Below are positions 1 to 64,000 of a stretch of DNA of 64,000 nt, piece by piece. Below the pieces are notes generated by a model, which was not told where the DNA came from, did no database searches, and worked only from the letters and a program-made list of their open reading frames with translations. The translations under genes and the position numbers were made by a program. The DNA comes from Nitrospira sp. Its GTDB lineage: Bacteria > Nitrospirota > Nitrospiria > Nitrospirales > UBA8639. Within the stretch, counting starts at the first letter, position 1; every line of letters begins with the position of its first letter. The stretch is from NCBI GenBank assembly GCA_011523385.1, contig WTGX01000017.1, forward strand, positions 83,318 through 147,317, given 5' to 3'.

Positions 1-197
1 TCCCATTCGACAGTGACGCAGCGCGTTTCTATGCGCAGGTTGCTGCCTACCGCCGCGCCGCCGGTCGGTCTGTCTCCCAGACGGATTGCCAGATTGCGGC
101 GATTGCCCGGGCGCATGGCATGGCTGTGGCGACGCGGAACGTTCGGGATTTCGTGGACACGGGCATCGATGTGATCGACCCTTGGGACGGTGCATAA
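1..197 (+). CDS. PIN-domain toxin (VapC/FitB type), C-terminal part
   Basis: This is the last ~64 codons of a gene that starts before the window; the frame begins at base 3 and ends with TAA at 195-197. The visible piece reads as the C-terminal half of a PIN domain: a helix with QTDCQIAAIARAHG, a strand MAVATRNVRDF and the ending IDVIDPW, which is the usual last strand of VapC/FitB RNases. PIN toxins are Mg-dependent ribonucleases normally paired with an upstream antitoxin, which would lie outside the window. The conserved D in QTD and the TRN/DF element are present, so this end looks intact. Confidence 0.8.
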   Translation, partial: PFDSDAARFYAQVAAYRRAAGRSVSQTDCQIAAIARAHGMAVATRNVRDFVDTGIDVIDPWDGA

Positions 198-318
198 ACG
201 TATCGCCCGAATCTGTGTCCACCTTATAAGCGGTTCCTTAAAAGTTTACCTCCGGCTTAACCGACTGTTGCGGAAAAGAAATCGGTTTGTGGAGACTGGC
301 CTGGATTTGCTCAAGGCA

Positions 319-1113
319 TCAACGATGCTTGGGCTGTGAAAGGAGGCGATCCTTTTTGAGTAACGGGTCGATCACGTCAAGCACGGTCTGTGCGACGATT
401 CGATACCCTTCTGCAGTGGGATGAATGCCGTCAGCCTGATTCAATTCCTTCCGCGCCGCCACTCCTTCAAGAAAAAAAGGGATTAAGGTCACCGAGTGGT
501 CTCGGGCTAATTGCTCAAACAGCGAGGCAAAGCCCGTGGTATAGTCCAAGCCGTAATTCGGCGGTATCTGCATCCCTGCCAGCACGACCTCGACGCCTGC
601 TTGCTGCAACCTGTCGATGATCTTCGCCAAATTCGATGCCATGAGAGACAAGGGCTGTCCCCGCAGGCCGTCGTTTGCGCCCAATTCGAGAATCACCATG
701 GACGGCCGGCTTTTGAGAATCCAGTCGAGGCGGCGCAACCCGCCCGTCGTGGTATCCCCGCTGACGCCGGCGTTGATGACTTCATGGCGATAACCTGCCT
801 CGCGCAGGCGACGTTGCAGTTGAGCGGGGTACGATTGATCGGGAGGAACGCCCAGGCCGGCGGTGAGACTGTTTCCGAATGCCACGATTCGAGCGGGTTT
901 CGTGACAACGCGGTCTGCCCCGTTCGAAATGCGAGAAGATGCAACGTTTCCTGCAAGTTGCGTTTCCGTTGTGGGCAGAGCAGGATCTTTCGGGTCACAC
1001 CCTCCCACTCCTGACAAAAGCAGGAGAATCCCCATAGCGGTCCACACCCATCGTCCCGATTGCCTGAATCGTTGTGTGACGAAAGGGTGAAAAGCGTGAG
1101 GGTCCGTCGTCAT
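319..1113 (-). CDS. tesA: GDSL-family esterase/lysophospholipase, lipoprotein-like (TesA-type)
   Basis: SGNH/GDSL hydrolase of the arylesterase / thioesterase I / lysophospholipase L1 type. Visible blocks are block I IVAFGNSLTAGLG (nucleophile Ser; Asn replaces the usual Asp of GDS), INAGVSGDTTTGG with the oxyanion Gly, ELGANDGLRG with the Asn, and DGIHPTAEGY with the catalytic Asp-His. A hydrophobic N-terminus ending LLSGVGGC looks like a lipoprotein signal, so it probably acts at the inner face of the envelope. I prefer ATG 1113 because the longer form starts with TTG at 1149. A TATTAT-like -10 ends only a few bases before the ATG, so the message may have almost no leader. It is divergent from ybbA, the same tesA/ybbA/ybbP arrangement as in E. 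coli. Confidence 0.88.
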   Translation of the reverse strand: MTTDPHAFHPFVTQRFRQSGRWVWTAMGILLLLSGVGGCDPKDPALPTTETQLAGNVASSRISNGADRVVTKPARIVAFGNSLTAGLGVPPDQSYPAQLQRRLREAGYRHEVINAGVSGDTTTGGLRRLDWILKSRPSMVILELGANDGLRGQPLSLMASNLAKIIDRLQQAGVEVVLAGMQIPPNYGLDYTTGFASLFEQLARDHSVTLIPFFLEGVAARKELNQADGIHPTAEGYRIVAQTVLDVIDPLLKKDRLLSQPKHR

Positions 1114-1171
1114 AGTGTATAATAAACCGCATTGATGCGGGTTTGCCAAGAGGAAAGAGGCGGTTCAGGCC

Positions 1172-1849
1172 ATGATTCACGTTGAGAATCTAACCATGCA
1201 ACTCCGGGGCGGCGGCCACGTGGTATCCATCCTCAAGGGGTTGACCTTTGAGGTGCCGCGCAAACAGATGGTGTCCATTGTGGGCCCATCGGGGAGCGGG
1301 AAATCCACCCTGTTGGGCCTGTTGGCCGGATTGGATAAACCCACCGCCGGCTCCATCCGGTTGAACGGTCAGGAGATCACGACGTGGACGGAATATCAAC
1401 TGGCGCACTTTCGACGGCAAAACATCGGGTACCTTTTTCAGGCCTTTCATCTTATCCCCACTTTGACGGCCTTGGAGAACGTCATGCTTCCCATGGAATT
1501 GAGCGGCGATGCGACTGCGAAGGACCGTGCTCGTGAATTGTTGGAGGCCGTGGGGTTGCAAGACCGTCAGCACCACTATCCCACCCAACTCTCCGGAGGC
1601 GAGCAACAGCGCGTGGCAGTGGCGCGGGCCTTTTCCTGCCGTCCTCCGATTTTGCTGGTGGACGAGCCGACCGGGAATTTGGACAGTGCCACCGGGCAAC
1701 TGGTCATTGATTTGTTGCTCAGGCTCCATCGCGATCAGGGGAGCACGTTGCTCCTCGTCACGCATGATCCTTCGCTCGCCGAACAAACGGAGAGGATCAT
1801 CACCCTTCACGACGGCACGATTGCGTCGGACACGCTGGTTCGTTCATAG
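1172..1849 (+). CDS. ybbA: ABC transporter ATP-binding protein, YbbA/LolD family
   Basis: A 225-residue ATPase of the LolD/MacB/YbbA branch that powers FtsX-type permeases. It has Walker [10 protein letters not shown] near residue 38, the Q-loop in [17 protein letters not shown], signature [14 protein letters not shown], Walker [13 protein letters not shown] and the switch His in LLVTHD. The start ATG is preceded by AGAGG. It ends 3 bases before the start of the 909-residue permease, so the two are cotranscribed and form one transporter. In E. coli the YbbA-YbbP pair is associated with TesA; the substrate is not established. Confidence 0.93.
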
Positions 1850-1852
1850 CTC

Positions 1853-4582
1853 ATGCAACGAGTAGCCATTTCGTTCCTCATGGCGTGGCGGGAAATTCGA
1901 GGCAGTTGGCGTCAGTTTGTCTTCTTCCTGGCCTGTTTGGCCGTTGGCGTAGGGGCCGTGGTCGGCATTGAATTGTTTGCGACGAACGTGGAATCCCTCA
2001 TTCTCCGCGATGCCAGGAGTCTTTTGGGCGGCGATCTGGAAATTCGTGCAGCCCATCAATTGAGTGAATCCGGGAGAGAAACCTTGGATGACCTCAGAGC
2101 GCGCCACGTCGAGGTGACGCACGTGAGGGAACTTGTGGGCATGGCGGCCGTTCCCGTGGCGGAGTTGTCTCAAATCCCAGATGATGACTGCCCCTCACCC
2201 TGCACCCCCGGATCAAGTCCGGGGCAGGCTCTCTCCCGGAAGGAGAGGGAAATCGGGGCTCAAGCCACACAGTTGGTTGAACTCAAAGCTGTTGAGGCAC
2301 TGTACCCGTTATATGGGCAGGTGGAACTGACTCCCCGCCAGCCTCTCCATTCCTCCCTGGCACCCATGGACTGTCCGGCACAACCCTGCTTCGGGGCCGT
2401 GGTGCAGGAATCCTTACTCATCAGCTTCGGGCTTCAACTCCACGATCACCTCAAGATCGGACAAGCCTGGTTCGCCGTGACCGGGATCCTCGTCAAAGAG
2501 CCGGATCGCGTGGCCAGTGCCTTCAGTTTGGGGCCGCGAGTGCTGATCTCCCGGCAGGCGTTACAAGCGACGGATCTGGTCAAGCCGGGCAGCCGCATAC
2601 GTGAGCGCTACCTGCTTCGCGTTCCGGAGTCACTGGCCCTTGGCCCGCTTCGAGGTGAATTGCAAGGACGACTCGGGTCCGAGGGAGCCGGCGTCTCATC
2701 GTATCGTGACGCCCAACCGCGGATTCGGAGATTCCTCGATCAGTTGACCACCTATTTGGGCCTCATCGGCCTGACGTCACTGTTTGTGGGCGGGATCGGT
2801 ATTGCCTGCACCATCCATGGGTTCATGCGGCACAAACTCACGACCGTGGCAATTCTGAAGACCCTGGGAGCCGGCGCCGGCCTGCTGATGAGGGTATACC
2901 TGTTCCAGAGTCTGTTCATGGGGTGTCTCGGCAGCCTGGGCGGAGTGGCCATGGGAGTCGGACTGCAAAGGCTGTTGCCCGTGCTTCTGGGTGAACTCAT
3001 TCCGGTCGCCGTCAGCAGCCATGTCACGGTGTTGCCCTTGGGTAAAGGCCTGCTGGTGGGGGTGGTGACGACGTTCTGTTTTACGATTTGGCCGTTACTC
3101 GCCATCAGGGAAATCCCGCCCGCGCTGGTCTTCCGGCGTGAAGTGGAGCAGCATCGCGTTCCGGTCGAAGGTTCGCGATTGAGGTGGACGTGGAACGCGT
3201 TGCTGCAACTCGTGCGGGACCGCCATCGGCTCGGCACGGCCGTGATGATGGGTTGCGGCCTGACCGTCCTCGCCACGTGGCAGGCGCGCTCACTCACGTT
3301 GGGGGCGCTCTTTATCGTTGCGTTTGGAGCCGCGGTGATTCTGCTTCAAGCCGGCGTATGGGCGTTGCTCCACGGTCTGGACAAAATTCCCCGTCCCCGT
3401 TCATTCGTGATCAGGCAGGCGCTGGGCAACGTGCAACGACCGGGGAATTTCACCCGGGGCATGGCCGTGGCGGTCGGGGTCGGTGTCATGGTTATCGTGA
3501 CGGTCGCGCTGGTGAAATCATCGTTGCTCGTCGCCCTCGGAGAACGCATCCCGGAGGATGCCCCGACGTTTTTCTTTATCGACATTCAACCGGATCAACG
3601 GGAGGCGTTTGAAGAAATCGTGCAACGGGAAGCCGCTCAAGCTCCGTACCGGCTCACCCCCGTGGTCCGGGCGCGGCTGGGGGCGATTGACGGTCACGTG
3701 ATTGATCCGGAAGAGCACAAGGGCAAAAAGAACGGATGGTATTTCACCCGGGAATACGTGCTCACGGCTCTCTCGGCGCTTCCTCGCGACAATGTCGTGG
3801 TCAAAGGGGCATGGTGGGCGGCTGATTCGCCTCCAGTGAAGCAAACGGATTCTCAGCACCAGGAAGCCTCCATCCGCGTGTCGGTTGAGGACCAGGCCGC
3901 TGCCAACCTCGGCGTGGACGTGGGGTCCACGATCGAGTTCACCGTGCAAGGGACCCCCGTGTCCGCGGTCGTCCAAAGTATGAGGCAGGTTGACTGGGGC
4001 AGTTTTACCATGAACTTTTTCATGATTCTTTCACCAGGCGCGCTGCACGGGGTCCCGATGACCTACATTGCCTCGGCAAACGTCGAAGCCGAAGAAGAAC
4101 TTCCGCTCCAGCACGCGCTTGTTCGAGCCCTGCCCAACGTGACCGCGATCAAGGTCGGTGACGTGCTGACCAACGTAGCGAGGCTGTTGGAGCAGTTGGC
4201 TTGGGCGATTCAGGGGATTGCGCTCTTGAGCATGGTAAGCGGCGCGGTCGTCATGACCGCGGCCGTCTCGTCGACGCGGTACCGTCGCCTGTACGAGTCG
4301 GCCATTCTCAAGGCTATCGGCGGAACACGCCGGGTCGTCGTGGCATCCTTTGCCGTGGAATTTGCCCTGATCGGTGGCCTGGCGGGTCTGATCGGCGTGG
4401 GGTTGGCCAGCGCGCTCTCCTGGGCCATCCTGCATTTTTTCCTGGATCTCGCTTGGGCCGTTCAACCCCTGGTGCTGGGTTGGGGACTGCTGGCGACGGT
4501 GGGCCTGGCCGTGGCCGTGGGGTTGCTGAGCACGCTTAGAATTCTCGGCGAACCACCCCTGGCCGTGTTACGGCAGGAATAG
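1853..4582 (+). CDS. ybbP: FtsX-family ABC permease, YbbP-like
   Basis: Large permease with two FtsX cores and two periplasmic MacB-PCD-like regions. The first TM lies near residues 24-44, the first FtsX core near 300-420, a second set of TMs near 470-560, and the last core covers the final ~130 residues, ending in PPLAVLRQE. Its length of 909 exceeds the ~800 usual for YbbP. Part of the excess is an in-frame stretch encoded at about 2191-2256 that is dominated by palindromic repeat DNA (see finding) and translates to a Pro/Ser/Arg-rich low-complexity segment between two conserved strands. The reading frame stays open through it. It follows ybbA by 3 bases. Confidence 0.88.
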   Translation: MQRVAISFLMAWREIRGSWRQFVFFLACLAVGVGAVVGIELFATNVESLILRDARSLLGGDLEIRAAHQLSESGRETLDDLRARHVEVTHVRELVGMAAVPVAELSQIPDDDCPSPCTPGSSPGQALSRKEREIGAQATQLVELKAVEALYPLYGQVELTPRQPLHSSLAPMDCPAQPCFGAVVQESLLISFGLQLHDHLKIGQAWFAVTGILVKEPDRVASAFSLGPRVLISRQALQATDLVKPGSRIRERYLLRVPESLALGPLRGELQGRLGSEGAGVSSYRDAQPRIRRFLDQLTTYLGLIGLTSLFVGGIGIACTIHGFMRHKLTTVAILKTLGAGAGLLMRVYLFQSLFMGCLGSLGGVAMGVGLQRLLPVLLGELIPVAVSSHVTVLPLGKGLLVGVVTTFCFTIWPLLAIREIPPALVFRREVEQHRVPVEGSRLRWTWNALLQLVRDRHRLGTAVMMGCGLTVLATWQARSLTLGALFIVAFGAAVILLQAGVWALLHGLDKIPRPRSFVIRQALGNVQRPGNFTRGMAVAVGVGVMVIVTVALVKSSLLVALGERIPEDAPTFFFIDIQPDQREAFEEIVQREAAQAPYRLTPVVRARLGAIDGHVIDPEEHKGKKNGWYFTREYVLTALSALPRDNVVVKGAWWAADSPPVKQTDSQHQEASIRVSVEDQAAANLGVDVGSTIEFTVQGTPVSAVVQSMRQVDWGSFTMNFFMILSPGALHGVPMTYIASANVEAEEELPLQHALVRALPNVTAIKVGDVLTNVARLLEQLAWAIQGIALLSMVSGAVVMTAAVSSTRYRRLYESAILKAIGGTRRVVVASFAVEFALIGGLAGLIGVGLASALSWAILHFFLDLAWAVQPLVLGWGLLATVGLAVAVGLLSTLRILGEPPLAVLRQE
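2191..2256. repeat. Palindromic repeat carried in frame inside ybbP
   Basis: Two nested hairpins lie within the coding sequence: CCCCGGA (2206-2212) with TCCGGGG (2218-2224), and CTCTCC (2231-2236) with GGAGAG (2242-2247). They are flanked by CCCC at the left and GGGG at the right. Elements of this composition are normally intergenic. Here the element is read as about 22 codons without a stop. Confidence 0.65.
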
Positions 4583-4584
4583 GG
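4542..4584 (+). repeat. 3' end of ybbP, copy 1 of a 43-bp duplicated segment
   Basis: The last codons and stop of ybbP match 6367-6409 at 37 of 43 positions by eye. The differences change several residues (ILGEPPLAVLRQE here, LLDESPLAVLGQE in the other copy), so the second copy is probably the remnant of a related permease gene rather than a recent exact duplication. Confidence 0.65.
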
Positions 4585-4622
4585 GGAAGGATGTGTCACC
4601 CAAGCTTGGGCCAAAGCGTGAA

Positions 4623-4651
4623 TTGACAGGAAGGAGCAATGCCAACACAAT
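4623..4651 (+). promoter_or_regulatory. Putative sigma70 promoter for the abrB-vapC' pair
   Basis: TTGACA at 4623-4628, a 17-base spacer, then CACAAT at 4646-4651 (4 of 6 consensus). It lies 33 bases before the AbrB-type start codon, in a position suited to the antitoxin-toxin operon. Assigned by eye only. Confidence 0.4.
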
Positions 4652-4683
4652 AGACAAGAAAGTAAGAATGGAGAAGTAAGAAA

Positions 4684-4902
4684 ATGCGCGTCACCGAAAA
4701 AGGACAAGTGACCATACCCGTCTCACTGCGAAAACGTTATGGACTTCATCCGAACGTCCAAGTGGAATTTCTCGCTGAGGCTGAAGGCATTCGAATTCAA
4801 AAACGGGGAACCGGCTCCTCAAATCCTTTTCGTGCGTTGAGGGGAGTCGTGAAGAAACGACTGGCGGTTGACCTGTACATCGAAGAGATTCGAGGGCGAT
4901 GA
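4684..4902 (+). CDS. AbrB/MazE-type (SpoVT) antitoxin
   Basis: A 72-residue swapped-hairpin AbrB protein. The N-terminus RVTEKGQVTIPVSLRKRYGL is the diagnostic motif, followed by the strand VQVEFLAEAEGIRIQKR. The tail KRLAVDLYIEEIRGR is the toxin-binding extension seen in VapB-type antitoxins paired with PIN toxins. Its stop overlaps the next ATG (ATGA at 4899-4902), the normal coupling of vapB to vapC. The partner toxin is truncated, so this antitoxin is probably an orphan here. Upstream GGAG lies ~10 bases from the ATG. Confidence 0.88.
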   Translation: MRVTEKGQVTIPVSLRKRYGLHPNVQVEFLAEAEGIRIQKRGTGSSNPFRALRGVVKKRLAVDLYIEEIRGR

Positions 4903-5042
4903 TTACGGCGGTGAATACCAGCATACTCCTCGACGTCCTTGTTGATGCTGATGGCGCAATCATTCGCCATTTTACTATGATAGACTTATTAGATGGCCAG
5001 AGATCGCTATTTTATTACATTTCCACAGCAATGCGACAATAA
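4899..5042 (+). pseudogene. vapC remnant: PIN toxin cut after ~19 codons
   Basis: The reading frame coupled to the antitoxin starts MITAVNTSILLDVLVD, which is the first strand of a PIN domain including the catalytic Asp, and typical of VapC. After roughly residue 19 (about base 4955) the PIN similarity stops and the frame runs 28 more codons into AT-rich DNA before TAA at 5040-5042. The remaining ~110 residues of a PIN domain are absent, and I could not find a distal half on the other side of the AT-rich module. The toxin should be dead. The next gene starts inside this remnant at 4993. Confidence 0.75.
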
Positions 5043-5895
5043 CCCCAATACATACAAGAGGGTTATCAATGACTACTGGAAATTGCTAACAGCTGATTCA
5101 GCAAGAGAAATAGTCTTTGAGTGCGGGGACGTACGTTTTATTCGCCCATTTGGAGTAAATGTTCTAGCTCTCCTGCTTAGAAGTTTCTTGCAACAGGGGG
5201 GAAGGACAATCTTTTTTGTCCAACCTACAAGCCAACGGTGCAATAAATATTTGGAGGATCAAGGGTTTTATAAAGAATTTCACATCCAGGACAGCGATAG
5301 AACAATCGAAGCCTCAACTCGAAGCACCAGTGTTGGACTTCGCAGGATGGTCAAATTCGAGCCATTGTATTTCGATACAATCGCTATGTGGTTGAACAGA
5401 TTTTTGTCATTGCCCGAGGAGAGCATTAAGGATGCTGTAAATATTCCGCTTTCAGAGATCATTCTGAACGTAGTGGATCATAGCAAATCTTCTCTGGGTT
5501 GCTACATTAGCGCTCAAGCGTATCCTAAAGAAGACCGTTTAGTTTTTTCAGTTGCGGACCTTGGGGTGGGCTTTCTTCGTACTCTACATCCTCACTATCC
5601 AGATTTACATACAAACGAAGCGGCAATTGCGTTAGCCGTCCAATCCGGTGTATCATCAAAGTCTAGAGGCAGTAATGTCGGCGCTGGGTTATCCATTCTC
5701 TGCGGCTTTCTCAAACAGCGTGGGAATTTAGAAATAATTTCCCTTGACGGGGTATGGCATCAGGATACTGCTGGCAACTCGTTAAGTAGGACAATACCCT
5801 TTTGTTTCCCAGGATCATGTATCAATATCGAATTTGATAATCAGAAAATCGCAGATTTAATGTGGCAGGAAGATGATGACGAAATTGGTCGTTAA
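4993..5895 (+). CDS. STAS-like plus HATPase (GHKL) fusion protein
   Basis: A 300-residue soluble protein in AT-rich DNA. Residues ~25-100 look like a STAS fold (IVFECGDVRFIRPFGVNVLALLL, then GGRTIFFVQP and a helix ending LEDQGF). Residues ~140-260 are a histidine-kinase-type ATPase without a phosphoacceptor region: N-box SEIILNVVDHS, G1 box VADLGVGF, and a lid/G2-like SRGSNVGAGLSIL. This is the composition of an anti-sigma/Spo0F-like switch kinase fused to its STAS partner. The last 23 bases overlap the DUF4325-like gene. Base composition differs sharply from both flanks, suggesting acquisition. The actual role is unknown. Confidence 0.75.
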   Translation: MARDRYFITFPQQCDNNPNTYKRVINDYWKLLTADSAREIVFECGDVRFIRPFGVNVLALLLRSFLQQGGRTIFFVQPTSQRCNKYLEDQGFYKEFHIQDSDRTIEASTRSTSVGLRRMVKFEPLYFDTIAMWLNRFLSLPEESIKDAVNIPLSEIILNVVDHSKSSLGCYISAQAYPKEDRLVFSVADLGVGFLRTLHPHYPDLHTNEAAIALAVQSGVSSKSRGSNVGAGLSILCGFLKQRGNLEIISLDGVWHQDTAGNSLSRTIPFCFPGSCINIEFDNQKIADLMWQEDDDEIGR

Positions 5896-6178
5896 AGACA
5901 TTGTTGGTCCCTACTGTGGGACATATGAGCATGGAGCGCAATTATTTCGTCTGATCTATCCTCTGCTCAAGGCTTCCCAAAAAGTCGTGTTAGACTTTCA
6001 AGGGGTTGGTTTAACTTCTTCGTCATTTTTCAACGGAGCTATTGTCAACCTGCTGCCAGAATTTACTGACGAGAACGGAAGGCCGCGTGTTGCCTTTTGG
6101 AATTTAACGCCACGGGATAAGTTTATTTTGCATCATACATTGAAAGCTGCAGAACAGAGGAATAAAACGCTTGCGTAA
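5873..6178 (+). CDS. Small STAS-like protein (DUF4325-type)
   Basis: A 101-residue protein translationally coupled to the STAS-HATPase gene by a 23-base overlap; two adjacent ATGs (5873, 5876) follow AGGAAG. The core KVVLDFQGVGLTSSSFFNGAIVNLL resembles the conserved strand-loop-helix of STAS-like DUF4325 proteins, which are often encoded next to GHKL ATPases. It probably binds the ATPase or is its phosphorylation substrate. This is inferred from pairing and fold, not shown. It shares the AT-rich composition of its partner. Confidence 0.65.
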   Translation: MMTKLVVKDIVGPYCGTYEHGAQLFRLIYPLLKASQKVVLDFQGVGLTSSSFFNGAIVNLLPEFTDENGRPRVAFWNLTPRDKFILHHTLKAAEQRNKTLA

Positions 6179-6446
6179 TTCTGTTACCCCGATGTTCGCG
6201 CCCATCTCCTGATACCAGCGCCTTTTTCCACGCAACGTCTGGGAAAGAGGTGCCAGCGTATCTCCTGGCTTATCTTCCTCCATCACAAAAGGATGACGCG
6301 ATGGCGCACCAGAACGCGGTAAACAGGCACCATGTCAATGATGCCCATTGTTACCCAAAATCAAACTTCTCGACGAATCGCCGTTGGCCGTGTTAGGGCA
6401 GGAATAGGGTATCTCTGCTGGCCTTCAAATCTTTTCCAAAAAGAGA
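6179..6446. other. Gene-poor scar region after the AT-rich module
   Basis: 268 bases without a convincing gene. The first ~180 bases contain a short minus-strand frame of no recognisable family. The only interpretable element is the 43-bp copy of the ybbP 3' end at 6367-6409. No inverted repeats of an insertion sequence were visible at the edges. Confidence 0.5.
6367..6409 (+). pseudogene. Remnant of a second YbbP/FtsX-type permease C-terminus
   Basis: In one frame this encodes LLDESPLAVLGQE followed by TAG, the conserved end of FtsX-family permeases, with no upstream gene to match. It aligns without gaps to the end of the intact ybbP (4542-4584). It shows that DNA between here and ybbP was rearranged, with the antitoxin, dead toxin and AT-rich pair now filling the gap. 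Confidence 0.6.
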
Positions 6447-6974
6447 CTACTCTCCCGACCGGATGAAGATGGCGTTTTCAATTCGTTCGAATGCGTTGGT
6501 GTAAATCCTGACGTCCAGAATCGGGGTATCCTGCCGGCTGTTCTGGCCTTGGGCGGAGGACGATTGTCTGGTCGTCACAAAATTCAATCGCACCCGGGTT
6601 CTGTCTCCGATTTCTTCCAAGAACGCGGTTGCCACCGTCTGTTCGACCCGCTCAGTCATGGTGTTTTGACCCCCCATTGCCCCTAATACGCCGATGAAGA
6701 TGTCCGCGCCGCTTGTCCCATCCTGTGCGGCACTTTCCGCATTGATGAATCCGGTGGTCAGGTCTGCGCCTTTGATCGTGTACCCCAGATCCTGAAAGAC
6801 CGAGACGACGCTGGCGAACACGATCTTTTTGGGAGATTCATATTCCCGCGTCTGGAGGCTCTGAATTTCCAACGGCGTCATGGGAGGTTTCTGTTGTTGT
6901 GGAGCAACGCAGCCGGTAACGGTGAAAGCTGTGACAATCAGCACCACCCATATGTTTGTCCGAAACACGCTCAC
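6447..6974 (-). CDS. Conserved lipoprotein of unknown function
   Basis: A ~175-residue predicted lipoprotein: a short hydrophobic signal ending FTVTGC gives the lipidated Cys. The mature part begins with a Gln/Pro-rich linker, then TREYESPKKIVFASVVSVFQDLGY and a strand IKGADLTTGFINAES, a pattern seen in small outer-membrane lipoproteins of unknown role. The C-terminal half has RTRVRLNFVTTRQ and IYTNAFERIENAIF. I prefer the GTG at 6974, 4 bases after AGGAGG, over the ATG at 6998. It lies just downstream of the BamE-like gene on the same strand and may be cotranscribed with it. Confidence 0.75.
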   Translation of the reverse strand: MSVFRTNIWVVLIVTAFTVTGCVAPQQQKPPMTPLEIQSLQTREYESPKKIVFASVVSVFQDLGYTIKGADLTTGFINAESAAQDGTSGADIFIGVLGAMGGQNTMTERVEQTVATAFLEEIGDRTRVRLNFVTTRQSSSAQGQNSRQDTPILDVRIYTNAFERIENAIFIRSGE

Positions 6975-7033
6975 GTGTCCTCCTGCGGGATGTCTCAAGG
7001 TGGTCGATAGAAACGCCTGTCGATTGCTGCTGC

Positions 7034-7450
7034 TCAGAACTTGGACGTTCGGCTTCGGAAGTCATTCACCACGTCGTGTTCATCGAATTTGATGATCAGG
7101 GTAATCATGCTCGAACTGCTTTCGAACCCGGATGACCGTGAGTTTTGGCCGGCGAGAATGATGGTCCAATAGCCTGATTGGCTTGAGGATTGAGAGACCT
7201 GCGCCGCTCGCTGGTACGTCCAGACTTCGCGTCCCGCTCCGTCACGGGTGGTGATGTTCGGTGACCCAAAATGTTCCAGGACCTGCGCTTTCGTCGTCTG
7301 GCCGACGATCAGGTTCATCTGGACGTTTCCCTGCGTGAGCTCCGAATTGCGCTGGGTTAAGGGTTGAGGAGGGTCCACACATGCGCCCAAGGTCATGGCG
7401 ATGATAAGGATGATCGGGAGTTTATAAATGTGTACCATCATTTTCTGCAT
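7034..7450 (-). CDS. BamE/SmpA-like (SmpA-OmlA domain) lipoprotein
   Basis: A predicted lipoprotein with signal LPIILIIAMTLGAC, then a SmpA/OmlA-type fold: LIVGQTTKAQVLEHFGSPN (the conserved G-x-T-xx-V-xx-xFGxP element) followed by EVWTYQR and the last strand IIKFDEHDVVNDFRSRTSKF. BamE proteins belong to the outer-membrane barrel assembly complex, but many relatives of this fold have other envelope roles. A Ser-rich insertion lies between the two parts. Start at 7450 or 7441; GGGGAG lies 2 and 11 bases upstream, respectively. It follows tRNA-Leu on the same strand by under 90 bases. Confidence 0.78.
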   Translation of the reverse strand: MQKMMVHIYKLPIILIIAMTLGACVDPPQPLTQRNSELTQGNVQMNLIVGQTTKAQVLEHFGSPNITTRDGAGREVWTYQRAAQVSQSSSQSGYWTIILAGQNSRSSGFESSSSMITLIIKFDEHDVVNDFRSRTSKF

Positions 7451-7536
7451 ATCTCCCCGTTCGAGGCCCGTCTTCACGCCTATTGTCGATGGTGTTACCT
7501 CTGGTGGGGAACACCGCTTATCGTTTGTCACGCTTA

Positions 7537-7621
7537 TGGTGCCGAAGCCGGGACTCGAACCCGGATGGGTTGCCCCACACGCCCCTCAAACGTGCGTGTC
7601 TACCAGTTCCACCACTTCGGC
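7537..7621 (-). tRNA. tRNA-Leu (anticodon GAG)
   Basis: An 85-nt class II tRNA on the minus strand, read from 7621 to 7537. The acceptor stem GCCGAAG pairs with CTTCGGC, followed by discriminator A and an encoded CCA. The D-arm has TGGTAGACACGC. The anticodon loop TTGAGGG gives GAG. A long variable arm follows, and the T-arm contains GGTTCGAGTCC. The length and variable arm are typical of tRNA-Leu. Confidence 0.95.
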
Positions 7622-7629
7622 ATGACGGA

Positions 7630-7659
7630 ATTATAGGAAGGAGTTCGAATGGTTGTCAA
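7630..7659 (-). promoter_or_regulatory. Near-consensus promoter for tRNA-Leu
   Basis: On the minus strand TTGACA (7659-7654), an 18-base spacer and TATAAT (7635-7630), with the tRNA 5' end about 9 bases further on. Both hexamers are perfect consensus, as expected for a stable RNA promoter. Confidence 0.85.
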
Positions 7660-7717
7660 TCAATGGGACCTTCGGTACAATTAGCAAATTATACTGGTGT
7701 TGATCCAAGCTTTGTTG

Positions 7718-8407
7718 ATGTCTGATTCTTCTCACCACACGCCCGATTCTCTCCCCAGCAAGGTCGCGGCATTTTTTGATGTCGATAATACCTTGATTCC
7801 CGGTCAATCCATTGAAATCCATTTCGTCCGGTATCTGTGGAAAACCGGCCTGTTATCCAATCGCGTGTTGGTCGATAGCGCACTCTATTTACTCTTCAAT
7901 ATTCTCGAACTTTCCCTGAGGCCTCTACGGGAACGAAAGATTTACCTGACCAATAAGCGACCGGAAGGCATCGAGCCCTTGGCGAAATGGTTTGTGCGGT
8001 CGGAGATTTGTCCTCGACTGTCCCTGCAAGGCACCGCGGCCTTGGCCCAGCATCAACAGGCCGGCCATCAGGTGGCCCTCGTCAGCGGTACCCCGGAGTT
8101 CCTGATCAAACCCCTGGCGCATTATCTGGACGTCCCAAACGTCCTGGCGGCACAGTTGGAAACCAATGAGGACGGCTACACGTGCCGGGTCCTGTCGCCC
8201 TATCCGTACGGTGAAGGCAAGCGGCGCCTGCTTCAGACGTTTGCGGACAGTCATGGCGTGGACCTTGCGCAAAGCTATGCGTATGGCGACAGCCCGGGCG
8301 ACATTCAGGCGTTGGAGTCCGTGGGGCACCCACTCGTGGTCAATCCTATTCGCGGGATGGCGAGGATTGCGCGCCGGCACCGGTGGCCCACGACCGTGTG
8401 GGCGTAA
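7718..8407 (+). CDS. HAD-IB family phosphatase (SerB-like hydrolase)
   Basis: A ~229-residue HAD-superfamily hydrolase of subfamily IB. Motif I DVDNTLIPG carries the nucleophile and acid/base Asp, motif II is VALVSGTPEF, a conserved Lys follows in GEGKRRLL, and motif III is AYGDSPGDIQAL. Relatives include phosphoserine phosphatase and CicA-type or lysophosphatidic phosphatases, so the substrate cannot be read from sequence. I take the ATG at 7718 (MSDSSH); the TTG at 7697 would add seven residues. It precedes queE by 27 bases and is likely cotranscribed, without an obvious functional link. Confidence 0.85.
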   Translation: MSDSSHHTPDSLPSKVAAFFDVDNTLIPGQSIEIHFVRYLWKTGLLSNRVLVDSALYLLFNILELSLRPLRERKIYLTNKRPEGIEPLAKWFVRSEICPRLSLQGTAALAQHQQAGHQVALVSGTPEFLIKPLAHYLDVPNVLAAQLETNEDGYTCRVLSPYPYGEGKRRLLQTFADSHGVDLAQSYAYGDSPGDIQALESVGHPLVVNPIRGMARIARRHRWPTTVWA

Positions 8408-8443
8408 CGTCCGACGCGAAGTCATGAAGAATGCGTGCAAGCC

Positions 8444-9133
8444 ATGACGACGCGAATTTCCGCCTCTCCGTCCACCCTGCGCGTCACGGAAATTTTTCAT
8501 AGTATTCAAGGGGAATCCATCCGTGCAGGAGAACCGTGTGTGTTCGTCCGCTTGACGGGCTGTCCCCTCCGATGCACCTGGTGTGATACGGCCTATGCGT
8601 TTTATGGAGGCACCGACATGCATCTGGAAGCTGTCGTGGATCAGGTCAAAGCGTACGGGTGTTCGTTGGTCGAGATTACGGGCGGGGAGCCGCTGGCTCA
8701 ACCCGCGGCGTTCGAGTTGATTGCGCGTCTGTGCGATGAACGCTTTGAGGTGTTGATCGAAACCAGCGGAGCCATCGACGTGACTCCGGTTGATTCACGG
8801 GCGAGCGTCATTCTGGACGTCAAGTGTCCCGGCAGTGAGATGGACGACCGCATGCGCTGGGACAATCTGCGCCATCTCCGTCAGAAAGATCAGGTGAAAT
8901 TCGTCATCGGCGACCGCCGGGATTATGAGTGGGCCGTCGACGTGGTCAAGCGATACCGACTCACGGAGACGTGTCCCGTGTTGTTCAGCCCGGTATTTGC
9001 CACGGAAGGGAACGACGATCGGTGTTCCCTCCTGCGACCATTGGCGGAATGGCTGCTCCGGGACCGCTTGCCAGTGCGCTTGCAGGTTCAATTACATAAG
9101 TTTATCTGGGATCCCGACACGCGAGGGGTCTAG
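8444..9133 (+). CDS. queE: 7-carboxy-7-deazaguanine synthase
   Basis: A small radical SAM enzyme of the queuosine/7-deazapurine pathway that converts 6-carboxy-tetrahydropterin to 7-carboxy-7-deazaguanine. EIFHSIQGES at the N-terminus binds substrate; the [4Fe-4S] cluster motif is CPLRCTWC (CxxxCxxC), directly followed by DTAYAF. The SAM-binding ITGGEPLAQ follows, and QLHKFIW lies near the end. At ~230 residues it is the normal QueE length. ATG 8444 (MTTRIS) is taken as the start; an ATG 9 bases upstream is possible. No other queuosine genes are in the window. Confidence 0.93.
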   Translation: MTTRISASPSTLRVTEIFHSIQGESIRAGEPCVFVRLTGCPLRCTWCDTAYAFYGGTDMHLEAVVDQVKAYGCSLVEITGGEPLAQPAAFELIARLCDERFEVLIETSGAIDVTPVDSRASVILDVKCPGSEMDDRMRWDNLRHLRQKDQVKFVIGDRRDYEWAVDVVKRYRLTETCPVLFSPVFATEGNDDRCSLLRPLAEWLLRDRLPVRLQVQLHKFIWDPDTRGV

Positions 9134-9185
9134 CAGGATGTTCAAAAAAGCCGCCAGCTTCGTTCAGGAGGGAGAGGAGAGTCGC

Positions 9186-10691
9186 ATGAAGTGTCAGGTC
9201 AAGGAAGGTCAGCTTGTCCGGGAAGCCACGGACGTGCTCGTGGTCGGTGTCTATGAAGACGAGAGCACGTTGTCAAAGGCCCATCAGTCGTTGGATCAGG
9301 CGTTGGGCGGACAACTCCGGGAGTTGCGAAACAATGGAGAGTTTTCAGGCAAGAACCAGCAATCGGCGTTGATTCATACGCGAAAGGCCCTGCCTGCCAA
9401 GCGGGTTCTGTTGCTGGGATTGGGGAAGAAAGACGAGGTGACCCTGGATCGCGTTCGACAGGCCATGGGCACCGCGTTCAAAAAGGTTTGGCAGACCGGG
9501 GCGCAAACGTTTTCCTCGCCGGTGTTCGGAACCGATACCCTCAAGGTGCCTGCCGCCGATATTGCCCAGGCGATGGTGGAGGGAGCCGTCCTGGGAGGGT
9601 ACCGGTTCACGCACTATCGGTCTGACGATGAGGAACCGTCGAAAGCCGTTCGGGCCATGACCCTGTTGGCGAACCGCTCGAATCAGGTGAGTGGACTGAA
9701 AACGGGGGTTCGGCGGGGAGAAGCCAGTGCCAACGCCACGTGGTTCGCACGTGATTTGTGCAATCACCCGGCCAACGTGATGACGCCCTCTCGCGTGGTG
9801 CAGGAAGCGCAAAAGATTGCCGAAGACTCCGGCGTCACATTGACGGTGCTGGAGCGCAAGGACCAGGAGAAATTGGGAATGGGCGGGATGGTGGGCGTCT
9901 CACGTGGGAGTCAGGAGCCACCGAAATTCATCGTTCTGGAATATTCGAGGGGCAGAAAGAAGGACCGGCCCATCGTGCTCGTCGGGAAAACGATCACGTT
10001 CGATTCCGGCGGTATTTCGCTAAAGCCTTCGGAAAACATGGAACAGATGAAGGCGGATATGACGGGCGGGGCAGAAGTGCTGGGGGCGGTCCGGGCTGCG
10101 GCGCAACTGCGTCTGCCCATCAACGTCGTGGGTATCCTGCCGGCCACGGAAAACATGCCGGGCGGCCGAGCCACCAAGCCGGGGGATATCCTGCGCATGC
10201 TCAACGGCAAAACCGTGGAAGTACAAAATACCGACGCCGAAGGACGATTGATTTTGGCTGATGGGCTGGCGTATGCCGCCCGGTTCAATCCGCGATGTAT
10301 CGTCGATATTGCCACGTTGACCGGAGCGTGCATCGTGGCCCTGGGTCAGTTTGCGATCGGGATGATGGGCAGTGACGATGCGCTCAAGGCCGGCATGAAA
10401 AAAGCCGGTGAGCAGGCCGGTGAACGCGTGTGGGAGATGCCGCTCTGGGAAGAATATTTCGAACAACTCAAAAGTGACGTGGCGGACATGCGCAACATCG
10501 GCGGCCGTGGAGGGGGCATGATTACAGCCGGCATGTTTTTGAGCAAGTTTGTCGGCGATTGCCCTTGGGTGCATCTCGACATTGCCAGCACCGATTGGAG
10601 TTCGTCCGAGCGTCCGTATATCAGCAAAGGCCCGACGGCCATCGGCACGCGACTATTGGTGCAATGGTTGATCAATTGCTCGGGTCGATAG
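9186..10691 (+). CDS. pepA: Leucyl aminopeptidase (cytosol aminopeptidase, M17)
   Basis: A ~501-residue M17 metallo-aminopeptidase that removes N-terminal residues from peptides, normally a hexamer with two metal ions per active site. The catalytic half shows VGKTITFDSGGISLKPSENM (metal Lys and Asp), MKADMTGGAEV, and the family signature NTDAEGRL, which carries the metal-binding Asp and Glu and the active-site Arg. The N-terminal regulatory domain starts QVKEGQLVREATDVLVVGV. The start at 9186 is chosen for the strong GGAGAGGAGAG 4 bases upstream; in-frame ATG 9138 is weaker. E. coli PepA also binds DNA in recombination; nothing here tests that. Confidence 0.95.
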   Translation: MKCQVKEGQLVREATDVLVVGVYEDESTLSKAHQSLDQALGGQLRELRNNGEFSGKNQQSALIHTRKALPAKRVLLLGLGKKDEVTLDRVRQAMGTAFKKVWQTGAQTFSSPVFGTDTLKVPAADIAQAMVEGAVLGGYRFTHYRSDDEEPSKAVRAMTLLANRSNQVSGLKTGVRRGEASANATWFARDLCNHPANVMTPSRVVQEAQKIAEDSGVTLTVLERKDQEKLGMGGMVGVSRGSQEPPKFIVLEYSRGRKKDRPIVLVGKTITFDSGGISLKPSENMEQMKADMTGGAEVLGAVRAAAQLRLPINVVGILPATENMPGGRATKPGDILRMLNGKTVEVQNTDAEGRLILADGLAYAARFNPRCIVDIATLTGACIVALGQFAIGMMGSDDALKAGMKKAGEQAGERVWEMPLWEEYFEQLKSDVADMRNIGGRGGGMITAGMFLSKFVGDCPWVHLDIASTDWSSSERPYISKGPTAIGTRLLVQWLINCSGR

Positions 10692-10718
10692 GGAATCCAC
10701 AGCCTCTACCTCCCCTCG

Positions 10719-10739
10719 CCCCTCCTTACAAAGGAGGGG
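10719..10739. repeat. Intergenic perfect hairpin repeat
   Basis: CCCCTCCTT and AAGGAGGGG form a perfect 9-bp stem around a 3-base loop in the 105-base pepA-nagZ spacer. No T-run follows, so it is more likely a dispersed palindromic repeat than an intrinsic terminator. Confidence 0.6.
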
Positions 10740-10796
10740 AACCGGAGAGATGGCCTGAGTGAGTCATCATGCCCTCGAACAGGAAGTGAGTTCTTC

Positions 10797-11897
10797 ATGA
10801 CCATTCGAGACACTGTCGGGCAACTCTTGATGGTGGGGTTTGAAGGGACCGAACCCTCCCGGGAATTTCTCGATTGGTTGCAGGAATGTCGGCCGGCCGG
10901 CGTCATTCTCTTTTCGCGTAACCTTGTGGATCCTGAACAGGTGGCGCGACTGACCAATGCCCTCCAGGAGCATGCGCCCAACCCTCCCTTGTTGATTGCC
11001 ATCGATGAAGAAGGAGGCGAGGTGTCCCGCTTGCCCCGGGGCTTTACGACGTTTCCCGCCGCTTCCAGAGTTGCGGCGTGTCACGCTCCGGACGCGGCCT
11101 ATGAAATGGCGAAGGTAACGGCCCAGGAACTGCGGGCGGTCGGGATCAACATGAACCTCGCGCCGGTCCTGGACGTGAACAGCAATCCGGCCAATCCCAT
11201 TATCGGGGATCGTGCCTATGGCACACAGCCCGAACGGGTCTGCACGTATGGCTTGGCCGTGATACAGGGATTGGAGGACAATGGCATCATCCCTTGTGGC
11301 AAACATTTTCCCGGGCATGGCGACACCACGACGGATTCCCACCACGTCCTGCCCGTGGTGGAGGCCGACCGCGCGCGACTCGACGCCGTGGAACTGGAAC
11401 CCTTTCGACAGGCGGTCCGCCGGGGACTGCCCGCGATCATGACCGCGCACGTGCGCTACCCGGCGCTCGATGCGGAAGCGCCGGCGACGCTGTCCCGATC
11501 CATCCTTACCGATCTGTTGCGGAACCAGTTGGGTTTTGAAGGCGTCACGGTCACCGATGATATGGAAATGCGCGCGATTCTCGACCATCAGTCCATCGGG
11601 GAAGCCTCGGTTCGAGCGGTACAGGCCGGTGCCGATATGGTCGTGATCTGTCATCAGCAGGAACGGCAACGGCAAGTCGTGTCAGCCATTGAGCAGGCCC
11701 TCGAACGAGGTGACCTTTTGTGGGAGAGACTCACGGCCAGCGTGGCGCGCATACGGGCCTTGAAAGAAGAACGTCTCGGGCCGTTCCAACCCGTCGATCC
11801 GTCGCGGGTCGCGCAAACCGTTGGTCATCCGCGGCACAAAGCCTTGTTGGCGAAGATTCAAGATGGCAGCCGGGTTCACGACGTTGAACGAAGTTGA
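10797..11897 (+). CDS. nagZ: Beta-N-acetylhexosaminidase (GH3)
   Basis: A 366-residue GH3 enzyme that cleaves N-acetylglucosamine from anhydro-muropeptides during cell-wall recycling in the cytoplasm. Family markers are IAIDEEGGEVSRLP, KHFPGHGDTTTDSHH (the NagZ catalytic loop with the His-Asp acid/base pair) and TDDMEMRAI, whose Asp is the nucleophile. There is no signal peptide, as expected. Length is normal. The next gene starts 36 bases downstream. Confidence 0.93.
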   Translation: MTIRDTVGQLLMVGFEGTEPSREFLDWLQECRPAGVILFSRNLVDPEQVARLTNALQEHAPNPPLLIAIDEEGGEVSRLPRGFTTFPAASRVAACHAPDAAYEMAKVTAQELRAVGINMNLAPVLDVNSNPANPIIGDRAYGTQPERVCTYGLAVIQGLEDNGIIPCGKHFPGHGDTTTDSHHVLPVVEADRARLDAVELEPFRQAVRRGLPAIMTAHVRYPALDAEAPATLSRSILTDLLRNQLGFEGVTVTDDMEMRAILDHQSIGEASVRAVQAGADMVVICHQQERQRQVVSAIEQALERGDLLWERLTASVARIRALKEERLGPFQPVDPSRVAQTVGHPRHKALLAKIQDGSRVHDVERS

Positions 11898-11932
11898 ACC
11901 TGTGCCGGTATCGTGTTTGTACGGAGGAAAGC

Positions 11933-12319
11933 ATGGGGTTGAAAAAAGGCGATATCATCGATGAGCACAAACGCCACCCGGAGAGTTGTGGCTTGATGAT
12001 CAAAGTCATGGCCGGTGGCGCGGGTTTTGAAAAAGTCGTGTGCTGCGGGCACGAATTGACGGAAGAAGACGTGACCCCGGCATTTACACGCGGCCGGGGA
12101 CGGAAACGCGGGACACTCCCGCCGGCCATACTTTTGGATGAGAAAAAACTGTACCCGGATTCCTGTGGCCTCCGTGTCATGATTATGGATGGAGGAGAAG
12201 GGTTTCAGGAAATCAGGTGTTGCGGTCATTCGCTCAAGCTCAATGCGATGAGAGAATTCAAATACGGCGAAGAACAGCGAGGAGCGATGCCCGAAACGGG
12301 GCCGGCCGGTCACGCCTGA
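11933..12319 (+). CDS. Duplicated desulforedoxin-like Cys-rich protein, unknown function
   Basis: A 128-residue protein made of two copies of one unit: HPESCGLMIKVMAGGAGFEK with VVCCGHEL, and YPDSCGLRVMIMDGGEGFQE with IRCCGHSL, joined by an RGRGRKRG-containing linker. The spacing Cys...CCG with GG between resembles desulforedoxin domains, which bind Fe(Cys)4 through CxxC...CC. Here the first Cys of CxxC is Pro in both copies, leaving three Cys per unit, so metal binding may differ or use His. ATG 11933 follows GGAGGAAAGC. The true role is unknown; the desulforedoxin comparison is by eye. Confidence 0.7.
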   Translation: MGLKKGDIIDEHKRHPESCGLMIKVMAGGAGFEKVVCCGHELTEEDVTPAFTRGRGRKRGTLPPAILLDEKKLYPDSCGLRVMIMDGGEGFQEIRCCGHSLKLNAMREFKYGEEQRGAMPETGPAGHA

Positions 12320-12559
12320 AGGCCATTGTCAGAGTTTTCAATGACAGGCATGTTTGTTCTATACTTTCAAGATAGTAAAGCCTATAATACTATTCACTTA
12401 ACCTATCAATTTCATAGACTGCTCTATGCACTTCTTGGGCGGTAGATGAGTCACATCCGTAACCCTCAGGCCGTTGTAAGTCACGGGACCGAGAACCGCT
12501 AAACGTTGTCTGCGGTTTTCCATTTATCAACAAAACCAAAACACAAAGGAGTAAAAGAG
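12320..12559. other. Intergenic region with small palindromes
   Basis: 240 bases without a gene. CATAGA(12413-12418)/TCTATG(12423-12428) forms a perfect palindrome. A 9-bp stem pairs 12491-12499 with 12512-12520 just before the ribosome binding site of the next gene. TATAAT at 12383-12388 could be a -10 but has no good -35. Confidence 0.45.
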
Positions 12560-12844
12560 ATGGCAATCAGTGACCAGGAAAAAATTGGGTCGGTGAGAAG
12601 CGCAGTCGATTTGGCGATCGTGGGGGATAACATAAACGATATTGCGGATTTCACGGTTGAGAAATATGAATTCAAGAATGACGCGAGTCTTTCTTCCGAG
12701 ACGCGTGAAGCAGGAGTCGCCAAGATCAAGGAAGTATTGTGGCAGCGAGTGGAAGAATTGAAAAAGCGGCGCATGCAGGTTCTGGCGGAAATGTTCACCC
12801 TGGCGGAGAGGACGCTTGACGAAATCATCGATAAGGGGAAATAG
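12560..12844 (+). CDS. Small helical protein of unknown function
   Basis: A 94-residue soluble, charged, probably all-helical protein; no membrane segment, signal or Cys. The middle reads ADFTVEKYEFKNDASLSSE, and the C-terminal 45 residues (VAKIKEVLWQRVEELKKRRM onward) look like a long amphipathic helix with heptad spacing. ATG 12560 is preceded by AGGAG with an 8-base spacer. Not recognised. It is the last gene before the GC-rich biosynthetic block and has more ordinary composition, so it probably is not part of it. Confidence 0.6.
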   Translation: MAISDQEKIGSVRSAVDLAIVGDNINDIADFTVEKYEFKNDASLSSETREAGVAKIKEVLWQRVEELKKRRMQVLAEMFTLAERTLDEIIDKGK

Positions 12845-13295
12845 CATCTGTTCAGTCTCCACAGAGACCAGGCTTTGGACTGGCCAGTGTCAATGAGGGA
12901 ACGACCGTCGAGGGAAAGGCTTTTCCTGTGTTTAACTCACCGCTGTTCTCTGCGTTATTTCCGTAAATAGATCTGTCCCTTACGCTCAAGAAGACTTGAG
13001 ACAGGCTGGTTACCGAAGAAGCGTTCATGCACTTGAGGGACCGGGCCACTAAACTCGTGGTCTGGCCCGCATGAATGGCTTCGCGGAGCCAGCGGGCGTA
13101 CCGACCGATTCCCAACATGTCAGCCGCTGGCAAGGCTGTCATGCCCAAGCTCCAGCTTGTTTGTCTCGCCCTGAATGGGTTGTTTTTTTCGTCTCTCTAT
13201 AATATTCTAAACTGCACTATTTGACCTTGAGCCTGGTCCAAGACAGGCAATCAGCGGGCTTCCGTTTCTGGCTGCAGAGCGCATTAGAGACAAAC
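12845..13295. other. Intergenic region before the polyketide synthase
   Basis: 451 bases with no convincing gene. A nested stem-loop lies at 13024-13075 (CGGGCCA 13042-13048 with TGGCCCG 13063-13069, extended by TTCAT/ATGAA outside). TATAAT at 13198-13203 sits after a T-rich stretch about 95 bases before the PKS start and is the best -10 candidate; no matching -35 was found. Confidence 0.45.
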
Positions 13296-16200
13296 ATGAA
13301 CAAGTCTGAAAACCCTGTTGCTATCGTAGGGTACAGTTACCGCATGCCGGGCGGAATCCGCACCGACGACGACTTCTGGCGGCTGCTGAGCGAACGCGAG
13401 ATCGTGCAGGAGCCGGTAAATGAGCGCTACGGCCAAGGCTACCGGCCAATCGGCGAGTTCTCCGGACCGGGTCGGTTTGCCAGCCCGTACGAAGGGCTGC
13501 TCACCGAGCAAAGAGAAAAGCTCTTCGATCGTAGCCTCTTTGCGATGTCGCATCGTGAAATGCTGACAGCCGATCCGCACGTGCGAATGCTCCTGACCTG
13601 TACCTGGGAGACCTCCGAGCGGGTTGGCTGGGATTTGCAATCGTTGCGCAACAGCCGCACGGGCGTGTTCGTCGGTGCGCAGGTTCCGGCGACCTCCAAC
13701 TGGCGCGCGGCGCACGGCGCCAATGAGTTTTCCATCGCCAGTATCAGCCTGGCCATGATGGCCAACCGTATCTCCTACCACTTCAATCTGATGGGGCCGT
13801 CGCTCGCCTGCTGCACGGCCTGTTCCGCTGGCTTGACGGCCTTGCACACGGCGTTGAACGCCCTGCGCTACGGCGACTGCGAACAAGCCTTCGTCGGGTC
13901 GGTCACTTATCTGGGATCAGCCCGGCTCAGCGCAGGCTTCAATGCCTTGGGCGTGATCAGTCCGGACGGCCGGTGCCACTCCTTCGACGCGGACGCCAAC
14001 GGTTACATGCGCTCGGAAGGAGCGTTCGTCTTTGCCATCAAGCCCCTGGCGGCAGCCGAAAGAGACGGAGACCCCATCTACGCCGTGATAGAAGCAACGG
14101 CAGTGAATGCGGCCGGTGCGGCCGACGGCACCGAGGGCTTGGCTCAAGGGCGTTACATTACCGCGCCTACCCGTCATTCACAGGTTGAGTTGATGCGCAT
14201 CGCCTGCACCCGCGCCAATCGCGCGCCCCAGGATTTTGATTACATCGAAGCCCATGCGACCGGGACCGTGGTGGGTGATCGCATCGAAGGGAATGCCATC
14301 ACGGAGGCGTTCGGCGGTGTCAACCGCCAGGTTCCGCTACGGGTTTCCAGCGTCAAGAGCAACGTGGGGCATATGGAAGCCGCCGCGTTCCATTGCGCCT
14401 TGCTCAAGGTCATCCTGATGATGCAGCGCCGCACGTTCGCGCCGATCTCTAAGAATTTTCTGGTGCCGAATCCGGAAATCGATTTCGACAGGTGTCCCAT
14501 GCAGGTGCAGACGACCTGCGAACCCTTTCCCGAATATCCGGTCGTGGTCGGCATCAATTCGTTCGGCTTTGGCGGGGCCAACGGGCACTGCGTGGTGCGG
14601 GAGTACAGCCCGGCGCAACCACGGATCTGGTCGGTGGCGCTGGCGCCGGAGTCGGGCTTCATGATTCCCCTGTCGGCGCGTACGTCCGGGGCGTTGGAAA
14701 AGAGCGCGCGACAGTTGCGCGAGACTCTCGACAAGCAACCGATGGATCTCTACACGCTGGCCGGCAATCTCAGCCGCCGCCGCACCCATTTCGCCACACG
14801 GACGGCCTTTGCGGTGCACACTCAGGAGGAATTGATCGAGGCACTGGACGTCTTTGAGAAAGACCCTTCGCCAATTACCACGGTCGGTGAGGGGAAGCCA
14901 CGGCTTGTGATGGTGTTCTCAGGACAGGGTACGCAGTGGGCCGGTTGCGGTCGCGGGCTTTACGACGCCGATCCCGTGTTCCGCCGCGTCATCGATGCCA
15001 TTGAGGGCCACTGGCGGGAGCACTCGGAAATTTCGTTGCGCGAGGCCTGTTTCTCGGCCACGCAGGAGGCGCTCGACGAGTGCGAGTTGGCCCAGCCCGT
15101 CACGTTCATGATCCAGTGCGCCCTGGCGGAATTGTTCAAGACGTGGGGAGTGTATCCGGACTGCGTGGTCGGTCACAGTTCCGGCGAGGCCGCCGCCGCT
15201 TACGCCTGCGGGGCGCTGTCGCTGGCGGAAGCCACGCGCCTGATTTTCCATCGCGCCACGTTGCAACAGCGCGTGGCCGGTTCCGGTCGCATGCTGGCGA
15301 TCGGCCTTGACCGGCCGGGCGTGGAGCAGCTGCTCGATACGCTACGTCTTCCATTTCGGGACGGGGAAGACCGGCGGGTGGAGATCGCGTGCGAAAACGC
15401 GCCGGCCAGTACCGTCATCTGCGGGAAAGAGGTTGCCTTGCGGCCCGTCATGGAGGAATTGGACCGGCGCCACCTGCAGAATCGGCTGCTTCAGGGGAAC
15501 ATCGCTTTTCATTCCAGCGCCATGGATCCGCTCAGTGACGACGCACATGTGGCCCTGTCTTTCCTGGACGAGTGCGCCTTCGATGCCGAAGTGCCGCTCG
15601 TGTCTTCGGTGACGGGACAGACGACTCAACGGTTGGACAGCGCCTACTGGTGGAAGAACATCCGCCAGACCGTCCTGTTTGCCGCGGCGATCGAAACCGT
15701 CAAGCGGGAGTACCGGCCCGACGTCTTTCTGGAACTCGGGCCGCACAGCGCCCTGCAATCCACCCTCGCCCAGTGCCTGGAAGACTGCGCCCCGGTCCCC
15801 GCCTGCATTCCGACGCTGCTAAGAGACACTGATGTCTGCCTCAGCTTCAAGCGGGCCTTGGGCGCTCTGTTCAGGACCGGCTTGGACTTGGACTTTGCCG
15901 CCCAGTACCCCCGTCCCGAGCCGGTCGCCCATCTGTTGCCCGGCTATCCGCGCGACGAACAGATCACGGCCGACGAAATGAGCGACGACGAGATGTTTCT
16001 GCAACAAGGCCAGTACGCCCACGGTCCGTTGATCGGCCACCGGGTGCCGTGCGACCACCTGCTGTTCGAGGCGCGGCTGTCGGAGCGGGATTTTCCCTGG
16101 CTGGCTGAGCACCGTGTGCATTATGCCTCGATCATGCCGGCGGCCGGCTACATCGAACTGATCCTCCAGGCGTTCGGGGGCGTTCCGCTGTACGTGGAAA

Positions 16201-19200
16201 CGCTCGAGTTCCTGCAGCCGTGTCCGATTCCCAAGACGCCGGTGCGGCTGCAGACCGCGTTGTTTCCGGTCGCCAACGCACCTGACGAATTCACCTTCAC
16301 CATCTCGTCCCGGTCGTACGACGTCGAGTCAAAGAGCGAACTGCACTCCCGCGGCAAGGTGCGCCTGGTGCGCGCAGATCACCCGGTGAACGTACCGCTA
16401 CGGCTGGCGGATATCGACACCGCGTCGTTCGAGCCCTACTACTTCGTGGGTGAAAGCGACTTCTACGAGCGCATCGACGCCAGCCTCGGCGAGACCTTCC
16501 AGTACGGTCCCTACTTCCGGAACATCCAGCGCGTTCTGTGGGAAGGCGACACGGCCGACTATCTGTTCGACGTGGAGATGGATGAGAGGCTGTGGACGAC
16601 CGGTCGCGAGGAAGGGTTCGTCGCCAACCCTGCGCTGCTCGACGGCGGGCTGCAGATCTTCCTCTACCATCTGCTGCGCGCGACCGACATCTTCGCCATG
16701 CCGCGGCGCGCCCAAGGGGTGACGTTCCTGCGCCCGCCGACCGGACCGCGTCTCACCTGCTACGTGAAGAAAGCCAAGGACTGGGCGGATGTGAACGAAC
16801 TGGGGCAGTTCACGGAACGGCGCGGCGAGCGGTCCGGTGGCAGCATCCGGTTCTACGATGGCGCCACGGGCGACCTGGTTTTGTGTATCGACGCCTATGT
16901 CTCCTTCAACTCAAACCCACGCTGGAACGAGCTGCCGGACAGCAAGCACGTCGTCTCATGGCAGCCCAAGTTCGTGCCGGACGCGGTTACTGCCCTGCAC
17001 CGCCTGCCGGAGGGTGAGATCGAACCGGCGGCATTGATCGCCGCCTTGGAGCAGCCCGGCACCGGTGACCGCTATGCCTGCCACGTCGCCGAGATCGCGG
17101 GCGCACGTCCTCCTGAGCAGACCATCCTCAATCAATGCTTCGACTACCTCGGCAGCGCCGGGGCACAGACCGAGTACTGGCTGCTCGGCGACACGCAGGA
17201 ACAGGTGCGCGCACACTACGACGCGTTTTCCAACCGCGATGCCGCCCTGCGCTTTGCCTGCCTCGACCTCGCTGCGGAGCAGGCGCCGAATCTGGACACC
17301 GGCCTGCTGCGGGCACACGCCGCCGAGATTCTCTTGCTCCATGGAGACGCCACGCCGTCGGAGACGGAGCAGTGGGGCCTGCTGCGGCGCCTGGCGGTCC
17401 CCGGCGGCCTGGCGCTGGTCGTGCATCCCGACGGCGCGGCGATCGAGCCGGGCACCGGCTGGAAAACGGTACGCGCCGGACAGCACACCACCCTGCTGCA
17501 GGCGCCCCAGGCTGTGAATACTTCCGAACCGCGGGAACTGCCCGGGCCCCGCTGGGTGATCGGCGAGCCGGACAGCTTGGCCGCCGAATGGCTGGCGTTC
17601 CTCAAGACGTCCGAGGCGCACGCCGTCCCTTACGCGGACTTGGCAGACGACCGCATCGGCGCGCTGGCCAATTGGCCGAAGGCGGCCGACTTACAGGCAA
17701 TCGACTTCTTCTGCGGCGCCGATCCCGACGATCCGACAGGCGAAAAGCTGGTGGCGCGCCTGGTCGCCTTCGTCAAGGCGCTGATTCCGTATCGGGTGGC
17801 GCAGGCGCGCTGTTCCTGTCGCTTGACCGTGGTGACACACAGCGCCGCGTTTGAAGTCGCGGAGCCGCGTGCGAGCGCCGTGTGGGGAGCGCTACGCGCC
17901 ATCGGCCAGGAGGTCGACGCGGACGTGGGCACGGAATCGCAAATCGAATTTCGGCTGGTGGATCTGGACGCCGCCGGGGACCTTGAGACCTTGGCCTGGC
18001 TCGGTGCGTGCGACCTGCGGGAGCGCGAGCTGGCGATCCGCCGCAACCGGATATGGGTGCCGCGGCTGACCAGTATCCAGGAGCGGGGTCCGCTGGTGCC
18101 GGCGGGTGAGGAAGCCACCTACCGGCTGACCCTGGAAAATCCGGGACAGATCGGCGGCCTGCAGATGACGACCTGCGAGCCCGCATCTCTGGGGCCGCAC
18201 GACGTGGAGATCGACGTGGCAGCCGCGGGGCTCAACTTTCGCGACGTTATGGTCACGCTGGGATTGCTGCCGTCACTCTCCTACGAACGCTCGGCGCTGG
18301 GCCGCACGGTGGGGGTGGAGGCCAGCGGGATCGTGCGCCGCACGGGCGCCGCGGTGCATACCTGCCGCCCCGGCGAAGCTGTGGCCTTTACCCAAGGCGG
18401 CTGCATCGCCAATCGTGCCGTGGTTAAAGAATATCTGGTATTCCGCAAACCCTCGTCCCTCACCATGGAGGAGGCCGCGTCTGTCCTGTCGGTTTACGTC
18501 ACCGCCTACTATTCGCTGGTGCATCTCGCGCGCCTGCGCAAAGGCCAGCGCGTGCTGATCCACTCCGCCATGGGCGGCGTCGGCCAGGCGGCGATCGCTC
18601 TTGCGAAGCACGCGGGGGCGGAGATCTACGCCACGGCCGGCAGTGAGAGCAAGCGCCAACAACTGCGTGCGCTGGGGGTGCGCGCGGTATTCGATTCGCA
18701 CGCCTTCGACTGGTACGACGGCTTGATGGAGGCGACCGGGGGTGAGGGTGTCGACGTGGTGCTGAACTCTTTGGCCGGACGCCATATCGCCCTCTGCCTG
18801 GATGCGTTGCGGCCGGGAGGCTGGCACTGCGAGATCGGCAAGGTGGACATCTACGCCGACAATGCGCTCAGCCTGTGCGTGTTCCGGAAGAACCTGCGCT
18901 TCGCGGCGATCGACGTCGACCGCCTGATGAGCGACGATCCGGAACTGGCACGCGAATTGTCGCAGCAGTGCATGAACCTGCTGGATCAGGGTGCCGTGCC
19001 GTCGTTACCGATTACCTCCTTCGCCTACCGCGACTATGCCGAGGCGCTACGCCTGATGACCACTGGCCAGCACACGGGGAAGCTGGTTCTGAAAGCTCCG
19101 CCGGCCGCCGGTGCCGACCGTTTCCCGATTGTCGATCGGCGCCCGTTTCTCGACCCCGAGGCGACCTACCTGATCACCGGCGGATTGGGTGGATTCGGCA

Positions 19201-20366
19201 GGCTGTTGCTGCCTTATCTCGTGGCCGCGGGCGCGCGCCACCTCACCCTGATGGACCGCGATCCGCAACGCCGCCGCAGTGTCGACTGGGTCCGGAAGAC
19301 CAGTGCGTTGTGGTATCTCTCGGAAGAGGTGGAGATCGCCATCGTCGCGGGCGACGTAGCGGACGAGGCGGACGTGCGGCGCTGTATCGCCGGATTGCAG
19401 CGCCCGCTGAAGGGCGTCTTCCATCTCGCGGGTGTACTGGACGATTGCCTGCTGGCGGACCTGACGACCGAATCGCTGTCCACGGTGTTTGCACCCAAGG
19501 CGCGTGGCGCCCTCAATCTCCACAATGCGACCGCCGACCTCGCCCTCGACCACTTCGTGCTGTTCTCCTCCATCGCCTCGACGCTGGGCAACCCGGGACA
19601 GGTCAACTACAGTGCCGCCAACGGGTTCGTGGACGGGCTGGCGGCCTTCCGCCGGCGCCAGGGATTGCCTGCGCTGTGCTACAACCTGGCCGCGGTCGCG
19701 GAGGCCGGCATGGCTTCGCGCAGCCTGCACGTGCTGCGCATGGCGCGGGCCGCGGGCATGCCTCCGGTCAGCGCCGATTTCGCCGTGACCAACCTCGATT
19801 ACGCCATGCGCACGCTGGCCGACGGGGATCACCTGATTACCGCCCTGTTCTTCCGCCCGCCCTGGACAGTCGACTCGCCCGACTACCTGCGGAGCGGACG
19901 GGTGCTCAGCAACCCGGACGCGTTCGCGATCGATACCGGGGGCCAACTCACGCTGGATGCCGTGGTGGAGCAGATCACCGGCAAGGTGGCCGAGTTGTGC
20001 GGCCACAGCGAGGGCAGCCCGGAGGAACCATTGTCCAGCTTCGGGCTCACGTCGATTTCGGTCGCCGAACTGGGAGCGTTCATCCGGATGCAGTTCAACT
20101 ATCAGGTCAGCGCCCTCGAACTGATGACGACGGCCTCCGCTCTGTCGTTGGCACAGGACATCATCCATGGGAAGAAGGACGTTCAGGAAGACCGGGTTGA
20201 GACGGGTACGGCCGGGCCCGAGGATGCTCCTCTTGCCGGCCGGCAGCGCATCTGCCGCACACCGTCGGCGTTTGCCAGCGTGCTGGAAGACCACTTTCCG
20301 CCTGGGGCCGGCGTTGAATCCGCCAACCCTGAAAACAGGGAGCGGGGAGAACGGTGCCATGCCTAA
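13296..20366 (+). CDS. Iterative highly reducing type I polyketide synthase (KS-AT-DH-psiMT-ER-KR-ACP)
   Basis: A 2356-residue single-module synthase. KS: Cys176 in CCTACSAG, His320 in EAHATGT, His359 in SNVGH. AT: Ser628 in GHSSGE and AFHS near 739, which favours malonyl-CoA. DH: His939 in AEHRVHY (the usual Gly of HxxxGxxxxP is Tyr) and Asp1116 in LLDGG. Residues ~1230-1420 sit where a C-methyltransferase belongs but lack a clear SAM motif I. ER: NADPH loop HSAMGGVGQ at 1756. KR: TGGLGGFG at 1961, B-type LDD at 2048-2050, Tyr2105. ACP: Ser2253 in GLTSIS. There is no thioesterase. The set predicts a fully reduced acyl chain. ATG 13296 is preferred over an in-frame TTG at 13221. The 3' end overlaps the radical SAM gene by 8 bases. 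Confidence 0.92.
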   Translation: MNKSENPVAIVGYSYRMPGGIRTDDDFWRLLSEREIVQEPVNERYGQGYRPIGEFSGPGRFASPYEGLLTEQREKLFDRSLFAMSHREMLTADPHVRMLLTCTWETSERVGWDLQSLRNSRTGVFVGAQVPATSNWRAAHGANEFSIASISLAMMANRISYHFNLMGPSLACCTACSAGLTALHTALNALRYGDCEQAFVGSVTYLGSARLSAGFNALGVISPDGRCHSFDADANGYMRSEGAFVFAIKPLAAAERDGDPIYAVIEATAVNAAGAADGTEGLAQGRYITAPTRHSQVELMRIACTRANRAPQDFDYIEAHATGTVVGDRIEGNAITEAFGGVNRQVPLRVSSVKSNVGHMEAAAFHCALLKVILMMQRRTFAPISKNFLVPNPEIDFDRCPMQVQTTCEPFPEYPVVVGINSFGFGGANGHCVVREYSPAQPRIWSVALAPESGFMIPLSARTSGALEKSARQLRETLDKQPMDLYTLAGNLSRRRTHFATRTAFAVHTQEELIEALDVFEKDPSPITTVGEGKPRLVMVFSGQGTQWAGCGRGLYDADPVFRRVIDAIEGHWREHSEISLREACFSATQEALDECELAQPVTFMIQCALAELFKTWGVYPDCVVGHSSGEAAAAYACGALSLAEATRLIFHRATLQQRVAGSGRMLAIGLDRPGVEQLLDTLRLPFRDGEDRRVEIACENAPASTVICGKEVALRPVMEELDRRHLQNRLLQGNIAFHSSAMDPLSDDAHVALSFLDECAFDAEVPLVSSVTGQTTQRLDSAYWWKNIRQTVLFAAAIETVKREYRPDVFLELGPHSALQSTLAQCLEDCAPVPACIPTLLRDTDVCLSFKRALGALFRTGLDLDFAAQYPRPEPVAHLLPGYPRDEQITADEMSDDEMFLQQGQYAHGPLIGHRVPCDHLLFEARLSERDFPWLAEHRVHYASIMPAAGYIELILQAFGGVPLYVETLEFLQPCPIPKTPVRLQTALFPVANAPDEFTFTISSRSYDVESKSELHSRGKVRLVRADHPVNVPLRLADIDTASFEPYYFVGESDFYERIDASLGETFQYGPYFRNIQRVLWEGDTADYLFDVEMDERLWTTGREEGFVANPALLDGGLQIFLYHLLRATDIFAMPRRAQGVTFLRPPTGPRLTCYVKKAKDWADVNELGQFTERRGERSGGSIRFYDGATGDLVLCIDAYVSFNSNPRWNELPDSKHVVSWQPKFVPDAVTALHRLPEGEIEPAALIAALEQPGTGDRYACHVAEIAGARPPEQTILNQCFDYLGSAGAQTEYWLLGDTQEQVRAHYDAFSNRDAALRFACLDLAAEQAPNLDTGLLRAHAAEILLLHGDATPSETEQWGLLRRLAVPGGLALVVHPDGAAIEPGTGWKTVRAGQHTTLLQAPQAVNTSEPRELPGPRWVIGEPDSLAAEWLAFLKTSEAHAVPYADLADDRIGALANWPKAADLQAIDFFCGADPDDPTGEKLVARLVAFVKALIPYRVAQARCSCRLTVVTHSAAFEVAEPRASAVWGALRAIGQEVDADVGTESQIEFRLVDLDAAGDLETLAWLGACDLRERELAIRRNRIWVPRLTSIQERGPLVPAGEEATYRLTLENPGQIGGLQMTTCEPASLGPHDVEIDVAAAGLNFRDVMVTLGLLPSLSYERSALGRTVGVEASGIVRRTGAAVHTCRPGEAVAFTQGGCIANRAVVKEYLVFRKPSSLTMEEAASVLSVYVTAYYSLVHLARLRKGQRVLIHSAMGGVGQAAIALAKHAGAEIYATAGSESKRQQLRALGVRAVFDSHAFDWYDGLMEATGGEGVDVVLNSLAGRHIALCLDALRPGGWHCEIGKVDIYADNALSLCVFRKNLRFAAIDVDRLMSDDPELARELSQQCMNLLDQGAVPSLPITSFAYRDYAEALRLMTTGQHTGKLVLKAPPAAGADRFPIVDRRPFLDPEATYLITGGLGGFGRLLLPYLVAAGARHLTLMDRDPQRRRSVDWVRKTSALWYLSEEVEIAIVAGDVADEADVRRCIAGLQRPLKGVFHLAGVLDDCLLADLTTESLSTVFAPKARGALNLHNATADLALDHFVLFSSIASTLGNPGQVNYSAANGFVDGLAAFRRRQGLPALCYNLAAVAEAGMASRSLHVLRMARAAGMPPVSADFAVTNLDYAMRTLADGDHLITALFFRPPWTVDSPDYLRSGRVLSNPDAFAIDTGGQLTLDAVVEQITGKVAELCGHSEGSPEEPLSSFGLTSISVAELGAFIRMQFNYQVSALELMTTASALSLAQDIIHGKKDVQEDRVETGTAGPEDAPLAGRQRICRTPSAFASVLEDHFPPGAGVESANPENRERGERCHA

Positions 20367-22128
20367 TGCGCTTCTGGTGTATCCCGAATACCCTCCATCC
20401 TACTGGGGGATGCACTTTGCTCTGGAGATTTCCGGCTTCAAGGCGGCCTTTCCGCCTCTGGGTTTGCTCACCATCGCCGCGATGTTCCCGCCGGAATACG
20501 ACCTCCACGTCGTGGATATGAACGTGACTCCCCTGGAGGACACGGATTTGGAGTGGGCCGATCTGGTCTGTACCTCCACCATGATCGTTCAGCGATACTC
20601 CCTGCAAACCGTGATCGAGCGCTGCAACCGGGCCGGCGTGCCCGTGGTGGCCGGAGGACCTTATCCCACTTCATACCATGAAGAGATCGCGGGCGTGAGC
20701 CATTTCGTATTGGATGAGGCCGAGGAAATCTTTCCCGAGTTTCTGCGGGCCTTGGAAACCGGCACGGCCAAGGCCATCTACCGGGAACCGCGCAAACCGG
20801 ACGTGCTCCGGACGCCGATTCCCCGTTTCGACCTCATCGATCTGAAAGTCTACGACTCGATGTGCGTCCAGTTCTCCCGAGGCTGCCCGTTCGACTGTGA
20901 ATTCTGCGACATCATCCAGCTCTACGGACGGATTCCCCGGACCAAGTCGCCGGAGCAGATGGTGCAGGAATTCGACGCCCTGTATCGGCTGGGGTGGCGC
21001 GGCCCGCTGTTTCTGGTGGACGACAACTTCATCAGCAACAAGCGAGACGCCTTGAAGCTGCTGCCGGTGCTGGCAGAGTGGCAGAAGGCTCGCGGGTATC
21101 CGTTTACCCTGTTCACGGAAGCGACGGTAAATTTGGCCCGCATGGAGGAACTGATGGATGCCATGATCGAGGCGGGTTTCAATTCGGTGTTTGTGGGCAT
21201 TGAAACGCCCAATCCCGAGGCCTTGATCAAGATGAAGAAGGCCCAGAACACCAGCAAGCAGGACGAGGATTATCTGCTCCATTCCGTGCGCAAGATCCAG
21301 GAAAAAGGGATGCGCGTCGATGGGGGATTCATCCTGGGTGCGGACGGGGATGACGAGAGCGCGTTTGACGCCCAGATCAATTTCATCAGGGAAGCGGGCA
21401 TTCCCATGGCCATGGCAGGCCTGTTGAATGTGCTGAAGGACACGGATCTGTATAAACGCCTGAAGAGGGAGAACCGGCTCTTGAATGAGACAACCGGAAC
21501 CGGCGGCACAGTCATCGCCAATCTGTCCGGCGTCAACGTCGACCTCAACTTCAAGCCGGAGATGGATCCCGAAACCTTGTTCGAGGGCTATCGACGGGTC
21601 ATTACGACCCTCTACGCCCCGACGCTGGAGAGTTACTTCACGCGCTGTCTGACGCTGTTCAAGCACCTCAAGCCAGTCCCGCACCTGCTCAAGTCCTCCA
21701 CCCGGAACGCGCTTTTTGTGGCCATGATGTCTGTGCGCCGTCGGCTTTCCGCTGAGCAAATTCCGGCCTACGGGAGGTTCATCGCCAAAATCTCCAAGAA
21801 TCACCCCCGTATGCTCCCTGAGGCGATCCGCTTGGCCGCCTTGGGCTACCACTTTGAAAAAATCACCCGTCAGCAGATTGCGATCCATGCCTTCCGGGAA
21901 TTTCTGTCGGCTGAGTTGGAGAGATTCAAAGAAGTGGTGGCGCATCCCGGCCGGGACGTGGAAGCCATCAGGGATCAGCGGCAAGAGGTGTTCACGCGCG
22001 TCGAAGCTCGCTATAAGTCGATCCCCGAGGACTTTCGTTACCATGGAGACGGCATCGAGCCTGCGTTGGAAAGTTTCCAATTCGCCGTGAATGATCAGGT
22101 CGAGCAACTCACACACGCGGTGAGGTAA
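20359..22128 (+). CDS. B12-binding-domain radical SAM protein (DUF4070/HpnP-like)
   Basis: A 589-residue class B radical SAM protein. The N-terminal ~145 residues have a cobalamin-binding-like Rossmann fold (LLVYPEYPPSYWG, PPLGLLTIAAMFP, VPVVAGGPYPT). The cluster motif is SRGCPFDCEFCDI with Cys176, Cys180 and Cys183, followed by YGRIPRTKSPEQM, as in the DUF4070 group that includes hopanoid methylase HpnP. Such enzymes methylate unreactive carbons using methylcobalamin. The ATG overlaps the end of the PKS gene, so the two are translationally coupled. The natural inference is methylation of the polyketide or its lipid product, which would make up for the degraded methyltransferase region of the PKS. 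The substrate is not shown. Confidence 0.85.
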   Translation: MPNALLVYPEYPPSYWGMHFALEISGFKAAFPPLGLLTIAAMFPPEYDLHVVDMNVTPLEDTDLEWADLVCTSTMIVQRYSLQTVIERCNRAGVPVVAGGPYPTSYHEEIAGVSHFVLDEAEEIFPEFLRALETGTAKAIYREPRKPDVLRTPIPRFDLIDLKVYDSMCVQFSRGCPFDCEFCDIIQLYGRIPRTKSPEQMVQEFDALYRLGWRGPLFLVDDNFISNKRDALKLLPVLAEWQKARGYPFTLFTEATVNLARMEELMDAMIEAGFNSVFVGIETPNPEALIKMKKAQNTSKQDEDYLLHSVRKIQEKGMRVDGGFILGADGDDESAFDAQINFIREAGIPMAMAGLLNVLKDTDLYKRLKRENRLLNETTGTGGTVIANLSGVNVDLNFKPEMDPETLFEGYRRVITTLYAPTLESYFTRCLTLFKHLKPVPHLLKSSTRNALFVAMMSVRRRLSAEQIPAYGRFIAKISKNHPRMLPEAIRLAALGYHFEKITRQQIAIHAFREFLSAELERFKEVVAHPGRDVEAIRDQRQEVFTRVEARYKSIPEDFRYHGDGIEPALESFQFAVNDQVEQLTHAVR

Positions 22129-22167
22129 AAAATAATCCTGAATCTACACTAGTAAAGGAAAGAAAAC

Positions 22168-24672
22168 ATGACTCAAAGTTCCTCCGGCGACATAACGGTG
22201 GCCCCGCTCGCTGGTTCCCTGCCGCCGCATTGCCAGAAAGACGTCGAGACCCTGCGTCGATTCGTTCATGAGACGGTCAGCCGCGAGTCGCCGGCCGATC
22301 CTGTGTCTTCGTCTGAGTTCAGGGAGGTTCTGCTGACCGGGGCGACCGGATTCATCGGTCGTTTCTTCCTGCGTGACGTTTTACAGCAGACGACCGATCT
22401 GATAGCGCACTGCCTGGTTCAGGCCGACAACGTCGAGCATGGATTCGAGCGCGTGCGCGCCGCCCTGCAAGATGCTGAAATCTGGGATGAGGCGTTCGCA
22501 CCGCGCATCCGTGTGGTAGTCGGCGACATCGGCCGGGTCCGATTCGGTCTGAACGTCGCGGATTTTACCAATCTCTGTCAGCGGATCGACGCCGTCTATC
22601 ATCTTGCGGCTGATATCAAGCTCTCTTCCTCCTACATCGCCATACGTAAGGTCAATACGCTCAGCATTCGCAACGTGCTCGAATTGTGTTTGCGCACGCG
22701 CTTCAAGCACCTGTTCTTTGCCTCGACCATGGGTGTGTTTCCGCAGTATTTCTATTCCTTCGCACATGAATTCAAAGACCGCCTCATCGGCCACCAGATG
22801 CAACCGGATCTCGACACCATGAAGCGAGAGTTTCCGATTGGTTTGTTGGGCTACTCATGGAGCAAGCTAACAGCGGAGCAGGTCCTTCTGTTTGCGCAGC
22901 AGACCGGTATGCCGTTGGCGTTATTCCGGCTGCCGCATACTAATATTTCCAGTACGGGTTTCGTCCGGGCTAACGACTTGGCGGTGAGAATATTTGCCGC
23001 CGCGCTGGTGGCCGAAACCATTCCGAAAGGATTGACGTTTCGATCCGGACACGAGGCGGTCGATACACTGAGCCGAGCCTGTACGGCCATCTCCTTGAAT
23101 CCCGAACGGCGTTTCACCATCTACCATTGCTGCAACCCGCAGCTCGAGCATTACGACCTCGAATTCGCCGACTTCGGGACCTATCTGCCCGAGGTTCCCT
23201 ACGAGTCGTTCAAGCGCGCCTGCCAGGCCAGTGAGAACTCACCGCTTCACGGACAATGGGCGGTGCTCGATCATTTTGCGAAATATTGGTTCAGCCAAGA
23301 CAAACCGCAGGACAGGTTTCCCATTTCGGACCGTGCTCTCCGGGAGGACTGCCCGCATCCGATCAAATGGCCGGGTGTGCTGACCAAGCTTCGACACTCC
23401 TACCAGTGGGTCATGAGCCATCGGTGGCAATGGCCCCATCCCGTGTCACGGGGCCGCCTGGATTTCGCCTGCCTGATCGACCAGGCTAAACGCTACGCTA
23501 AAGACAATGGCGTTTCATTCGAATCGGCATATCCCGCATGGATGCGTCGAAACCTGGAGCAATTGGTTCGCGCGGTGCAAACGTCCGAGGTCAAACTTCT
23601 GGAGGACAAGCTTCCTGGACTTGTCTTCGACTTCAGCCGTCTTTTGCGGAAAAACGCCGCGTTCGCCCGTGAACGACAACAGTATCCGGAGATCGAGCGG
23701 GAGGAAATCACGCGTCCAGTCTTCATCGTCGGGATCAATCGTACCGGCACGACCTACCTGCACCGCCTGATGGCCCATGACAAGCGGTTTTGGGCGCTAC
23801 GGGGCTACGAGTTCACCGCGCCGATTCTGTCAAAGGAGGAATACGCCACGATCGGCGGTACACCCGACGATCCTCGCCGGGCACGGGTCGAGGAAATGCT
23901 CAACTCATCCGGGGTCGTCGAGCTCTTCGAGGGCGTTCACCACTTCGACGTGAACGAACCGTCGGAAGATTTCCCGATCTTGACCATGGCCTTCGGCTCA
24001 TGGACCTCCATGGTTCGATTCCACATCCCCGAATTCGGCCGCTGGCTGGCCGCCACCGGTTCACAGCATGTCTACGCCTACCACCGCCGCATCATGCAAA
24101 GTTACACTTGGCAGCGCCGGCAACGTCAGCTTGGACACCAGGGACAGTGGCTGTTCAAAATGCCCTTTCACCTTATGGAATTGGAAACCCTGGTCAAGAC
24201 TTACCCTGATGCCCTATTCATCCAGACCCATCGCGAACCCACGCAATTCATGGGGTCCTGGAGCAGCTTCGTGGAAAAGGCGCGCTCACTTTCCGTCCAT
24301 CCGCAGCCGCGAGAAAGCCTCGGCGTCGAGCTTCTGGACTTCATGAGCGGCATGATGGAAAGAGCCGTGCATTTCCGGGAAACCCATCCCGAGTTGGAAC
24401 ACCGTTGGATGGACGTGAACTACGTCGACCTGATCGAGGACCCGTTTGGTGTGGTTCGCCGGATCTATCAACACTTCGGCTGGACTCTTGAACAGGCGAC
24501 CATCGACGCCATGGAAGAGTGGCAATTCCGGCAAGCAGAGAAACGACGCACGGAGAAGCGGCATCGCTACGCCCTGGAGGACTACGGCCTCACCCCGGAG
24601 GCGGTCAACGCCGCTTTCAAACGCTATCGGGACTTTCTCACCACCCGCGGCATTCGGACATCCCGGGCATGA
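22168..24672 (+). CDS. Thioester reductase - sulfotransferase fusion protein
   Basis: An 834-residue two-domain enzyme. Residues ~50-410 form a thioester-reductase-type extended SDR: TGATGFIG at 57-64, VVVGDI, YHLAADIKLSS, and catalytic YSWSK (Tyr229/Lys233). This is the family of NRPS/PKS terminal reductase domains that release ACP-bound acyl chains as aldehyde or alcohol using NADPH. Residues ~515-825 form a PAPS-dependent sulfotransferase: the phosphosulfate loop is GINRTGTTYLH from 522, and FQTHREPT-like IQTHREPTQFMGS matches the 3'-phosphate-binding region. The PKS has no thioesterase, so this protein probably releases the chain and sulfates the new hydroxyl. AAAGGAAAG precedes the ATG. 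The order of reactions is inference. Confidence 0.85.
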   Translation: MTQSSSGDITVAPLAGSLPPHCQKDVETLRRFVHETVSRESPADPVSSSEFREVLLTGATGFIGRFFLRDVLQQTTDLIAHCLVQADNVEHGFERVRAALQDAEIWDEAFAPRIRVVVGDIGRVRFGLNVADFTNLCQRIDAVYHLAADIKLSSSYIAIRKVNTLSIRNVLELCLRTRFKHLFFASTMGVFPQYFYSFAHEFKDRLIGHQMQPDLDTMKREFPIGLLGYSWSKLTAEQVLLFAQQTGMPLALFRLPHTNISSTGFVRANDLAVRIFAAALVAETIPKGLTFRSGHEAVDTLSRACTAISLNPERRFTIYHCCNPQLEHYDLEFADFGTYLPEVPYESFKRACQASENSPLHGQWAVLDHFAKYWFSQDKPQDRFPISDRALREDCPHPIKWPGVLTKLRHSYQWVMSHRWQWPHPVSRGRLDFACLIDQAKRYAKDNGVSFESAYPAWMRRNLEQLVRAVQTSEVKLLEDKLPGLVFDFSRLLRKNAAFARERQQYPEIEREEITRPVFIVGINRTGTTYLHRLMAHDKRFWALRGYEFTAPILSKEEYATIGGTPDDPRRARVEEMLNSSGVVELFEGVHHFDVNEPSEDFPILTMAFGSWTSMVRFHIPEFGRWLAATGSQHVYAYHRRIMQSYTWQRRQRQLGHQGQWLFKMPFHLMELETLVKTYPDALFIQTHREPTQFMGSWSSFVEKARSLSVHPQPRESLGVELLDFMSGMMERAVHFRETHPELEHRWMDVNYVDLIEDPFGVVRRIYQHFGWTLEQATIDAMEEWQFRQAEKRRTEKRHRYALEDYGLTPEAVNAAFKRYRDFLTTRGIRTSRA

Positions 24673-24724
24673 TTCGGGTCTGCCGGATCCCGTCTAAGTC
24701 CAGTTCGGCTTTTCAACCTCCTGT

Positions 24725-25084
24725 TTATTCCCTCCGAAGCTGACGGCGGAGCCGTTGGACGCGCCTGCGGTTCACGCCCCAGTCCCAGATGCCGAACCGC
24801 GACGCCGAACGAATGTGGATCACGCGACCCGTGGGGCAGAGACGGCATTCCAGGTCATCGATGAAACCGAGCCGGGTCCGGCATTCCGCGTGGAGGTAGG
24901 TATCCGTCGCGGTGAGGACGACGGTGCGGGCCGTCCTGGAAACAAGGTCTTTCAATCGAGCGAAAGCCAGGACGGGATCACCCGACACGGTAAACGGTTC
25001 GACTCGTTGAAGACACATCGCGTCGTCCCGGCTGCAGACGCAACTGAACTGAAAACGAGGACAGGGGGAAAGTTGTTCGGACAC
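24725..25084 (-). CDS. DUF1499 family protein
   Basis: A 119-residue protein of unknown function whose second half carries the hallmarks of DUF1499: TYLHAECRTRLGFIDDLECRL, IHIRSASRFG and WGVNRRRVQRL. The start is GTG with GGGAGG 7 bases upstream. It has no signal peptide or TM. It lies on the opposite strand, convergent with the sulfotransferase gene and divergent from cysNC, so it interrupts the biosynthetic set without obviously belonging to it. DUF1499 proteins have no established biochemical role. Confidence 0.8.
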   Translation of the reverse strand: MSEQLSPCPRFQFSCVCSRDDAMCLQRVEPFTVSGDPVLAFARLKDLVSRTARTVVLTATDTYLHAECRTRLGFIDDLECRLCPTGRVIHIRSASRFGIWDWGVNRRRVQRLRRQLRRE

Positions 25085-25275
25085 GAATCATCCTCCCTGA
25101 AAGGCACTTGGGAATGTGCCGTGCGGCGTCGATGGTGCGACATTCTAGGCAATGTGGAAGTTCAAAGTCGAGTCACAACCGAACCAATTCAGAGGGCACA
25201 GATGTAGGGAGCAACGATCGTTGATCCCTATTCTCGTCTAGACATTCGGAACCGGAACAGCCAAAATGGCGGCCC
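25085..25275. other. Intergenic region before cysNC
   Basis: 191 bases between the divergent DUF1499 gene and cysNC. I see no convincing promoter pair, terminator or small gene, and no good Shine-Dalgarno sequence before the ATG at 25276. Confidence 0.4.
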
Positions 25276-27081
25276 ATGCCGAATCAGAGAGGCTTCAGCC
25301 GTTTCGACGCGCTTGAGACGGAGTCGGGCAATGCCCGGGAGAACGTCCTGCGCTTCATCATCTGCGGCGATGCGGGCGACGGCAAGTCCGCACTGATCCG
25401 CAGCCTGCTTGACAATCTCCAGGCGGAACGCGAGCAGGGCATCACGATCGACGTGGCCTATCGCACGTTCTCGACCGGCAAACGTTCCTTCATCGTCGCC
25501 GACACGCCGGGGCACGAGCAGTACACGCGTACCCTGGCGACGGGCGCATGGTCCGCCGATATCGCGATCGTTCTCATCGACGCCCGCAGGGGCGTGACCC
25601 CGGAGACCCGCCGTCATACCACGATCCTCTCCCTCCTCGGGATCCGTCATCTGATCCTGACGATCAACAAGATGGATCTCATGGAGTGGTCCCAATCCAT
25701 CTACGACGCGATCGCGGGGGTCTATCGTGACTATGCGCAACGGCTCGACTTCACTGATGTCACCTGCATTCCAGTCTCGGCACTGACCGGCGACAACATG
25801 ATTGAGCCATCCGCCGCGATGGGCTGGTATCACGGACCGACGCTCCTTCAAGCACTCGAATCGGTCGACGTGGCAACCGACCGTGCGTGCGCGCCCTTTC
25901 GCATGCCCGTGCAAGGGGTCAACCAATCAGACGACGGGTCCCGTGTTTTCACGGGCACCATCGCATCGGGTCTCGTGCGTCCCGGCGATCCCATCCTGGT
26001 CTGTCCGGCGCACACGCCCTCGACCGTGAGTCGCATCGTTGTCCCGGAAGGCGATCTCGCATGCGCGCGAGCCGGTCAGGCCGTCACACTCACACTCGCC
26101 GCCGACATCGACGTGAGTGCCGGTGACGTCATCGCTTCGAGCAGCCATCCTCCTGGCCGTAGTGATCAGTTCGCCTGTCACCTGATCTGGATGCACGAGA
26201 ATGCGCTGTTGCCCAAGCGCTCCTATCTGTTGAAGATCGGCACACACGTGGTGGAAGCCCAAATCACGGCTCTCAAGTACAAGCTTAACGTCGAGAGCTT
26301 GGAACACGTTGCCGCCAAGACGCTTGAACTCAACGAGATCGCCTATTGCAACATCGGTCTCGACCGGCAGATCGCCTTCGACCGTTACAGGGAACTCAGG
26401 GAGACCGGCGGCTTCATTCTGATCGATCGCCACACCCATGCGACGGTGGGTGCCGGCATGATCGATTTCGCCCTGCGGCGGGCGTCCAACCTGACCCGTC
26501 ATCAATTCACGGTCGACAAACCGGCGCGGTCGGTTCAGAAGAACCAGAAAGCCTGCGTCCTCTGGCTCACCGGGCTGTCGGGGGCGGGCAAATCGACGAC
26601 GGCAAACGCCGTGGAGCAGCGCTTGCACGCCTTGGGGCGGCACAGCTACGTCCTGGACGGCGACAACTTGCGCCACGGGCTGACGAGGGATCTGGGTTTT
26701 ACCCAGGCCGACCGCGTCGAGAACGTGCGGCGTATCGCGGAGGTTGCCAAACTGTTCGTGGATGCCGGACTGATCGTGCTCGTCTCGGTGATCTCGCCCT
26801 TCCGGGATGAACGTCAAATGGCCCGCCGGATGATGGAGGAAGGCGAGTTCATCGAGATCTTCGTGGATGCGCCGTTGGAGGTCTGTGAGCGCCGCGACCC
26901 CAAGGGGCTCTATCGGAAGGCCCGGACCGGCGAGATCAAGAACTTCACCGGCATCGACAGTCCCTATGAGCCGCCCGAGAATCCCGACATCGTGTTGAAG
27001 ACCGGCGAGCGAAGCGTGGATGAACTCGTGGATCAGGTCGTCGCCTATCTGCGATTGGAGGTCGAGCCTCCGGGGTCATAG
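25276..27081 (+). CDS. cysNC: CysN-CysC fusion: ATP sulfurylase GTPase subunit + APS kinase
   Basis: A 601-residue bifunctional protein of sulfate activation. The N-terminal GTPase has P-loop GDAGDGKS (31-38), switch QGITIDVAYRTF, DTPGHEQYTR and NKMDL, then two beta-barrel domains. The APS kinase begins near 430 with GLSGAGKSTT, followed by DGDNLRHGL, GFTQADRVENVRR and DPKGLYRKAR, giving PAPS. About 45 residues normally present between P-loop and switch I of CysN are missing: RSLLDNLQAEREQG follows the P-loop directly. CysD, the catalytic partner of CysN, is not in the window. PAPS is the donor for the sulfotransferase encoded just upstream, so this is probably a dedicated NodQ-like supply enzyme. 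Confidence 0.92.
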   Translation: MPNQRGFSRFDALETESGNARENVLRFIICGDAGDGKSALIRSLLDNLQAEREQGITIDVAYRTFSTGKRSFIVADTPGHEQYTRTLATGAWSADIAIVLIDARRGVTPETRRHTTILSLLGIRHLILTINKMDLMEWSQSIYDAIAGVYRDYAQRLDFTDVTCIPVSALTGDNMIEPSAAMGWYHGPTLLQALESVDVATDRACAPFRMPVQGVNQSDDGSRVFTGTIASGLVRPGDPILVCPAHTPSTVSRIVVPEGDLACARAGQAVTLTLAADIDVSAGDVIASSSHPPGRSDQFACHLIWMHENALLPKRSYLLKIGTHVVEAQITALKYKLNVESLEHVAAKTLELNEIAYCNIGLDRQIAFDRYRELRETGGFILIDRHTHATVGAGMIDFALRRASNLTRHQFTVDKPARSVQKNQKACVLWLTGLSGAGKSTTANAVEQRLHALGRHSYVLDGDNLRHGLTRDLGFTQADRVENVRRIAEVAKLFVDAGLIVLVSVISPFRDERQMARRMMEEGEFIEIFVDAPLEVCERRDPKGLYRKARTGEIKNFTGIDSPYEPPENPDIVLKTGERSVDELVDQVVAYLRLEVEPPGS

Positions 27082-27252
27082 GTACGGCGACTCTTTCAGC
27101 ATGCCTCTGCCCCATCATGGCCTCGGCTTCCATTATCCAACAGGACAACCACAGGGGATTGTCCCTACCGCATCGCCTCGAATCCCCAAGGGAGGGATGC
27201 ACGATCTTGCGTCACGAACCCCGGTATGGCAGTATGACCATCCTGGTCTGTC
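27082..27252. other. Spacer after cysNC with a palindromic repeat
   Basis: 171 bases without a gene. The segment 27143-27168 holds GGACAACC and its near complement GGATTGTCC around a short loop, a composition typical of dispersed intergenic repeats. No T-run follows. Confidence 0.45.
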
Positions 27253-27717
27253 ATGAGCTCACTTCCTGAATTTGTCGGTACGGTTCACATTTTTTTCGGG
27301 CCCTATCGGGGCAACCCGATCGGGTTGTATCTCCGAAAAGAGGGCGACTCCTGCTCCATCTCTCCGACCGTGTATCCGTGGAACCGGTTTGTGGGCGTAG
27401 GCGAAACCGCAAACAAGGCGGCAGCGGATTTCGATGCCAAATGGAAGGAAGGGGAGTTAGCCGCGGACATGTACTCCGGGCCCCATTGGGAAGGGGGGAT
27501 CAAACCGGAAAAACCCAAACCTCCTCCGAAACCGGCGGTTCCCAAACCGGAAGCGGCAACACCCCCGGAAGCTGCAGTCGCTCCGAAGCCGGATGTCGGG
27601 ACAGCACCGGCATCCCCGGCAACGACCGGCGAGCCGGCCTCTCCGGAACCAGCGCCAACTTCCGAAACAACACCTCCCCAGGCCATCCCTCCTGGCCCGA
27701 ACCAACCGGCGCCGTAA
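27253..27717 (+). CDS. Hypothetical protein with Pro/Ala-rich tail
   Basis: A 154-residue protein. The first ~75 residues look folded (VGTVHIFFGPYRGNPIGLYL, then PWNRFVGVGETANKAAADF and KWKEGELAADMYSGPHW). The last ~75 residues are a low-complexity Pro/Ala/Glu tail with repeated PKP and PEA units, probably disordered or a tether. No signal peptide or TM segment is evident. Not recognised. Its composition is closer to the surroundings than to the biosynthetic block. Confidence 0.65.
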   Translation: MSSLPEFVGTVHIFFGPYRGNPIGLYLRKEGDSCSISPTVYPWNRFVGVGETANKAAADFDAKWKEGELAADMYSGPHWEGGIKPEKPKPPPKPAVPKPEAATPPEAAVAPKPDVGTAPASPATTGEPASPEPAPTSETTPPQAIPPGPNQPAP

Positions 27718-27800
27718 GAGGCCACCCCAACATTTTAGCCATGTTTAAACTTTGTAGACTTTATTTATTTTTTTAAAAATTTGTAAAAATCAGCAAAAGT

Positions 27801-28568
27801 TTAAACTTTTCTCCCCGCCTTCTTTTCCTCAGCAAATGTCCTGGCAGCCCGGACCAATGCCGTAAAGAGACGCCGTTCGACGGGGTCCCGCTCGTAGAGG
27901 AATTCCGGATGCCATTGGACTCCCAGGATAAATGTGCGGTCAGGGGCTTCGATGGCTTCAATCACGCCGTCAGGGGCGACGGCGGTCTGCGCCAGGTTCG
28001 ACGCCACTTTCTTGATTGATTGATGGTGGGAACTGTTCACGTCCATACGCGCTTTTCCGGCAATGCGACGCAACAGGGACCCCGGCGCAATCTGCACGGA
28101 ATGCGAGGTCTTGGTCGCCGGATGGGAGGGAAGATGGTCGATGGGGGTCTTGAGTTGCGCCGCGATGTCCTGATACAGCGTGCCGCCCAGGGCCACGTTG
28201 ATGGATTGCATGCCGCCGCAAATCCCCAACATGGGCACGTCGGCCCGGTACGCCGCTTTGGCGATCCCCAGTTCCATGGTCGCCCGCTCGCGACTCATGC
28301 GGGCAAACTTGTGCCGTTGTCGTTCCCCGTATAATTCGGGCGCCAGATCGGACCCGCTTCCCGTAACGAGGAGCCCGTGCACGTGGGCCACCACCTGACG
28401 CCAGCCGGCTCTGTTCGACAACAGGGGCAACACCACGGGAATGCCCCCGGCGTCTTCAATGGCCTTCATGTAGCGGGCGCGCAGAAAATAGGTCGGCTCT
28501 TTGCCGCCCATGTCCTTGCGGTTGCCGGCATTAAAGTCGGGTGTTACGCCAATGATCGGTTTGTTCAT
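27801..28568 (-). CDS. Gamma-glutamyl hydrolase-like class I amidotransferase (peptidase C26, PuuD-like)
   Basis: A 255-residue glutamine-amidotransferase-fold hydrolase. It begins IIGVTPDFNAG, has the nucleophile elbow LGICGGMQSINVALGGTLYQD with the catalytic Cys, a conserved NSSHHQ, and GVQWHPEF with the catalytic His and Glu close by. PuuD cleaves gamma-glutamyl-GABA in putrescine breakdown; relatives act on other gamma-glutamyl conjugates. No putrescine genes are nearby, so the substrate is open. A perfect 16-bp palindrome (27795-27810) overlaps its stop region. Confidence 0.88.
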   Translation of the reverse strand: MNKPIIGVTPDFNAGNRKDMGGKEPTYFLRARYMKAIEDAGGIPVVLPLLSNRAGWRQVVAHVHGLLVTGSGSDLAPELYGERQRHKFARMSRERATMELGIAKAAYRADVPMLGICGGMQSINVALGGTLYQDIAAQLKTPIDHLPSHPATKTSHSVQIAPGSLLRRIAGKARMDVNSSHHQSIKKVASNLAQTAVAPDGVIEAIEAPDRTFILGVQWHPEFLYERDPVERRLFTALVRAARTFAEEKKAGRKV

Positions 28569-28580
28569 GACGCTTTCTTT

Positions 28581-29036
28581 CTAGCCCTCTACGGGAGGAA
28601 TATCCAATTCGGCCAACACGTCTTGTTTGAACGACTGTCCGTCGCGTTGAATGGCCTGCTCAAGTTCCTCAGAAAGCTCGTCGTGCGAAAGCAGGGTCGT
28701 TTCCTGGCGAAGGCCTCCATCGAGCGCGAGTTGCAATTTGGCCTGACACAGGTATTGGAGCAAGAGGTCCTGGCCTCGTTGAAAATATTCGTCATAGTCC
28801 TCCGGTGGAAGATGGCGCAGGGAGTTCCGCAACCAGGATTCGAATTGCAGGAGGCGCTTGAAACGGGAGACGTCGGGTTGAGCCATCTCCACCACGAGCT
28901 GGATGCCTCCTTTCCAACTCCGCTTTTTGACGTTGAATACGCAATACAGAATATCGGCATGGGTTTCATGAACCTCGGGTCCGAAAAACAACGTGGTTCG
29001 ATACCGTGGAATTTGGGGAGAGGACGAGGTAGACAT
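28581..29036 (-). CDS. Conserved hypothetical protein
   Basis: A ~151-residue soluble acidic protein of no recognised family. The N-terminal part reads YRTTLFFGPEVHETHADILYCVFNVKKRSWKGGIQLVVEM, an alternating pattern suggesting a beta-sheet; the rest is helical with FKRLLQFESWL and EDYDEYFQRGQDLLLQYL. I choose ATG 29036 because upstream residues of the longer frame come from repeat-containing DNA. It sits 12 bases upstream of the C26 hydrolase gene on the same strand, so the two are probably an operon. Confidence 0.6.
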   Translation of the reverse strand: MSTSSSPQIPRYRTTLFFGPEVHETHADILYCVFNVKKRSWKGGIQLVVEMAQPDVSRFKRLLQFESWLRNSLRHLPPEDYDEYFQRGQDLLLQYLCQAKLQLALDGGLRQETTLLSHDELSEELEQAIQRDGQSFKQDVLAELDIPPVEG

Positions 29037-29103
29037 CAATGACGATTCTACCACGTGTTGCACAAATGTGCTCTCCCTTGGATCAAGGCCGGGGGCAAGC
29101 ACC

Positions 29104-29130
29104 ACGGACAGGCACGGGGGGCCTGTCCGT
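29104..29130. repeat. Perfect inverted repeat before tatA
   Basis: ACGGACAGGC (29104-29113) and GCCTGTCCGT (29121-29130) form a perfect 10-bp stem around a 7-base G-rich loop. It has no T-run on either side. The CCTGTCC arm is shared with the repeats at 30043 and 43259. Confidence 0.65.
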
Positions 29131-29146
29131 AACGTGGTCGAGCAGG

Positions 29147-29175
29147 TTGACACGCTCCATCCCGGTCTTTACAGT
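29147..29175 (+). promoter_or_regulatory. Putative sigma70 promoter for tatA
   Basis: TTGACA at 29147-29152, a 17-base spacer, TACAGT at 29170-29175. The -35 is perfect and the -10 matches 4 of 6. The predicted start lies about 40 bases before the tatA ATG. Confidence 0.6.
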
Positions 29176-29219
29176 AAACTCACGGAATACGTGGGCGTTT
29201 CTTTTCTGAAGGATGCACG

Positions 29220-30041
29220 ATGTTCGGAACCCTGGGCTTTTCAGAACTGATCATCATTCTGGTCATTGTTCTGATCATTTTTGGAGCGGGGCGGCTTCCT
29301 CAAATCGGCGAGGGAGTCGGTAAAGCCCTGAAGGGGTTCAAAAAGGAAGTCAATGACGTTCCCCCTCCCGTAGAAGAACAGGAACAAAGTTCTCAGGCTG
29401 CCTTGCCCGAGCCTGCCCCGGAGGCTGCGGCTCAGCCCGGCGCTGCCCAGGGAGCGCCGGTAGCGGAGCCTGCGCCTCAACCCGTCACTCAGCAAGCCCA
29501 TCAGCCCGGTCCCGAACGGACGCCGGGGACGTTAGCTGCGCAGGTGTACGGCGGTTTCAGTCCCGAAACGGTTCAACCGGCGTCTCAACCTGTTGCCGAG
29601 GCGGAGCCGGATGCCGCCTCCTATCAGGAACAGTTTGAACCGGTGACCATGGAGCAGCGTGCCGCGAATTCCGTGCCTCGTCCTATGGCGCAGTATCCGC
29701 CGGTTCCTTCTTCGGCCGCGACCACGCAAACCGGAAAACGACCGGCGGCCATTGTGAACAGGAAGGCCGTGGAACGTGTGCAGGCGCAACGTGCCGCGAT
29801 GCAGGCCAAAGCTGCGAAGCCCCCAGCCGCCCCCGCCAGTGACGACCTGCAATCTCTGGGTGAAGGGTTGGGGAGTACCCTCCGAACCTTCCGCGAAGCC
29901 ACGGCGGACGTGCGAAACGCGATTGATCCGGAGATGCGGACCATTCAAGCAGAACTGGAATCGGCGCAAAAAGAGGTTGAACAGTCTATTGAAGCGGCCA
30001 AACAACCTCCGGTCCCCAAAGATCCACCGCCAACCGCGTAA
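29220..30041 (+). CDS. tatA: Twin-arginine translocase TatA/TatE-type protein with a long C-terminal extension
   Basis: The N-terminus is a canonical TatA: MFGTLGFSELIIILVIVLIIFGAGRLPQI-type TM helix (residues ~7-22) with the FG-xx-LP hinge, followed by the amphipathic helix GEGVGKALKGFKKEV. TatA forms the protein-conducting element for folded twin-arginine substrates. At 273 residues it is three to four times the usual length. Residues ~45-215 are Pro/Ala/Gln-rich and likely disordered. Residues ~222-262 return to an amphipathic helix, LQSLGEGLGSTLRTF and on, that echoes the first one. AAGGA precedes the ATG. No tatC is in the window. Confidence 0.88.
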   Translation: MFGTLGFSELIIILVIVLIIFGAGRLPQIGEGVGKALKGFKKEVNDVPPPVEEQEQSSQAALPEPAPEAAAQPGAAQGAPVAEPAPQPVTQQAHQPGPERTPGTLAAQVYGGFSPETVQPASQPVAEAEPDAASYQEQFEPVTMEQRAANSVPRPMAQYPPVPSSAATTQTGKRPAAIVNRKAVERVQAQRAAMQAKAAKPPAAPASDDLQSLGEGLGSTLRTFREATADVRNAIDPEMRTIQAELESAQKEVEQSIEAAKQPPVPKDPPPTA

Positions 30042-30042
30042 C

Positions 30043-30093
30043 GGGACGGTGAAAAAGCCTGTCCTGAGCCATGTCGAAGGGCCTGTCCCGAAT
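30043..30093. repeat. CCTGTCCTGAGC-type dispersed repeat, copy 1
   Basis: It begins GGGACGG and ends GTCCCGAAT, with the core CCTGTCCTGAGC, two or three variable bases, then GTCGAAGG. The same core and borders occur at 43259-43317. It spans the start codon and first ~15 codons of the HEAT lipoprotein gene. Confidence 0.7.
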
Positions 30094-30909
30094 TGGGCCG
30101 AAAGACCTCTCCCGCACAACGACTCTTTTCTCCTGGCATTTTTTCTCATCGTCGTCTCCTTGAGTGCCGGGTGTCAGGCGGAAGCCCCTGTTGAGGACCC
30201 GCAACACGTCACCTCTCGTCTCGCCACCCTTCTCCTGGAGGAACCCTCCCGGGACGTTCGACGAACCGCTGCGCTTTCTCTCGGGAAAATCGGGCACGTC
30301 GCTGCCACCACGGCCTTGGTTAAGGCGTTATCCGATCCTGATCTCCAAGTTCGTGAGTATAGTGCCTGGGCCTTGGGACAGATAGGGGAAGACGTGAACG
30401 ACAAGGCAGCGGTCCGCCTCGCCGGAATGTTGGCCGACCGGGACCGTTCTGTCAAACAGGCGGCCGCGCAGGCGTTGGGGAAAATCGGTCCTCGTCAACA
30501 AGTCATTGCCATCCTCACCCAAGTGTTAGCCGTCGGCGAGAGGGGCAGTCGTCGTGCCGCAGTTGACGCGCTTGCACAGCTTGAAGCCAAGAGTGCCTAT
30601 CCGGCGTTGCGGGAAGCCCTGATCGATCAGGACCCGGCCGTACGACAGGGCGCCTTGGCGGCGTTGGGGGAGTTGGGCGACCGTCGGGCTCTCCCTGATT
30701 TTCGGGAACGGCTGCTGTTCGATACCGATCCGGGTGTGCGGGCTGAGGCGGCCTATCGATTGGGAAAATTGGGAGATCACCGCGAGCTGCAAGCCCTTGA
30801 GGAGGCAGCCCATGACGATGCTTCCCCGTTTGTTCGTGTGTGGGCCGACCGGGCAAAGGCCGGCATTGGTCCCGGTCCGACGGGTGGGGAGGGCGACACG
30901 GAAGAGTGA
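30049..30909 (+). CDS. HEAT-repeat lipoprotein
   Basis: A ~286-residue protein. After a signal-like FLLAFFLIVVSLSAGC, in which the Cys would be lipidated, come about six HEAT/PBS-lyase-type repeats; typical units are VRRTAALSLGKIGH, VREYSAWALGQIG, VKQAAAQALGKIG, VRQGALAALGELG and VRAEAAYRLGKLG. Such scaffolds bind other proteins; the partner is unknown. The start is uncertain: GTG 30049 is the first usable codon after the tatA stop, and the 15 residues before the signal core are encoded by a dispersed repeat. It is likely cotranscribed with tatA, 8 bases upstream. Confidence 0.8.
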   Translation: MKKPVLSHVEGPVPNWAERPLPHNDSFLLAFFLIVVSLSAGCQAEAPVEDPQHVTSRLATLLLEEPSRDVRRTAALSLGKIGHVAATTALVKALSDPDLQVREYSAWALGQIGEDVNDKAAVRLAGMLADRDRSVKQAAAQALGKIGPRQQVIAILTQVLAVGERGSRRAAVDALAQLEAKSAYPALREALIDQDPAVRQGALAALGELGDRRALPDFRERLLFDTDPGVRAEAAYRLGKLGDHRELQALEEAAHDDASPFVRVWADRAKAGIGPGPTGGEGDTEE

Positions 30910-30934
30910 CGGGAAAACCGCCTCGCAGGACCGG

Positions 30935-32935
30935 CTATTCGACCTTCGTGTCCACGAGAAGTCCGATGGCTCGACGAACAGGCTCACGGCCGCCCAGCAG
31001 CACCACGATGTCCCCGGCTTCGAGCACGGTTTTGTCCGAAGGGTTGGATTCCGTGACCCCCTCGCGCATGAAGGCGATCACGGACGCGCCGGTTCGCGGC
31101 CTGATGGCCAAGTCGCGCAGCGATTGACCCAGCGCGGGTGAATCCTCATCAATGCGGCAGGTTTCCACTTCCGCGCCTTCCAGCGTGCCGGACCGGAGAT
31201 GATGCGCCAGTTCGGGCAGTTCGCCCCGGCGGAGCAGCGCATAGCCTTCCCGCCGGATTTGTTCGGCCTTCCCCAGGATGACGTTGTTGGGAATTTGAAA
31301 CGACTGGAGCACCAGGGTTGAGATTTCAATCGACGTTTCAAATTCTTCCGGAATGATTTCACTCGCTCCAAGTTTGTGCAGCTCTTCGAGTTCTTTGAGA
31401 TAGCGGGTCCGGACGATGATGTGAATCGACGGGTTCAAACTTTTGGCGAGTTGGACGATGCGTCGCGCCCCGAAGGGGTCGGACGTGGCCACCACGAGGA
31501 CTTTGGCGTTTTCGATTTGGACCTGGTGCAGCACCGTCGGATTGGTCGCGTCGCCGTATTGAATGGGGACCCCCGTTCCGATTTCCAATTGCACCACCTC
31601 TCCCCGGATATCCAGGACGACGTAAGGTATCTCGAACTCTCGAAGAACGCGAGAGAGACTGCGGCCGTTCAAGCCGTATCCCACGATGATCACGTGATCC
31701 CTGAGTTTGAACTGGGCCGTTTCCGCGCGTAGCGACACGCGCCCGGGCAACCATTGGCGCAACCGCTGCACGGCTTCCGTCCGCCGCGCGATCTTGGGTG
31801 CCCATTGGATCAGGAATGGCGTGATGATCATGGTGAGGACCGAGACGGCGAGAAACATGTTGTAGGTTTCAGGGTGGAGAATCCCCGCGGTGAGCCCTTC
31901 TCCGGCGAGGATAAAGGCGAATTCGCCGACTTGGGCCAGGGCCACCCCGGCCAGGATCGCTGACCGAAGCGGTGCCCCCACCGCCAACACCGCCGCGGCT
32001 CCCGTCACGAATTTACCGATGACCACGGCACCGACTATGGCCATGATGAGCAGGGGATATTCCAGAATCACGCGCGTATCCATGAGCATGCCGATCGAGA
32101 CGAAAAACAGGCTGTTGAAGCTGTCGCGAAAAGGGAGTACCTCGGCCAGGGCCTGGTGACTGTATTCGGATTCGGAGATGACGAGTCCGGCGATAAAGGC
32201 GCCGAGGGCAATGGATAACCCGAACAGGGAGGTCATCCACGCCGTTCCCATGCAGAGGACCACGATGGTCAGGAGAAAGAGTTCCCGACTTTTTGCCCGA
32301 ACGATGTGCTCCAGGAGTTTGGGGACCAACACCCTGGCGGCCAGCACGATCAGGAACACCAACGTGAGCGATTGTCCGAGAGCCAACAGGATGCGCCCCA
32401 TGCCTTCTTCCGAGCCGTGGGTGCCCAAGAACGGCGTCATGAGCATCATGGGCACGATGGCCAGGTCCTGAAATATCAGGATGCCGATCGTGGATCGACC
32501 GTGGAGGCTGTCGCTTTCCCCCCGTTCAGCCAAGGCTTTCAGGACGATCGCCGTGCTGCTCAGGGTGACCAGAAAGCCCCAGAAGATTGCGGAATTCACG
32601 TCGATATCCAACAGGTACGCGCCGACGACGAAAAAGAGCAGGACACTGAACATCTGGGCCGGCCCTCCCACGAAGAACAAGTTCTTGGAGGCCTTCAGCT
32701 TCGCCAACGAAAATTCCAGGCCGATGGTGAACAGCAGCAGCATCACTCCGATCTCGGCCAGCACGTGCACCTGTTCCAGGTCGGAAATGAGGTTGAGCCC
32801 ATGGGGACCTACGAGCGCCCCGACGACCAGGAACCCCGCAATCGACGGCAACTGGAGTTTTTGAAAGAGGAAAACCACCGCGATGGACACGGAGAAAATG
32901 ATGATGACGTCCCTGAGTGCGCTGAATTCATCCAT
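30935..32935 (-). CDS. CPA2 cation:proton antiporter with RCK (TrkA) domains, Kef/YbaL type
   Basis: A 666-residue membrane antiporter. The first ~385 residues hold about 12 TM segments starting VIIIFSVSIAVVFLFQ, with LPSIAGFLVVGALVGPHGL and LLLFTIGLEFS typical of CPA2 proteins. A TrkA-N/RCK domain begins near 415 with DHVIIVGYGLNGRSLSRVL (GxGxxG nucleotide site). A TrkA-C domain follows near 575-660. Such proteins move K+ or Na+ against H+ under control of NAD(H) or other ligands. It is convergent with the HEAT lipoprotein gene, 25 bases away. Confidence 0.9.
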   Translation of the reverse strand: MDEFSALRDVIIIFSVSIAVVFLFQKLQLPSIAGFLVVGALVGPHGLNLISDLEQVHVLAEIGVMLLLFTIGLEFSLAKLKASKNLFFVGGPAQMFSVLLFFVVGAYLLDIDVNSAIFWGFLVTLSSTAIVLKALAERGESDSLHGRSTIGILIFQDLAIVPMMLMTPFLGTHGSEEGMGRILLALGQSLTLVFLIVLAARVLVPKLLEHIVRAKSRELFLLTIVVLCMGTAWMTSLFGLSIALGAFIAGLVISESEYSHQALAEVLPFRDSFNSLFFVSIGMLMDTRVILEYPLLIMAIVGAVVIGKFVTGAAAVLAVGAPLRSAILAGVALAQVGEFAFILAGEGLTAGILHPETYNMFLAVSVLTMIITPFLIQWAPKIARRTEAVQRLRQWLPGRVSLRAETAQFKLRDHVIIVGYGLNGRSLSRVLREFEIPYVVLDIRGEVVQLEIGTGVPIQYGDATNPTVLHQVQIENAKVLVVATSDPFGARRIVQLAKSLNPSIHIIVRTRYLKELEELHKLGASEIIPEEFETSIEISTLVLQSFQIPNNVILGKAEQIRREGYALLRRGELPELAHHLRSGTLEGAEVETCRIDEDSPALGQSLRDLAIRPRTGASVIAFMREGVTESNPSDKTVLEAGDIVVLLGGREPVRRAIGLLVDTKVE

Positions 32936-33028
32936 CGTGCAGTCTCCGGGAAACGGAGGAAAGGAATGGAAATATGATCACCATACGTTGACCATGGGTA
33001 TGAAAAGAGCCCACGCTACTCCCAATTT

Positions 33029-33111
33029 GTCATTCCGAGCATAGCGAGGAATCTCTCGCTCAGTGACCAAACGCCTCAACTACGAGATCCTTCGCGTTGC
33101 TCAGGATGACA
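33029..33111. repeat. GTCATTCCGAGC-type dispersed palindromic element
   Basis: An 83-base element with complementary ends: TGTCATTCCGAGC at the left and GCTCAGGATGACA at the right, with internal AGGAATCTC and GAGATCCTT also complementary. It sits between leuD and the antiporter gene. This looks like a non-coding mobile or REP-type element; it has no coding capacity. Confidence 0.7.
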
Positions 33112-33132
33112 ACCTGGTCCGGAACGGCGGAT

Positions 33133-33756
33133 TTACGAGCACAAGTCCTGAAAGAGCCAGGGAGTTTCCCGTGTTCTTCGTGCTTCGTAGTCTGCAATAG
33201 CCCGTTCACGTTGGAGGGTCAACCCGATTGAGTCCAAACCTTGCAACAGGCATTGTTTTCGAAACGGATCAATGGAAAATTGAAACGAGGATTTCTGGGG
33301 CGTGGATATCGTTTGCGCAGCCAGGTCGATGGTCAGTTCAAACCGGTCGTCGGCTGACACGTGGTCGAAAAGCCGTTGAATCTCTTGGGCGTCCAGCACG
33401 ACCGGCAGGATGCTGTTTTGAAAGCAGTTGTTATAGAAAATCTCGGCAAAGCTCGGAGCCAGAATGGCGCGAATGCCATAATCCAACAGGGCCCAGGGCG
33501 CGTGTTCCCTGGAAGACCCACACCCGAAATTGTCGCGGGTGAGCAGAATGGAGGCATTGGCGTACTGCGGTTGGTTCATGAAAAAATCCGGGTCCGGGGA
33601 CCCATCGGCGAGCTTGCGCCAATCGGCAAAGAGCCCCTCTTTCAATCCCGTCCGATGAATCGTTTTGAGATATTGCTTGGGAATGATCTGATCGGTATCA
33701 ACGTTCACGCGATCCAGCGGAGCGACTCGTCCGGTATGGGTCGTAAAGGGTTCCAT
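33133..33756 (-). CDS. leuD: 3-isopropylmalate dehydratase small subunit
   Basis: A 207-residue swivelling-domain subunit of isopropylmalate isomerase in leucine biosynthesis. It has FTTHTGRVAPLDRVNVDTDQIIPKQYLKTI at the N-terminus, split here as TGRVAPLDR and VDTDQIIPKQ, and the substrate loop NFGCGSSREHAPWAL. Length is normal. It follows leuC by 15 bases on the same strand; together they form the heterodimer. leuA and leuB are not in the window. Confidence 0.95.
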   Translation of the reverse strand: MEPFTTHTGRVAPLDRVNVDTDQIIPKQYLKTIHRTGLKEGLFADWRKLADGSPDPDFFMNQPQYANASILLTRDNFGCGSSREHAPWALLDYGIRAILAPSFAEIFYNNCFQNSILPVVLDAQEIQRLFDHVSADDRFELTIDLAAQTISTPQKSSFQFSIDPFRKQCLLQGLDSIGLTLQRERAIADYEARRTRETPWLFQDLCS

Positions 33757-33771
33757 GGCAAGGTTTCCGGA

Positions 33772-35175
33772 TCAGGCCCAATGACGGATATCGACGAAGT
33801 GGCCGGTCACGGCTGCCGCCGCGGCCATGGCCGGTGACACCAGGTGGGTTCGTCCGCCTTTGCCCTGACGGCCTTCGAAGTTCCGGTTGCTCGTTGACGC
33901 ACATCGCTCACCGGGTTGTAGCACGTCGGCGTTCATGGCCAGACACATACTGCAGCCGGACTCCCGCCATTCGGCACCGGCCGCGCGAAAGACCGCATCC
34001 AATCCTTCGTCTTCCGCTTGTTTCTTGACCAGACCGGACCCCGGCACGACCATCGCCTGTACGCTCGATGCCACCTTCCTCCCTTTAAAATAGGAGGCGG
34101 CCAAGCGTAAATCTTCAATCCGCGAATTCGTACACGAGCCGATGAACACCCGGTCGATGGGGATCTCCACAATCGGGGTGCCGGGTGTGAGGGCCATGTA
34201 ATCGAGCGCTCGTGCCGTCGCGTCCCGTGTCTCCACGTCGGCAAAGGATCGCGGGTCCGGGACCACGCCGTCCACCCCGGCCACCATGCCCGGATTCGTT
34301 CCCCAGGTAACTTGCGGAGCGATGCCTTCTCCCTGGAGCGTGACAACGCGATCATACGTGGCCTCGGGATCTGTGCGCAGCTTTTCCCAATCCTGGACCG
34401 CCGCGGACCAGAGTGAGGCGGAGGGAGCCATGGGACGGTCCTTGATATAGGCGAACGTGGTCTCGTCCGGAGCAATCATTCCGGCACGGGCTCCTCCTTC
34501 GATCGACATGTTGCAGAGGGTCATGCGGCCTTCCATCGACAAGGATCGAACCGCCTCGCCCGTGTATTCCACCACGTACCCGGTTCCTCCGGCGGTGCCG
34601 ATGGTGCCGATGATGGCCAGGATCACGTCTTTGGCCGAGCAATGGGGCGAGACGAGGCCGTCGACTCGGATTTCCATGGTCCGCGGTCGTTTCTGGATGA
34701 GACATTGGGTGGCCAGCACGTGTTCGACTTCACTGGTTCCGATGCCGAACGCCAGCGCCCCGAAGGCACCATGGGTCGAGGTATGCGAATCCCCACAGAC
34801 GATCGTCATCCCGGGCAACGTGAGCCCCTGCTCCGGACCGATGACGTGCACGATCCCCTGACGCACGTCGTGCATGGAGAACAGCGTAATGCCGAAGTCG
34901 GCGCAATGCCGTTCGAGCGTTTCAATTTGAATGCGACTCAAGGGATCCGCAATTCCCACGCTTCGGTCCGTGGTCGGCACGTTATGGTCCGGTACCGCGA
35001 GCGTCGCCCCTGGCCGGCGAGGGCGGCGTCCGGCGAGCTTGAGCCCTTCAAAGGCTTGCGGAGAGGTCACTTCATGGACCAGGTGGCGGTCGATATACAA
35101 GAGGGTCGTGCCGTCCGGCTCCTCGGACACCACGTGGGGCCCCCATATTTTGTCAAAAAGCGTTTGTGCGGCCAT
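33772..35175 (-). CDS. leuC: 3-isopropylmalate dehydratase large subunit
   Basis: A ~467-residue aconitase-family [4Fe-4S] enzyme. It begins [15 protein letters not shown] and shows [36 protein letters not shown], the first cluster Cys in [14 protein letters not shown] and the Cys pair in [10 protein letters not shown]. It isomerises 2- to 3-isopropylmalate with LeuD. ATG 35175 is chosen because it follows GAGAGG and gives the standard N-terminus; an in-frame extension to 35304 lacks family similarity. It is divergent from the CBS-containing antiporter gene. Confidence 0.95.
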
Positions 35176-35404
35176 CAGGACCTCTCTTTGTGAGGAGTCA
35201 ATATGGCCCATTGGGGACGTGGCGTGCAACCTCTCGGCCTTGGCGCCCGGACGGAATGGCGGCTCACCGCTCCCGTTGTCCTGCCTCTCCATGGACTTGG
35301 TCATCCATCTTCGCTACAATTCGCCCTTTCATTCCAACCCGAGTGCCCAGAATGGCGAATTCATAACGTGCGGAGCAGGTCACCGTCCGCGAGATTCATC
35401 AAAC

Positions 35405-37027
35405 ATGCTTGAAGAAGCCTTACTGTCCATCGGTCTGGTGATCGTCGTAGCCAAACTGGCCGAGGGCCTTCTCCGGCATTTCCGGCTGAACTCCATTGTG
35501 GCTTATACAGCCACGGGAATCCTGCTGGGACCGATTGCCGGAATCGTCGAGCCCACCAGTGAAATGCAGATCCTGCTGGGCATCGGCATCTTCCTCTTCT
35601 TCTTCCTCATCGGTCTGGACGAACTCGATATTTCCGGCTTTATCGCCGCCATCCGTGGCCGGTTCTTCGCCACCGCGATCATCTCGGTCCTCCTTTCCAT
35701 GCTCGCCGCGCTGACCGTGACTTCCGATATGTTCTACGACTTCGGGCTGGACCTCACGTTCAGCGGTTCGCTGGCCCTTGCGGGGATTCTTTCTTTGACC
35801 AGTCTGGGCGTGGTCGCCAAGGTCCTGGTCGATGAAGGTTGTCTCAAGCAACCCATCGGAATCCAAATTTTCACCACCGCGCTGATTGCCGAATTGCTGA
35901 CCCTGTTGTTGGTGGGATTCACCATAGGCGAGTACGTGTACCACTTGAGCTGGAAAAGTCTCCTCATCCTGCCGGTGAAGATTGCCGTCTTTACGGTGGT
36001 GACTTGGGTGTTGGCCAGCCGGGTGCTTCCGCCCCTGATCGTCCTGCTGAAGCGCTTCCTGCACGTGCCGCAACTTTCCTTCGGACTGATTTTGGGCGGG
36101 CTGTTTCTGACGGTCGTCGGCGCCGAGCATATGGGGCTCCACGGCTCCCTGGGGGCGCTCCTGTTCGGGGCCGCCCTGTCGAAACTCCCGTACCACGTAC
36201 GGCGGGACGTCGTTCCCGGCATGAGAGGCACCGCCGAGGGGCTGTTCGTGCCCCTCTTTTTCGCTTCGGCCGGGTTACACCTCAGTTTGGCCTTCACGGA
36301 ATTACCGGTGTGGACCATCGCGGCATTGGTGTTCATTCCCTTGGTTGGAAAATTCGCCGCAGCCTACACCGGCGCCTCCGTGGCCCGTTTGAAAATGCCC
36401 TTTGCTCTGGCCACCGGGCTGATGGCCAAAGGCGTTGCGGAAATGGCGCTTCTGCTGGTGCTTCTCGATATCGAGATGATCGGACACGACGTCTTCTCGT
36501 TGCTTGTGCTCATCATGCTCGCTTACATCCTGCTCACGCCGCTGGCCATCCGCGCCGTAGTCCACCGGGTGAAGCCGCTGGAACGGCTCACGCTGCCCGA
36601 ATCGCTCCCGCCGTCGCTGGCCCGCTTTGCACTGGACGACATCACCGTTGCTGACATCCTCGACCGGACCCGCGCCTATCCTGACCCGGCGATGTCAGTG
36701 CGGGCTTTTGCCGACCAGTGGATTGTCCCCCACCAGCATGACTATGCAGTGGTGGAAAATGGCGAGCTTTATGGGATCGTGTCGTTGAGCATGATGCGAT
36801 ACCTGCCCAAGGAGTTCTGGTCCAAGACGCCATTGCGCAAACTTGCGCGCCCCAGAAAGCTGCACGCGTGGCCGGACGAACTGGTGGAAGACGCGCTGCA
36901 GCAAATGACGGAGCACTCGCTGACGGTGATACCGGTGAGGGACCGGGAGTCCCGGAAGTTCCTGGGCGTGATCAACATCCGGCAAATTCTGGAACTCATC
37001 ACACGGGAAGCCACCGGCGAGTATTAA
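35405..37027 (+). CDS. CPA2-type cation:proton antiporter with C-terminal CBS pair
   Basis: A 540-residue membrane protein. Residues ~1-385 form about 12 TM helices (LEEALLSIGLVIVVAKLAEGL, IVAYTATGILLGPIAGI, FLFFFLIGLDELD). The cytosolic tail is a CBS-domain pair: VADILDRTRAYPDPAMSVRA with HDYAVVENGELYGIVS, and LVEDALQQMTEHSLTVIPV with KFLGVINI. CBS pairs usually sense adenosine nucleotides. It differs from the neighbouring antiporter, which carries RCK domains instead. ATG 35405 starts the first TM region directly; a longer frame upstream is antisense to leuC and is ignored. Confidence 0.87.
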   Translation: MLEEALLSIGLVIVVAKLAEGLLRHFRLNSIVAYTATGILLGPIAGIVEPTSEMQILLGIGIFLFFFLIGLDELDISGFIAAIRGRFFATAIISVLLSMLAALTVTSDMFYDFGLDLTFSGSLALAGILSLTSLGVVAKVLVDEGCLKQPIGIQIFTTALIAELLTLLLVGFTIGEYVYHLSWKSLLILPVKIAVFTVVTWVLASRVLPPLIVLLKRFLHVPQLSFGLILGGLFLTVVGAEHMGLHGSLGALLFGAALSKLPYHVRRDVVPGMRGTAEGLFVPLFFASAGLHLSLAFTELPVWTIAALVFIPLVGKFAAAYTGASVARLKMPFALATGLMAKGVAEMALLLVLLDIEMIGHDVFSLLVLIMLAYILLTPLAIRAVVHRVKPLERLTLPESLPPSLARFALDDITVADILDRTRAYPDPAMSVRAFADQWIVPHQHDYAVVENGELYGIVSLSMMRYLPKEFWSKTPLRKLARPRKLHAWPDELVEDALQQMTEHSLTVIPVRDRESRKFLGVINIRQILELITREATGEY

Positions 37028-37161
37028 CGCCACACACCTTATCTTGATTGGCTAAGAGATTGTTGACAATTCTCTGCAAATCAGAAACAATGCAATTTAT
37101 AGAATTAAAGAGATAAGAGGGATTTCAATTACCTCCAGATAGGAAGATAAAATTGTCCGCT
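37028..37161. promoter_or_regulatory. AT-rich control region before the double-glycine peptide gene
   Basis: TTGACA at 37063-37068, a 17-base spacer and AACAAT at 37086-37091 make a plausible promoter. The -35 is embedded in a dyad at 37055-37075 (AGAGA-TTGT-TG-ACAA-t-TCTCT, one-base bulge), which looks like an operator. AGGAAG at 37141-37146 is a possible ribosome binding site for a TTG at 37153. Confidence 0.5.
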
Positions 37162-37314
37162 ATGGATGAAAAAATAAAGAGGGAGGTAGTGCCCGAGAAG
37201 GACGTGGAGTCCGAGCCCTTGGACCTGGACGAGTTGGAAAAAATCGCTGGAGGCATAGGTCCGAGTATGTCGCCTTACTACGCGCCGGATGGCACGATTT
37301 TACCGCAGAATTAA
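37162..37314 (+). CDS. Double-glycine leader peptide gene (RiPP/bacteriocin-like precursor)
   Basis: A 50-residue peptide. The charged, acidic leader ends in LDLDELEKIAGG, the classic pattern of leaders cut after Gly-Gly by C39-type peptidases of bacteriocin and RiPP exporters. The 19-residue core IGPSMSPYYAPDGTILPQN is rich in Pro, Ser and Tyr and has no Cys, so it is not a lanthipeptide. The ATG at 37162 lies ~15 bases from AGGAAG; the in-frame TTG at 37153 is better placed and would add three residues. It has its own promoter-like region. No modifying enzyme or C39 exporter is visible nearby, so its maker and role are unknown. Confidence 0.6.
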   Translation: MDEKIKREVVPEKDVESEPLDLDELEKIAGGIGPSMSPYYAPDGTILPQN

Positions 37315-37559
37315 GTTTGTTTGCCCCCTCATGACGTGAAGCCCACGCGGTTAACCCTCCATCTCTGCCATCCTGCTGTCCCATCGTTGCCTTAATCGGC
37401 CTTTTCCATTATAGTTTTCATCGAATACCAAAGTCTCTATCAGGTGATTGTCTCCGAGTTTGCAGTTTTTTCAAAACATACTTACATATCCATATCCTGA
37501 AATAAAAATGAGTAAAGACAGGATAGGTTGACTAGGTATTTACCCCCCCCCCACAACCC
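37315..37559. other. AT-rich spacer ending in a poly-C tract
   Basis: 245 bases with no gene seen. A run of ten C (37543-37552) ends 7 bases before the GTG start of the DUF2236 gene. No intrinsic terminator with a T-run was found. Confidence 0.45.
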
Positions 37560-38729
37560 GTGGATCAACCCATGCTGAAATCAGCCTATGTTGAAGGGTA
37601 TGCGAAGGCCCGCCTCTTCGATGAACCAGCGGCCGACAACTATATTCGGCATACCACCATAGGCGACCCTGTACTCGATCCGGTGATGGAGGAGGTCTCT
37701 TCGTTGCCTCCCGCCGACTTGCACCGGTTCATTGAGGCGGGGATAGAGCAGCAGGCGGACGTTCTCCGTAGTGCGCCGCAGGCCCTGCGCGATTTCTTCG
37801 ACCATTTTGAAGAGCCTCCCTGGCTGGACTACCAAGCGTTTCGTCCGGGCATTCTGGTCTTCAATGAAAACGTCTCACTCATGCTCGTCGCTTTCGTGAC
37901 GGGGGTGCTGGTGGAAGGCTTCTCGACGCTGATCGCCAAGTCTTTCAATATTACCAAGCGAGTAGCATCGAGCGACAGACGCCTCAAGCAGAATAACCGC
38001 CAACTGATGGAAATCTTTTACCCGGGGGGGTTGCGAAGAAACGGCGACGGCTGGAAGCTTTCCACGCGCGTGCGCTTCGTTCATACCCGTATCAGGAGCC
38101 TGTTGGCGAAATCCGACGATTGGAAGCATGAAGCATGGGGCACGCCGCTGAGCGCGGCGCACTTGGGGTTTGCCATCTCCGTCTTTTCCAAGCGCCTGCT
38201 GGATTATTCGGAACAGGTGGGCGCGCGTTTCAGCGAGGAAGAAAAAGAGAGTGTGCTTGCCGTGTGGCGCTATGCCGGTTTTCTCATGGGGATCCCCGAG
38301 ACCATCCTCTATACCGACGCCGCGGAGGCGGACAAGATCTACCGGATCGGGTATATGTGCGAGCCGCCGCCGGATGCCGATTCCATCACCATGGCGAATG
38401 CCTTGATCCAATCCATTCCGGTCGTCGCGGGGATCGCGGATCGGGTGGAAAAGGAAAAAGTGGTCGCGTTGGCCTACCGTCTGTCACGGGCACTCCTCGG
38501 GAAGACGCTCGCTGATCAGTTCCAGTATCCCAAGGGCTGGAACATTGGTACGCTGTTTTTGTTCCGGAACAAACAACGCATTCAACGGTGGTTCAAGCGA
38601 TGGTTCAAGAAAGGCGGAGTCCGATCGGAAAATTTTTCTCAACTTCTCCAAATCTCGGTGTATGACGAAGGCGGCTTGAGTTACAAGATGCCCGACCACG
38701 TCCACGCTTCAAAATCGAGTCCCTGGTAG
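37560..38729 (+). CDS. DUF2236/MpaB-family oxygenase (latex-clearing-protein-like)
   Basis: A ~389-residue helical protein of the oxygenase MpaB / Lcp group, b-type haem enzymes that cleave or oxidise hydrophobic chains. Features include FFDHFEEPPWLDYQAFRPG near residue 80, the conserved RVRFVHTRIRSLL element whose His is the likely haem ligand, and AFVTGVLVEGFSTLIAKSF. No signal peptide is visible. GTG 37560 or ATG 37572 could be the start; a poly-C tract lies just upstream. It is first in an apparent operon with an MMPL transporter, a LolA-like protein and an outer-membrane barrel, suggesting that it acts on the lipid they move. The substrate is unknown. Confidence 0.78.
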   Translation: MDQPMLKSAYVEGYAKARLFDEPAADNYIRHTTIGDPVLDPVMEEVSSLPPADLHRFIEAGIEQQADVLRSAPQALRDFFDHFEEPPWLDYQAFRPGILVFNENVSLMLVAFVTGVLVEGFSTLIAKSFNITKRVASSDRRLKQNNRQLMEIFYPGGLRRNGDGWKLSTRVRFVHTRIRSLLAKSDDWKHEAWGTPLSAAHLGFAISVFSKRLLDYSEQVGARFSEEEKESVLAVWRYAGFLMGIPETILYTDAAEADKIYRIGYMCEPPPDADSITMANALIQSIPVVAGIADRVEKEKVVALAYRLSRALLGKTLADQFQYPKGWNIGTLFLFRNKQRIQRWFKRWFKKGGVRSENFSQLLQISVYDEGGLSYKMPDHVHASKSSPW

Positions 38730-38791
38730 GCGATGTTCGTGAGCAGACGAAAGCTTGAACAGGGTGCGTTCGCATTCGCTCCCGGCCGCTG

Positions 38792-41089
38792 ATGGTTCCG
38801 GCGGTGATTCATTTGGACCGCTACATCGACGCGATTCTGCGCCGCCGGTGGCCGGTTGTGGTTCTCGCGACGCTGGCCATGCTGGTGATGACGGCGGGTG
38901 CCCGCTTCATTGGCGTCACGAACGATTACCGTAGTCTGTTCAGCGAAGACGATCCGCAACTCGCCGCGTTGGAGGCCTTGGAGGATACCTATTCCGTATC
39001 CCATACGGCACTGATCGCCGTGGCGCCGCGCGAGGGTTTGGTGTTCACCCGGGAGACGCTCGGCGCCATTGAGGAACTGACCGAAGCCGCGTGGCGCACA
39101 CCGTATTCCACCCGGGTCGATTCCCTTACCAACTATTCCCACAGTGAGGCATTCGGCGACGATCTGGTTGTCGCCCCGCTCGTGGATGACGCCCAATCGA
39201 AGAGCGACGAAGAACTGGCGCGAATCGAGCAGGTCGCGTTGAGCGCACCCCAGATAGCCGGGCGGCTGGTCGCCCATGACGGGCGAGTGGCCGGGATGGC
39301 GATCAATGTCGTCCTGCCGGAAGATTCAGACCCCGCAGTGGTCGAACTGACCGATTATCTCAATACCCTCCTGGACCAGGCCCGCGCGAGCCATCCGGAT
39401 ATCGACTATTACCTGACCGGCGACGCTGTTATCCACCGCGTCTTTGCCGACGCGACGAAGGACGATATGGAGAACCTTTCCCCGATCGTGTTTCTTCTCA
39501 TCGTCGTCATGGCCGCCGCTCTTCTGCGCTCCGCATACGCCACCCTGGCCGTCATTGTCACGCTCATGTTTACGATCAACACCACCGTGGGGTTCGCCGG
39601 TTGGCTCGGCACGGTATTCAGCCCCGTCAATGCCGGCGTCCCGATCATCGTCATGACGGTCGCCGTCGCGGATTCCATCCACATCGTCACGGCCGCCCTG
39701 GCGGGCGTGAGCCGTGGCCTGAACAGAAATGAGGCGATTACGGAATCGCTGCGCAGCAATACCTGGCCGGTCTTCCTCACCTCGGTCACGACCGCGATCG
39801 CGTTCCTCAGCTTGAATGCTTCGGATTCGCCGCCCTTTCACGTCCTGGGTAATCTCGTGGCGTTTGGGGTGATGTGCGCCTTGGTCTATTCCATGACGCT
39901 TCTTCCGGCGCTCCTGTCCATCCTGCCGTTGCGGGCGCCTCGCGCGCATGCCGACCGGCCGGGCTTCTTCGATCACTTCGCCGCCTTCGTCATTGCGAGG
40001 CGCACGTTCCTGCTCTGGTTCGTCACCCTGGCGGCCGTTGTTCTAGTTATGGGGATTTTACGCATCGAGTTGACCGACAACTGGACGGAATATTTCGATG
40101 ACCGTTACGCGTTCAGGCGCGATACGGACTTCGTGATTGAAAACCTGACCGGTATGGAATCGTTGGAGTATTCGCTGAACGCGGGGCGTGAAGGCGGCAT
40201 CACCGGCCCCGGGTATCTGCGCGAGGTCGATGCCTTTGCCGAATGGTTCCGGGGACAGCCCGAAGTGACCCACGTCCAGGCCTTCCCGGACATCATGAAA
40301 CGCCTGAATAAGAACATGCACGGCGATGATCCGGCCTTCTATCGCCTGCCCGCCGATCCGGAGCTGGCCGCGCAGTACCTGTTGCTGTACGAGTTTTCGC
40401 TGCCGTTCGGCAGGGACCTCAATGATCGTATCGACATCGCCAAATCCGCCACGCGCATGACCGTCGTGATGCGCAGCTTGTCGGCTCAGCAACAGCGCGA
40501 GCTTGATACGCGCGGGCTGGCTTGGCTCCGGGCCAATGCGCCCGGCCTCGCGACTCCGGCCACGGGTGTCAGTATCGTCTTTTCCCACCTGTCCCAACGA
40601 AACATCCAGAGCATGCTGCGCTCCACAATCATCGCCATGGGCCTCATTTCGTTCATTCTGATCTGGTTTCTGAAAAGCCTGCGCCTGGGTTTGGTCAGTC
40701 TGGTACCCAATTTTATTCCCGCGGCCATGAGTTTCGGGTTATGGGGCTATCTGGTCGGGCAGGTCGGTCTTGCCGGGTCCGTGATGACGGCGATCGCGTT
40801 CGGCCTTATCGTGGACGACACCACGCATTTTCTGAGCAAATATCAGAAATCCCGCCGCGAGGGACTCTTGGCGCCTGAGGCGGTGCGCTCCACTTTTCGC
40901 ACGGTGGGTCAAGCGTTATGGACCACGACGGTGGTCTTGGCGGCAGGCTTCTTGGTATACTCCGCATCGGGATTCGAGGTCAGTTGGGCGCTCGGTCTTA
41001 TGGTCACGATCACGATTGTTTTCGCGATCGCCGCCGATTTTCTGCTGCTTCCCCCGTTGCTGATGGCTATCGACAGGAGGAAATCATGA
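38792..41089 (+). CDS. RND/MMPL-family transporter (hopanoid/lipid exporter-like)
   Basis: A 765-residue RND protein with the MMPL arrangement: TM1 at ~20-40 (RRRWPVVVLATLAMLVM), a periplasmic loop with NDYRSLFSEDDPQL, a five-TM bundle with VAVADSIHIVTAAL, then a repeat with TM near 400, a second loop and TMs ending with VDDTTHFLSKYQKS. The paired VADSIH and VDDTTH segments match the GxxxD/TM4-TM10 proton-relay region of RND pumps. HpnN, which shuttles hopanoids to the outer membrane, has this form. It overlaps the next gene by 4 bases. Confidence 0.88.
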   Translation: MVPAVIHLDRYIDAILRRRWPVVVLATLAMLVMTAGARFIGVTNDYRSLFSEDDPQLAALEALEDTYSVSHTALIAVAPREGLVFTRETLGAIEELTEAAWRTPYSTRVDSLTNYSHSEAFGDDLVVAPLVDDAQSKSDEELARIEQVALSAPQIAGRLVAHDGRVAGMAINVVLPEDSDPAVVELTDYLNTLLDQARASHPDIDYYLTGDAVIHRVFADATKDDMENLSPIVFLLIVVMAAALLRSAYATLAVIVTLMFTINTTVGFAGWLGTVFSPVNAGVPIIVMTVAVADSIHIVTAALAGVSRGLNRNEAITESLRSNTWPVFLTSVTTAIAFLSLNASDSPPFHVLGNLVAFGVMCALVYSMTLLPALLSILPLRAPRAHADRPGFFDHFAAFVIARRTFLLWFVTLAAVVLVMGILRIELTDNWTEYFDDRYAFRRDTDFVIENLTGMESLEYSLNAGREGGITGPGYLREVDAFAEWFRGQPEVTHVQAFPDIMKRLNKNMHGDDPAFYRLPADPELAAQYLLLYEFSLPFGRDLNDRIDIAKSATRMTVVMRSLSAQQQRELDTRGLAWLRANAPGLATPATGVSIVFSHLSQRNIQSMLRSTIIAMGLISFILIWFLKSLRLGLVSLVPNFIPAAMSFGLWGYLVGQVGLAGSVMTAIAFGLIVDDTTHFLSKYQKSRREGLLAPEAVRSTFRTVGQALWTTTVVLAAGFLVYSASGFEVSWALGLMVTITIVFAIAADFLLLPPLLMAIDRRKS

Positions 41090-41907
41090 GAATAAACCGT
41101 GCGTATTCTTGGGCGCTTGCGCTACTCGCGCCGTGCCTGATCCTGTTGTTCTGGTTGGGGATGCCGCCCATTGCACGCCCGGCCACCCCCGAGGAGATCG
41201 GGTTGAAGATTGCCATCGAATCCCGGGCCCGTGATGACGGCTTTGGCAATTTCACGGCCAAGCAGGCCATGGTGCTGCGCAATAAGCAGGGACAGGAGAG
41301 CCGGCGCCAGCTTCGCGTCAAGGTGTTGGAGGTGGCCGGCGACGGCGACAAGAGCCTGATGGTGTTCGACGAGCCGCGCGATGTAAAGGGAACCGCCCTA
41401 CTCACCCACGCCCATAAGCAGGAGGCTGACGACCAATGGCTCTATCTCCCCGCGCTGAAGAGGGTCAAGCGGATCAGTTCGTCGAACAAGTCCGGATCCT
41501 TCATGGGAAGCGAATTCTCCTATGAGGACCTGAGTCCCCCGGAGGTGGAAAAATTCACTTACCGGTACCTGCGGGACGAACCGTGCGGGGACTTGACGTG
41601 TACGGTCTCCGAACGGTTCCCGGTGGACAAGAAAGCTTCGGGCTACAGCCGCCAAGTGGTCTGGCAAGACAAAGACGAACTGCGCACCTGGAAAGTGGAG
41701 TACTACGATCGTAAGGACGCGCACCTCAAGACGCTCACCATCGGGAAATACCGGCAATACCTGGACAAGTACTGGCGCGCCGGTGAGATGAACATGGTCA
41801 ATCATCTGACGGGCAAGAGCACCGTATTAAGCTGGGCGGATTATCAGTTCCGTACCAAACTCAAAAAGCGTGACTTCAGCAAAACCGGTTTGAAACGGGC
41901 GCGGTGA
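41086..41907 (+). CDS. LolA-like outer-membrane lipoprotein-sorting protein
   Basis: A 273-residue exported protein. The N-terminal ~30 residues form a signal peptide (WALALLAPCLILLFWLG). The mature part has the beta-strand pattern of the LolA/LolB-like family (COG2834 type): NKQGQESRRQLRVKVLE, KSLMVFDEPRDVKGTALLTH, DDQWLYLPALKRVKRISSS and GSFMGSEFSYEDLS. Such proteins bind acyl chains in a half-barrel, and are frequently encoded with MMPL-type RND pumps. ATG overlaps the pump's stop (ATGA), with AGGAGG upstream. It would carry the lipid cargo across the periplasm. Confidence 0.85.
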   Translation: MRINRAYSWALALLAPCLILLFWLGMPPIARPATPEEIGLKIAIESRARDDGFGNFTAKQAMVLRNKQGQESRRQLRVKVLEVAGDGDKSLMVFDEPRDVKGTALLTHAHKQEADDQWLYLPALKRVKRISSSNKSGSFMGSEFSYEDLSPPEVEKFTYRYLRDEPCGDLTCTVSERFPVDKKASGYSRQVVWQDKDELRTWKVEYYDRKDAHLKTLTIGKYRQYLDKYWRAGEMNMVNHLTGKSTVLSWADYQFRTKLKKRDFSKTGLKRAR

Positions 41908-43256
41908 TGCGGAGCCCTGCCGCTCGTTACCTCGCGGCTCTCACGGCGATCTGGCTGGCGGCGTCGATTATGGCCGTCGAAACCCACGCGGAATTCGAGA
42001 TCGCGGCCTCTGAATTCTCCGGGCGCGTGAGCCTGGAAGGCCGTGCGTTTCCGCAAACCGGCATTGACGCCAGCCAGCGCTCGTATACGACCGGCTTTGT
42101 GGTGGAGCCCAAACTCTACCTTGAAGAGGCCGGGGGAAGCAGTTTTACCCTGTTGCCGTTTTTTCGTTACGACAGCGTGGACTCGGTCCGCACCCACTGG
42201 GACCTGCGGGAAGCGTATGCTCTGCTGTACGGCGAGTTGGGCGAGGGTGAATGGGAGGTGCGGCTGGGCGTGGACCGGGTGTTCTGGGGCGTGGCCGAAT
42301 CGCAACACCTGATCGACATTATCAACCAGATCGACTTCCTCGAGCATCCCAACGGCGAGGTGAAGTTGGGGCAACCCATGGTTCACGCGACGTGGACCGG
42401 CGATTGGGGCACGTTGGAATTTTTCGGGTTGCCGTATCACCGCCCGCGTATCTACCCGGGTCGTCGCGGTCGCCTGCGCTTCGCGGGACTCGTGGACCGC
42501 GAGCGGGTGGAGTATGAGAGCGGGGCCGAGGAGTGGCACCCGGATTTCGCGGCCCGCTACAGTCACAGCTTCGGACCCCTGGATATCGGCGTGAGTGTAT
42601 TCGACGGCACCAGCCGGGAAGCGACCCTCGTGTGTGCGCCGCCCGCTTGTGGCGGCAGCGTGTTCCCGTATGTCTTTATTCCGTATTACTCGCAAATTCG
42701 CCAGTTTGGGCTGGACGCGCAACTGACGCTCGACTCCTGGCTGCTCAAGTTTGAGGCAATACATCGGTCCGGCGAGCGTAACCCGCTCGGTCGGGAAGAG
42801 GGGATACGTACTGCCCTGATTCAGGGACGCGGATTTGAAGGTATTCTTGGTCAGTATCGAGAAGAGGAATACGTGGCCGCGGTGGTGGGGGGCGAATACA
42901 CGTTCTATTCCGTCTTTGGTTCAACGGCCGACGTCGGCCTGCTGGCCGAATGGAATTATGATGAGCGGGGCCGGCGAGCGCTCCCCAGGCGTCAGCCCAT
43001 GACGCTGGACAACGATTTCTTCGTCGGCGTGCGTCTGGGGTTCAACGACGTCAACAGCACCGAGATCACTGCCGCGTTTTTGACGGACGCCAGTCGTGAA
43101 ACCCGCAACCTGGGCGTCGAATTCGACCGGCGGCTCTTCGACCAATGGTCACTGCACGTGGCGGCGAACCTGATTCTCAGCATCGACCCATTGGATGTTC
43201 AATATGTGGGGCGACGCGACGGCTTCTACGAGCTCCACCTGGAGTACAATTTCTAG
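41904..43256 (+). CDS. Outer-membrane beta-barrel protein (DUF1302-like)
   Basis: A ~450-residue outer-membrane protein: signal peptide (LAALTAIWLAASIMAVETHA), then many alternating amphipathic strands such as GRVSLEGRAFP, SFTLLPFFRYDS and EVRLGVDRVFWGV, and the last strand FYELHLEYNF with a terminal Phe, the recognition signal of the BAM complex. GTG 41904 overlaps the stop of the LolA-like gene; the second codon is ATG. It completes the oxygenase-pump-carrier-barrel operon and may be the outer-membrane step for the same substrate. Confidence 0.82.
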   Translation: MMRSPAARYLAALTAIWLAASIMAVETHAEFEIAASEFSGRVSLEGRAFPQTGIDASQRSYTTGFVVEPKLYLEEAGGSSFTLLPFFRYDSVDSVRTHWDLREAYALLYGELGEGEWEVRLGVDRVFWGVAESQHLIDIINQIDFLEHPNGEVKLGQPMVHATWTGDWGTLEFFGLPYHRPRIYPGRRGRLRFAGLVDRERVEYESGAEEWHPDFAARYSHSFGPLDIGVSVFDGTSREATLVCAPPACGGSVFPYVFIPYYSQIRQFGLDAQLTLDSWLLKFEAIHRSGERNPLGREEGIRTALIQGRGFEGILGQYREEEYVAAVVGGEYTFYSVFGSTADVGLLAEWNYDERGRRALPRRQPMTLDNDFFVGVRLGFNDVNSTEITAAFLTDASRETRNLGVEFDRRLFDQWSLHVAANLILSIDPLDVQYVGRRDGFYELHLEYNF

Positions 43257-43258
43257 CC

Positions 43259-43317
43259 GGGGACGGCCGGAGCCTGCCCTGCCTGTCCTGAGCTTGTCGA
43301 AGGATGCCGTCCCGAAT
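43259..43317. repeat. CCTGTCCTGAGC-type dispersed repeat, copy 2
   Basis: The borders GGGACGGC (43260-43267) and GCCGTCCC (43306-43313) are perfect complements, enclosing CCTGTCCTGAGC, TT, GTCGAAGG. It fills most of the short spacer between the convergent barrel and histidine kinase genes. There is no T-run. Confidence 0.75.
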
Positions 43318-43334
43318 ATTTTGCCACGCCTCTC

Positions 43335-45629
43335 TCATTCCGTCTGGTTTTCCATGATGCTGTGGGCTTCAACAGGAGGCTTCAGCGGCAGCAAGACGCG
43401 CATCTCGGTGTAGTGCCCCACCTCGGTGTCAACCTGAATGGACCCACCGTGACGAATCAGGATATCGGTGGTCAGGGAGAGTCCCAGGCCGGTGCCTTTC
43501 CCCGGTTCCTTGGTGGTCATAAACGGCTCAAAAATTTTGTCACGCATGGTCTCCGGGATGCCGGGCCCATTGTCCCGGATGCAGAACTCCGCGTGATCTT
43601 CCAACTGCCGGCTGGAGATCGTCAACTCCGGCAGGTAGTCGGAGCCTACCTGTTTCTGTTTTTCGTTCATCGCCTGGAAGGCATTGGTGACGAGATTGAG
43701 AAACACGCGACAGATATCCTGGGGAACAACGACGATTTCTTGCATGTTCGGGTCCAGATCCTCATGCATCGCCGCGTTGAAAGAATTGTCTTCGGCGCGT
43801 AGCGAGTGGTAGGACAGGTCCATGTACTCTTTCAAGAGGGCGTTCAGGTTCGTCTTCCGCCACTCCCCTTCTTTACTGCGGGAGTGCTCCAGCATGCTGC
43901 GTACGATGTTGTCGGCCCGTTTCCCGTGCTCTTTAATTTTTCCGAGGCTCGTCCGCAGTTCATCCAGAATCGACCTGATTTCTTCCAGGTCAAGGTCTTC
44001 CGCCGATTTCATCAGTTCCTCGATCTCGTCTGCGAGTTCAATCGAAACGTTGGCGAAGTTACTGACGAAGTTGAGCGGATTCTTGATTTCATGTGCCACC
44101 CCGGCGGTGAGTTGCCCCAAGGACGCGAGTTTCTGCTCGGCAATCACTTGCTCCTGGGCGGCTTTCAGATTGACCAGTGCCTGCTCCAGGTTTTCATTCT
44201 TGGTATCCAGTTCTTTCGCCAATTTTTCCACAAGATTCAGTCGCTGGACCTCATGGGCGTAACGCCGGAATACTTCCAGGGCCTTGACCATGTCCGTAAC
44301 CTCATCATTCCAGACGAGATATTTGATGTTTTGTCTCACGTAATTGGCAGACCCTTTTTCCGGCTTGACGACATCATGCCCCTCGACCCGTACAGGGACC
44401 TCCAGGTCGCCACTGGCCATCTCGCGCATCGCGCCGGCCAATCCCACGAGACGGCTTACCAGGTAGCGCCTCACGAACAGCGAGCCCAACGCAAAGGCCC
44501 CGATGGTCCCGAGCAGGTTGAGGAGGACGAGCAAAAAGATCCCCGTCTGCGCGGCGTCCCGGGCTGCCGAACTGGATTGAAGGGCTTCCTCGTTGATTTG
44601 CGCAACCAGATTGTTGACCTCCGATACCAGCGATTCCGAGGTGATTCGTGCCTTTGTCAAGGTGCCCTGCTCCTGTTCCAACCTGAGCAGCTCTTCCTGG
44701 CGCAGGATAATGACCCCTTCCGGGCCTTTTCCGATTTCTCCCAGCCGGGTCAGGTTTTCTTCAAGCTGGTTGTCATGCATGGAAGCCGGCAGTTTCTCAT
44801 AGGCATGCAGGAAATTCTGGACGGCACTGTCGAATCGTTCCTCCAAGGGGGTGAGAAACTGGCGGTCCGCCAAGACCAGGACCTCGTCCAGCAGCAGTAC
44901 GGCCAGATTGGCGGATTGATTCACGGTTATCAGGTTGCGGTAGGCGGTCAATTCGTCCTCCGAAGCCCGCTTATGAATGGGACGGACCTTGTCATCCAAC
45001 CGCCGTAATCCCGAGACCAGGTAAAAGGCTTGGTCATCAATGGCTTGGATCAGTAACCGTTCGACGCGCCTGGAGGTTTCGCCAAGCTCGTCAATGAAGA
45101 CGTTGAGCGCCTGGGCAATGTTCAGGCGTCGCAAGGAGGATTGCTTGATCACGTCGAGATGCGAGCCGAGTTTTTCCAGGTCTGACCTGATCAATCGGGT
45201 TTGTTCGCTGAAGGCGGACCGGGCTTCCAGTTCCAGAATGGTGTTTTCGAGGGAGGCGATTTCTTGAGCCGTGGCTTTCACCACGGCCGTATGCTCTTGC
45301 TTCGAGGACGCCGACACCAGCCGAAAGGCCCCATTGACCACGATGGCGCTTTTCCGGGCTACGTCGACCGAGGCGATCAGGTTGGGCATGCTGTATTCTG
45401 CCAACTGAATTTCGTGCCGTAGGGTTTCGTTGAAGGAAAAATAGGCCAACAACGTAGCAGCCCCCATGAGGACCACGGCGCCAAACAAGACGAAATACAG
45501 CCTGGAACCGACCCCGATCCGGAATGTTTGTTTGGTTTCCGGCTCGTCAATGGCGACCGATTGCACTTGTCTCGCTGGTACGCCCGAGTCGTTCGGGTCC
45601 GGGGACCCGGTGGGAGGGGATTCGTTCAT
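43335..45629 (-). CDS. Membrane sensor histidine kinase
   Basis: A 764-residue kinase. TM1 lies at ~44-66, a long periplasmic helical sensor spans ~67-362, and TM2 lies at ~363-388. A HAMP segment and coiled coil ([18 protein letters not shown]) follow. The dimerisation domain has the phosphoacceptor His513 in [10 protein letters not shown], and the ATPase domain shows [19 protein letters not shown] and GTGLGLSLT. Its start overlaps the stop of the periplasmic binding protein (ATGA), so the two are probably one signalling unit in which the binding protein or its ligand is sensed. It ends an operon that begins with the STAS antagonist. Confidence 0.9.
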
Positions 45630-46783
45630 GGTAGCGACATCTTGTCTACTGCCTGGAATCGTCCCTTGTCATCAATGCGGGTCAGATAGACGCGGTCCGA
45701 CCCCTGATTGTCATCGACGCCATAGCGTAGACGAAACCCGCCCAGGTCCATGTCTCCCGCCCGTACCAGAGCCTGCAAGAAGCCTTTTCTGGTCGGTGCC
45801 GGTCCGGCCAGTTGCAGACCTTCTATGGCGATGCGGCCCGCGAGGTAGCCTTCCAGCGAGACGAAGCTCGGTTTGCTGCTGGTGTTGATGGCCTGTAGAG
45901 CCTCCTGGTATTGCGCGACGATCGGCAGGGTGGTATCCCGCGGAAACGGCACCACTTGGGTCACATAGACTCCGGTCCCGTCAGGGCCCAACGCTTTCGC
46001 CAGTGCGGCACTGCCGATGAATGAAATGTTGATGAAGTAGGGATTGAAGTTGAGACGTCTCGCCCACCGGATCATGGTCGCTGCCGGCTTATAGGCACCC
46101 ACGATGACCACGGCTTCGGCGTTGGCGCGGCGCAAATCCAGCAGGGCGATTTTGACGGCCTCGGTGTTACGGGTATAGTACACCTCTTCAATCAGGGTCA
46201 GGCCGTGACGATTGACGGCTTGGCGCAGCCCGTTCAGCCCGGCCTGCCCGAAGGAGTCGTTCTGGTAGAAAATGCTGATCCGGTTTATGCCCAGATCCTC
46301 GTTCAGCCGGACGACCATTTCCTCGGTTTCCTGGTAGTAGGAGGCCCGAACGTTTACCACGTTGGGGCGCTTCTTCGCGTCCCGCAGAAATTCTGCGCCC
46401 GTGAACGGGGCAATATACGGAACGCCTGCCTCCGTGGCGACGGGTTGGGCCGATTTTGACGTCGGAGTTCCAACGGCGCCGATCAGGGCAAAGACCTTGT
46501 GCTCTTCGATCAGGGACCGGGTATTGGCAATGGCGGCTTCCGGTTCATATCGATCGTCCAGCGATTCGAGTTGTAGCCGGTACCCGTGGATGCCGCCTTT
46601 GCGATTGACCTCAGAAAACGCTGCGAGGAGTCCAAGGCGCATGCCGATACCCAGTTCGCGGGCCGGGCCGGTGAGTGCCGCGGATTGCCCGAACACAATC
46701 GTTTCCTGATCGGACGCTGCGCGAGCCTGCACCCACGGTGTTGCGAGAACCACCAACAAGAGCAGGATCGTCCGTATCGTCAT
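45626..46783 (-). CDS. Periplasmic ligand-binding protein (branched-chain amino acid/urea type, Peripla_BP_6)
   Basis: A ~385-residue periplasmic protein with signal peptide TILLLLVVLATPWVQARA. The mature part has the type I binding-protein fold: IVFGQSAALTGPARELGIGM, GGIHGYRLQLESLDDRYEP, FALIGAVGTPTSKSA, and ISIFYQNDSFGQAGLNGL. No permease or ATPase genes are nearby, and it overlaps the histidine kinase gene by 4 bases, so it probably feeds a ligand signal to the kinase rather than importing. ATG 46783 is chosen because it begins the signal peptide. Confidence 0.9.
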   Translation of the reverse strand: MTIRTILLLLVVLATPWVQARAASDQETIVFGQSAALTGPARELGIGMRLGLLAAFSEVNRKGGIHGYRLQLESLDDRYEPEAAIANTRSLIEEHKVFALIGAVGTPTSKSAQPVATEAGVPYIAPFTGAEFLRDAKKRPNVVNVRASYYQETEEMVVRLNEDLGINRISIFYQNDSFGQAGLNGLRQAVNRHGLTLIEEVYYTRNTEAVKIALLDLRRANAEAVVIVGAYKPAATMIRWARRLNFNPYFINISFIGSAALAKALGPDGTGVYVTQVVPFPRDTTLPIVAQYQEALQAINTSSKPSFVSLEGYLAGRIAIEGLQLAGPAPTRKGFLQALVRAGDMDLGGFRLRYGVDDNQGSDRVYLTRIDDKGRFQAVDKMSLP

Positions 46784-46796
46784 GGGCAGAGTAGCG

Positions 46797-47972
46797 TTAG
46801 GAGAGAACCGGTGCCAGAAAACGTGCCGCCACGCAGGTGATGTCGTCAGATTGCACGGCCTCGCCGACAAATTCCTGCACGGCGTCCACGACGTCCGTGA
46901 TCACCCGTTCGGAACTCGAACCGGAAAGTTCGGCCAGCCTCTCGTCGAGTCGCGATTCCGTGAACTCCGTATTCTTGCCGTCTTCCGCTTCCGTAATGCC
47001 GTCGGTGTACAGGAACAGGGTGTCACCCGGCGCAAGCTGAAGCTGGTTGTTCTGATACGTGTGGTCCGGTTGGATCCCCAGCACGATATTGCCGGTCTTC
47101 GGCACCACCTCGACCCGGGAATCGGTTCTCAGCACTCTGGGCAGATTGTGTCCGGCGTTGGAATAGCGGAACTTGCCGGTCTGCAGGTCAAGCACCCCGA
47201 AAAACAGCGTGATGAAGATGCACGACGGGTTGTTCTCGCACAGCAGGTCATTGACCATCGTCAGGCAATCGCCGGGCGTGGAGTAGTCTTTCGATGTCAC
47301 GGCTCGCAGGAGTGCCCGGGTCACGGTCGTGAACAACGCCGCCGGTACTCCTTTGCCGGATACGTCCGCAATCACAAGTGCAATATGCGATTTGTCAATA
47401 TAGAAGAAATCGTACAGGTCCCCCCCGACTTCCCGGGCCGGGATGATGACCGCCTTCACGTCGTAGTGCTCACTGTCTATCAACGGCTCCGGCTGAAACG
47501 ACATCTGGACGTCTCGCGCCATGTCAAGTTCCTGCTTGACGGCGATCAGCCGATCCCTGGTTTCCAGGGCGCGTTGCAGAGCTTGAACGTGCTTGAGGCC
47601 TTTTTCGATGGTCGCTTCAAGGTCGTTGAAATCGATCGGCTTCGTCAAAAAGTCGAACGCCCCACGGTTCATGGCCGTGCGAATGTTTTTCATGTCACCA
47701 TAGGCAGACACGATTACCGCTTGGATATCCTTTTCGCCATCGGCAAGCTGACTCAGCAGGGTCAGGCCGTCCATCACCGGCATGTTGATATCGGAGAGGA
47801 CCAAGTAGACATCAGGGTGCTCTTGCAGCACCTCCAGCGCCTCTTTGCCGTTGTGGGCAAAAAGAAACTTCAGGTCCCCGTCGCGGGTCCGGCGGCGGAA
47901 CTTCTGACGCACCAGCAACTCAAGATCTTCTTCGTCATCGACGACAAGCACCTGAGTTGGTGATTTACCCAC
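46797..47972 (-). CDS. Response regulator - PP2C (SpoIIE/RsbU-type) phosphatase
   Basis: A 391-residue protein. Residues 1-125 form a receiver with phospho-Asp61 in LSDINMP, acidic VVDDEED and the conserved Lys in FLTKP. A coiled linker follows, then residues ~165-385 form a SpoIIE-type PP2C phosphatase: AREVGGDLYDFF, LVIADVSGKGVPAALF, YSNAGHNLP and YTDGITEAED, with metal-binding Asp residues. It would dephosphorylate a STAS antagonist such as the one 60 bases upstream, under control of the histidine kinase. This is a partner-switch pathway. Confidence 0.93.
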   Translation of the reverse strand: MGKSPTQVLVVDDEEDLELLVRQKFRRRTRDGDLKFLFAHNGKEALEVLQEHPDVYLVLSDINMPVMDGLTLLSQLADGEKDIQAVIVSAYGDMKNIRTAMNRGAFDFLTKPIDFNDLEATIEKGLKHVQALQRALETRDRLIAVKQELDMARDVQMSFQPEPLIDSEHYDVKAVIIPAREVGGDLYDFFYIDKSHIALVIADVSGKGVPAALFTTVTRALLRAVTSKDYSTPGDCLTMVNDLLCENNPSCIFITLFFGVLDLQTGKFRYSNAGHNLPRVLRTDSRVEVVPKTGNIVLGIQPDHTYQNNQLQLAPGDTLFLYTDGITEAEDGKNTEFTESRLDERLAELSGSSSERVITDVVDAVQEFVGEAVQSDDITCVAARFLAPVLS

Positions 47973-48035
47973 GACTTGACTCTCCCGCCGGTTTTCTTAC
48001 TGTTTGAGTTGCCATTCTCCAGTACGAGCCTTCGC

Positions 48036-48386
48036 TCAGACTGCTTCAAGGGCATCGGCCTTGGTGGCGTGAATATCCAGAATTTCATTGAACCCGCTGA
48101 TCTCGAAAATTTCAGCGATGTGATCCGCAAGAGCGCAAAACAGGGCCTTGCCTCCTTCTTTCTGGGTCAGGCGGGCGGCGATGAGCAATGCCCGTAAACC
48201 GGCACTGCTGATGTAACTCAACTCTTTAAAATCAAAGACCAGGGTTTTATTCCCGGCATTGATCTGTTCCTGGACGGCACTCTCCAGAATTCCCACACTG
48301 GAACCATCCACGCGCCCGGTCACGATCAGGATCGTGGCCTTGTCGCCCTGTTCGGCTTCCACGGACAGCTTGGCTTTTTCCTCCAT
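48036..48386 (-). CDS. STAS-domain anti-sigma factor antagonist (RsbV/SpoIIAA-like)
   Basis: A ~116-residue STAS protein: ATILIVTGRVDGSSVGILE, then KTLVFDFKELSYISSAGLRALL with the phosphorylatable Ser near 60-61, then KEGGKALFCAL. The phosphorylated form is inactive; dephosphorylation by the RsbU-type phosphatase lets it capture the RsbW-type kinase. ATG 48386 follows GGAGG by 8 bases. It is the first gene of the minus-strand signalling operon, divergent from the RsbW-type gene. Confidence 0.92.
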   Translation of the reverse strand: MEEKAKLSVEAEQGDKATILIVTGRVDGSSVGILESAVQEQINAGNKTLVFDFKELSYISSAGLRALLIAARLTQKEGGKALFCALADHIAEIFEISGFNEILDIHATKADALEAV

Positions 48387-48416
48387 GAGTCTTTCCTCCA
48401 AATAAGTCGCACTCAA

Positions 48417-48844
48417 ACGTCATGATTCGGTAAAATCCGGTAAAAGGTAAAATAAGTAAATTTACCCCCTTCTCCCCCTCAATGCTTACGCGTCACGTTC
48501 CATAAAAATGGGATCGTTAGTCCGAAATGCAGACATAAACAACTACCATAGCATTCATACAAGCTTCCTTCAATAGCCATGCAGGGGACCATGACACCGC
48601 GTGGTTATACGTATAATCGGCTCGCCGGTCGTTCGTGACGGCTGATCGTACTCTATTGGAGTTGGTGTGCCAAGACCAACGTGGGGGCCGGAGAGTTGCC
48701 GTGCGGCTGAGTCCGGTTGCGTTTGTCTTTCACATTTTTGAATCGGTCCGTTGATTCAGCGCCACAAAAATACGATACTGATTCGCCGTTCATGCTATAC
48801 TCACTCAGATGAGGTGTGTCTGATTCGTTCAGGTCAGGAATGCA
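48417..48844. other. Divergent control region between STAS and RsbW-type genes
   Basis: 428 bases without a gene. Three direct copies of GGTAAAA (48429-48435, 48439-48445, 48446-48452) and an inverted TTTACC (48461-48466) lie just upstream of the STAS gene. An extended -10 promoter for the kinase gene lies at the other end. Confidence 0.5.
48793..48801 (+). promoter_or_regulatory. Extended -10 promoter for the RsbW-type gene
   Basis: TGC followed by TATACT (48796-48801) is an extended -10 element. No good -35 is present, which is usual for this promoter type. The predicted start is about 37 bases before the ATG at 48845. Confidence 0.5.
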
Positions 48845-49264
48845 ATGAAACGGATTCCCCTTACCCCGGACTTGTCCTCGATTACGGAACTGGAACAGTC
48901 TCTGGAAGAGTTTGCCGGTGCCCACGAGTTGGACCGGGGTTTGCAAAATCGCCTGAATCTGATGCTCGAAGAACTGATCACCAACAGTGTCAACTACTCC
49001 CTGCCCTCGGTGTCCGGACCGGAACTGGAGGTATGTCTGTCGTTGGAAGACGCGTTTGTTGTGGCTCAGGTTGAAGATAATGGACCCGCGTTCGACCCGT
49101 TTGCGGAGGCGCCGGAAGCGGATACCACGTCGGCTTTGGCAGACCGTCCCATTGGCGGTCTCGGTATCTTTCTTACAAAGAAATTTGCGGATGAATACAC
49201 GTACGAGCGGATTGGCGAACGCAACCGCGTGACCTTGCGGTGCAGAAGCGGGAAAGCGCCCTAA
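48845..49264 (+). CDS. Anti-sigma regulatory factor, Ser kinase (RsbW/SpoIIAB-like)
   Basis: A 139-residue GHKL ATPase. The N-box is NLMLEELITNSVNYS (Glu and Asn47), the G1 box is QVEDNGPAFDPF, and the G2 region is IGGLGIFLTKKFADEY. Such kinases hold a sigma factor or another target and phosphorylate the STAS antagonist. It is divergent from the STAS gene and is the missing member of the same switch. No sigma factor gene is nearby, so the output may be a non-sigma target. Confidence 0.9.
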   Translation: MKRIPLTPDLSSITELEQSLEEFAGAHELDRGLQNRLNLMLEELITNSVNYSLPSVSGPELEVCLSLEDAFVVAQVEDNGPAFDPFAEAPEADTTSALADRPIGGLGIFLTKKFADEYTYERIGERNRVTLRCRSGKAP

Positions 49265-49283
49265 GGTACGTCTACGGCAAGGC

Positions 49284-49307
49284 CGTTGTAGCGGCCAACG
49301 ACTTTTT
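49284..49307 (+). terminator. Possible weak terminator after the RsbW-type gene
   Basis: CGTTG (49284-49288) and CAACG (49296-49300) form a short stem around a 7-base loop, followed by AC and TTTTT at 49303-49307. The stem is only 5 bp, so efficiency would be low. Confidence 0.3.
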
Positions 49308-49387
49308 GGTCCCCATCACGACAGGCACGGTCTTACAAACGATTCGTCCAGGAAGGTCATGTGCGTCCGGCGGTAGTCAATCGACTT

Positions 49388-51124
49388 TTAAGCGTCCACG
49401 CGGATGGTCACGATGTCCGTGCCATGATATTGCTGGTGGCGAACCGAGGACGCAAGGTGCCGTAGCAGCCGGAGCGACACTTCCTGCTCGATCAGGTCCG
49501 CGTTGGTCCGCGTGCCCAGCAGCGCGATCCGGTCCTGCAAGTTTTCTTCTCCGGTCGAGGCCACAAACTCAAGGACTGCCCCGCCGTCTTCCTTGCAGGC
49601 CACCAGCAACAGCCGTCGTTGCTCAACCGCCCCTCCTGCCTCTTGTCGTTGGATAAGCGTCAACAGCGTCTCCTCGCTGGCGGCGTCCAGCCGGTTTGCC
49701 ATCTCGGCATTCCACCCGCTTTGGGAAGCGAAGCCCAGGATAAACTCTCTGATTTTCGGCAGGGCCAGGACGTTGAATTCCGACTCCAGCCGGTGCCGTG
49801 ATTTTGTCAGATCCATAAAAAGGGTCATGATGATGGCGACGAACCCGCCGGCCGTCATCCCGTTCTGAAGAAGCCCCCCGGCAAATTCCGAAACCAACTC
49901 GGGAAAGATCATGCCGTTCTGGAACCCGACCCCCGCCCAGAACCCGACGCCGCAGGTAAGACCCTTGCGGTAGTCGATCCCGTCCCGGACGACCAGGTTC
50001 ATGCCGATGACGAACAGCATTGCCAGAAAGACGGTAAGATAAGCTGCGACCACCGGGCCTGGGATGGCCAGGATCAAGGCGAGCGCCTTGGGAAGAAAAG
50101 CCAGCAGGATGAGCACCGTTCCGAGTGCGATGCCGACGCTTCGGGCGCTGACGCCTGTTAATTCGGTCATGGAGACGGTCGTCGAGTAGGTCGTGTTCGG
50201 CACGGTGCCCGAGAGGCCGGAGAACAGTTTCGCGATTCCTGCGGCGGCTACCGCGCCCTGTACGGCCCGGAAGTCCACGGCACGAGGTTGGCGCCAGGAT
50301 ACGTGCTGGATGGCGATCGACGCGCTGATGGTTTGCATGGTGTCGATCAGAGCCACGAGCACGAATGCCGGAAGCAGTGTCCAGAAAACTGTCGAGAACT
50401 CGAGATCAAAGCCCGGCCAGGTGCCCTGCGGCAGACCGATCCACGACGCCCTGGCGACGCGGTGGACGTCGTAGACGCCGAACCCCCCGGCAACAGCCGA
50501 ACCGGCCACGACGCCGATCACCGGTGCCCAAAGGCGCCACGCCCCCGTTCCCTTCAGGACACAGCCGGCAATAACAAGCAAGGTCGCAAGCGTGCTGAGC
50601 GGCGCGGCCATGGCCGGAACTCCATCCGGGACGTCCTTCAGCATCTCGAAGACGTGCGACATCACCGTGACCGGTATCAGCATGATCACGGTTCCCGTGA
50701 CGGTCGGTGTCAGGATTCGTCGGAGGAACCAGAGCCGTGTCGACAGTGCCAGCGGGACGAGCGAGGAGACAACGACCAAGGTAGCCAACATTGCCGGCCC
50801 GCCTTTGGCAAGTGCCGTGATACTGACCCCAATGGACGCTCCGGAAATGCTCATCAAGAGCACATAACCCGAACCGATCTGGCCGAACCGAACCGCCTGC
50901 AGCACCGTGGTCGCGCCGCAGACCGCAACCGCGGCGAATACCGCCCATGACAGGTAGGATTCGGACCCGCCACCGGCCCGGATGATGATAGCCGGCACCA
51001 ATACCGTGGCGGCGACACTGAGAACGGCGAGTTGCAGCCCCAGTCCGACGGCGAGCGCCATCGGCGGTGTTTCGTCGGGCTGGTAGCGGACACCCGTACG
51101 ACAGTCGGAGTCGTTTGAATTCAT
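49388..51124 (-). CDS. NCS2-type xanthine/uracil permease with C-terminal GHKL-like domain
   Basis: A 578-residue protein. Residues ~20-435 form the 14-segment NCS2 fold (LQLAVLSVAATVLVPAIII, GYVLLMSISGASIG, FSGLSGTVPNTTYSTTVS, the last resembling the substrate loop). The final ~140 residues are soluble and look like a degenerate histidine-kinase-type ATPase: AEMANRLDAASEETLLTLI in place of the N-box, LEFVASTGEENLQDRI, and VSLRLLRHLASSV. Classical NCS2 permeases end after the TM bundle. The neighbouring gene encodes a GHKL kinase, which makes a signalling role for the tail plausible. The substrate (purine or pyrimidine base) is inferred from family only. Confidence 0.78.
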   Translation of the reverse strand: MNSNDSDCRTGVRYQPDETPPMALAVGLGLQLAVLSVAATVLVPAIIIRAGGGSESYLSWAVFAAVAVCGATTVLQAVRFGQIGSGYVLLMSISGASIGVSITALAKGGPAMLATLVVVSSLVPLALSTRLWFLRRILTPTVTGTVIMLIPVTVMSHVFEMLKDVPDGVPAMAAPLSTLATLLVIAGCVLKGTGAWRLWAPVIGVVAGSAVAGGFGVYDVHRVARASWIGLPQGTWPGFDLEFSTVFWTLLPAFVLVALIDTMQTISASIAIQHVSWRQPRAVDFRAVQGAVAAAGIAKLFSGLSGTVPNTTYSTTVSMTELTGVSARSVGIALGTVLILLAFLPKALALILAIPGPVVAAYLTVFLAMLFVIGMNLVVRDGIDYRKGLTCGVGFWAGVGFQNGMIFPELVSEFAGGLLQNGMTAGGFVAIIMTLFMDLTKSRHRLESEFNVLALPKIREFILGFASQSGWNAEMANRLDAASEETLLTLIQRQEAGGAVEQRRLLLVACKEDGGAVLEFVASTGEENLQDRIALLGTRTNADLIEQEVSLRLLRHLASSVRHQQYHGTDIVTIRVDA

Positions 51125-52695
<1,571 letters not shown>

Positions 52696-52709
52696 AGGAA
52701 CAACTTCTT

Positions 52710-53612
52710 ATGCGTGGCCGGTTTCGGCCTGGGGTGTTTTGGGGTTCCGGCGTGATGCGGGTTAGTGTGGCCGTCTTGGCCATCGCCTTTGTCGTGGTTG
52801 CCCTCTTGCCCCGGCAATCTCAATTTCTCTTCCACGCGCTCGGCGAACCTCTTGCCGATCTCGTCGCCATTCCCGTGAAGGGCATGGCCACATTGGATCG
52901 GACCCTGCGTGAATGGTGGATGCAATATATCGCCCTCCAGGGTCTTTCCCAACAAAACCGTCAGCTTCGAGAAACAGTCCAGCAACTCAATGGGGAGGTG
53001 AATCGATTGCGAGAACAGGCGTACATGGCGGAACGGTTAGCCTTACTGTTGGAATTTCAGGAGGACAAATCGGTCCGGACGGTGGCGGCAAGGGTCATTG
53101 GCCGCAGTGTGTCCAATTGGTATCAAGGCGTGATTCTGAATAAAGGTGAAGATGACGGCATTCGGGAACAGATGGGCGTCATTACGCCGGCCGGGGTGGC
53201 GGGACGCATCGTCAGAACCTCGGGGTCCACGAGCACTGCCTTGTTGACGACCGACCCGAATCTTGTCATCGCAGGCATAATTCAACGGACGCGAGATGAA
53301 GGCATGGTCCAGGGAATGTCGCAAGGGCTGGTTCGCATGAAATATCTTCCCCCGCTTTCCTCGGTCAAAACGGGGGATGCCGTGGTCACGTCGGGCTTGA
53401 CGGGAGGATTCCCACGCGGGGTGTTGATAGGAGAAGTCGACCGCGTCGAAGAAAGTGAAGACGGTTTGTTCCGCACCGCCCAAATCGTGCCGGCAGTGCA
53501 GTCTCGACACTTGGACGAAGTGCTGGTCGTCGTTGCTCCCCGGTCACCGGAAACCATGCTGTCGCCAGATCACGCGTTGATTGCCCCGGGGCCACAGAAT
53601 CCGACTCCATGA
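52710..53612 (+). CDS. mreC: Rod shape-determining protein MreC
   Basis: A 300-residue bitopic protein: short cytosolic N-terminus, one TM at ~16-33 (VSVAVLAIAFVVVALL), a periplasmic coiled coil (QNRQLRETVQQLNGEVNRLREQ, split here as LRETVQQLNGEVNRL) and a beta-domain with RVIGRSVSNWYQGVILNKG and GVAGRIVRTSG. MreC forms tubular assemblies that activate PBP2. It starts 14 bases after mreB and overlaps mreD by 4 bases. Confidence 0.95.
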   Translation: MRGRFRPGVFWGSGVMRVSVAVLAIAFVVVALLPRQSQFLFHALGEPLADLVAIPVKGMATLDRTLREWWMQYIALQGLSQQNRQLRETVQQLNGEVNRLREQAYMAERLALLLEFQEDKSVRTVAARVIGRSVSNWYQGVILNKGEDDGIREQMGVITPAGVAGRIVRTSGSTSTALLTTDPNLVIAGIIQRTRDEGMVQGMSQGLVRMKYLPPLSSVKTGDAVVTSGLTGGFPRGVLIGEVDRVEESEDGLFRTAQIVPAVQSRHLDEVLVVVAPRSPETMLSPDHALIAPGPQNPTP

Positions 53613-54097
53613 AGATTAGTGCGTATACGCTGTTGACGCTGTTCCTTTTTTCCTTTCAGGCCACCGTGTTGTCTTCTTTCAATCCTTTCGGGATTCAACC
53701 GGATTTCTGTCTCGTCATCGCTTGTTTGATTGGTTTTCGGACCGGACCGGTTCACGGCCTGATCGTGGGTTTTGGCTTGGGCTTTCTCCAGGATTTATTT
53801 TCCGCCGGTCCGTTTGGACTCCATACGCTCACAAAAGCCGGAGCGGGATTCCTGGCCGGTATCTTTGCCAGGAATTTGTCGAATAGGGAGGCCCATACCG
53901 CCTTGGTGCCGGTTATGGCATGTTCAGGTCTTTCCGCCATGGTGTTTTTGCTGTGGTCACGGATGGGCATGGGTTTGGGAGAGATGCTTTACGGATTTTC
54001 CTATATCTTATTGCCACAAGCGGTCTTGGATGGACTTGTGGCCATCATGGCCAACTGGGTCTTCGGCCGGTGGCTGGTCGAAGCGCCGAGTCCGTGA
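53609..54097 (+). CDS. mreD: Rod shape-determining protein MreD
   Basis: A 162-residue integral membrane protein with about five TM segments: YTLLTLFLFSFQATVLSSF, a characteristic IQPDFCLVIACLIGF, GLIVGFGLGFLQDLFSAGPFGLH (split as GFGLGFLQDLFS) and two C-terminal helices. It works in the elongasome with MreC and PBP2. The ATG overlaps the mreC stop. Confidence 0.93.
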   Translation: MKISAYTLLTLFLFSFQATVLSSFNPFGIQPDFCLVIACLIGFRTGPVHGLIVGFGLGFLQDLFSAGPFGLHTLTKAGAGFLAGIFARNLSNREAHTALVPVMACSGLSAMVFLLWSRMGMGLGEMLYGFSYILLPQAVLDGLVAIMANWVFGRWLVEAPSP

Positions 54098-54133
54098 GGG
54101 ACGTCCCGCGATGAATCGGCGTGAGGTCTGTCA

Positions 54134-56023
54134 ATGAAGCCTGGCATAACGGGTCCCGGTCTCCAATCGGCCGGATTAGCAGACATCCAGGGACGATTGC
54201 TGCTCATCAGAGTCGTCGTGTTGATCATTGTGGGGCTGTTGGTCGTGCGCTTATGGCAGCTTCAAGTTCGTGATGGAGTCTACTATCGAAATCTTTCTCA
54301 TGACAATCGGACCCGGTCGATTGTGTTACATCCGGTTCGCGGATTCATTTATGACCGAAATGGAACCTTGCTGGCGAACAGTGTCCCGAGTTTCAACTTG
54401 TACGTGGAACTCGGTGACGTGCCGGACCGCGAAGCCCTGATTGGGAAGCTCGTCAAGTTGTTGTCGTTGGAGCGGAGTGAGTTGACCAAGACCATGGAAA
54501 CTCACGTCGGGGGAACGCCGATTCGTTTGAAAAAAGGCGTCAGTCTCAAAGAAGCGGCCATTGTCGAATCACATCGGTTGGATCTGCCCGGCGTGGTGAT
54601 TCGTCCGGAATTTCAGCGGAACAATCCCGAGGGGGGCTATGCCGCCCACGTGCTTGGGTACGTGGGGGTCGCTTCAGAGGAACAACTCACACGTGAAGCG
54701 GTTCAAGGGCTGCCCGCAGGTAGCGTCATAGGCCAGTATGGCGTGGAACGGATCTACGAGAGGACGTTGCGAGGGCACGCAGGGCGAAAACTCATCGAAG
54801 TCGACGCTTTGGGGCATGAGAAGCGCATGATTTCCGTGGATAAGCCGCAAGTGGGCAATGACGTGTATCTCACGATTGACTTTCGTTTGCAGAAATTGGC
54901 TGAAGACCTGTTAGGAGAGGAAGCCGGTGCGGTTGTGGCTTTAGACCCGCACACGGGGGATATCCTGGCCATGGCGAGTCGGCCGAGTTTTGATCCCAAT
55001 GCCTTGTCCCGTGGGTTGCGTGCCGATGTATGGAACGACATTCTTCAGGACGAGCGCCATCCTCTCACGAACCGGGCGATTCAGGGTCAGTATCCACCGG
55101 GCTCCACGTTTAAAATCATCACGGCGGCGGCGGCTCTTGATACCAATGAGATCGAACCCGCCGATACGCTTCATTGTGGGGGACGGTTTCGATTGGGCCG
55201 CCGAACGTTTCGGGATTGGAAAAAGTATGGTCATGGAGCCGTCGATTTACGAAAGGCGATTGCCCAATCGTGTGACGTCTATTTTTATCGTTTAGGGTAC
55301 CGTATGGGTGTGGACACCATTGCGTTCTATGCGAGACAGTTCGGATTGGGTGAAAGAACGGGCATTGACCTTCCCGCCGAAAGAACGGGCCTGATCCCGT
55401 CCTCGGAGTGGAAACAGCGGACGCGAGGGGAACCATGGTATCCAGGGGAAACGACTTCCGTCGCAATCGGTCAAGGCTACGTCACGGTCACGCCCCTGCA
55501 AATGGCGAAAGTCATTGGCATGATCGGGAATAACGGGATTCCGTTTCAACCGCATGTTCTTCGTGGCGTATGGGGACGAAGGGGCGAATGGATTGATGAG
55601 TGGAGTCCGGCGCAAACGGTCCCCCTGACGTTACCGGCCCATCAACTGGAAGCCATTCAAGCGGCGCTGGCGGCGGTGGTTACCGAAGGAACGGCGCGAG
55701 AATCTCAATCGTCGGTGGTCCAGTTGGCCGGAAAAACCGGGACGGCGCAAGTGGTCTCATTACGTTCGGAATCCGAAGAAGAGACCCCGAAACGATTTCG
55801 AGACCACGCCTGGTTCGTCGCCTATGCACCATTCGAACGTCCCCGTATCGCCGTGGCCGTGTTGGTCGAACACATGGGCCATGGCGGGTCTGCGGCAGCC
55901 CCGTTGGCTAAAGAACTGATCGAGGCCTATGTGTCATATGGGGTCGATGACAAAGAGCGCACACGGGTATCCCTGACGAGGCCATCCGACAAGGTGATGC
56001 AACAGGAGCCGCGGCGTGATTGA
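54134..56023 (+). CDS. mrdA: Penicillin-binding protein 2 (elongasome transpeptidase)
   Basis: A 629-residue class B PBP. TM lies at ~28-46 (VVLIIVGLLVVRLWQLQV), the pedestal domain begins with NRTRSIVLHPVRGFIYDRNG, and the transpeptidase has SxxK in PPGSTFKIITAA, SxN-equivalent QSCDVYFYRLGYRMG and KTGT in LAGKTGTAQVV. It crosslinks new peptidoglycan along the cell side wall. Its 3' end overlaps rodA by 8 bases, fitting coupled production of the PBP2-RodA pair. Confidence 0.96.
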   Translation: MKPGITGPGLQSAGLADIQGRLLLIRVVVLIIVGLLVVRLWQLQVRDGVYYRNLSHDNRTRSIVLHPVRGFIYDRNGTLLANSVPSFNLYVELGDVPDREALIGKLVKLLSLERSELTKTMETHVGGTPIRLKKGVSLKEAAIVESHRLDLPGVVIRPEFQRNNPEGGYAAHVLGYVGVASEEQLTREAVQGLPAGSVIGQYGVERIYERTLRGHAGRKLIEVDALGHEKRMISVDKPQVGNDVYLTIDFRLQKLAEDLLGEEAGAVVALDPHTGDILAMASRPSFDPNALSRGLRADVWNDILQDERHPLTNRAIQGQYPPGSTFKIITAAAALDTNEIEPADTLHCGGRFRLGRRTFRDWKKYGHGAVDLRKAIAQSCDVYFYRLGYRMGVDTIAFYARQFGLGERTGIDLPAERTGLIPSSEWKQRTRGEPWYPGETTSVAIGQGYVTVTPLQMAKVIGMIGNNGIPFQPHVLRGVWGRRGEWIDEWSPAQTVPLTLPAHQLEAIQAALAAVVTEGTARESQSSVVQLAGKTGTAQVVSLRSESEEETPKRFRDHAWFVAYAPFERPRIAVAVLVEHMGHGGSAAAPLAKELIEAYVSYGVDDKERTRVSLTRPSDKVMQQEPRRD

Positions 56024-57140
56024 GGAACCGTGGCGTCGCAGGCGAGAGTTCGACCGGTTTGATTGGTACTTCTGCGCGATTATTTTGGCGTTGTCGGCCA
56101 TCGGAGTCCTGACCATATACAGCGTAACGGCAGAAAAAGCCGGGACTCAGTTTCCTCTGTATCTGAAACAGGCGATATGGATCGGTGTGGGCGCGCTGGC
56201 TTTTTTGACGATGTCGCGAATCGATTACCATACGCTCGCTCGATGGTCGTTTCCGCTGTACGGCTTTGCATTGCTGCTCCTCGTGGTCGTGCTCTTCGGG
56301 GGGAAGGCCAGTCATGGTGCTCAACGATGGATTGCCCTGGGACCCCTGGCGTTTCAGCCGGCAGAATTTGTCAAGCTTCCGCTTCTTTTGGTGTTGGCCG
56401 TCTATTATTCCACCCAAAATCGTCGAGGTTGGTGGTATCGGGTGATCGTCCCGGCGTTGATCACCGTGCCGGGATTTTCCTTGATTCTCAAGCAACCGGA
56501 TTTGGGAAGCAGCCTGAGCTTTTTGTCGATTTACGTCACCTTGCTTCTGGTCGTCGGCGTCAAGTCTAAAGCGTTCGGGGTGGTGTTGCTGTCCGCGCTG
56601 ATGCTGTTCCCATTTGCCTGGAGTGAATTATGGGGTTCGCTTCATGATTACCAAAAGGAACGGATCTTGAGTTTTGTCAATCCCGACCATGATCCGGCGG
56701 GAAGAGGCTACCAAGGGATGCAATCTCGCATTGCCGTGGGTTCGGGGCAATTGGTCGGAAAAGGGTTCCATAGCGGGACACAAACGCAATTCAAATTTCT
56801 TCCGGAGGGCCACACCGATTTTATCTTCGCGGTCCTCGCCGAGGAATGGGGATTTTTGGGTGGGGTCCTCTTCATCAGTCTGTTTCTCGCGTTGCTGCTC
56901 ATGGGGCTGGATATTGCGGCAAAAGCCAAGGATTCATTGGGTGCCCTGTTGGCTATCGGGTTTGTGGGCATGTTGATGTTCAATATGGCGGTCAACGTGG
57001 GGATGACCATTGGTCTGGCACCCATTGTCGGCATTCCTTTGCCGTTACTCAGTTACGGGGGGAGTGCGACGATTATGACAATGGCCGGGTTGGGTTTGCT
57101 GTTCAGTGTGAAGAGGGCAAGACTCAAGTTATCGCCGTGA
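56016..57140 (+). CDS. rodA: Peptidoglycan glycosyltransferase RodA (SEDS)
   Basis: A 374-residue SEDS protein with ten TM segments. It shows FDRFDWYFCAIILALSAIGVLTIYS-type start (FDWYFCAIILALSAIG), GGKASHGAQRWIALGPLAFQPAEFVKL with the FQPAE motif, and ILKQPDLGSSLSFL, GRGYQG and EGHTDFIFAVLAEEWGF with the catalytic Asp region. It polymerises glycan strands with PBP2. The start is GTG inside the end of mrdA. Confidence 0.95.
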   Translation: MIEEPWRRRREFDRFDWYFCAIILALSAIGVLTIYSVTAEKAGTQFPLYLKQAIWIGVGALAFLTMSRIDYHTLARWSFPLYGFALLLLVVVLFGGKASHGAQRWIALGPLAFQPAEFVKLPLLLVLAVYYSTQNRRGWWYRVIVPALITVPGFSLILKQPDLGSSLSFLSIYVTLLLVVGVKSKAFGVVLLSALMLFPFAWSELWGSLHDYQKERILSFVNPDHDPAGRGYQGMQSRIAVGSGQLVGKGFHSGTQTQFKFLPEGHTDFIFAVLAEEWGFLGGVLFISLFLALLLMGLDIAAKAKDSLGALLAIGFVGMLMFNMAVNVGMTIGLAPIVGIPLPLLSYGGSATIMTMAGLGLLFSVKRARLKLSP

Positions 57141-57302
57141 ACCGTTCGCGTGAGGTCTTCCCCGTCGCGGAGCAGAATGGATCATTTGACGAAATGGAGA
57201 ATCCGTGTCACGCTTTTGGATTGCCATCCATGGCTTGGACATGGTTGGCCTTTTCCCCGGGTCGCACGCGCTGCCCGGGTGATGAAATAAAGGAGTAGAG
57301 GT

Positions 57303-58832
57303 ATGGGAGTTGAAATTGCCATCAACATCACTCCGCAAGAAACGCGTGCGGCGGTGTTGGAGAATAAAGTGGTCACGGAGCTCTACGTGGATCGCGCCAA
57401 GAAAAAAGATTTTGTCGGCAACGTCTACAAGGGCAAGGTGGCAAAAGTCCTGCCCGGCATGCAAGCGGCGTTTATTGATATCGGGCTGGAGCGCGCCGCC
57501 TTTATGCACGTGTCGGATTTGTCAGTCGGTACCGAACCCGGCGATATCCTGGTGGAAAGTGATGAAGATGAGAAGGGTCCGGAATTCCCGCGCCCCCGAC
57601 GGCAGACGGTGCGGCCCATTCAAGAGTTGTTGGAAGAAGACCAGGAACTCGTCGTACAGATTTCCAAGGGCCCGATCGGGACCAAAGGCCCCCGGGTGAC
57701 GTCCTATTGCTCATTGCCGGGCCGTTTCCTGGTGCTCATGCCGAACGTCGATCATATCGGGATCTCGCGACGCATTGCCGAGGAGGAGGAGCGCAGTCGT
57801 CTCAAAGACATCATGAAACGCATCCGGGAGCCCGGGTATGGCTACATTGTCCGGACGGTGAGTGAAGGGGTCAGCGAGGAGGATCTCAAAGCCGACGTCG
57901 GGTTTTTAACCGCCATGTGGCAAGATATCGTCAAGAAGCAGGACCGTCATCCGGCACCTGCCGCGTTGCATATGGATTTGGACCTGACGCTCCGCGTGGT
58001 GCGCGATTTATTTACCAAGAACGTCAAGAGGCTCCTCATCGATTCGAAAGAGGAATGTGAAGCGGTCAGGGAGTTTGTCCGGCGTTATCTTCCCGACCAG
58101 ACGTCTCGCATTTATCATTATGAAAAGGATGAGAGTCTGTTCGATCATTTGGGGATTGAACAGGAAATCTCTCGAGCCCTGAGCCGGAAAGTCTGGCTGA
58201 AGTCCGGCGGCCACATTGTGATCGATCATACGGAAGCCATGACGGTCATCGACGTGAACACGGGTCGGTACGTCGGAAAGCGCGATCAGGAAGAAACGAT
58301 TTTGCGAAACAACTTGGAGGCGGCGCGCGAGATTGCCTACCAGATCAAACTTCGCGGAATCGGGGGAATCATCATTATCGACTTTATCGACATGGAACGG
58401 GGACGAAATCGCGACAAAGTCTATCACGCCCTCGTGGACGCGATGGGCAATGATAAAGCGCGCACGCGCATCTCCCGTATCAGTGACTTGGGGTTGATCG
58501 AGATTTCGCGGGAACGCGTGCGGGAAGACCTGCTCCGGACGCTCTCCGACGTCTGCTCCGATTGCGACGGTCGCGGATATACCCGGTCTGCGCTCACGGT
58601 GGTGTACGATATTTTCCGCGACGTTCGCCGAATCGGACGAGCGGCCGGGCGGCAAACCGTGGTAATCGGGGCCCATCCCCATATCGTGGAGATGCTGCAA
58701 GACACCGAGCCCGAAACGCTTGAGCAGCTTCAACGGGAATTTCAGTATCGGATCATGGTGAACGCCGACCCCCTGCTCCCTCTCGAGCAGTATGATATCG
58801 TGGTGTTGGGCGAAGGTGCGGGAGTCGCCTAG
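57303..58832 (+). CDS. rng: Ribonuclease G / RNase E-like endoribonuclease
   Basis: A 509-residue RNase E/G catalytic protein without the long C-terminal scaffold of RNase E. It has an S1 domain near residues 38-125 (GNVYKGKVAKVLPGMQAAFIDIG, split as GMQAAFIDIGLERAAF), the catalytic DNase-I-like part with IDVNTGRYVGKRD and IIIIDFIDME holding the metal-binding Asp residues, and the zinc-link CSDCDGRGYT. RNase G processes rRNA 5' ends and mRNAs. The ATG lies 163 bases after rodA, with GGAG upstream; in E. coli rng also follows the mre operon. Confidence 0.94.
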   Translation: MGVEIAINITPQETRAAVLENKVVTELYVDRAKKKDFVGNVYKGKVAKVLPGMQAAFIDIGLERAAFMHVSDLSVGTEPGDILVESDEDEKGPEFPRPRRQTVRPIQELLEEDQELVVQISKGPIGTKGPRVTSYCSLPGRFLVLMPNVDHIGISRRIAEEEERSRLKDIMKRIREPGYGYIVRTVSEGVSEEDLKADVGFLTAMWQDIVKKQDRHPAPAALHMDLDLTLRVVRDLFTKNVKRLLIDSKEECEAVREFVRRYLPDQTSRIYHYEKDESLFDHLGIEQEISRALSRKVWLKSGGHIVIDHTEAMTVIDVNTGRYVGKRDQEETILRNNLEAAREIAYQIKLRGIGGIIIIDFIDMERGRNRDKVYHALVDAMGNDKARTRISRISDLGLIEISRERVREDLLRTLSDVCSDCDGRGYTRSALTVVYDIFRDVRRIGRAAGRQTVVIGAHPHIVEMLQDTEPETLEQLQREFQYRIMVNADPLLPLEQYDIVVLGEGAGVA

Positions 58833-58881
58833 CCGACCGATGCCCGTCCCGTCCACGTCCTGTTTGTGGTTCTGCTGAACC

Positions 58882-60003
58882 ATGGAATTGCTGGAAGCAT
58901 GGCTGATCCTGCGATCAGTGAAAGGCGTCAGTGATGGGACAATCTGTACGCTCGTTCGGCATTTTGGCGGGCCGAAGGAAGTGCTGTCCGCTTCGGCGTC
59001 CGAGTTGCGGCACGTGGCCGGGTTGCGTCCTTCCGTTGTGACCGCATTGCGAAAAGAACCTGAGCCAAGCGTCGTGGCGCACGTTCGGAAGGAAATGCGG
59101 CTGCTCGAAAAGGGCGAGAGCGGGATTGTCACGATTCTGGATGACGCCTATCCTCGCCGGCTGGCGATGATCCCCGATCCACCGCCCTTGTTATACGTGC
59201 GCGGCACGTTGCCTGCGTCCGGCGATTATGCCGTCGCGATCGTGGGATCGAGAAAAGCCTCATCGGCGGGGGCGCTCATGACGCAAGAACTCAGCCAACA
59301 ATTGGCCGGCATGGGGTTGACGATCGTGAGCGGGTTGGCACGGGGAATCGACGCGGCAGCCCATCGAGGCGCGCTGGCGGCCAAGGCCACGACGATTGCC
59401 GTCGTCGGGTGTGGAGTGGATCGAACGTATCCGCCCGAACATCGACAATTACGACGGGACATTGAAGGCCATGGCGCAGTGGTATCGGAATTGCCGCTTG
59501 GGGCCCCGCCGCTGCCGCACCATTTCCCTCGTCGCAATCGGATTATCAGCGGATTGTCGTTAGGCGTGATCGTCTCGGAAGCCGATCAAAAAAGCGGCGC
59601 GTTGATCACGGCACGATTTGCGCTCGAGCAGAACCGTGAGGTCTTTGCCATTCCGGGTGCCGTCAAATACGGAAAACATCGAGGGGCTCATGGACTCATC
59701 AAACAAGGAGCCAAACTCGTTGAAGATGCCCGAGACGTCGTTGAAGAATTGCTCCCTCAGCTTGACGGACCCTTAGGCGATCGAGTAAAGAATGCCGGTT
59801 TTCAGGAGACAACCTCTCAAAGCTTCACCCCTAAAGAGCGACGGGTGCTGTCTCTTTTGCATGAAGACCCCGTGTCGATTGACGAGGTGTTAATGGAAGC
59901 GCCGTTTGACCGGGCCGAAGTGATGAGTCTGCTGCTCAGCCTGGAATTGCGAGGCTGTATTCGACAGGTGCCCGGTTCCTGTTATGTCAGGACGTCCTGC
60001 TGA
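58882..60003 (+). CDS. dprA: DNA processing protein DprA/Smf
   Basis: A 373-residue Rossmann-fold protein that binds single-stranded DNA and loads RecA in natural transformation. It shows an N-terminal HhH/SAM-like part, then YAVAIVGSRKASSAG, IVSGLARGIDAAAHRGAL, PPLPHHFPRRNRIISGLS and SEADQKSGALITARFALEQ, and a C-terminal winged helix (LLHEDPVSIDEVLMEAPFD). Length is normal. Its stop overlaps the topoisomerase start (TGATG at 60001-60005). Confidence 0.95.
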   Translation: MELLEAWLILRSVKGVSDGTICTLVRHFGGPKEVLSASASELRHVAGLRPSVVTALRKEPEPSVVAHVRKEMRLLEKGESGIVTILDDAYPRRLAMIPDPPPLLYVRGTLPASGDYAVAIVGSRKASSAGALMTQELSQQLAGMGLTIVSGLARGIDAAAHRGALAAKATTIAVVGCGVDRTYPPEHRQLRRDIEGHGAVVSELPLGAPPLPHHFPRRNRIISGLSLGVIVSEADQKSGALITARFALEQNREVFAIPGAVKYGKHRGAHGLIKQGAKLVEDARDVVEELLPQLDGPLGDRVKNAGFQETTSQSFTPKERRVLSLLHEDPVSIDEVLMEAPFDRAEVMSLLLSLELRGCIRQVPGSCYVRTSC

Positions 60004-62663
60004 TGCCTGCCCGTACGTCTACCGCACCCGCGAAAAAGAAGGCGCGCCCCCGCGTTATCGAAGGAGTGGGCAAGACGTTGGTCATTACCGAGAAACCCTC
60101 GGTGGCCCGCGACATCACAAAGGCACTCGGTGGGTTTCAGAACGATAAAAACTTTTTCGAGGGGCCGGCCCACGTCGTAACGTCGGCAGTCGGTCACATG
60201 CTCGAACTGGTTGCCCCTGAAGGCGTTGAAGTCGAGCGAGGGAAGTGGGCGCTCGCCAACCTCCCGGTGATTCCCGGTCACTTTGAACTCAAACCGATAC
60301 AGAAGAATGAATCGCAACTCAAACTCATCAAGAAACTTTACGCACGCAAGGATATTGACAGGGTCATCAACGCCTGCGACGCCGGCCGCGAGGGCGAACT
60401 GATCTTTCATTACTTGATCCGCCATTTCAAGGGATCAAAGCCAGTCCAACGCCTTTGGTTGCAATCCATGACCCCGCAGGCGATACGCGAGGGCTTTGAG
60501 CGTCTTCGTGACGGTGATAAATTGTTGCCCCTCCAGCGTGCCGCGGTGTGTCGCTCGGAGTCCGACTGGCTCATCGGGATCAATGCCACCCGGGCGATGA
60601 CTGCGCTGAATTCGAGCGGTGGCGGGTTTTCACTGACGACGGTGGGGCGAGTGCAAACACCGACGCTCGCGATCCTTGTCGACCGCGAGAAAGAGATCCA
60701 GCACTTCGAGCCTCGCGAGTATTGGGAGGTCAAGGCCACCTTCGCGATTGCCTCAGGACGGTACGAAGGGCACTGGGTTGATCCGCAGTTGCAAACCCGG
60801 GCGAAGCAGGGTGCCGCATCCGGTGAGGTCAAGGATCAACATGGCACCACAAAACCTGAGCGCATCTGGGATAAGACCCGGGCCGAGGCCATCGTGGCGC
60901 AATGTGCGAATCGGGAGGGCAACGTGTCCGAAACCACGAAGCCATCGAGCCAGCAGCCTCCGATGCTGTTTGATCTGACGTCACTCCAGCGTGAAGCGAA
61001 CCGGCGGTTCGGGTTTTCGGCGAAGGCGACGCTCGGCATCGCGCAGGCCCTCTATGAACGGCACAAGGTCCTGACCTACCCGCGTACCGATTCGCGGACG
61101 TTGCCCGAGGATTACCCGGACACAGCCAGGAAAATTATGCAATCACTGGGCTCTTCCAGCGCCGACCGGGTCGCCACGTCGCCGGAGAACAAAGATGACC
61201 GGCCGATCAGCCACTGGGCCCGACAGGTCCTTCAAAAAAACTTCATCAATGGGAACAATAAGCGCATCTTCAACAACGCTCAAGTGTCCGACCACTTTGC
61301 CATCATTCCGACCGGGGAGGTGCCGGGTAAACTGAAAGAACAGGAACAGCGCATCTATGAACTGGTCACGCGCTCGTTCATCGCGGCCTTCTACCCTCCG
61401 GCCCGGTTTGAAAACACCGCGCGCCGCACCGTCGTTGAAGGGCAGACCTTCGAGACCCGCGGGCGGGTGTTGATCGAGAGCGGCTGGTTGCAGGTCATGG
61501 GGCGCAAGGAAAGCAACGAGACGTTGCCTCCGCTCGAAGTCGCCGCCAAGGACGGCTCCGAAAAGGCCAGGACGGTCGAAATCGCAATGGAGGAGAAGCA
61601 GACCAAGCCTCCGCCGCGCTATAACGAGGCGACCCTGTTGTCCGCGATGGAAGGCGCGGGCAAACTGATGGAGGATGATGAGCTGCGGGAAGCCCTGCAG
61701 GGTCGTGGTCTCGGCACGCCCGCGACGCGTGCTGCGATCATCGAGGAATTGATCCGCAACAGGTACATCCTGCGGGACGTCCGTGAACTGATCCCGACGG
61801 CCAAGGCCACGACGCTCCTCAGGCTGTTACGCGCCCTCAAGATTGACGAATTGACCACGGCCGAATTGACCGGCGAGTGGGAAAAGAAACTGAAGCAGAT
61901 TGAAAGTGACCAGTTCTCCTCCGAAGAGTTTATGCGGCACATTCGCAAGATGACGGTCAATATCGTCGAAGCCGCCCGGCAGTGTGACGTTGACCAGATT
62001 GACGACGAATACGCCGTGCTCGATGTGCCCTGTCCCAAGTGCGGCAAGGGTACGGTGCGGGAGAACTATCGCAAGTTCGTATGCGAAAGCTGTGATTTCT
62101 CGATTTGGAAATCCATCGCCGGGCGGGAGTTGTCACCCAACGAAGTGACCGCCCTGTTGCGTGACCGGCGCCTCGGCCCCCTGAACGGGTTCCGCAGCCG
62201 TCTCGGCCGGGAATTTTCCGCCGAGTTGATCATCAAGGACGATTTCACCGCGGCGTTTGATTTTGGTGACACCGCCGCGGATGACGACATTGATCCGCAG
62301 ACCTCCGACCAAGTCGGCCCCTGCCCCAAATGCGACGCGCCGGTGCTTGATGCGCCGAGACGGTACATCTGTCGCAGCGGACTCGGCGACCAACCGGCTT
62401 GTGATTTCAAAATAAGCCGGCAGATTCTGAACCGCCCGATTGAGGCAGGTGAAGTGCGACAATTGTTGGATAAAGGGAAAACCGACCTCCTGCAAGGGTT
62501 CGTGTCGAAGAAGAACAGACGCAAGTTTGCCGCCCATCTCACGCTTGACCTCAGTTCCGGTAAATTGGGTTTCGAGTTCGCCTCGCGCAAGAACGACGTG
62601 AACGGCGACGGCAAGAACAAACGGTTCGGGAGAAAGAAAGCCGCGCGAAGCTTCGGCGCGTGA
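60003..62663 (+). CDS. topB: Type IA DNA topoisomerase (topoisomerase III, TopB-like)
   Basis: An 886-residue type IA topoisomerase. TOPRIM begins KTLVITEKPSVARDITKALGG with acidic NACDAGREGELIFHY; SESDWLIGINATRAMT and the active-site Tyr in TYPRTDSRTLPED follow. The N-terminus form TEKPSVARDI is that of topoisomerase III rather than TopA. The tail carries zinc-ribbon modules, CPKCGKGTVRENYRKFVCESC split as CPKCGKGT and FVCESCDF, and CPKCDAPV with a CRSG...CDF half, plus a basic end. dprA is usually followed by topA, so either topA was replaced here or this enzyme does both jobs. Confidence 0.88.
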   Translation: MPARTSTAPAKKKARPRVIEGVGKTLVITEKPSVARDITKALGGFQNDKNFFEGPAHVVTSAVGHMLELVAPEGVEVERGKWALANLPVIPGHFELKPIQKNESQLKLIKKLYARKDIDRVINACDAGREGELIFHYLIRHFKGSKPVQRLWLQSMTPQAIREGFERLRDGDKLLPLQRAAVCRSESDWLIGINATRAMTALNSSGGGFSLTTVGRVQTPTLAILVDREKEIQHFEPREYWEVKATFAIASGRYEGHWVDPQLQTRAKQGAASGEVKDQHGTTKPERIWDKTRAEAIVAQCANREGNVSETTKPSSQQPPMLFDLTSLQREANRRFGFSAKATLGIAQALYERHKVLTYPRTDSRTLPEDYPDTARKIMQSLGSSSADRVATSPENKDDRPISHWARQVLQKNFINGNNKRIFNNAQVSDHFAIIPTGEVPGKLKEQEQRIYELVTRSFIAAFYPPARFENTARRTVVEGQTFETRGRVLIESGWLQVMGRKESNETLPPLEVAAKDGSEKARTVEIAMEEKQTKPPPRYNEATLLSAMEGAGKLMEDDELREALQGRGLGTPATRAAIIEELIRNRYILRDVRELIPTAKATTLLRLLRALKIDELTTAELTGEWEKKLKQIESDQFSSEEFMRHIRKMTVNIVEAARQCDVDQIDDEYAVLDVPCPKCGKGTVRENYRKFVCESCDFSIWKSIAGRELSPNEVTALLRDRRLGPLNGFRSRLGREFSAELIIKDDFTAAFDFGDTAADDDIDPQTSDQVGPCPKCDAPVLDAPRRYICRSGLGDQPACDFKISRQILNRPIEAGEVRQLLDKGKTDLLQGFVSKKNRRKFAAHLTLDLSSGKLGFEFASRKNDVNGDGKNKRFGRKKAARSFGA

Positions 62664-62755
62664 CGAGGAGTCGCGGTGTGGGGTATGCGAAAACGGCGCG
62701 GACGTTGTCGCTGGGTGCGTCAACCTTCGGTGACCGGGCTGACGGCACCCCCTCG

Positions 62756-64000
62756 CTACGAGCCCACGGCGGGCTTCATGCGTGGTGACGGTTCAATAAA
62801 TTTGAACGGTTCACCTTGTTTGAGAATCACGTCCTCGGTAATCACCACTTCCTTGATATCGGTTTGCGAGGGGATCTCGTACATAATATCAAGCATGACC
62901 TCTTCCATGATCGCGCGAAGTCCCCGTGCCCCGGTTTTTTGCGCATAGGCTTTTCTGGCGACGGCATGGAGGGCCCCATCCGTAAATTTCAGCTTCACGT
63001 TGTCTAAAGACAACAGCTTTTGATACTGCTTGGTTAAGGCATTCTTGGGTTCGGTCAAAATCCGGACCAACGCGTGTTCATCCAACTCCTCCAGCGTCGT
63101 CACCACCGGCAATCGCCCGATGAATTCGGGAATTAATCCGTATTGAAGTAAGTCTTCCGGTTGGATATGGGCCAGCAGGGACGCGGAGCGTTCCTGCGGC
63201 GAGGCGGACCGGTCCGATTTGAAGCCCATGCGGTTTCGGTTCAACCGTCGTTCGATAATGGGTTCAAGCCCGACAAACGCCCCGCCACAAATGACCAGGA
63301 TATTCTTGGTGTCCACCTGGATGAACTCCTGATGGGGATGTTTCCGGCCGCCTTGCGGCGGCACGTTGGCCACCGTGCCTTCGATGAGTTTCAGCAGGGC
63401 CTGCTGCACGCCTTCCCCCGACACGTCGCGGGTAATGGAGGGGCTGTCGGCCTTCCGCGTGATCTTGTCGATCTCATCGATATAAATGATGCCACGTTCG
63501 GCGCGTTCGACTTCATAATCCGAGGCTTGCAGCAGTTTCAGGATAATGTTCTCGACGTCTTCCCCGACGTACCCTGCTTCAGTCAAGGTGGTGGCATCGG
63601 CCAGGGTAAACGGCACGTCCAGGTAATCGGCCAGGGTTTGAGCCAATAGAGTTTTCCCGGTTCCCGTCGGCCCAATCATCAAAATGTTGCCCTTTTGGAG
63701 TTCGACGTCTCCGGTTTCATTCGCGGCGATGCGTTTATAGTGATTGTGAACGGCGACTGAGAGAATCTTTTTTGCGCGGGCCTGGTCGATGATATATTGA
63801 TTCAGGTGGCGGTTGATCTCGACGGGTTTGCGAAGTTTAGAGGAAAGGGCTTCTTTGGCCTCTTGCCATTCCTCGGCCATGATTTCGTTGCAGAGGCCCA
63901 CGCATTCGTCGCAGATGTAGACGGTAGGTCCCGCAATCAGTTTGCGCACCTGATCGCGGCTTTTCCCGCAGAACGAACACCGTAGATTCTCGTCCGATTT
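62756..64000 (-). CDS. clpX: ATP-dependent Clp protease ATP-binding subunit ClpX (5' end outside window)
   Basis: AAA+ unfoldase of ClpXP. The frame stays open to the right edge: bases 63950-64000 encode the N-terminal zinc-binding half [10 protein letters not shown], which pairs with [10 protein letters not shown], so the real start lies past 64000. Walker A is [15 protein letters not shown], Walker B is [10 protein letters not shown], with pore-loop [10 protein letters not shown], sensor RFIG-type EFIGRLPV and sensor-2 GARGLRAI. The stop is at 62756. It is convergent with topB; 92 bases separate them with no clear terminator. Confidence 0.96.

Follow-up and report, generated by a model that had tools for sequence, protein, structure and literature searches.

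A reductase–sulfotransferase fusion of the swf family beside a constrained APS kinase in a Nitrospira-type bacterium

The gene at 22168–24672 of the window (the 64,000-nucleotide stretch of Nitrospira sp. contig WTGX01000017.1 that was analysed) is, judged by architecture, motifs and gene order, the swfB of a swf cluster, a family described in 2013 from symbionts of marine sponges (Della Sala et al., 2013; PMC3908369). Its product joins a thioester reductase (R) domain and a sulfotransferase (ST) domain in one chain. We consider it reasonably likely that SwfA, SwfC and SwfB form a route in which an acyl chain is released reductively and then sulfated to an alkyl sulfate. The R-ST architecture and the proposal of reduction and sulfation at the chain end are already known, the latter from the 2013 authors (PMC3908369); new here are support for sulfation, the association with a 94-residue gene, the mosaicism of swfB and the loss of swf in relatives.

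Table 1. Features of the swf locus, in window coordinates
Feature	Position	Strand	Remarks
Conserved 94-aa helical protein, upstream of swfA	12560..12844	+	proposed fourth swf component
swfA, monomodular type I PKS/FAS KS-AT-DH-ER-KR-ACP	13296..20366	+	open frame from 13221, ATG at 13296
swfC, B12-binding radical SAM enzyme with DUF4070	20353..22128	+	PF02310, PF04055, PF13282
swfB, reductase-sulfotransferase fusion	22168..24672	+	single ORF, 834 aa, ATG start
Thioester reductase (R) domain, SwfB aa 54-371	22327..23280	+	TIGR01746 E 1e-55, PF07993 E 2e-43
NAD(P) motif TGATGFIG, SwfB aa 57	22336	+	R domain
YSWSK, SwfB aa 229	22852	+	R domain; catalytic Ser = Ser186
Sulfotransferase (ST) domain, SwfB aa 517-775	23716..24492	+	PF13469 E 7e-33
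5'-phosphosulfate loop GINRTGTTYLH, SwfB aa 522	23731	+	ST domain
cysNC remnant	25276..27081	+	first ~17 aa of CysD fused to shortened CysN; APS kinase half intact
APS kinase domain (PAPS synthesis)	26551..27000	+	PF01583 E 5e-72

The SwfB fusion and its cluster

The three swf genes lie close together, with the start of swfC overlapping the end of swfA. SwfA carries HATGT, GHSSGE, IAFH and QCALAEL, the last a variant of QCALVEL, and these are the Swf signatures defined by Della Sala et al. (2013; PMC3908369). Since the signatures are found together with the R-ST architecture, we assign the window's gene to the described family as a further member. The clusters of 2013 share with the window the domain order of SwfA, usually SwfC, the signature motifs and the product hypothesis, and the SwfB proteins of POR_0550, PS11G3 and PSA11D7 are R-ST fusions like the window's (832 and 839 residues in P. 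simplex; PMC3908369). The gene order A-C-B is that of the POR cluster, whereas PS11G3 has A-B-C; swfC was not found near loci L007 and L013, as in PSA11D7. The window differs from those clusters in having an APS kinase downstream and in lying on a long Nitrospira-type contig. Its host is a Nitrospira-type bacterium that is probably sponge-associated; later papers place swf in Nitrospirota, Latescibacterota, Acidobacteriota and Tectomicrobia.

The preliminary description had read the gene as an intact thioester reductase fused to an intact sulfotransferase, from the motifs of Table 1, and both halves of that reading held; it drew no link to the adjoining genes for the PKS, the radical SAM enzyme and the APS kinase. 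In Pfam, NAD_binding_4 (PF07993) spans residues 56–291, and Sulfotransfer_3 (PF13469) scores 115 bits against a gathering cut-off of 27. In NCBIfam, the R domain scores 189 bits with the Thioester-redct model, under the curated cut-off of 213, and so is best called a clear TIGR01746 relative below the formal family threshold. In a profile search of solved structures, the best relatives of the R domain were MxaA (4u7w) and the PKS reductase 8v1x (E 1e-45 to 1e-50). The terminal reductase of MxaA (4u7w/4w4t), the closest solved one, likewise releases a thioester from a carrier protein, but it ends another assembly line and has no attached sulfotransferase. The best solved relatives of the ST domain were 2zq5 and 2z6v, which we take to be mycobacterial sulfotransferases. 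An AlphaFold2 model of the whole fusion, built from 18 homologues, was too poor for claims about the interface or the fold (pLDDT 55, pTM 0.38).

These scores also bear on whether the N-terminal domain might instead be an SDR of the sugar or steroid type, with a substrate that is not bound to a carrier protein. Generic epimerase and 3beta-HSD models do match it weakly, but sugar epimerases and dehydratases reach only about 1e-5 where thioester-reductase models and structures reach 1e-50, and a PKS adjoins swfB in the intact clusters examined. We therefore rejected this reading, which is highly improbable, in favour of a carrier-protein reductase, as first described.

Relatives of SwfB were sought in one genome per species across 84,980 species, and close relatives were found at 19 loci. 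The R-ST chain runs in one unbroken frame at 17 of these, one of which is clipped at its start by a contig end; the recurrence of this domain order, which the preliminary description had proposed to check, thus extends over several phyla. The aligned set comprises 18 proteins including the window's SwfB (52–82% identical to it) and leaves out L005, which has one in-frame TAG, and L019, a partial ST domain only. Source labels are Latescibacteria, Gemmatimonadota, Acidobacteria, Alphaproteobacteria and Nitrospira. Aplysina aerophoba provided two of them, namely bin75, whose contig belongs to the same-genus genome G005 and has the length and coordinates of L006, and bin43 (L010). Among the 346 Nitrospirota genomes sampled, 6 have full or partial SwfB, and every one of the 6 is of the window's genus; the remaining matches at the same threshold cover the sulfotransferase region only. 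According to the 2013 paper, the only other contiguous R-ST is the terminal pair of the coccidian multimodular type I FAS, a eukaryotic megasynthase (PMC3908369).

That the fusion might be an artefact of assembly or annotation has a negligible probability. The genome is a draft of 38 contigs, and nothing further speaks for an artefact; against it, separate assemblies yield 18 proteins with the fusion, one of them encoded on the 6.27-Mb chromosome record OX638377. Because 17 further independent loci carry the same fusion, an assembly join was rejected, and the one-chain arrangement stands as first reported.

The catalytic residues of both domains are invariant in all 18 proteins: TGxTGFxG, S186, Y229 and K233 in the R domain, and the N524-RTGTT loop (GxNRTGTT), K664, H668 and H688-R689 in the ST domain. 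Compared with seven relatives, swfB has dN/dS of 0.19–0.25 in the R domain and 0.14–0.25 in the ST domain, with a looser linker (0.21–0.58). Each domain is under purifying selection, and both appear to be kept by it.

PAPS supply and a fourth candidate component

Downstream of swfB lies a cysNC gene in partial decay. About 34 residues that would follow the P-loop are missing from its CysN part (the loss is larger in G004 and G005), and the rest of CysD is absent at the locus; with cysD missing and CysN shortened, we rejected the gene as a complete sulfate-activation enzyme. The APS kinase half has dN/dS of 0.07–0.11 among swf-bearing relatives, whereas the CysN half has 0.25–0.38, against 0.15–0.17 in intact copies (G006, G010 and G013). 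The APS kinase is thus strongly constrained while the attached CysN is relaxed and cysD is gone, which fits a locus that now has to provide only PAPS. SwfB is the sole PF13469 and PF00685 match in its genome; a second APS-kinase-like match, linked to CysN on contig 10, is weak and partial. On the simplest reading, the cysNC site has been kept to make PAPS for SwfB, and the CysN and CysD-like genes of contig 10 supply the APS. That the sole sulfotransferase of the genome has a constrained APS kinase as its neighbour supports a truly sulfated product.

In 14 genomes of the genus, intact APS kinase goes with intact sulfotransferase, the single exception being G012, which has the sulfotransferase without a full APS kinase (Fisher p 0.03, a value that ignores shared descent and deserves little weight). 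Decay of swf is accompanied by decay of cysNC in G003 (frameshifts) and in G011 (kinase only). The adjacency is confined to the Nitrospira lineage: cysNC was not found in the swf flanks (up to 10 kb) of other phyla, and we accordingly rejected it as a general part of swf.

Upstream of swfA, the 94-residue protein has homologues in the same 5' position in several phyla. Among Nitrospirota, its gene is present in exactly the six sampled genomes with swfB or a remnant. In the genus, it occurs in 8 of 8 swf-positive genomes (those bearing swf or a swf remnant; G003 and G011 were scored at their loci) and in 0 of 6 swf-negative ones (Fisher p 0.0003, again ignoring shared descent); G004 has two copies. 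The gene was not found in the examined swf flanks of L007, L008, L016 and L017. Its dN/dS of 0.13–0.24 indicates purifying selection. AlphaFold2 predicts a helical hairpin (pLDDT 84), for which no structural match was obtained at E < 0.001; the protein has no Pfam match of value and no PADLOC match. By size and position only, it is probably the ORF19/POR_0546 of the 2013 paper. Separately, an ORF of about 130–140 residues after nagZ (11894–12319), with repeated Cys motifs (CCGHxL), is conserved in G002 and G006 and belongs to no clear family.

Mosaic history and loss of swf

Compared with G002, a genome of the same genus, the window is 90–99% identical in DNA over most of swfA, 59–68% over most of swfB and 92% just downstream. 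Over its last 94 residues, SwfB is 89% identical between the two, and over the rest only 52–59%, a step that marks an intragenic recombination boundary. The nearest relative of the window's SwfB is a Latescibacteria protein (81% identical in R, 87% in ST), and the R tree and the ST tree both split the Nitrospira sequences apart. The gene swfB is mosaic, and transfer between phyla together with recombination fits these data; that selection has favoured exchange of the tailoring half is speculation. As a separate observation, a tract of 59–85% identity to L073/L074 of the same genus (20200–24600) lies between near-identical swfA and downstream DNA, and it suggests that recombination replaced the swfC-swfB part.

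In several relatives, swf has been lost by deletion. G011 has a broken swfA, a TAG in swfB and no swfC at the site; G003 retains only the ST end of swfB; and in G010 the start of the KS is joined to the ST end, a deletion scar. We also noted in G006 a nagZ-cysD interval (L068:2958-8660) that has, in place of swf, genes for a P450, for an MpaB/Lcp-type oxygenase and for a separate PF13469 sulfotransferase; a similar set, read from translations, lies beside the scar in G010 (L066).

A route to alkyl sulfates and its alternatives

For the substrate, the alcohol rather than the aldehyde, the order of steps and the product, we infer the following. SwfA would build an acyl chain on its own ACP, by iterative use or a single elongation, and the chain would be largely reduced because SwfA has DH, ER and KR. 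SwfC may alter the chain, by methylation or otherwise. The R domain would bind the acyl-ACP, cut the thioester with NAD(P)H and reduce the aldehyde on to the primary alcohol. Finally, the ST domain would transfer the sulfonate of PAPS, supplied by the adjoining APS kinase, to the alcohol hydroxyl, giving a long-chain alkyl sulfate. Direct passage of the alcohol from the first site to the second, as put forward in the preliminary description, would be a further, hypothetical feature of this route. The role in release is supported by the position of the R-ST protein after an ACP-ending PKS, with no match to a thioesterase in any of SwfA, SwfC, SwfB and the cysNC product.

An R domain may go no further than the aldehyde, which counts against an alcohol product. 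At the position of the CAR aspartate (FRSDM/FRCDM), which we presume holds CAR reductases at the aldehyde, the SwfB proteins have P, S, G or A, MxaA has Gly and the PKS reductase 8v1x has Asp. A residue other than Asp in SwfB may bear on the depth of reduction, but is a hint only because 8v1x also has Asp. It is quite unlikely, in our estimate, that R yields the aldehyde alone and that the hydroxyl sulfated by ST is a separate one or is formed later. Two-electron reduction is common among R domains, SwfC could carry out further chemistry and the fusion does not prove successive action, but we saw no enzyme dedicated to aldehyde reduction in the swf cluster and the CAR-type Asp is missing from the SwfB proteins.

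CurM and Ols likewise employ a sulfotransferase in PKS chain termination, but they differ from swf in using a thioesterase and decarboxylation to give an alkene. The contrast drawn with them in the preliminary description is borne out as far as it goes, given the missing thioesterase match and the ST profile matches (2zq5, 2z6v), among which no CurM/Ols ST structure was recognised. The CurM sulfotransferase works on a beta-hydroxyacyl-ACP (PMC3908369), and an iterative PKS can omit DH in one cycle, so that ST could sulfate a beta-hydroxyl before the chain leaves the ACP; R would then release the chain as a sulfated aldehyde or alcohol, or as a product of elimination. We judge sulfation within the chain unlikely, as ST is placed after R and not between ACP and R, its profile matches include no recognised CurM/Ols ST, and DH, ER and KR matches are all present in SwfA.

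Further points stand against our preferred route of reductive release followed by sulfation: no alkyl sulfates are known to be widespread in sponges, no new metabolite appeared when E. coli expressed a complete swf cluster (both PMC3908369), and the cysNC adjacency is restricted to the Nitrospira lineage in the flanks examined. In the literature searched, we found no swf product and no PKS pathway to an alkyl sulfate. A fuller scheme, more doubtful than probable, would combine a four-gene pathway (the 94-residue protein, SwfA, SwfC and SwfB) having its own PAPS supply in this lineage, a new class of modified alkyl sulfates common to unrelated sponge symbionts, four-electron release and sulfation by SwfB in one chain, and a tailoring half exchanged between phyla by recombination.

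The swf family is one of two PKS families reported to be widespread in sponge microbiomes. Retention of the APS kinase suggests that PAPS may have to be supplemented in an expression host, and the APS kinase and the 94-residue gene are candidate additions to a new expression attempt. Alkyl sulfates are the chemical class to seek; as the 2013 authors pointed out, standard saponification and methylation of fatty acids would miss them (PMC3908369).
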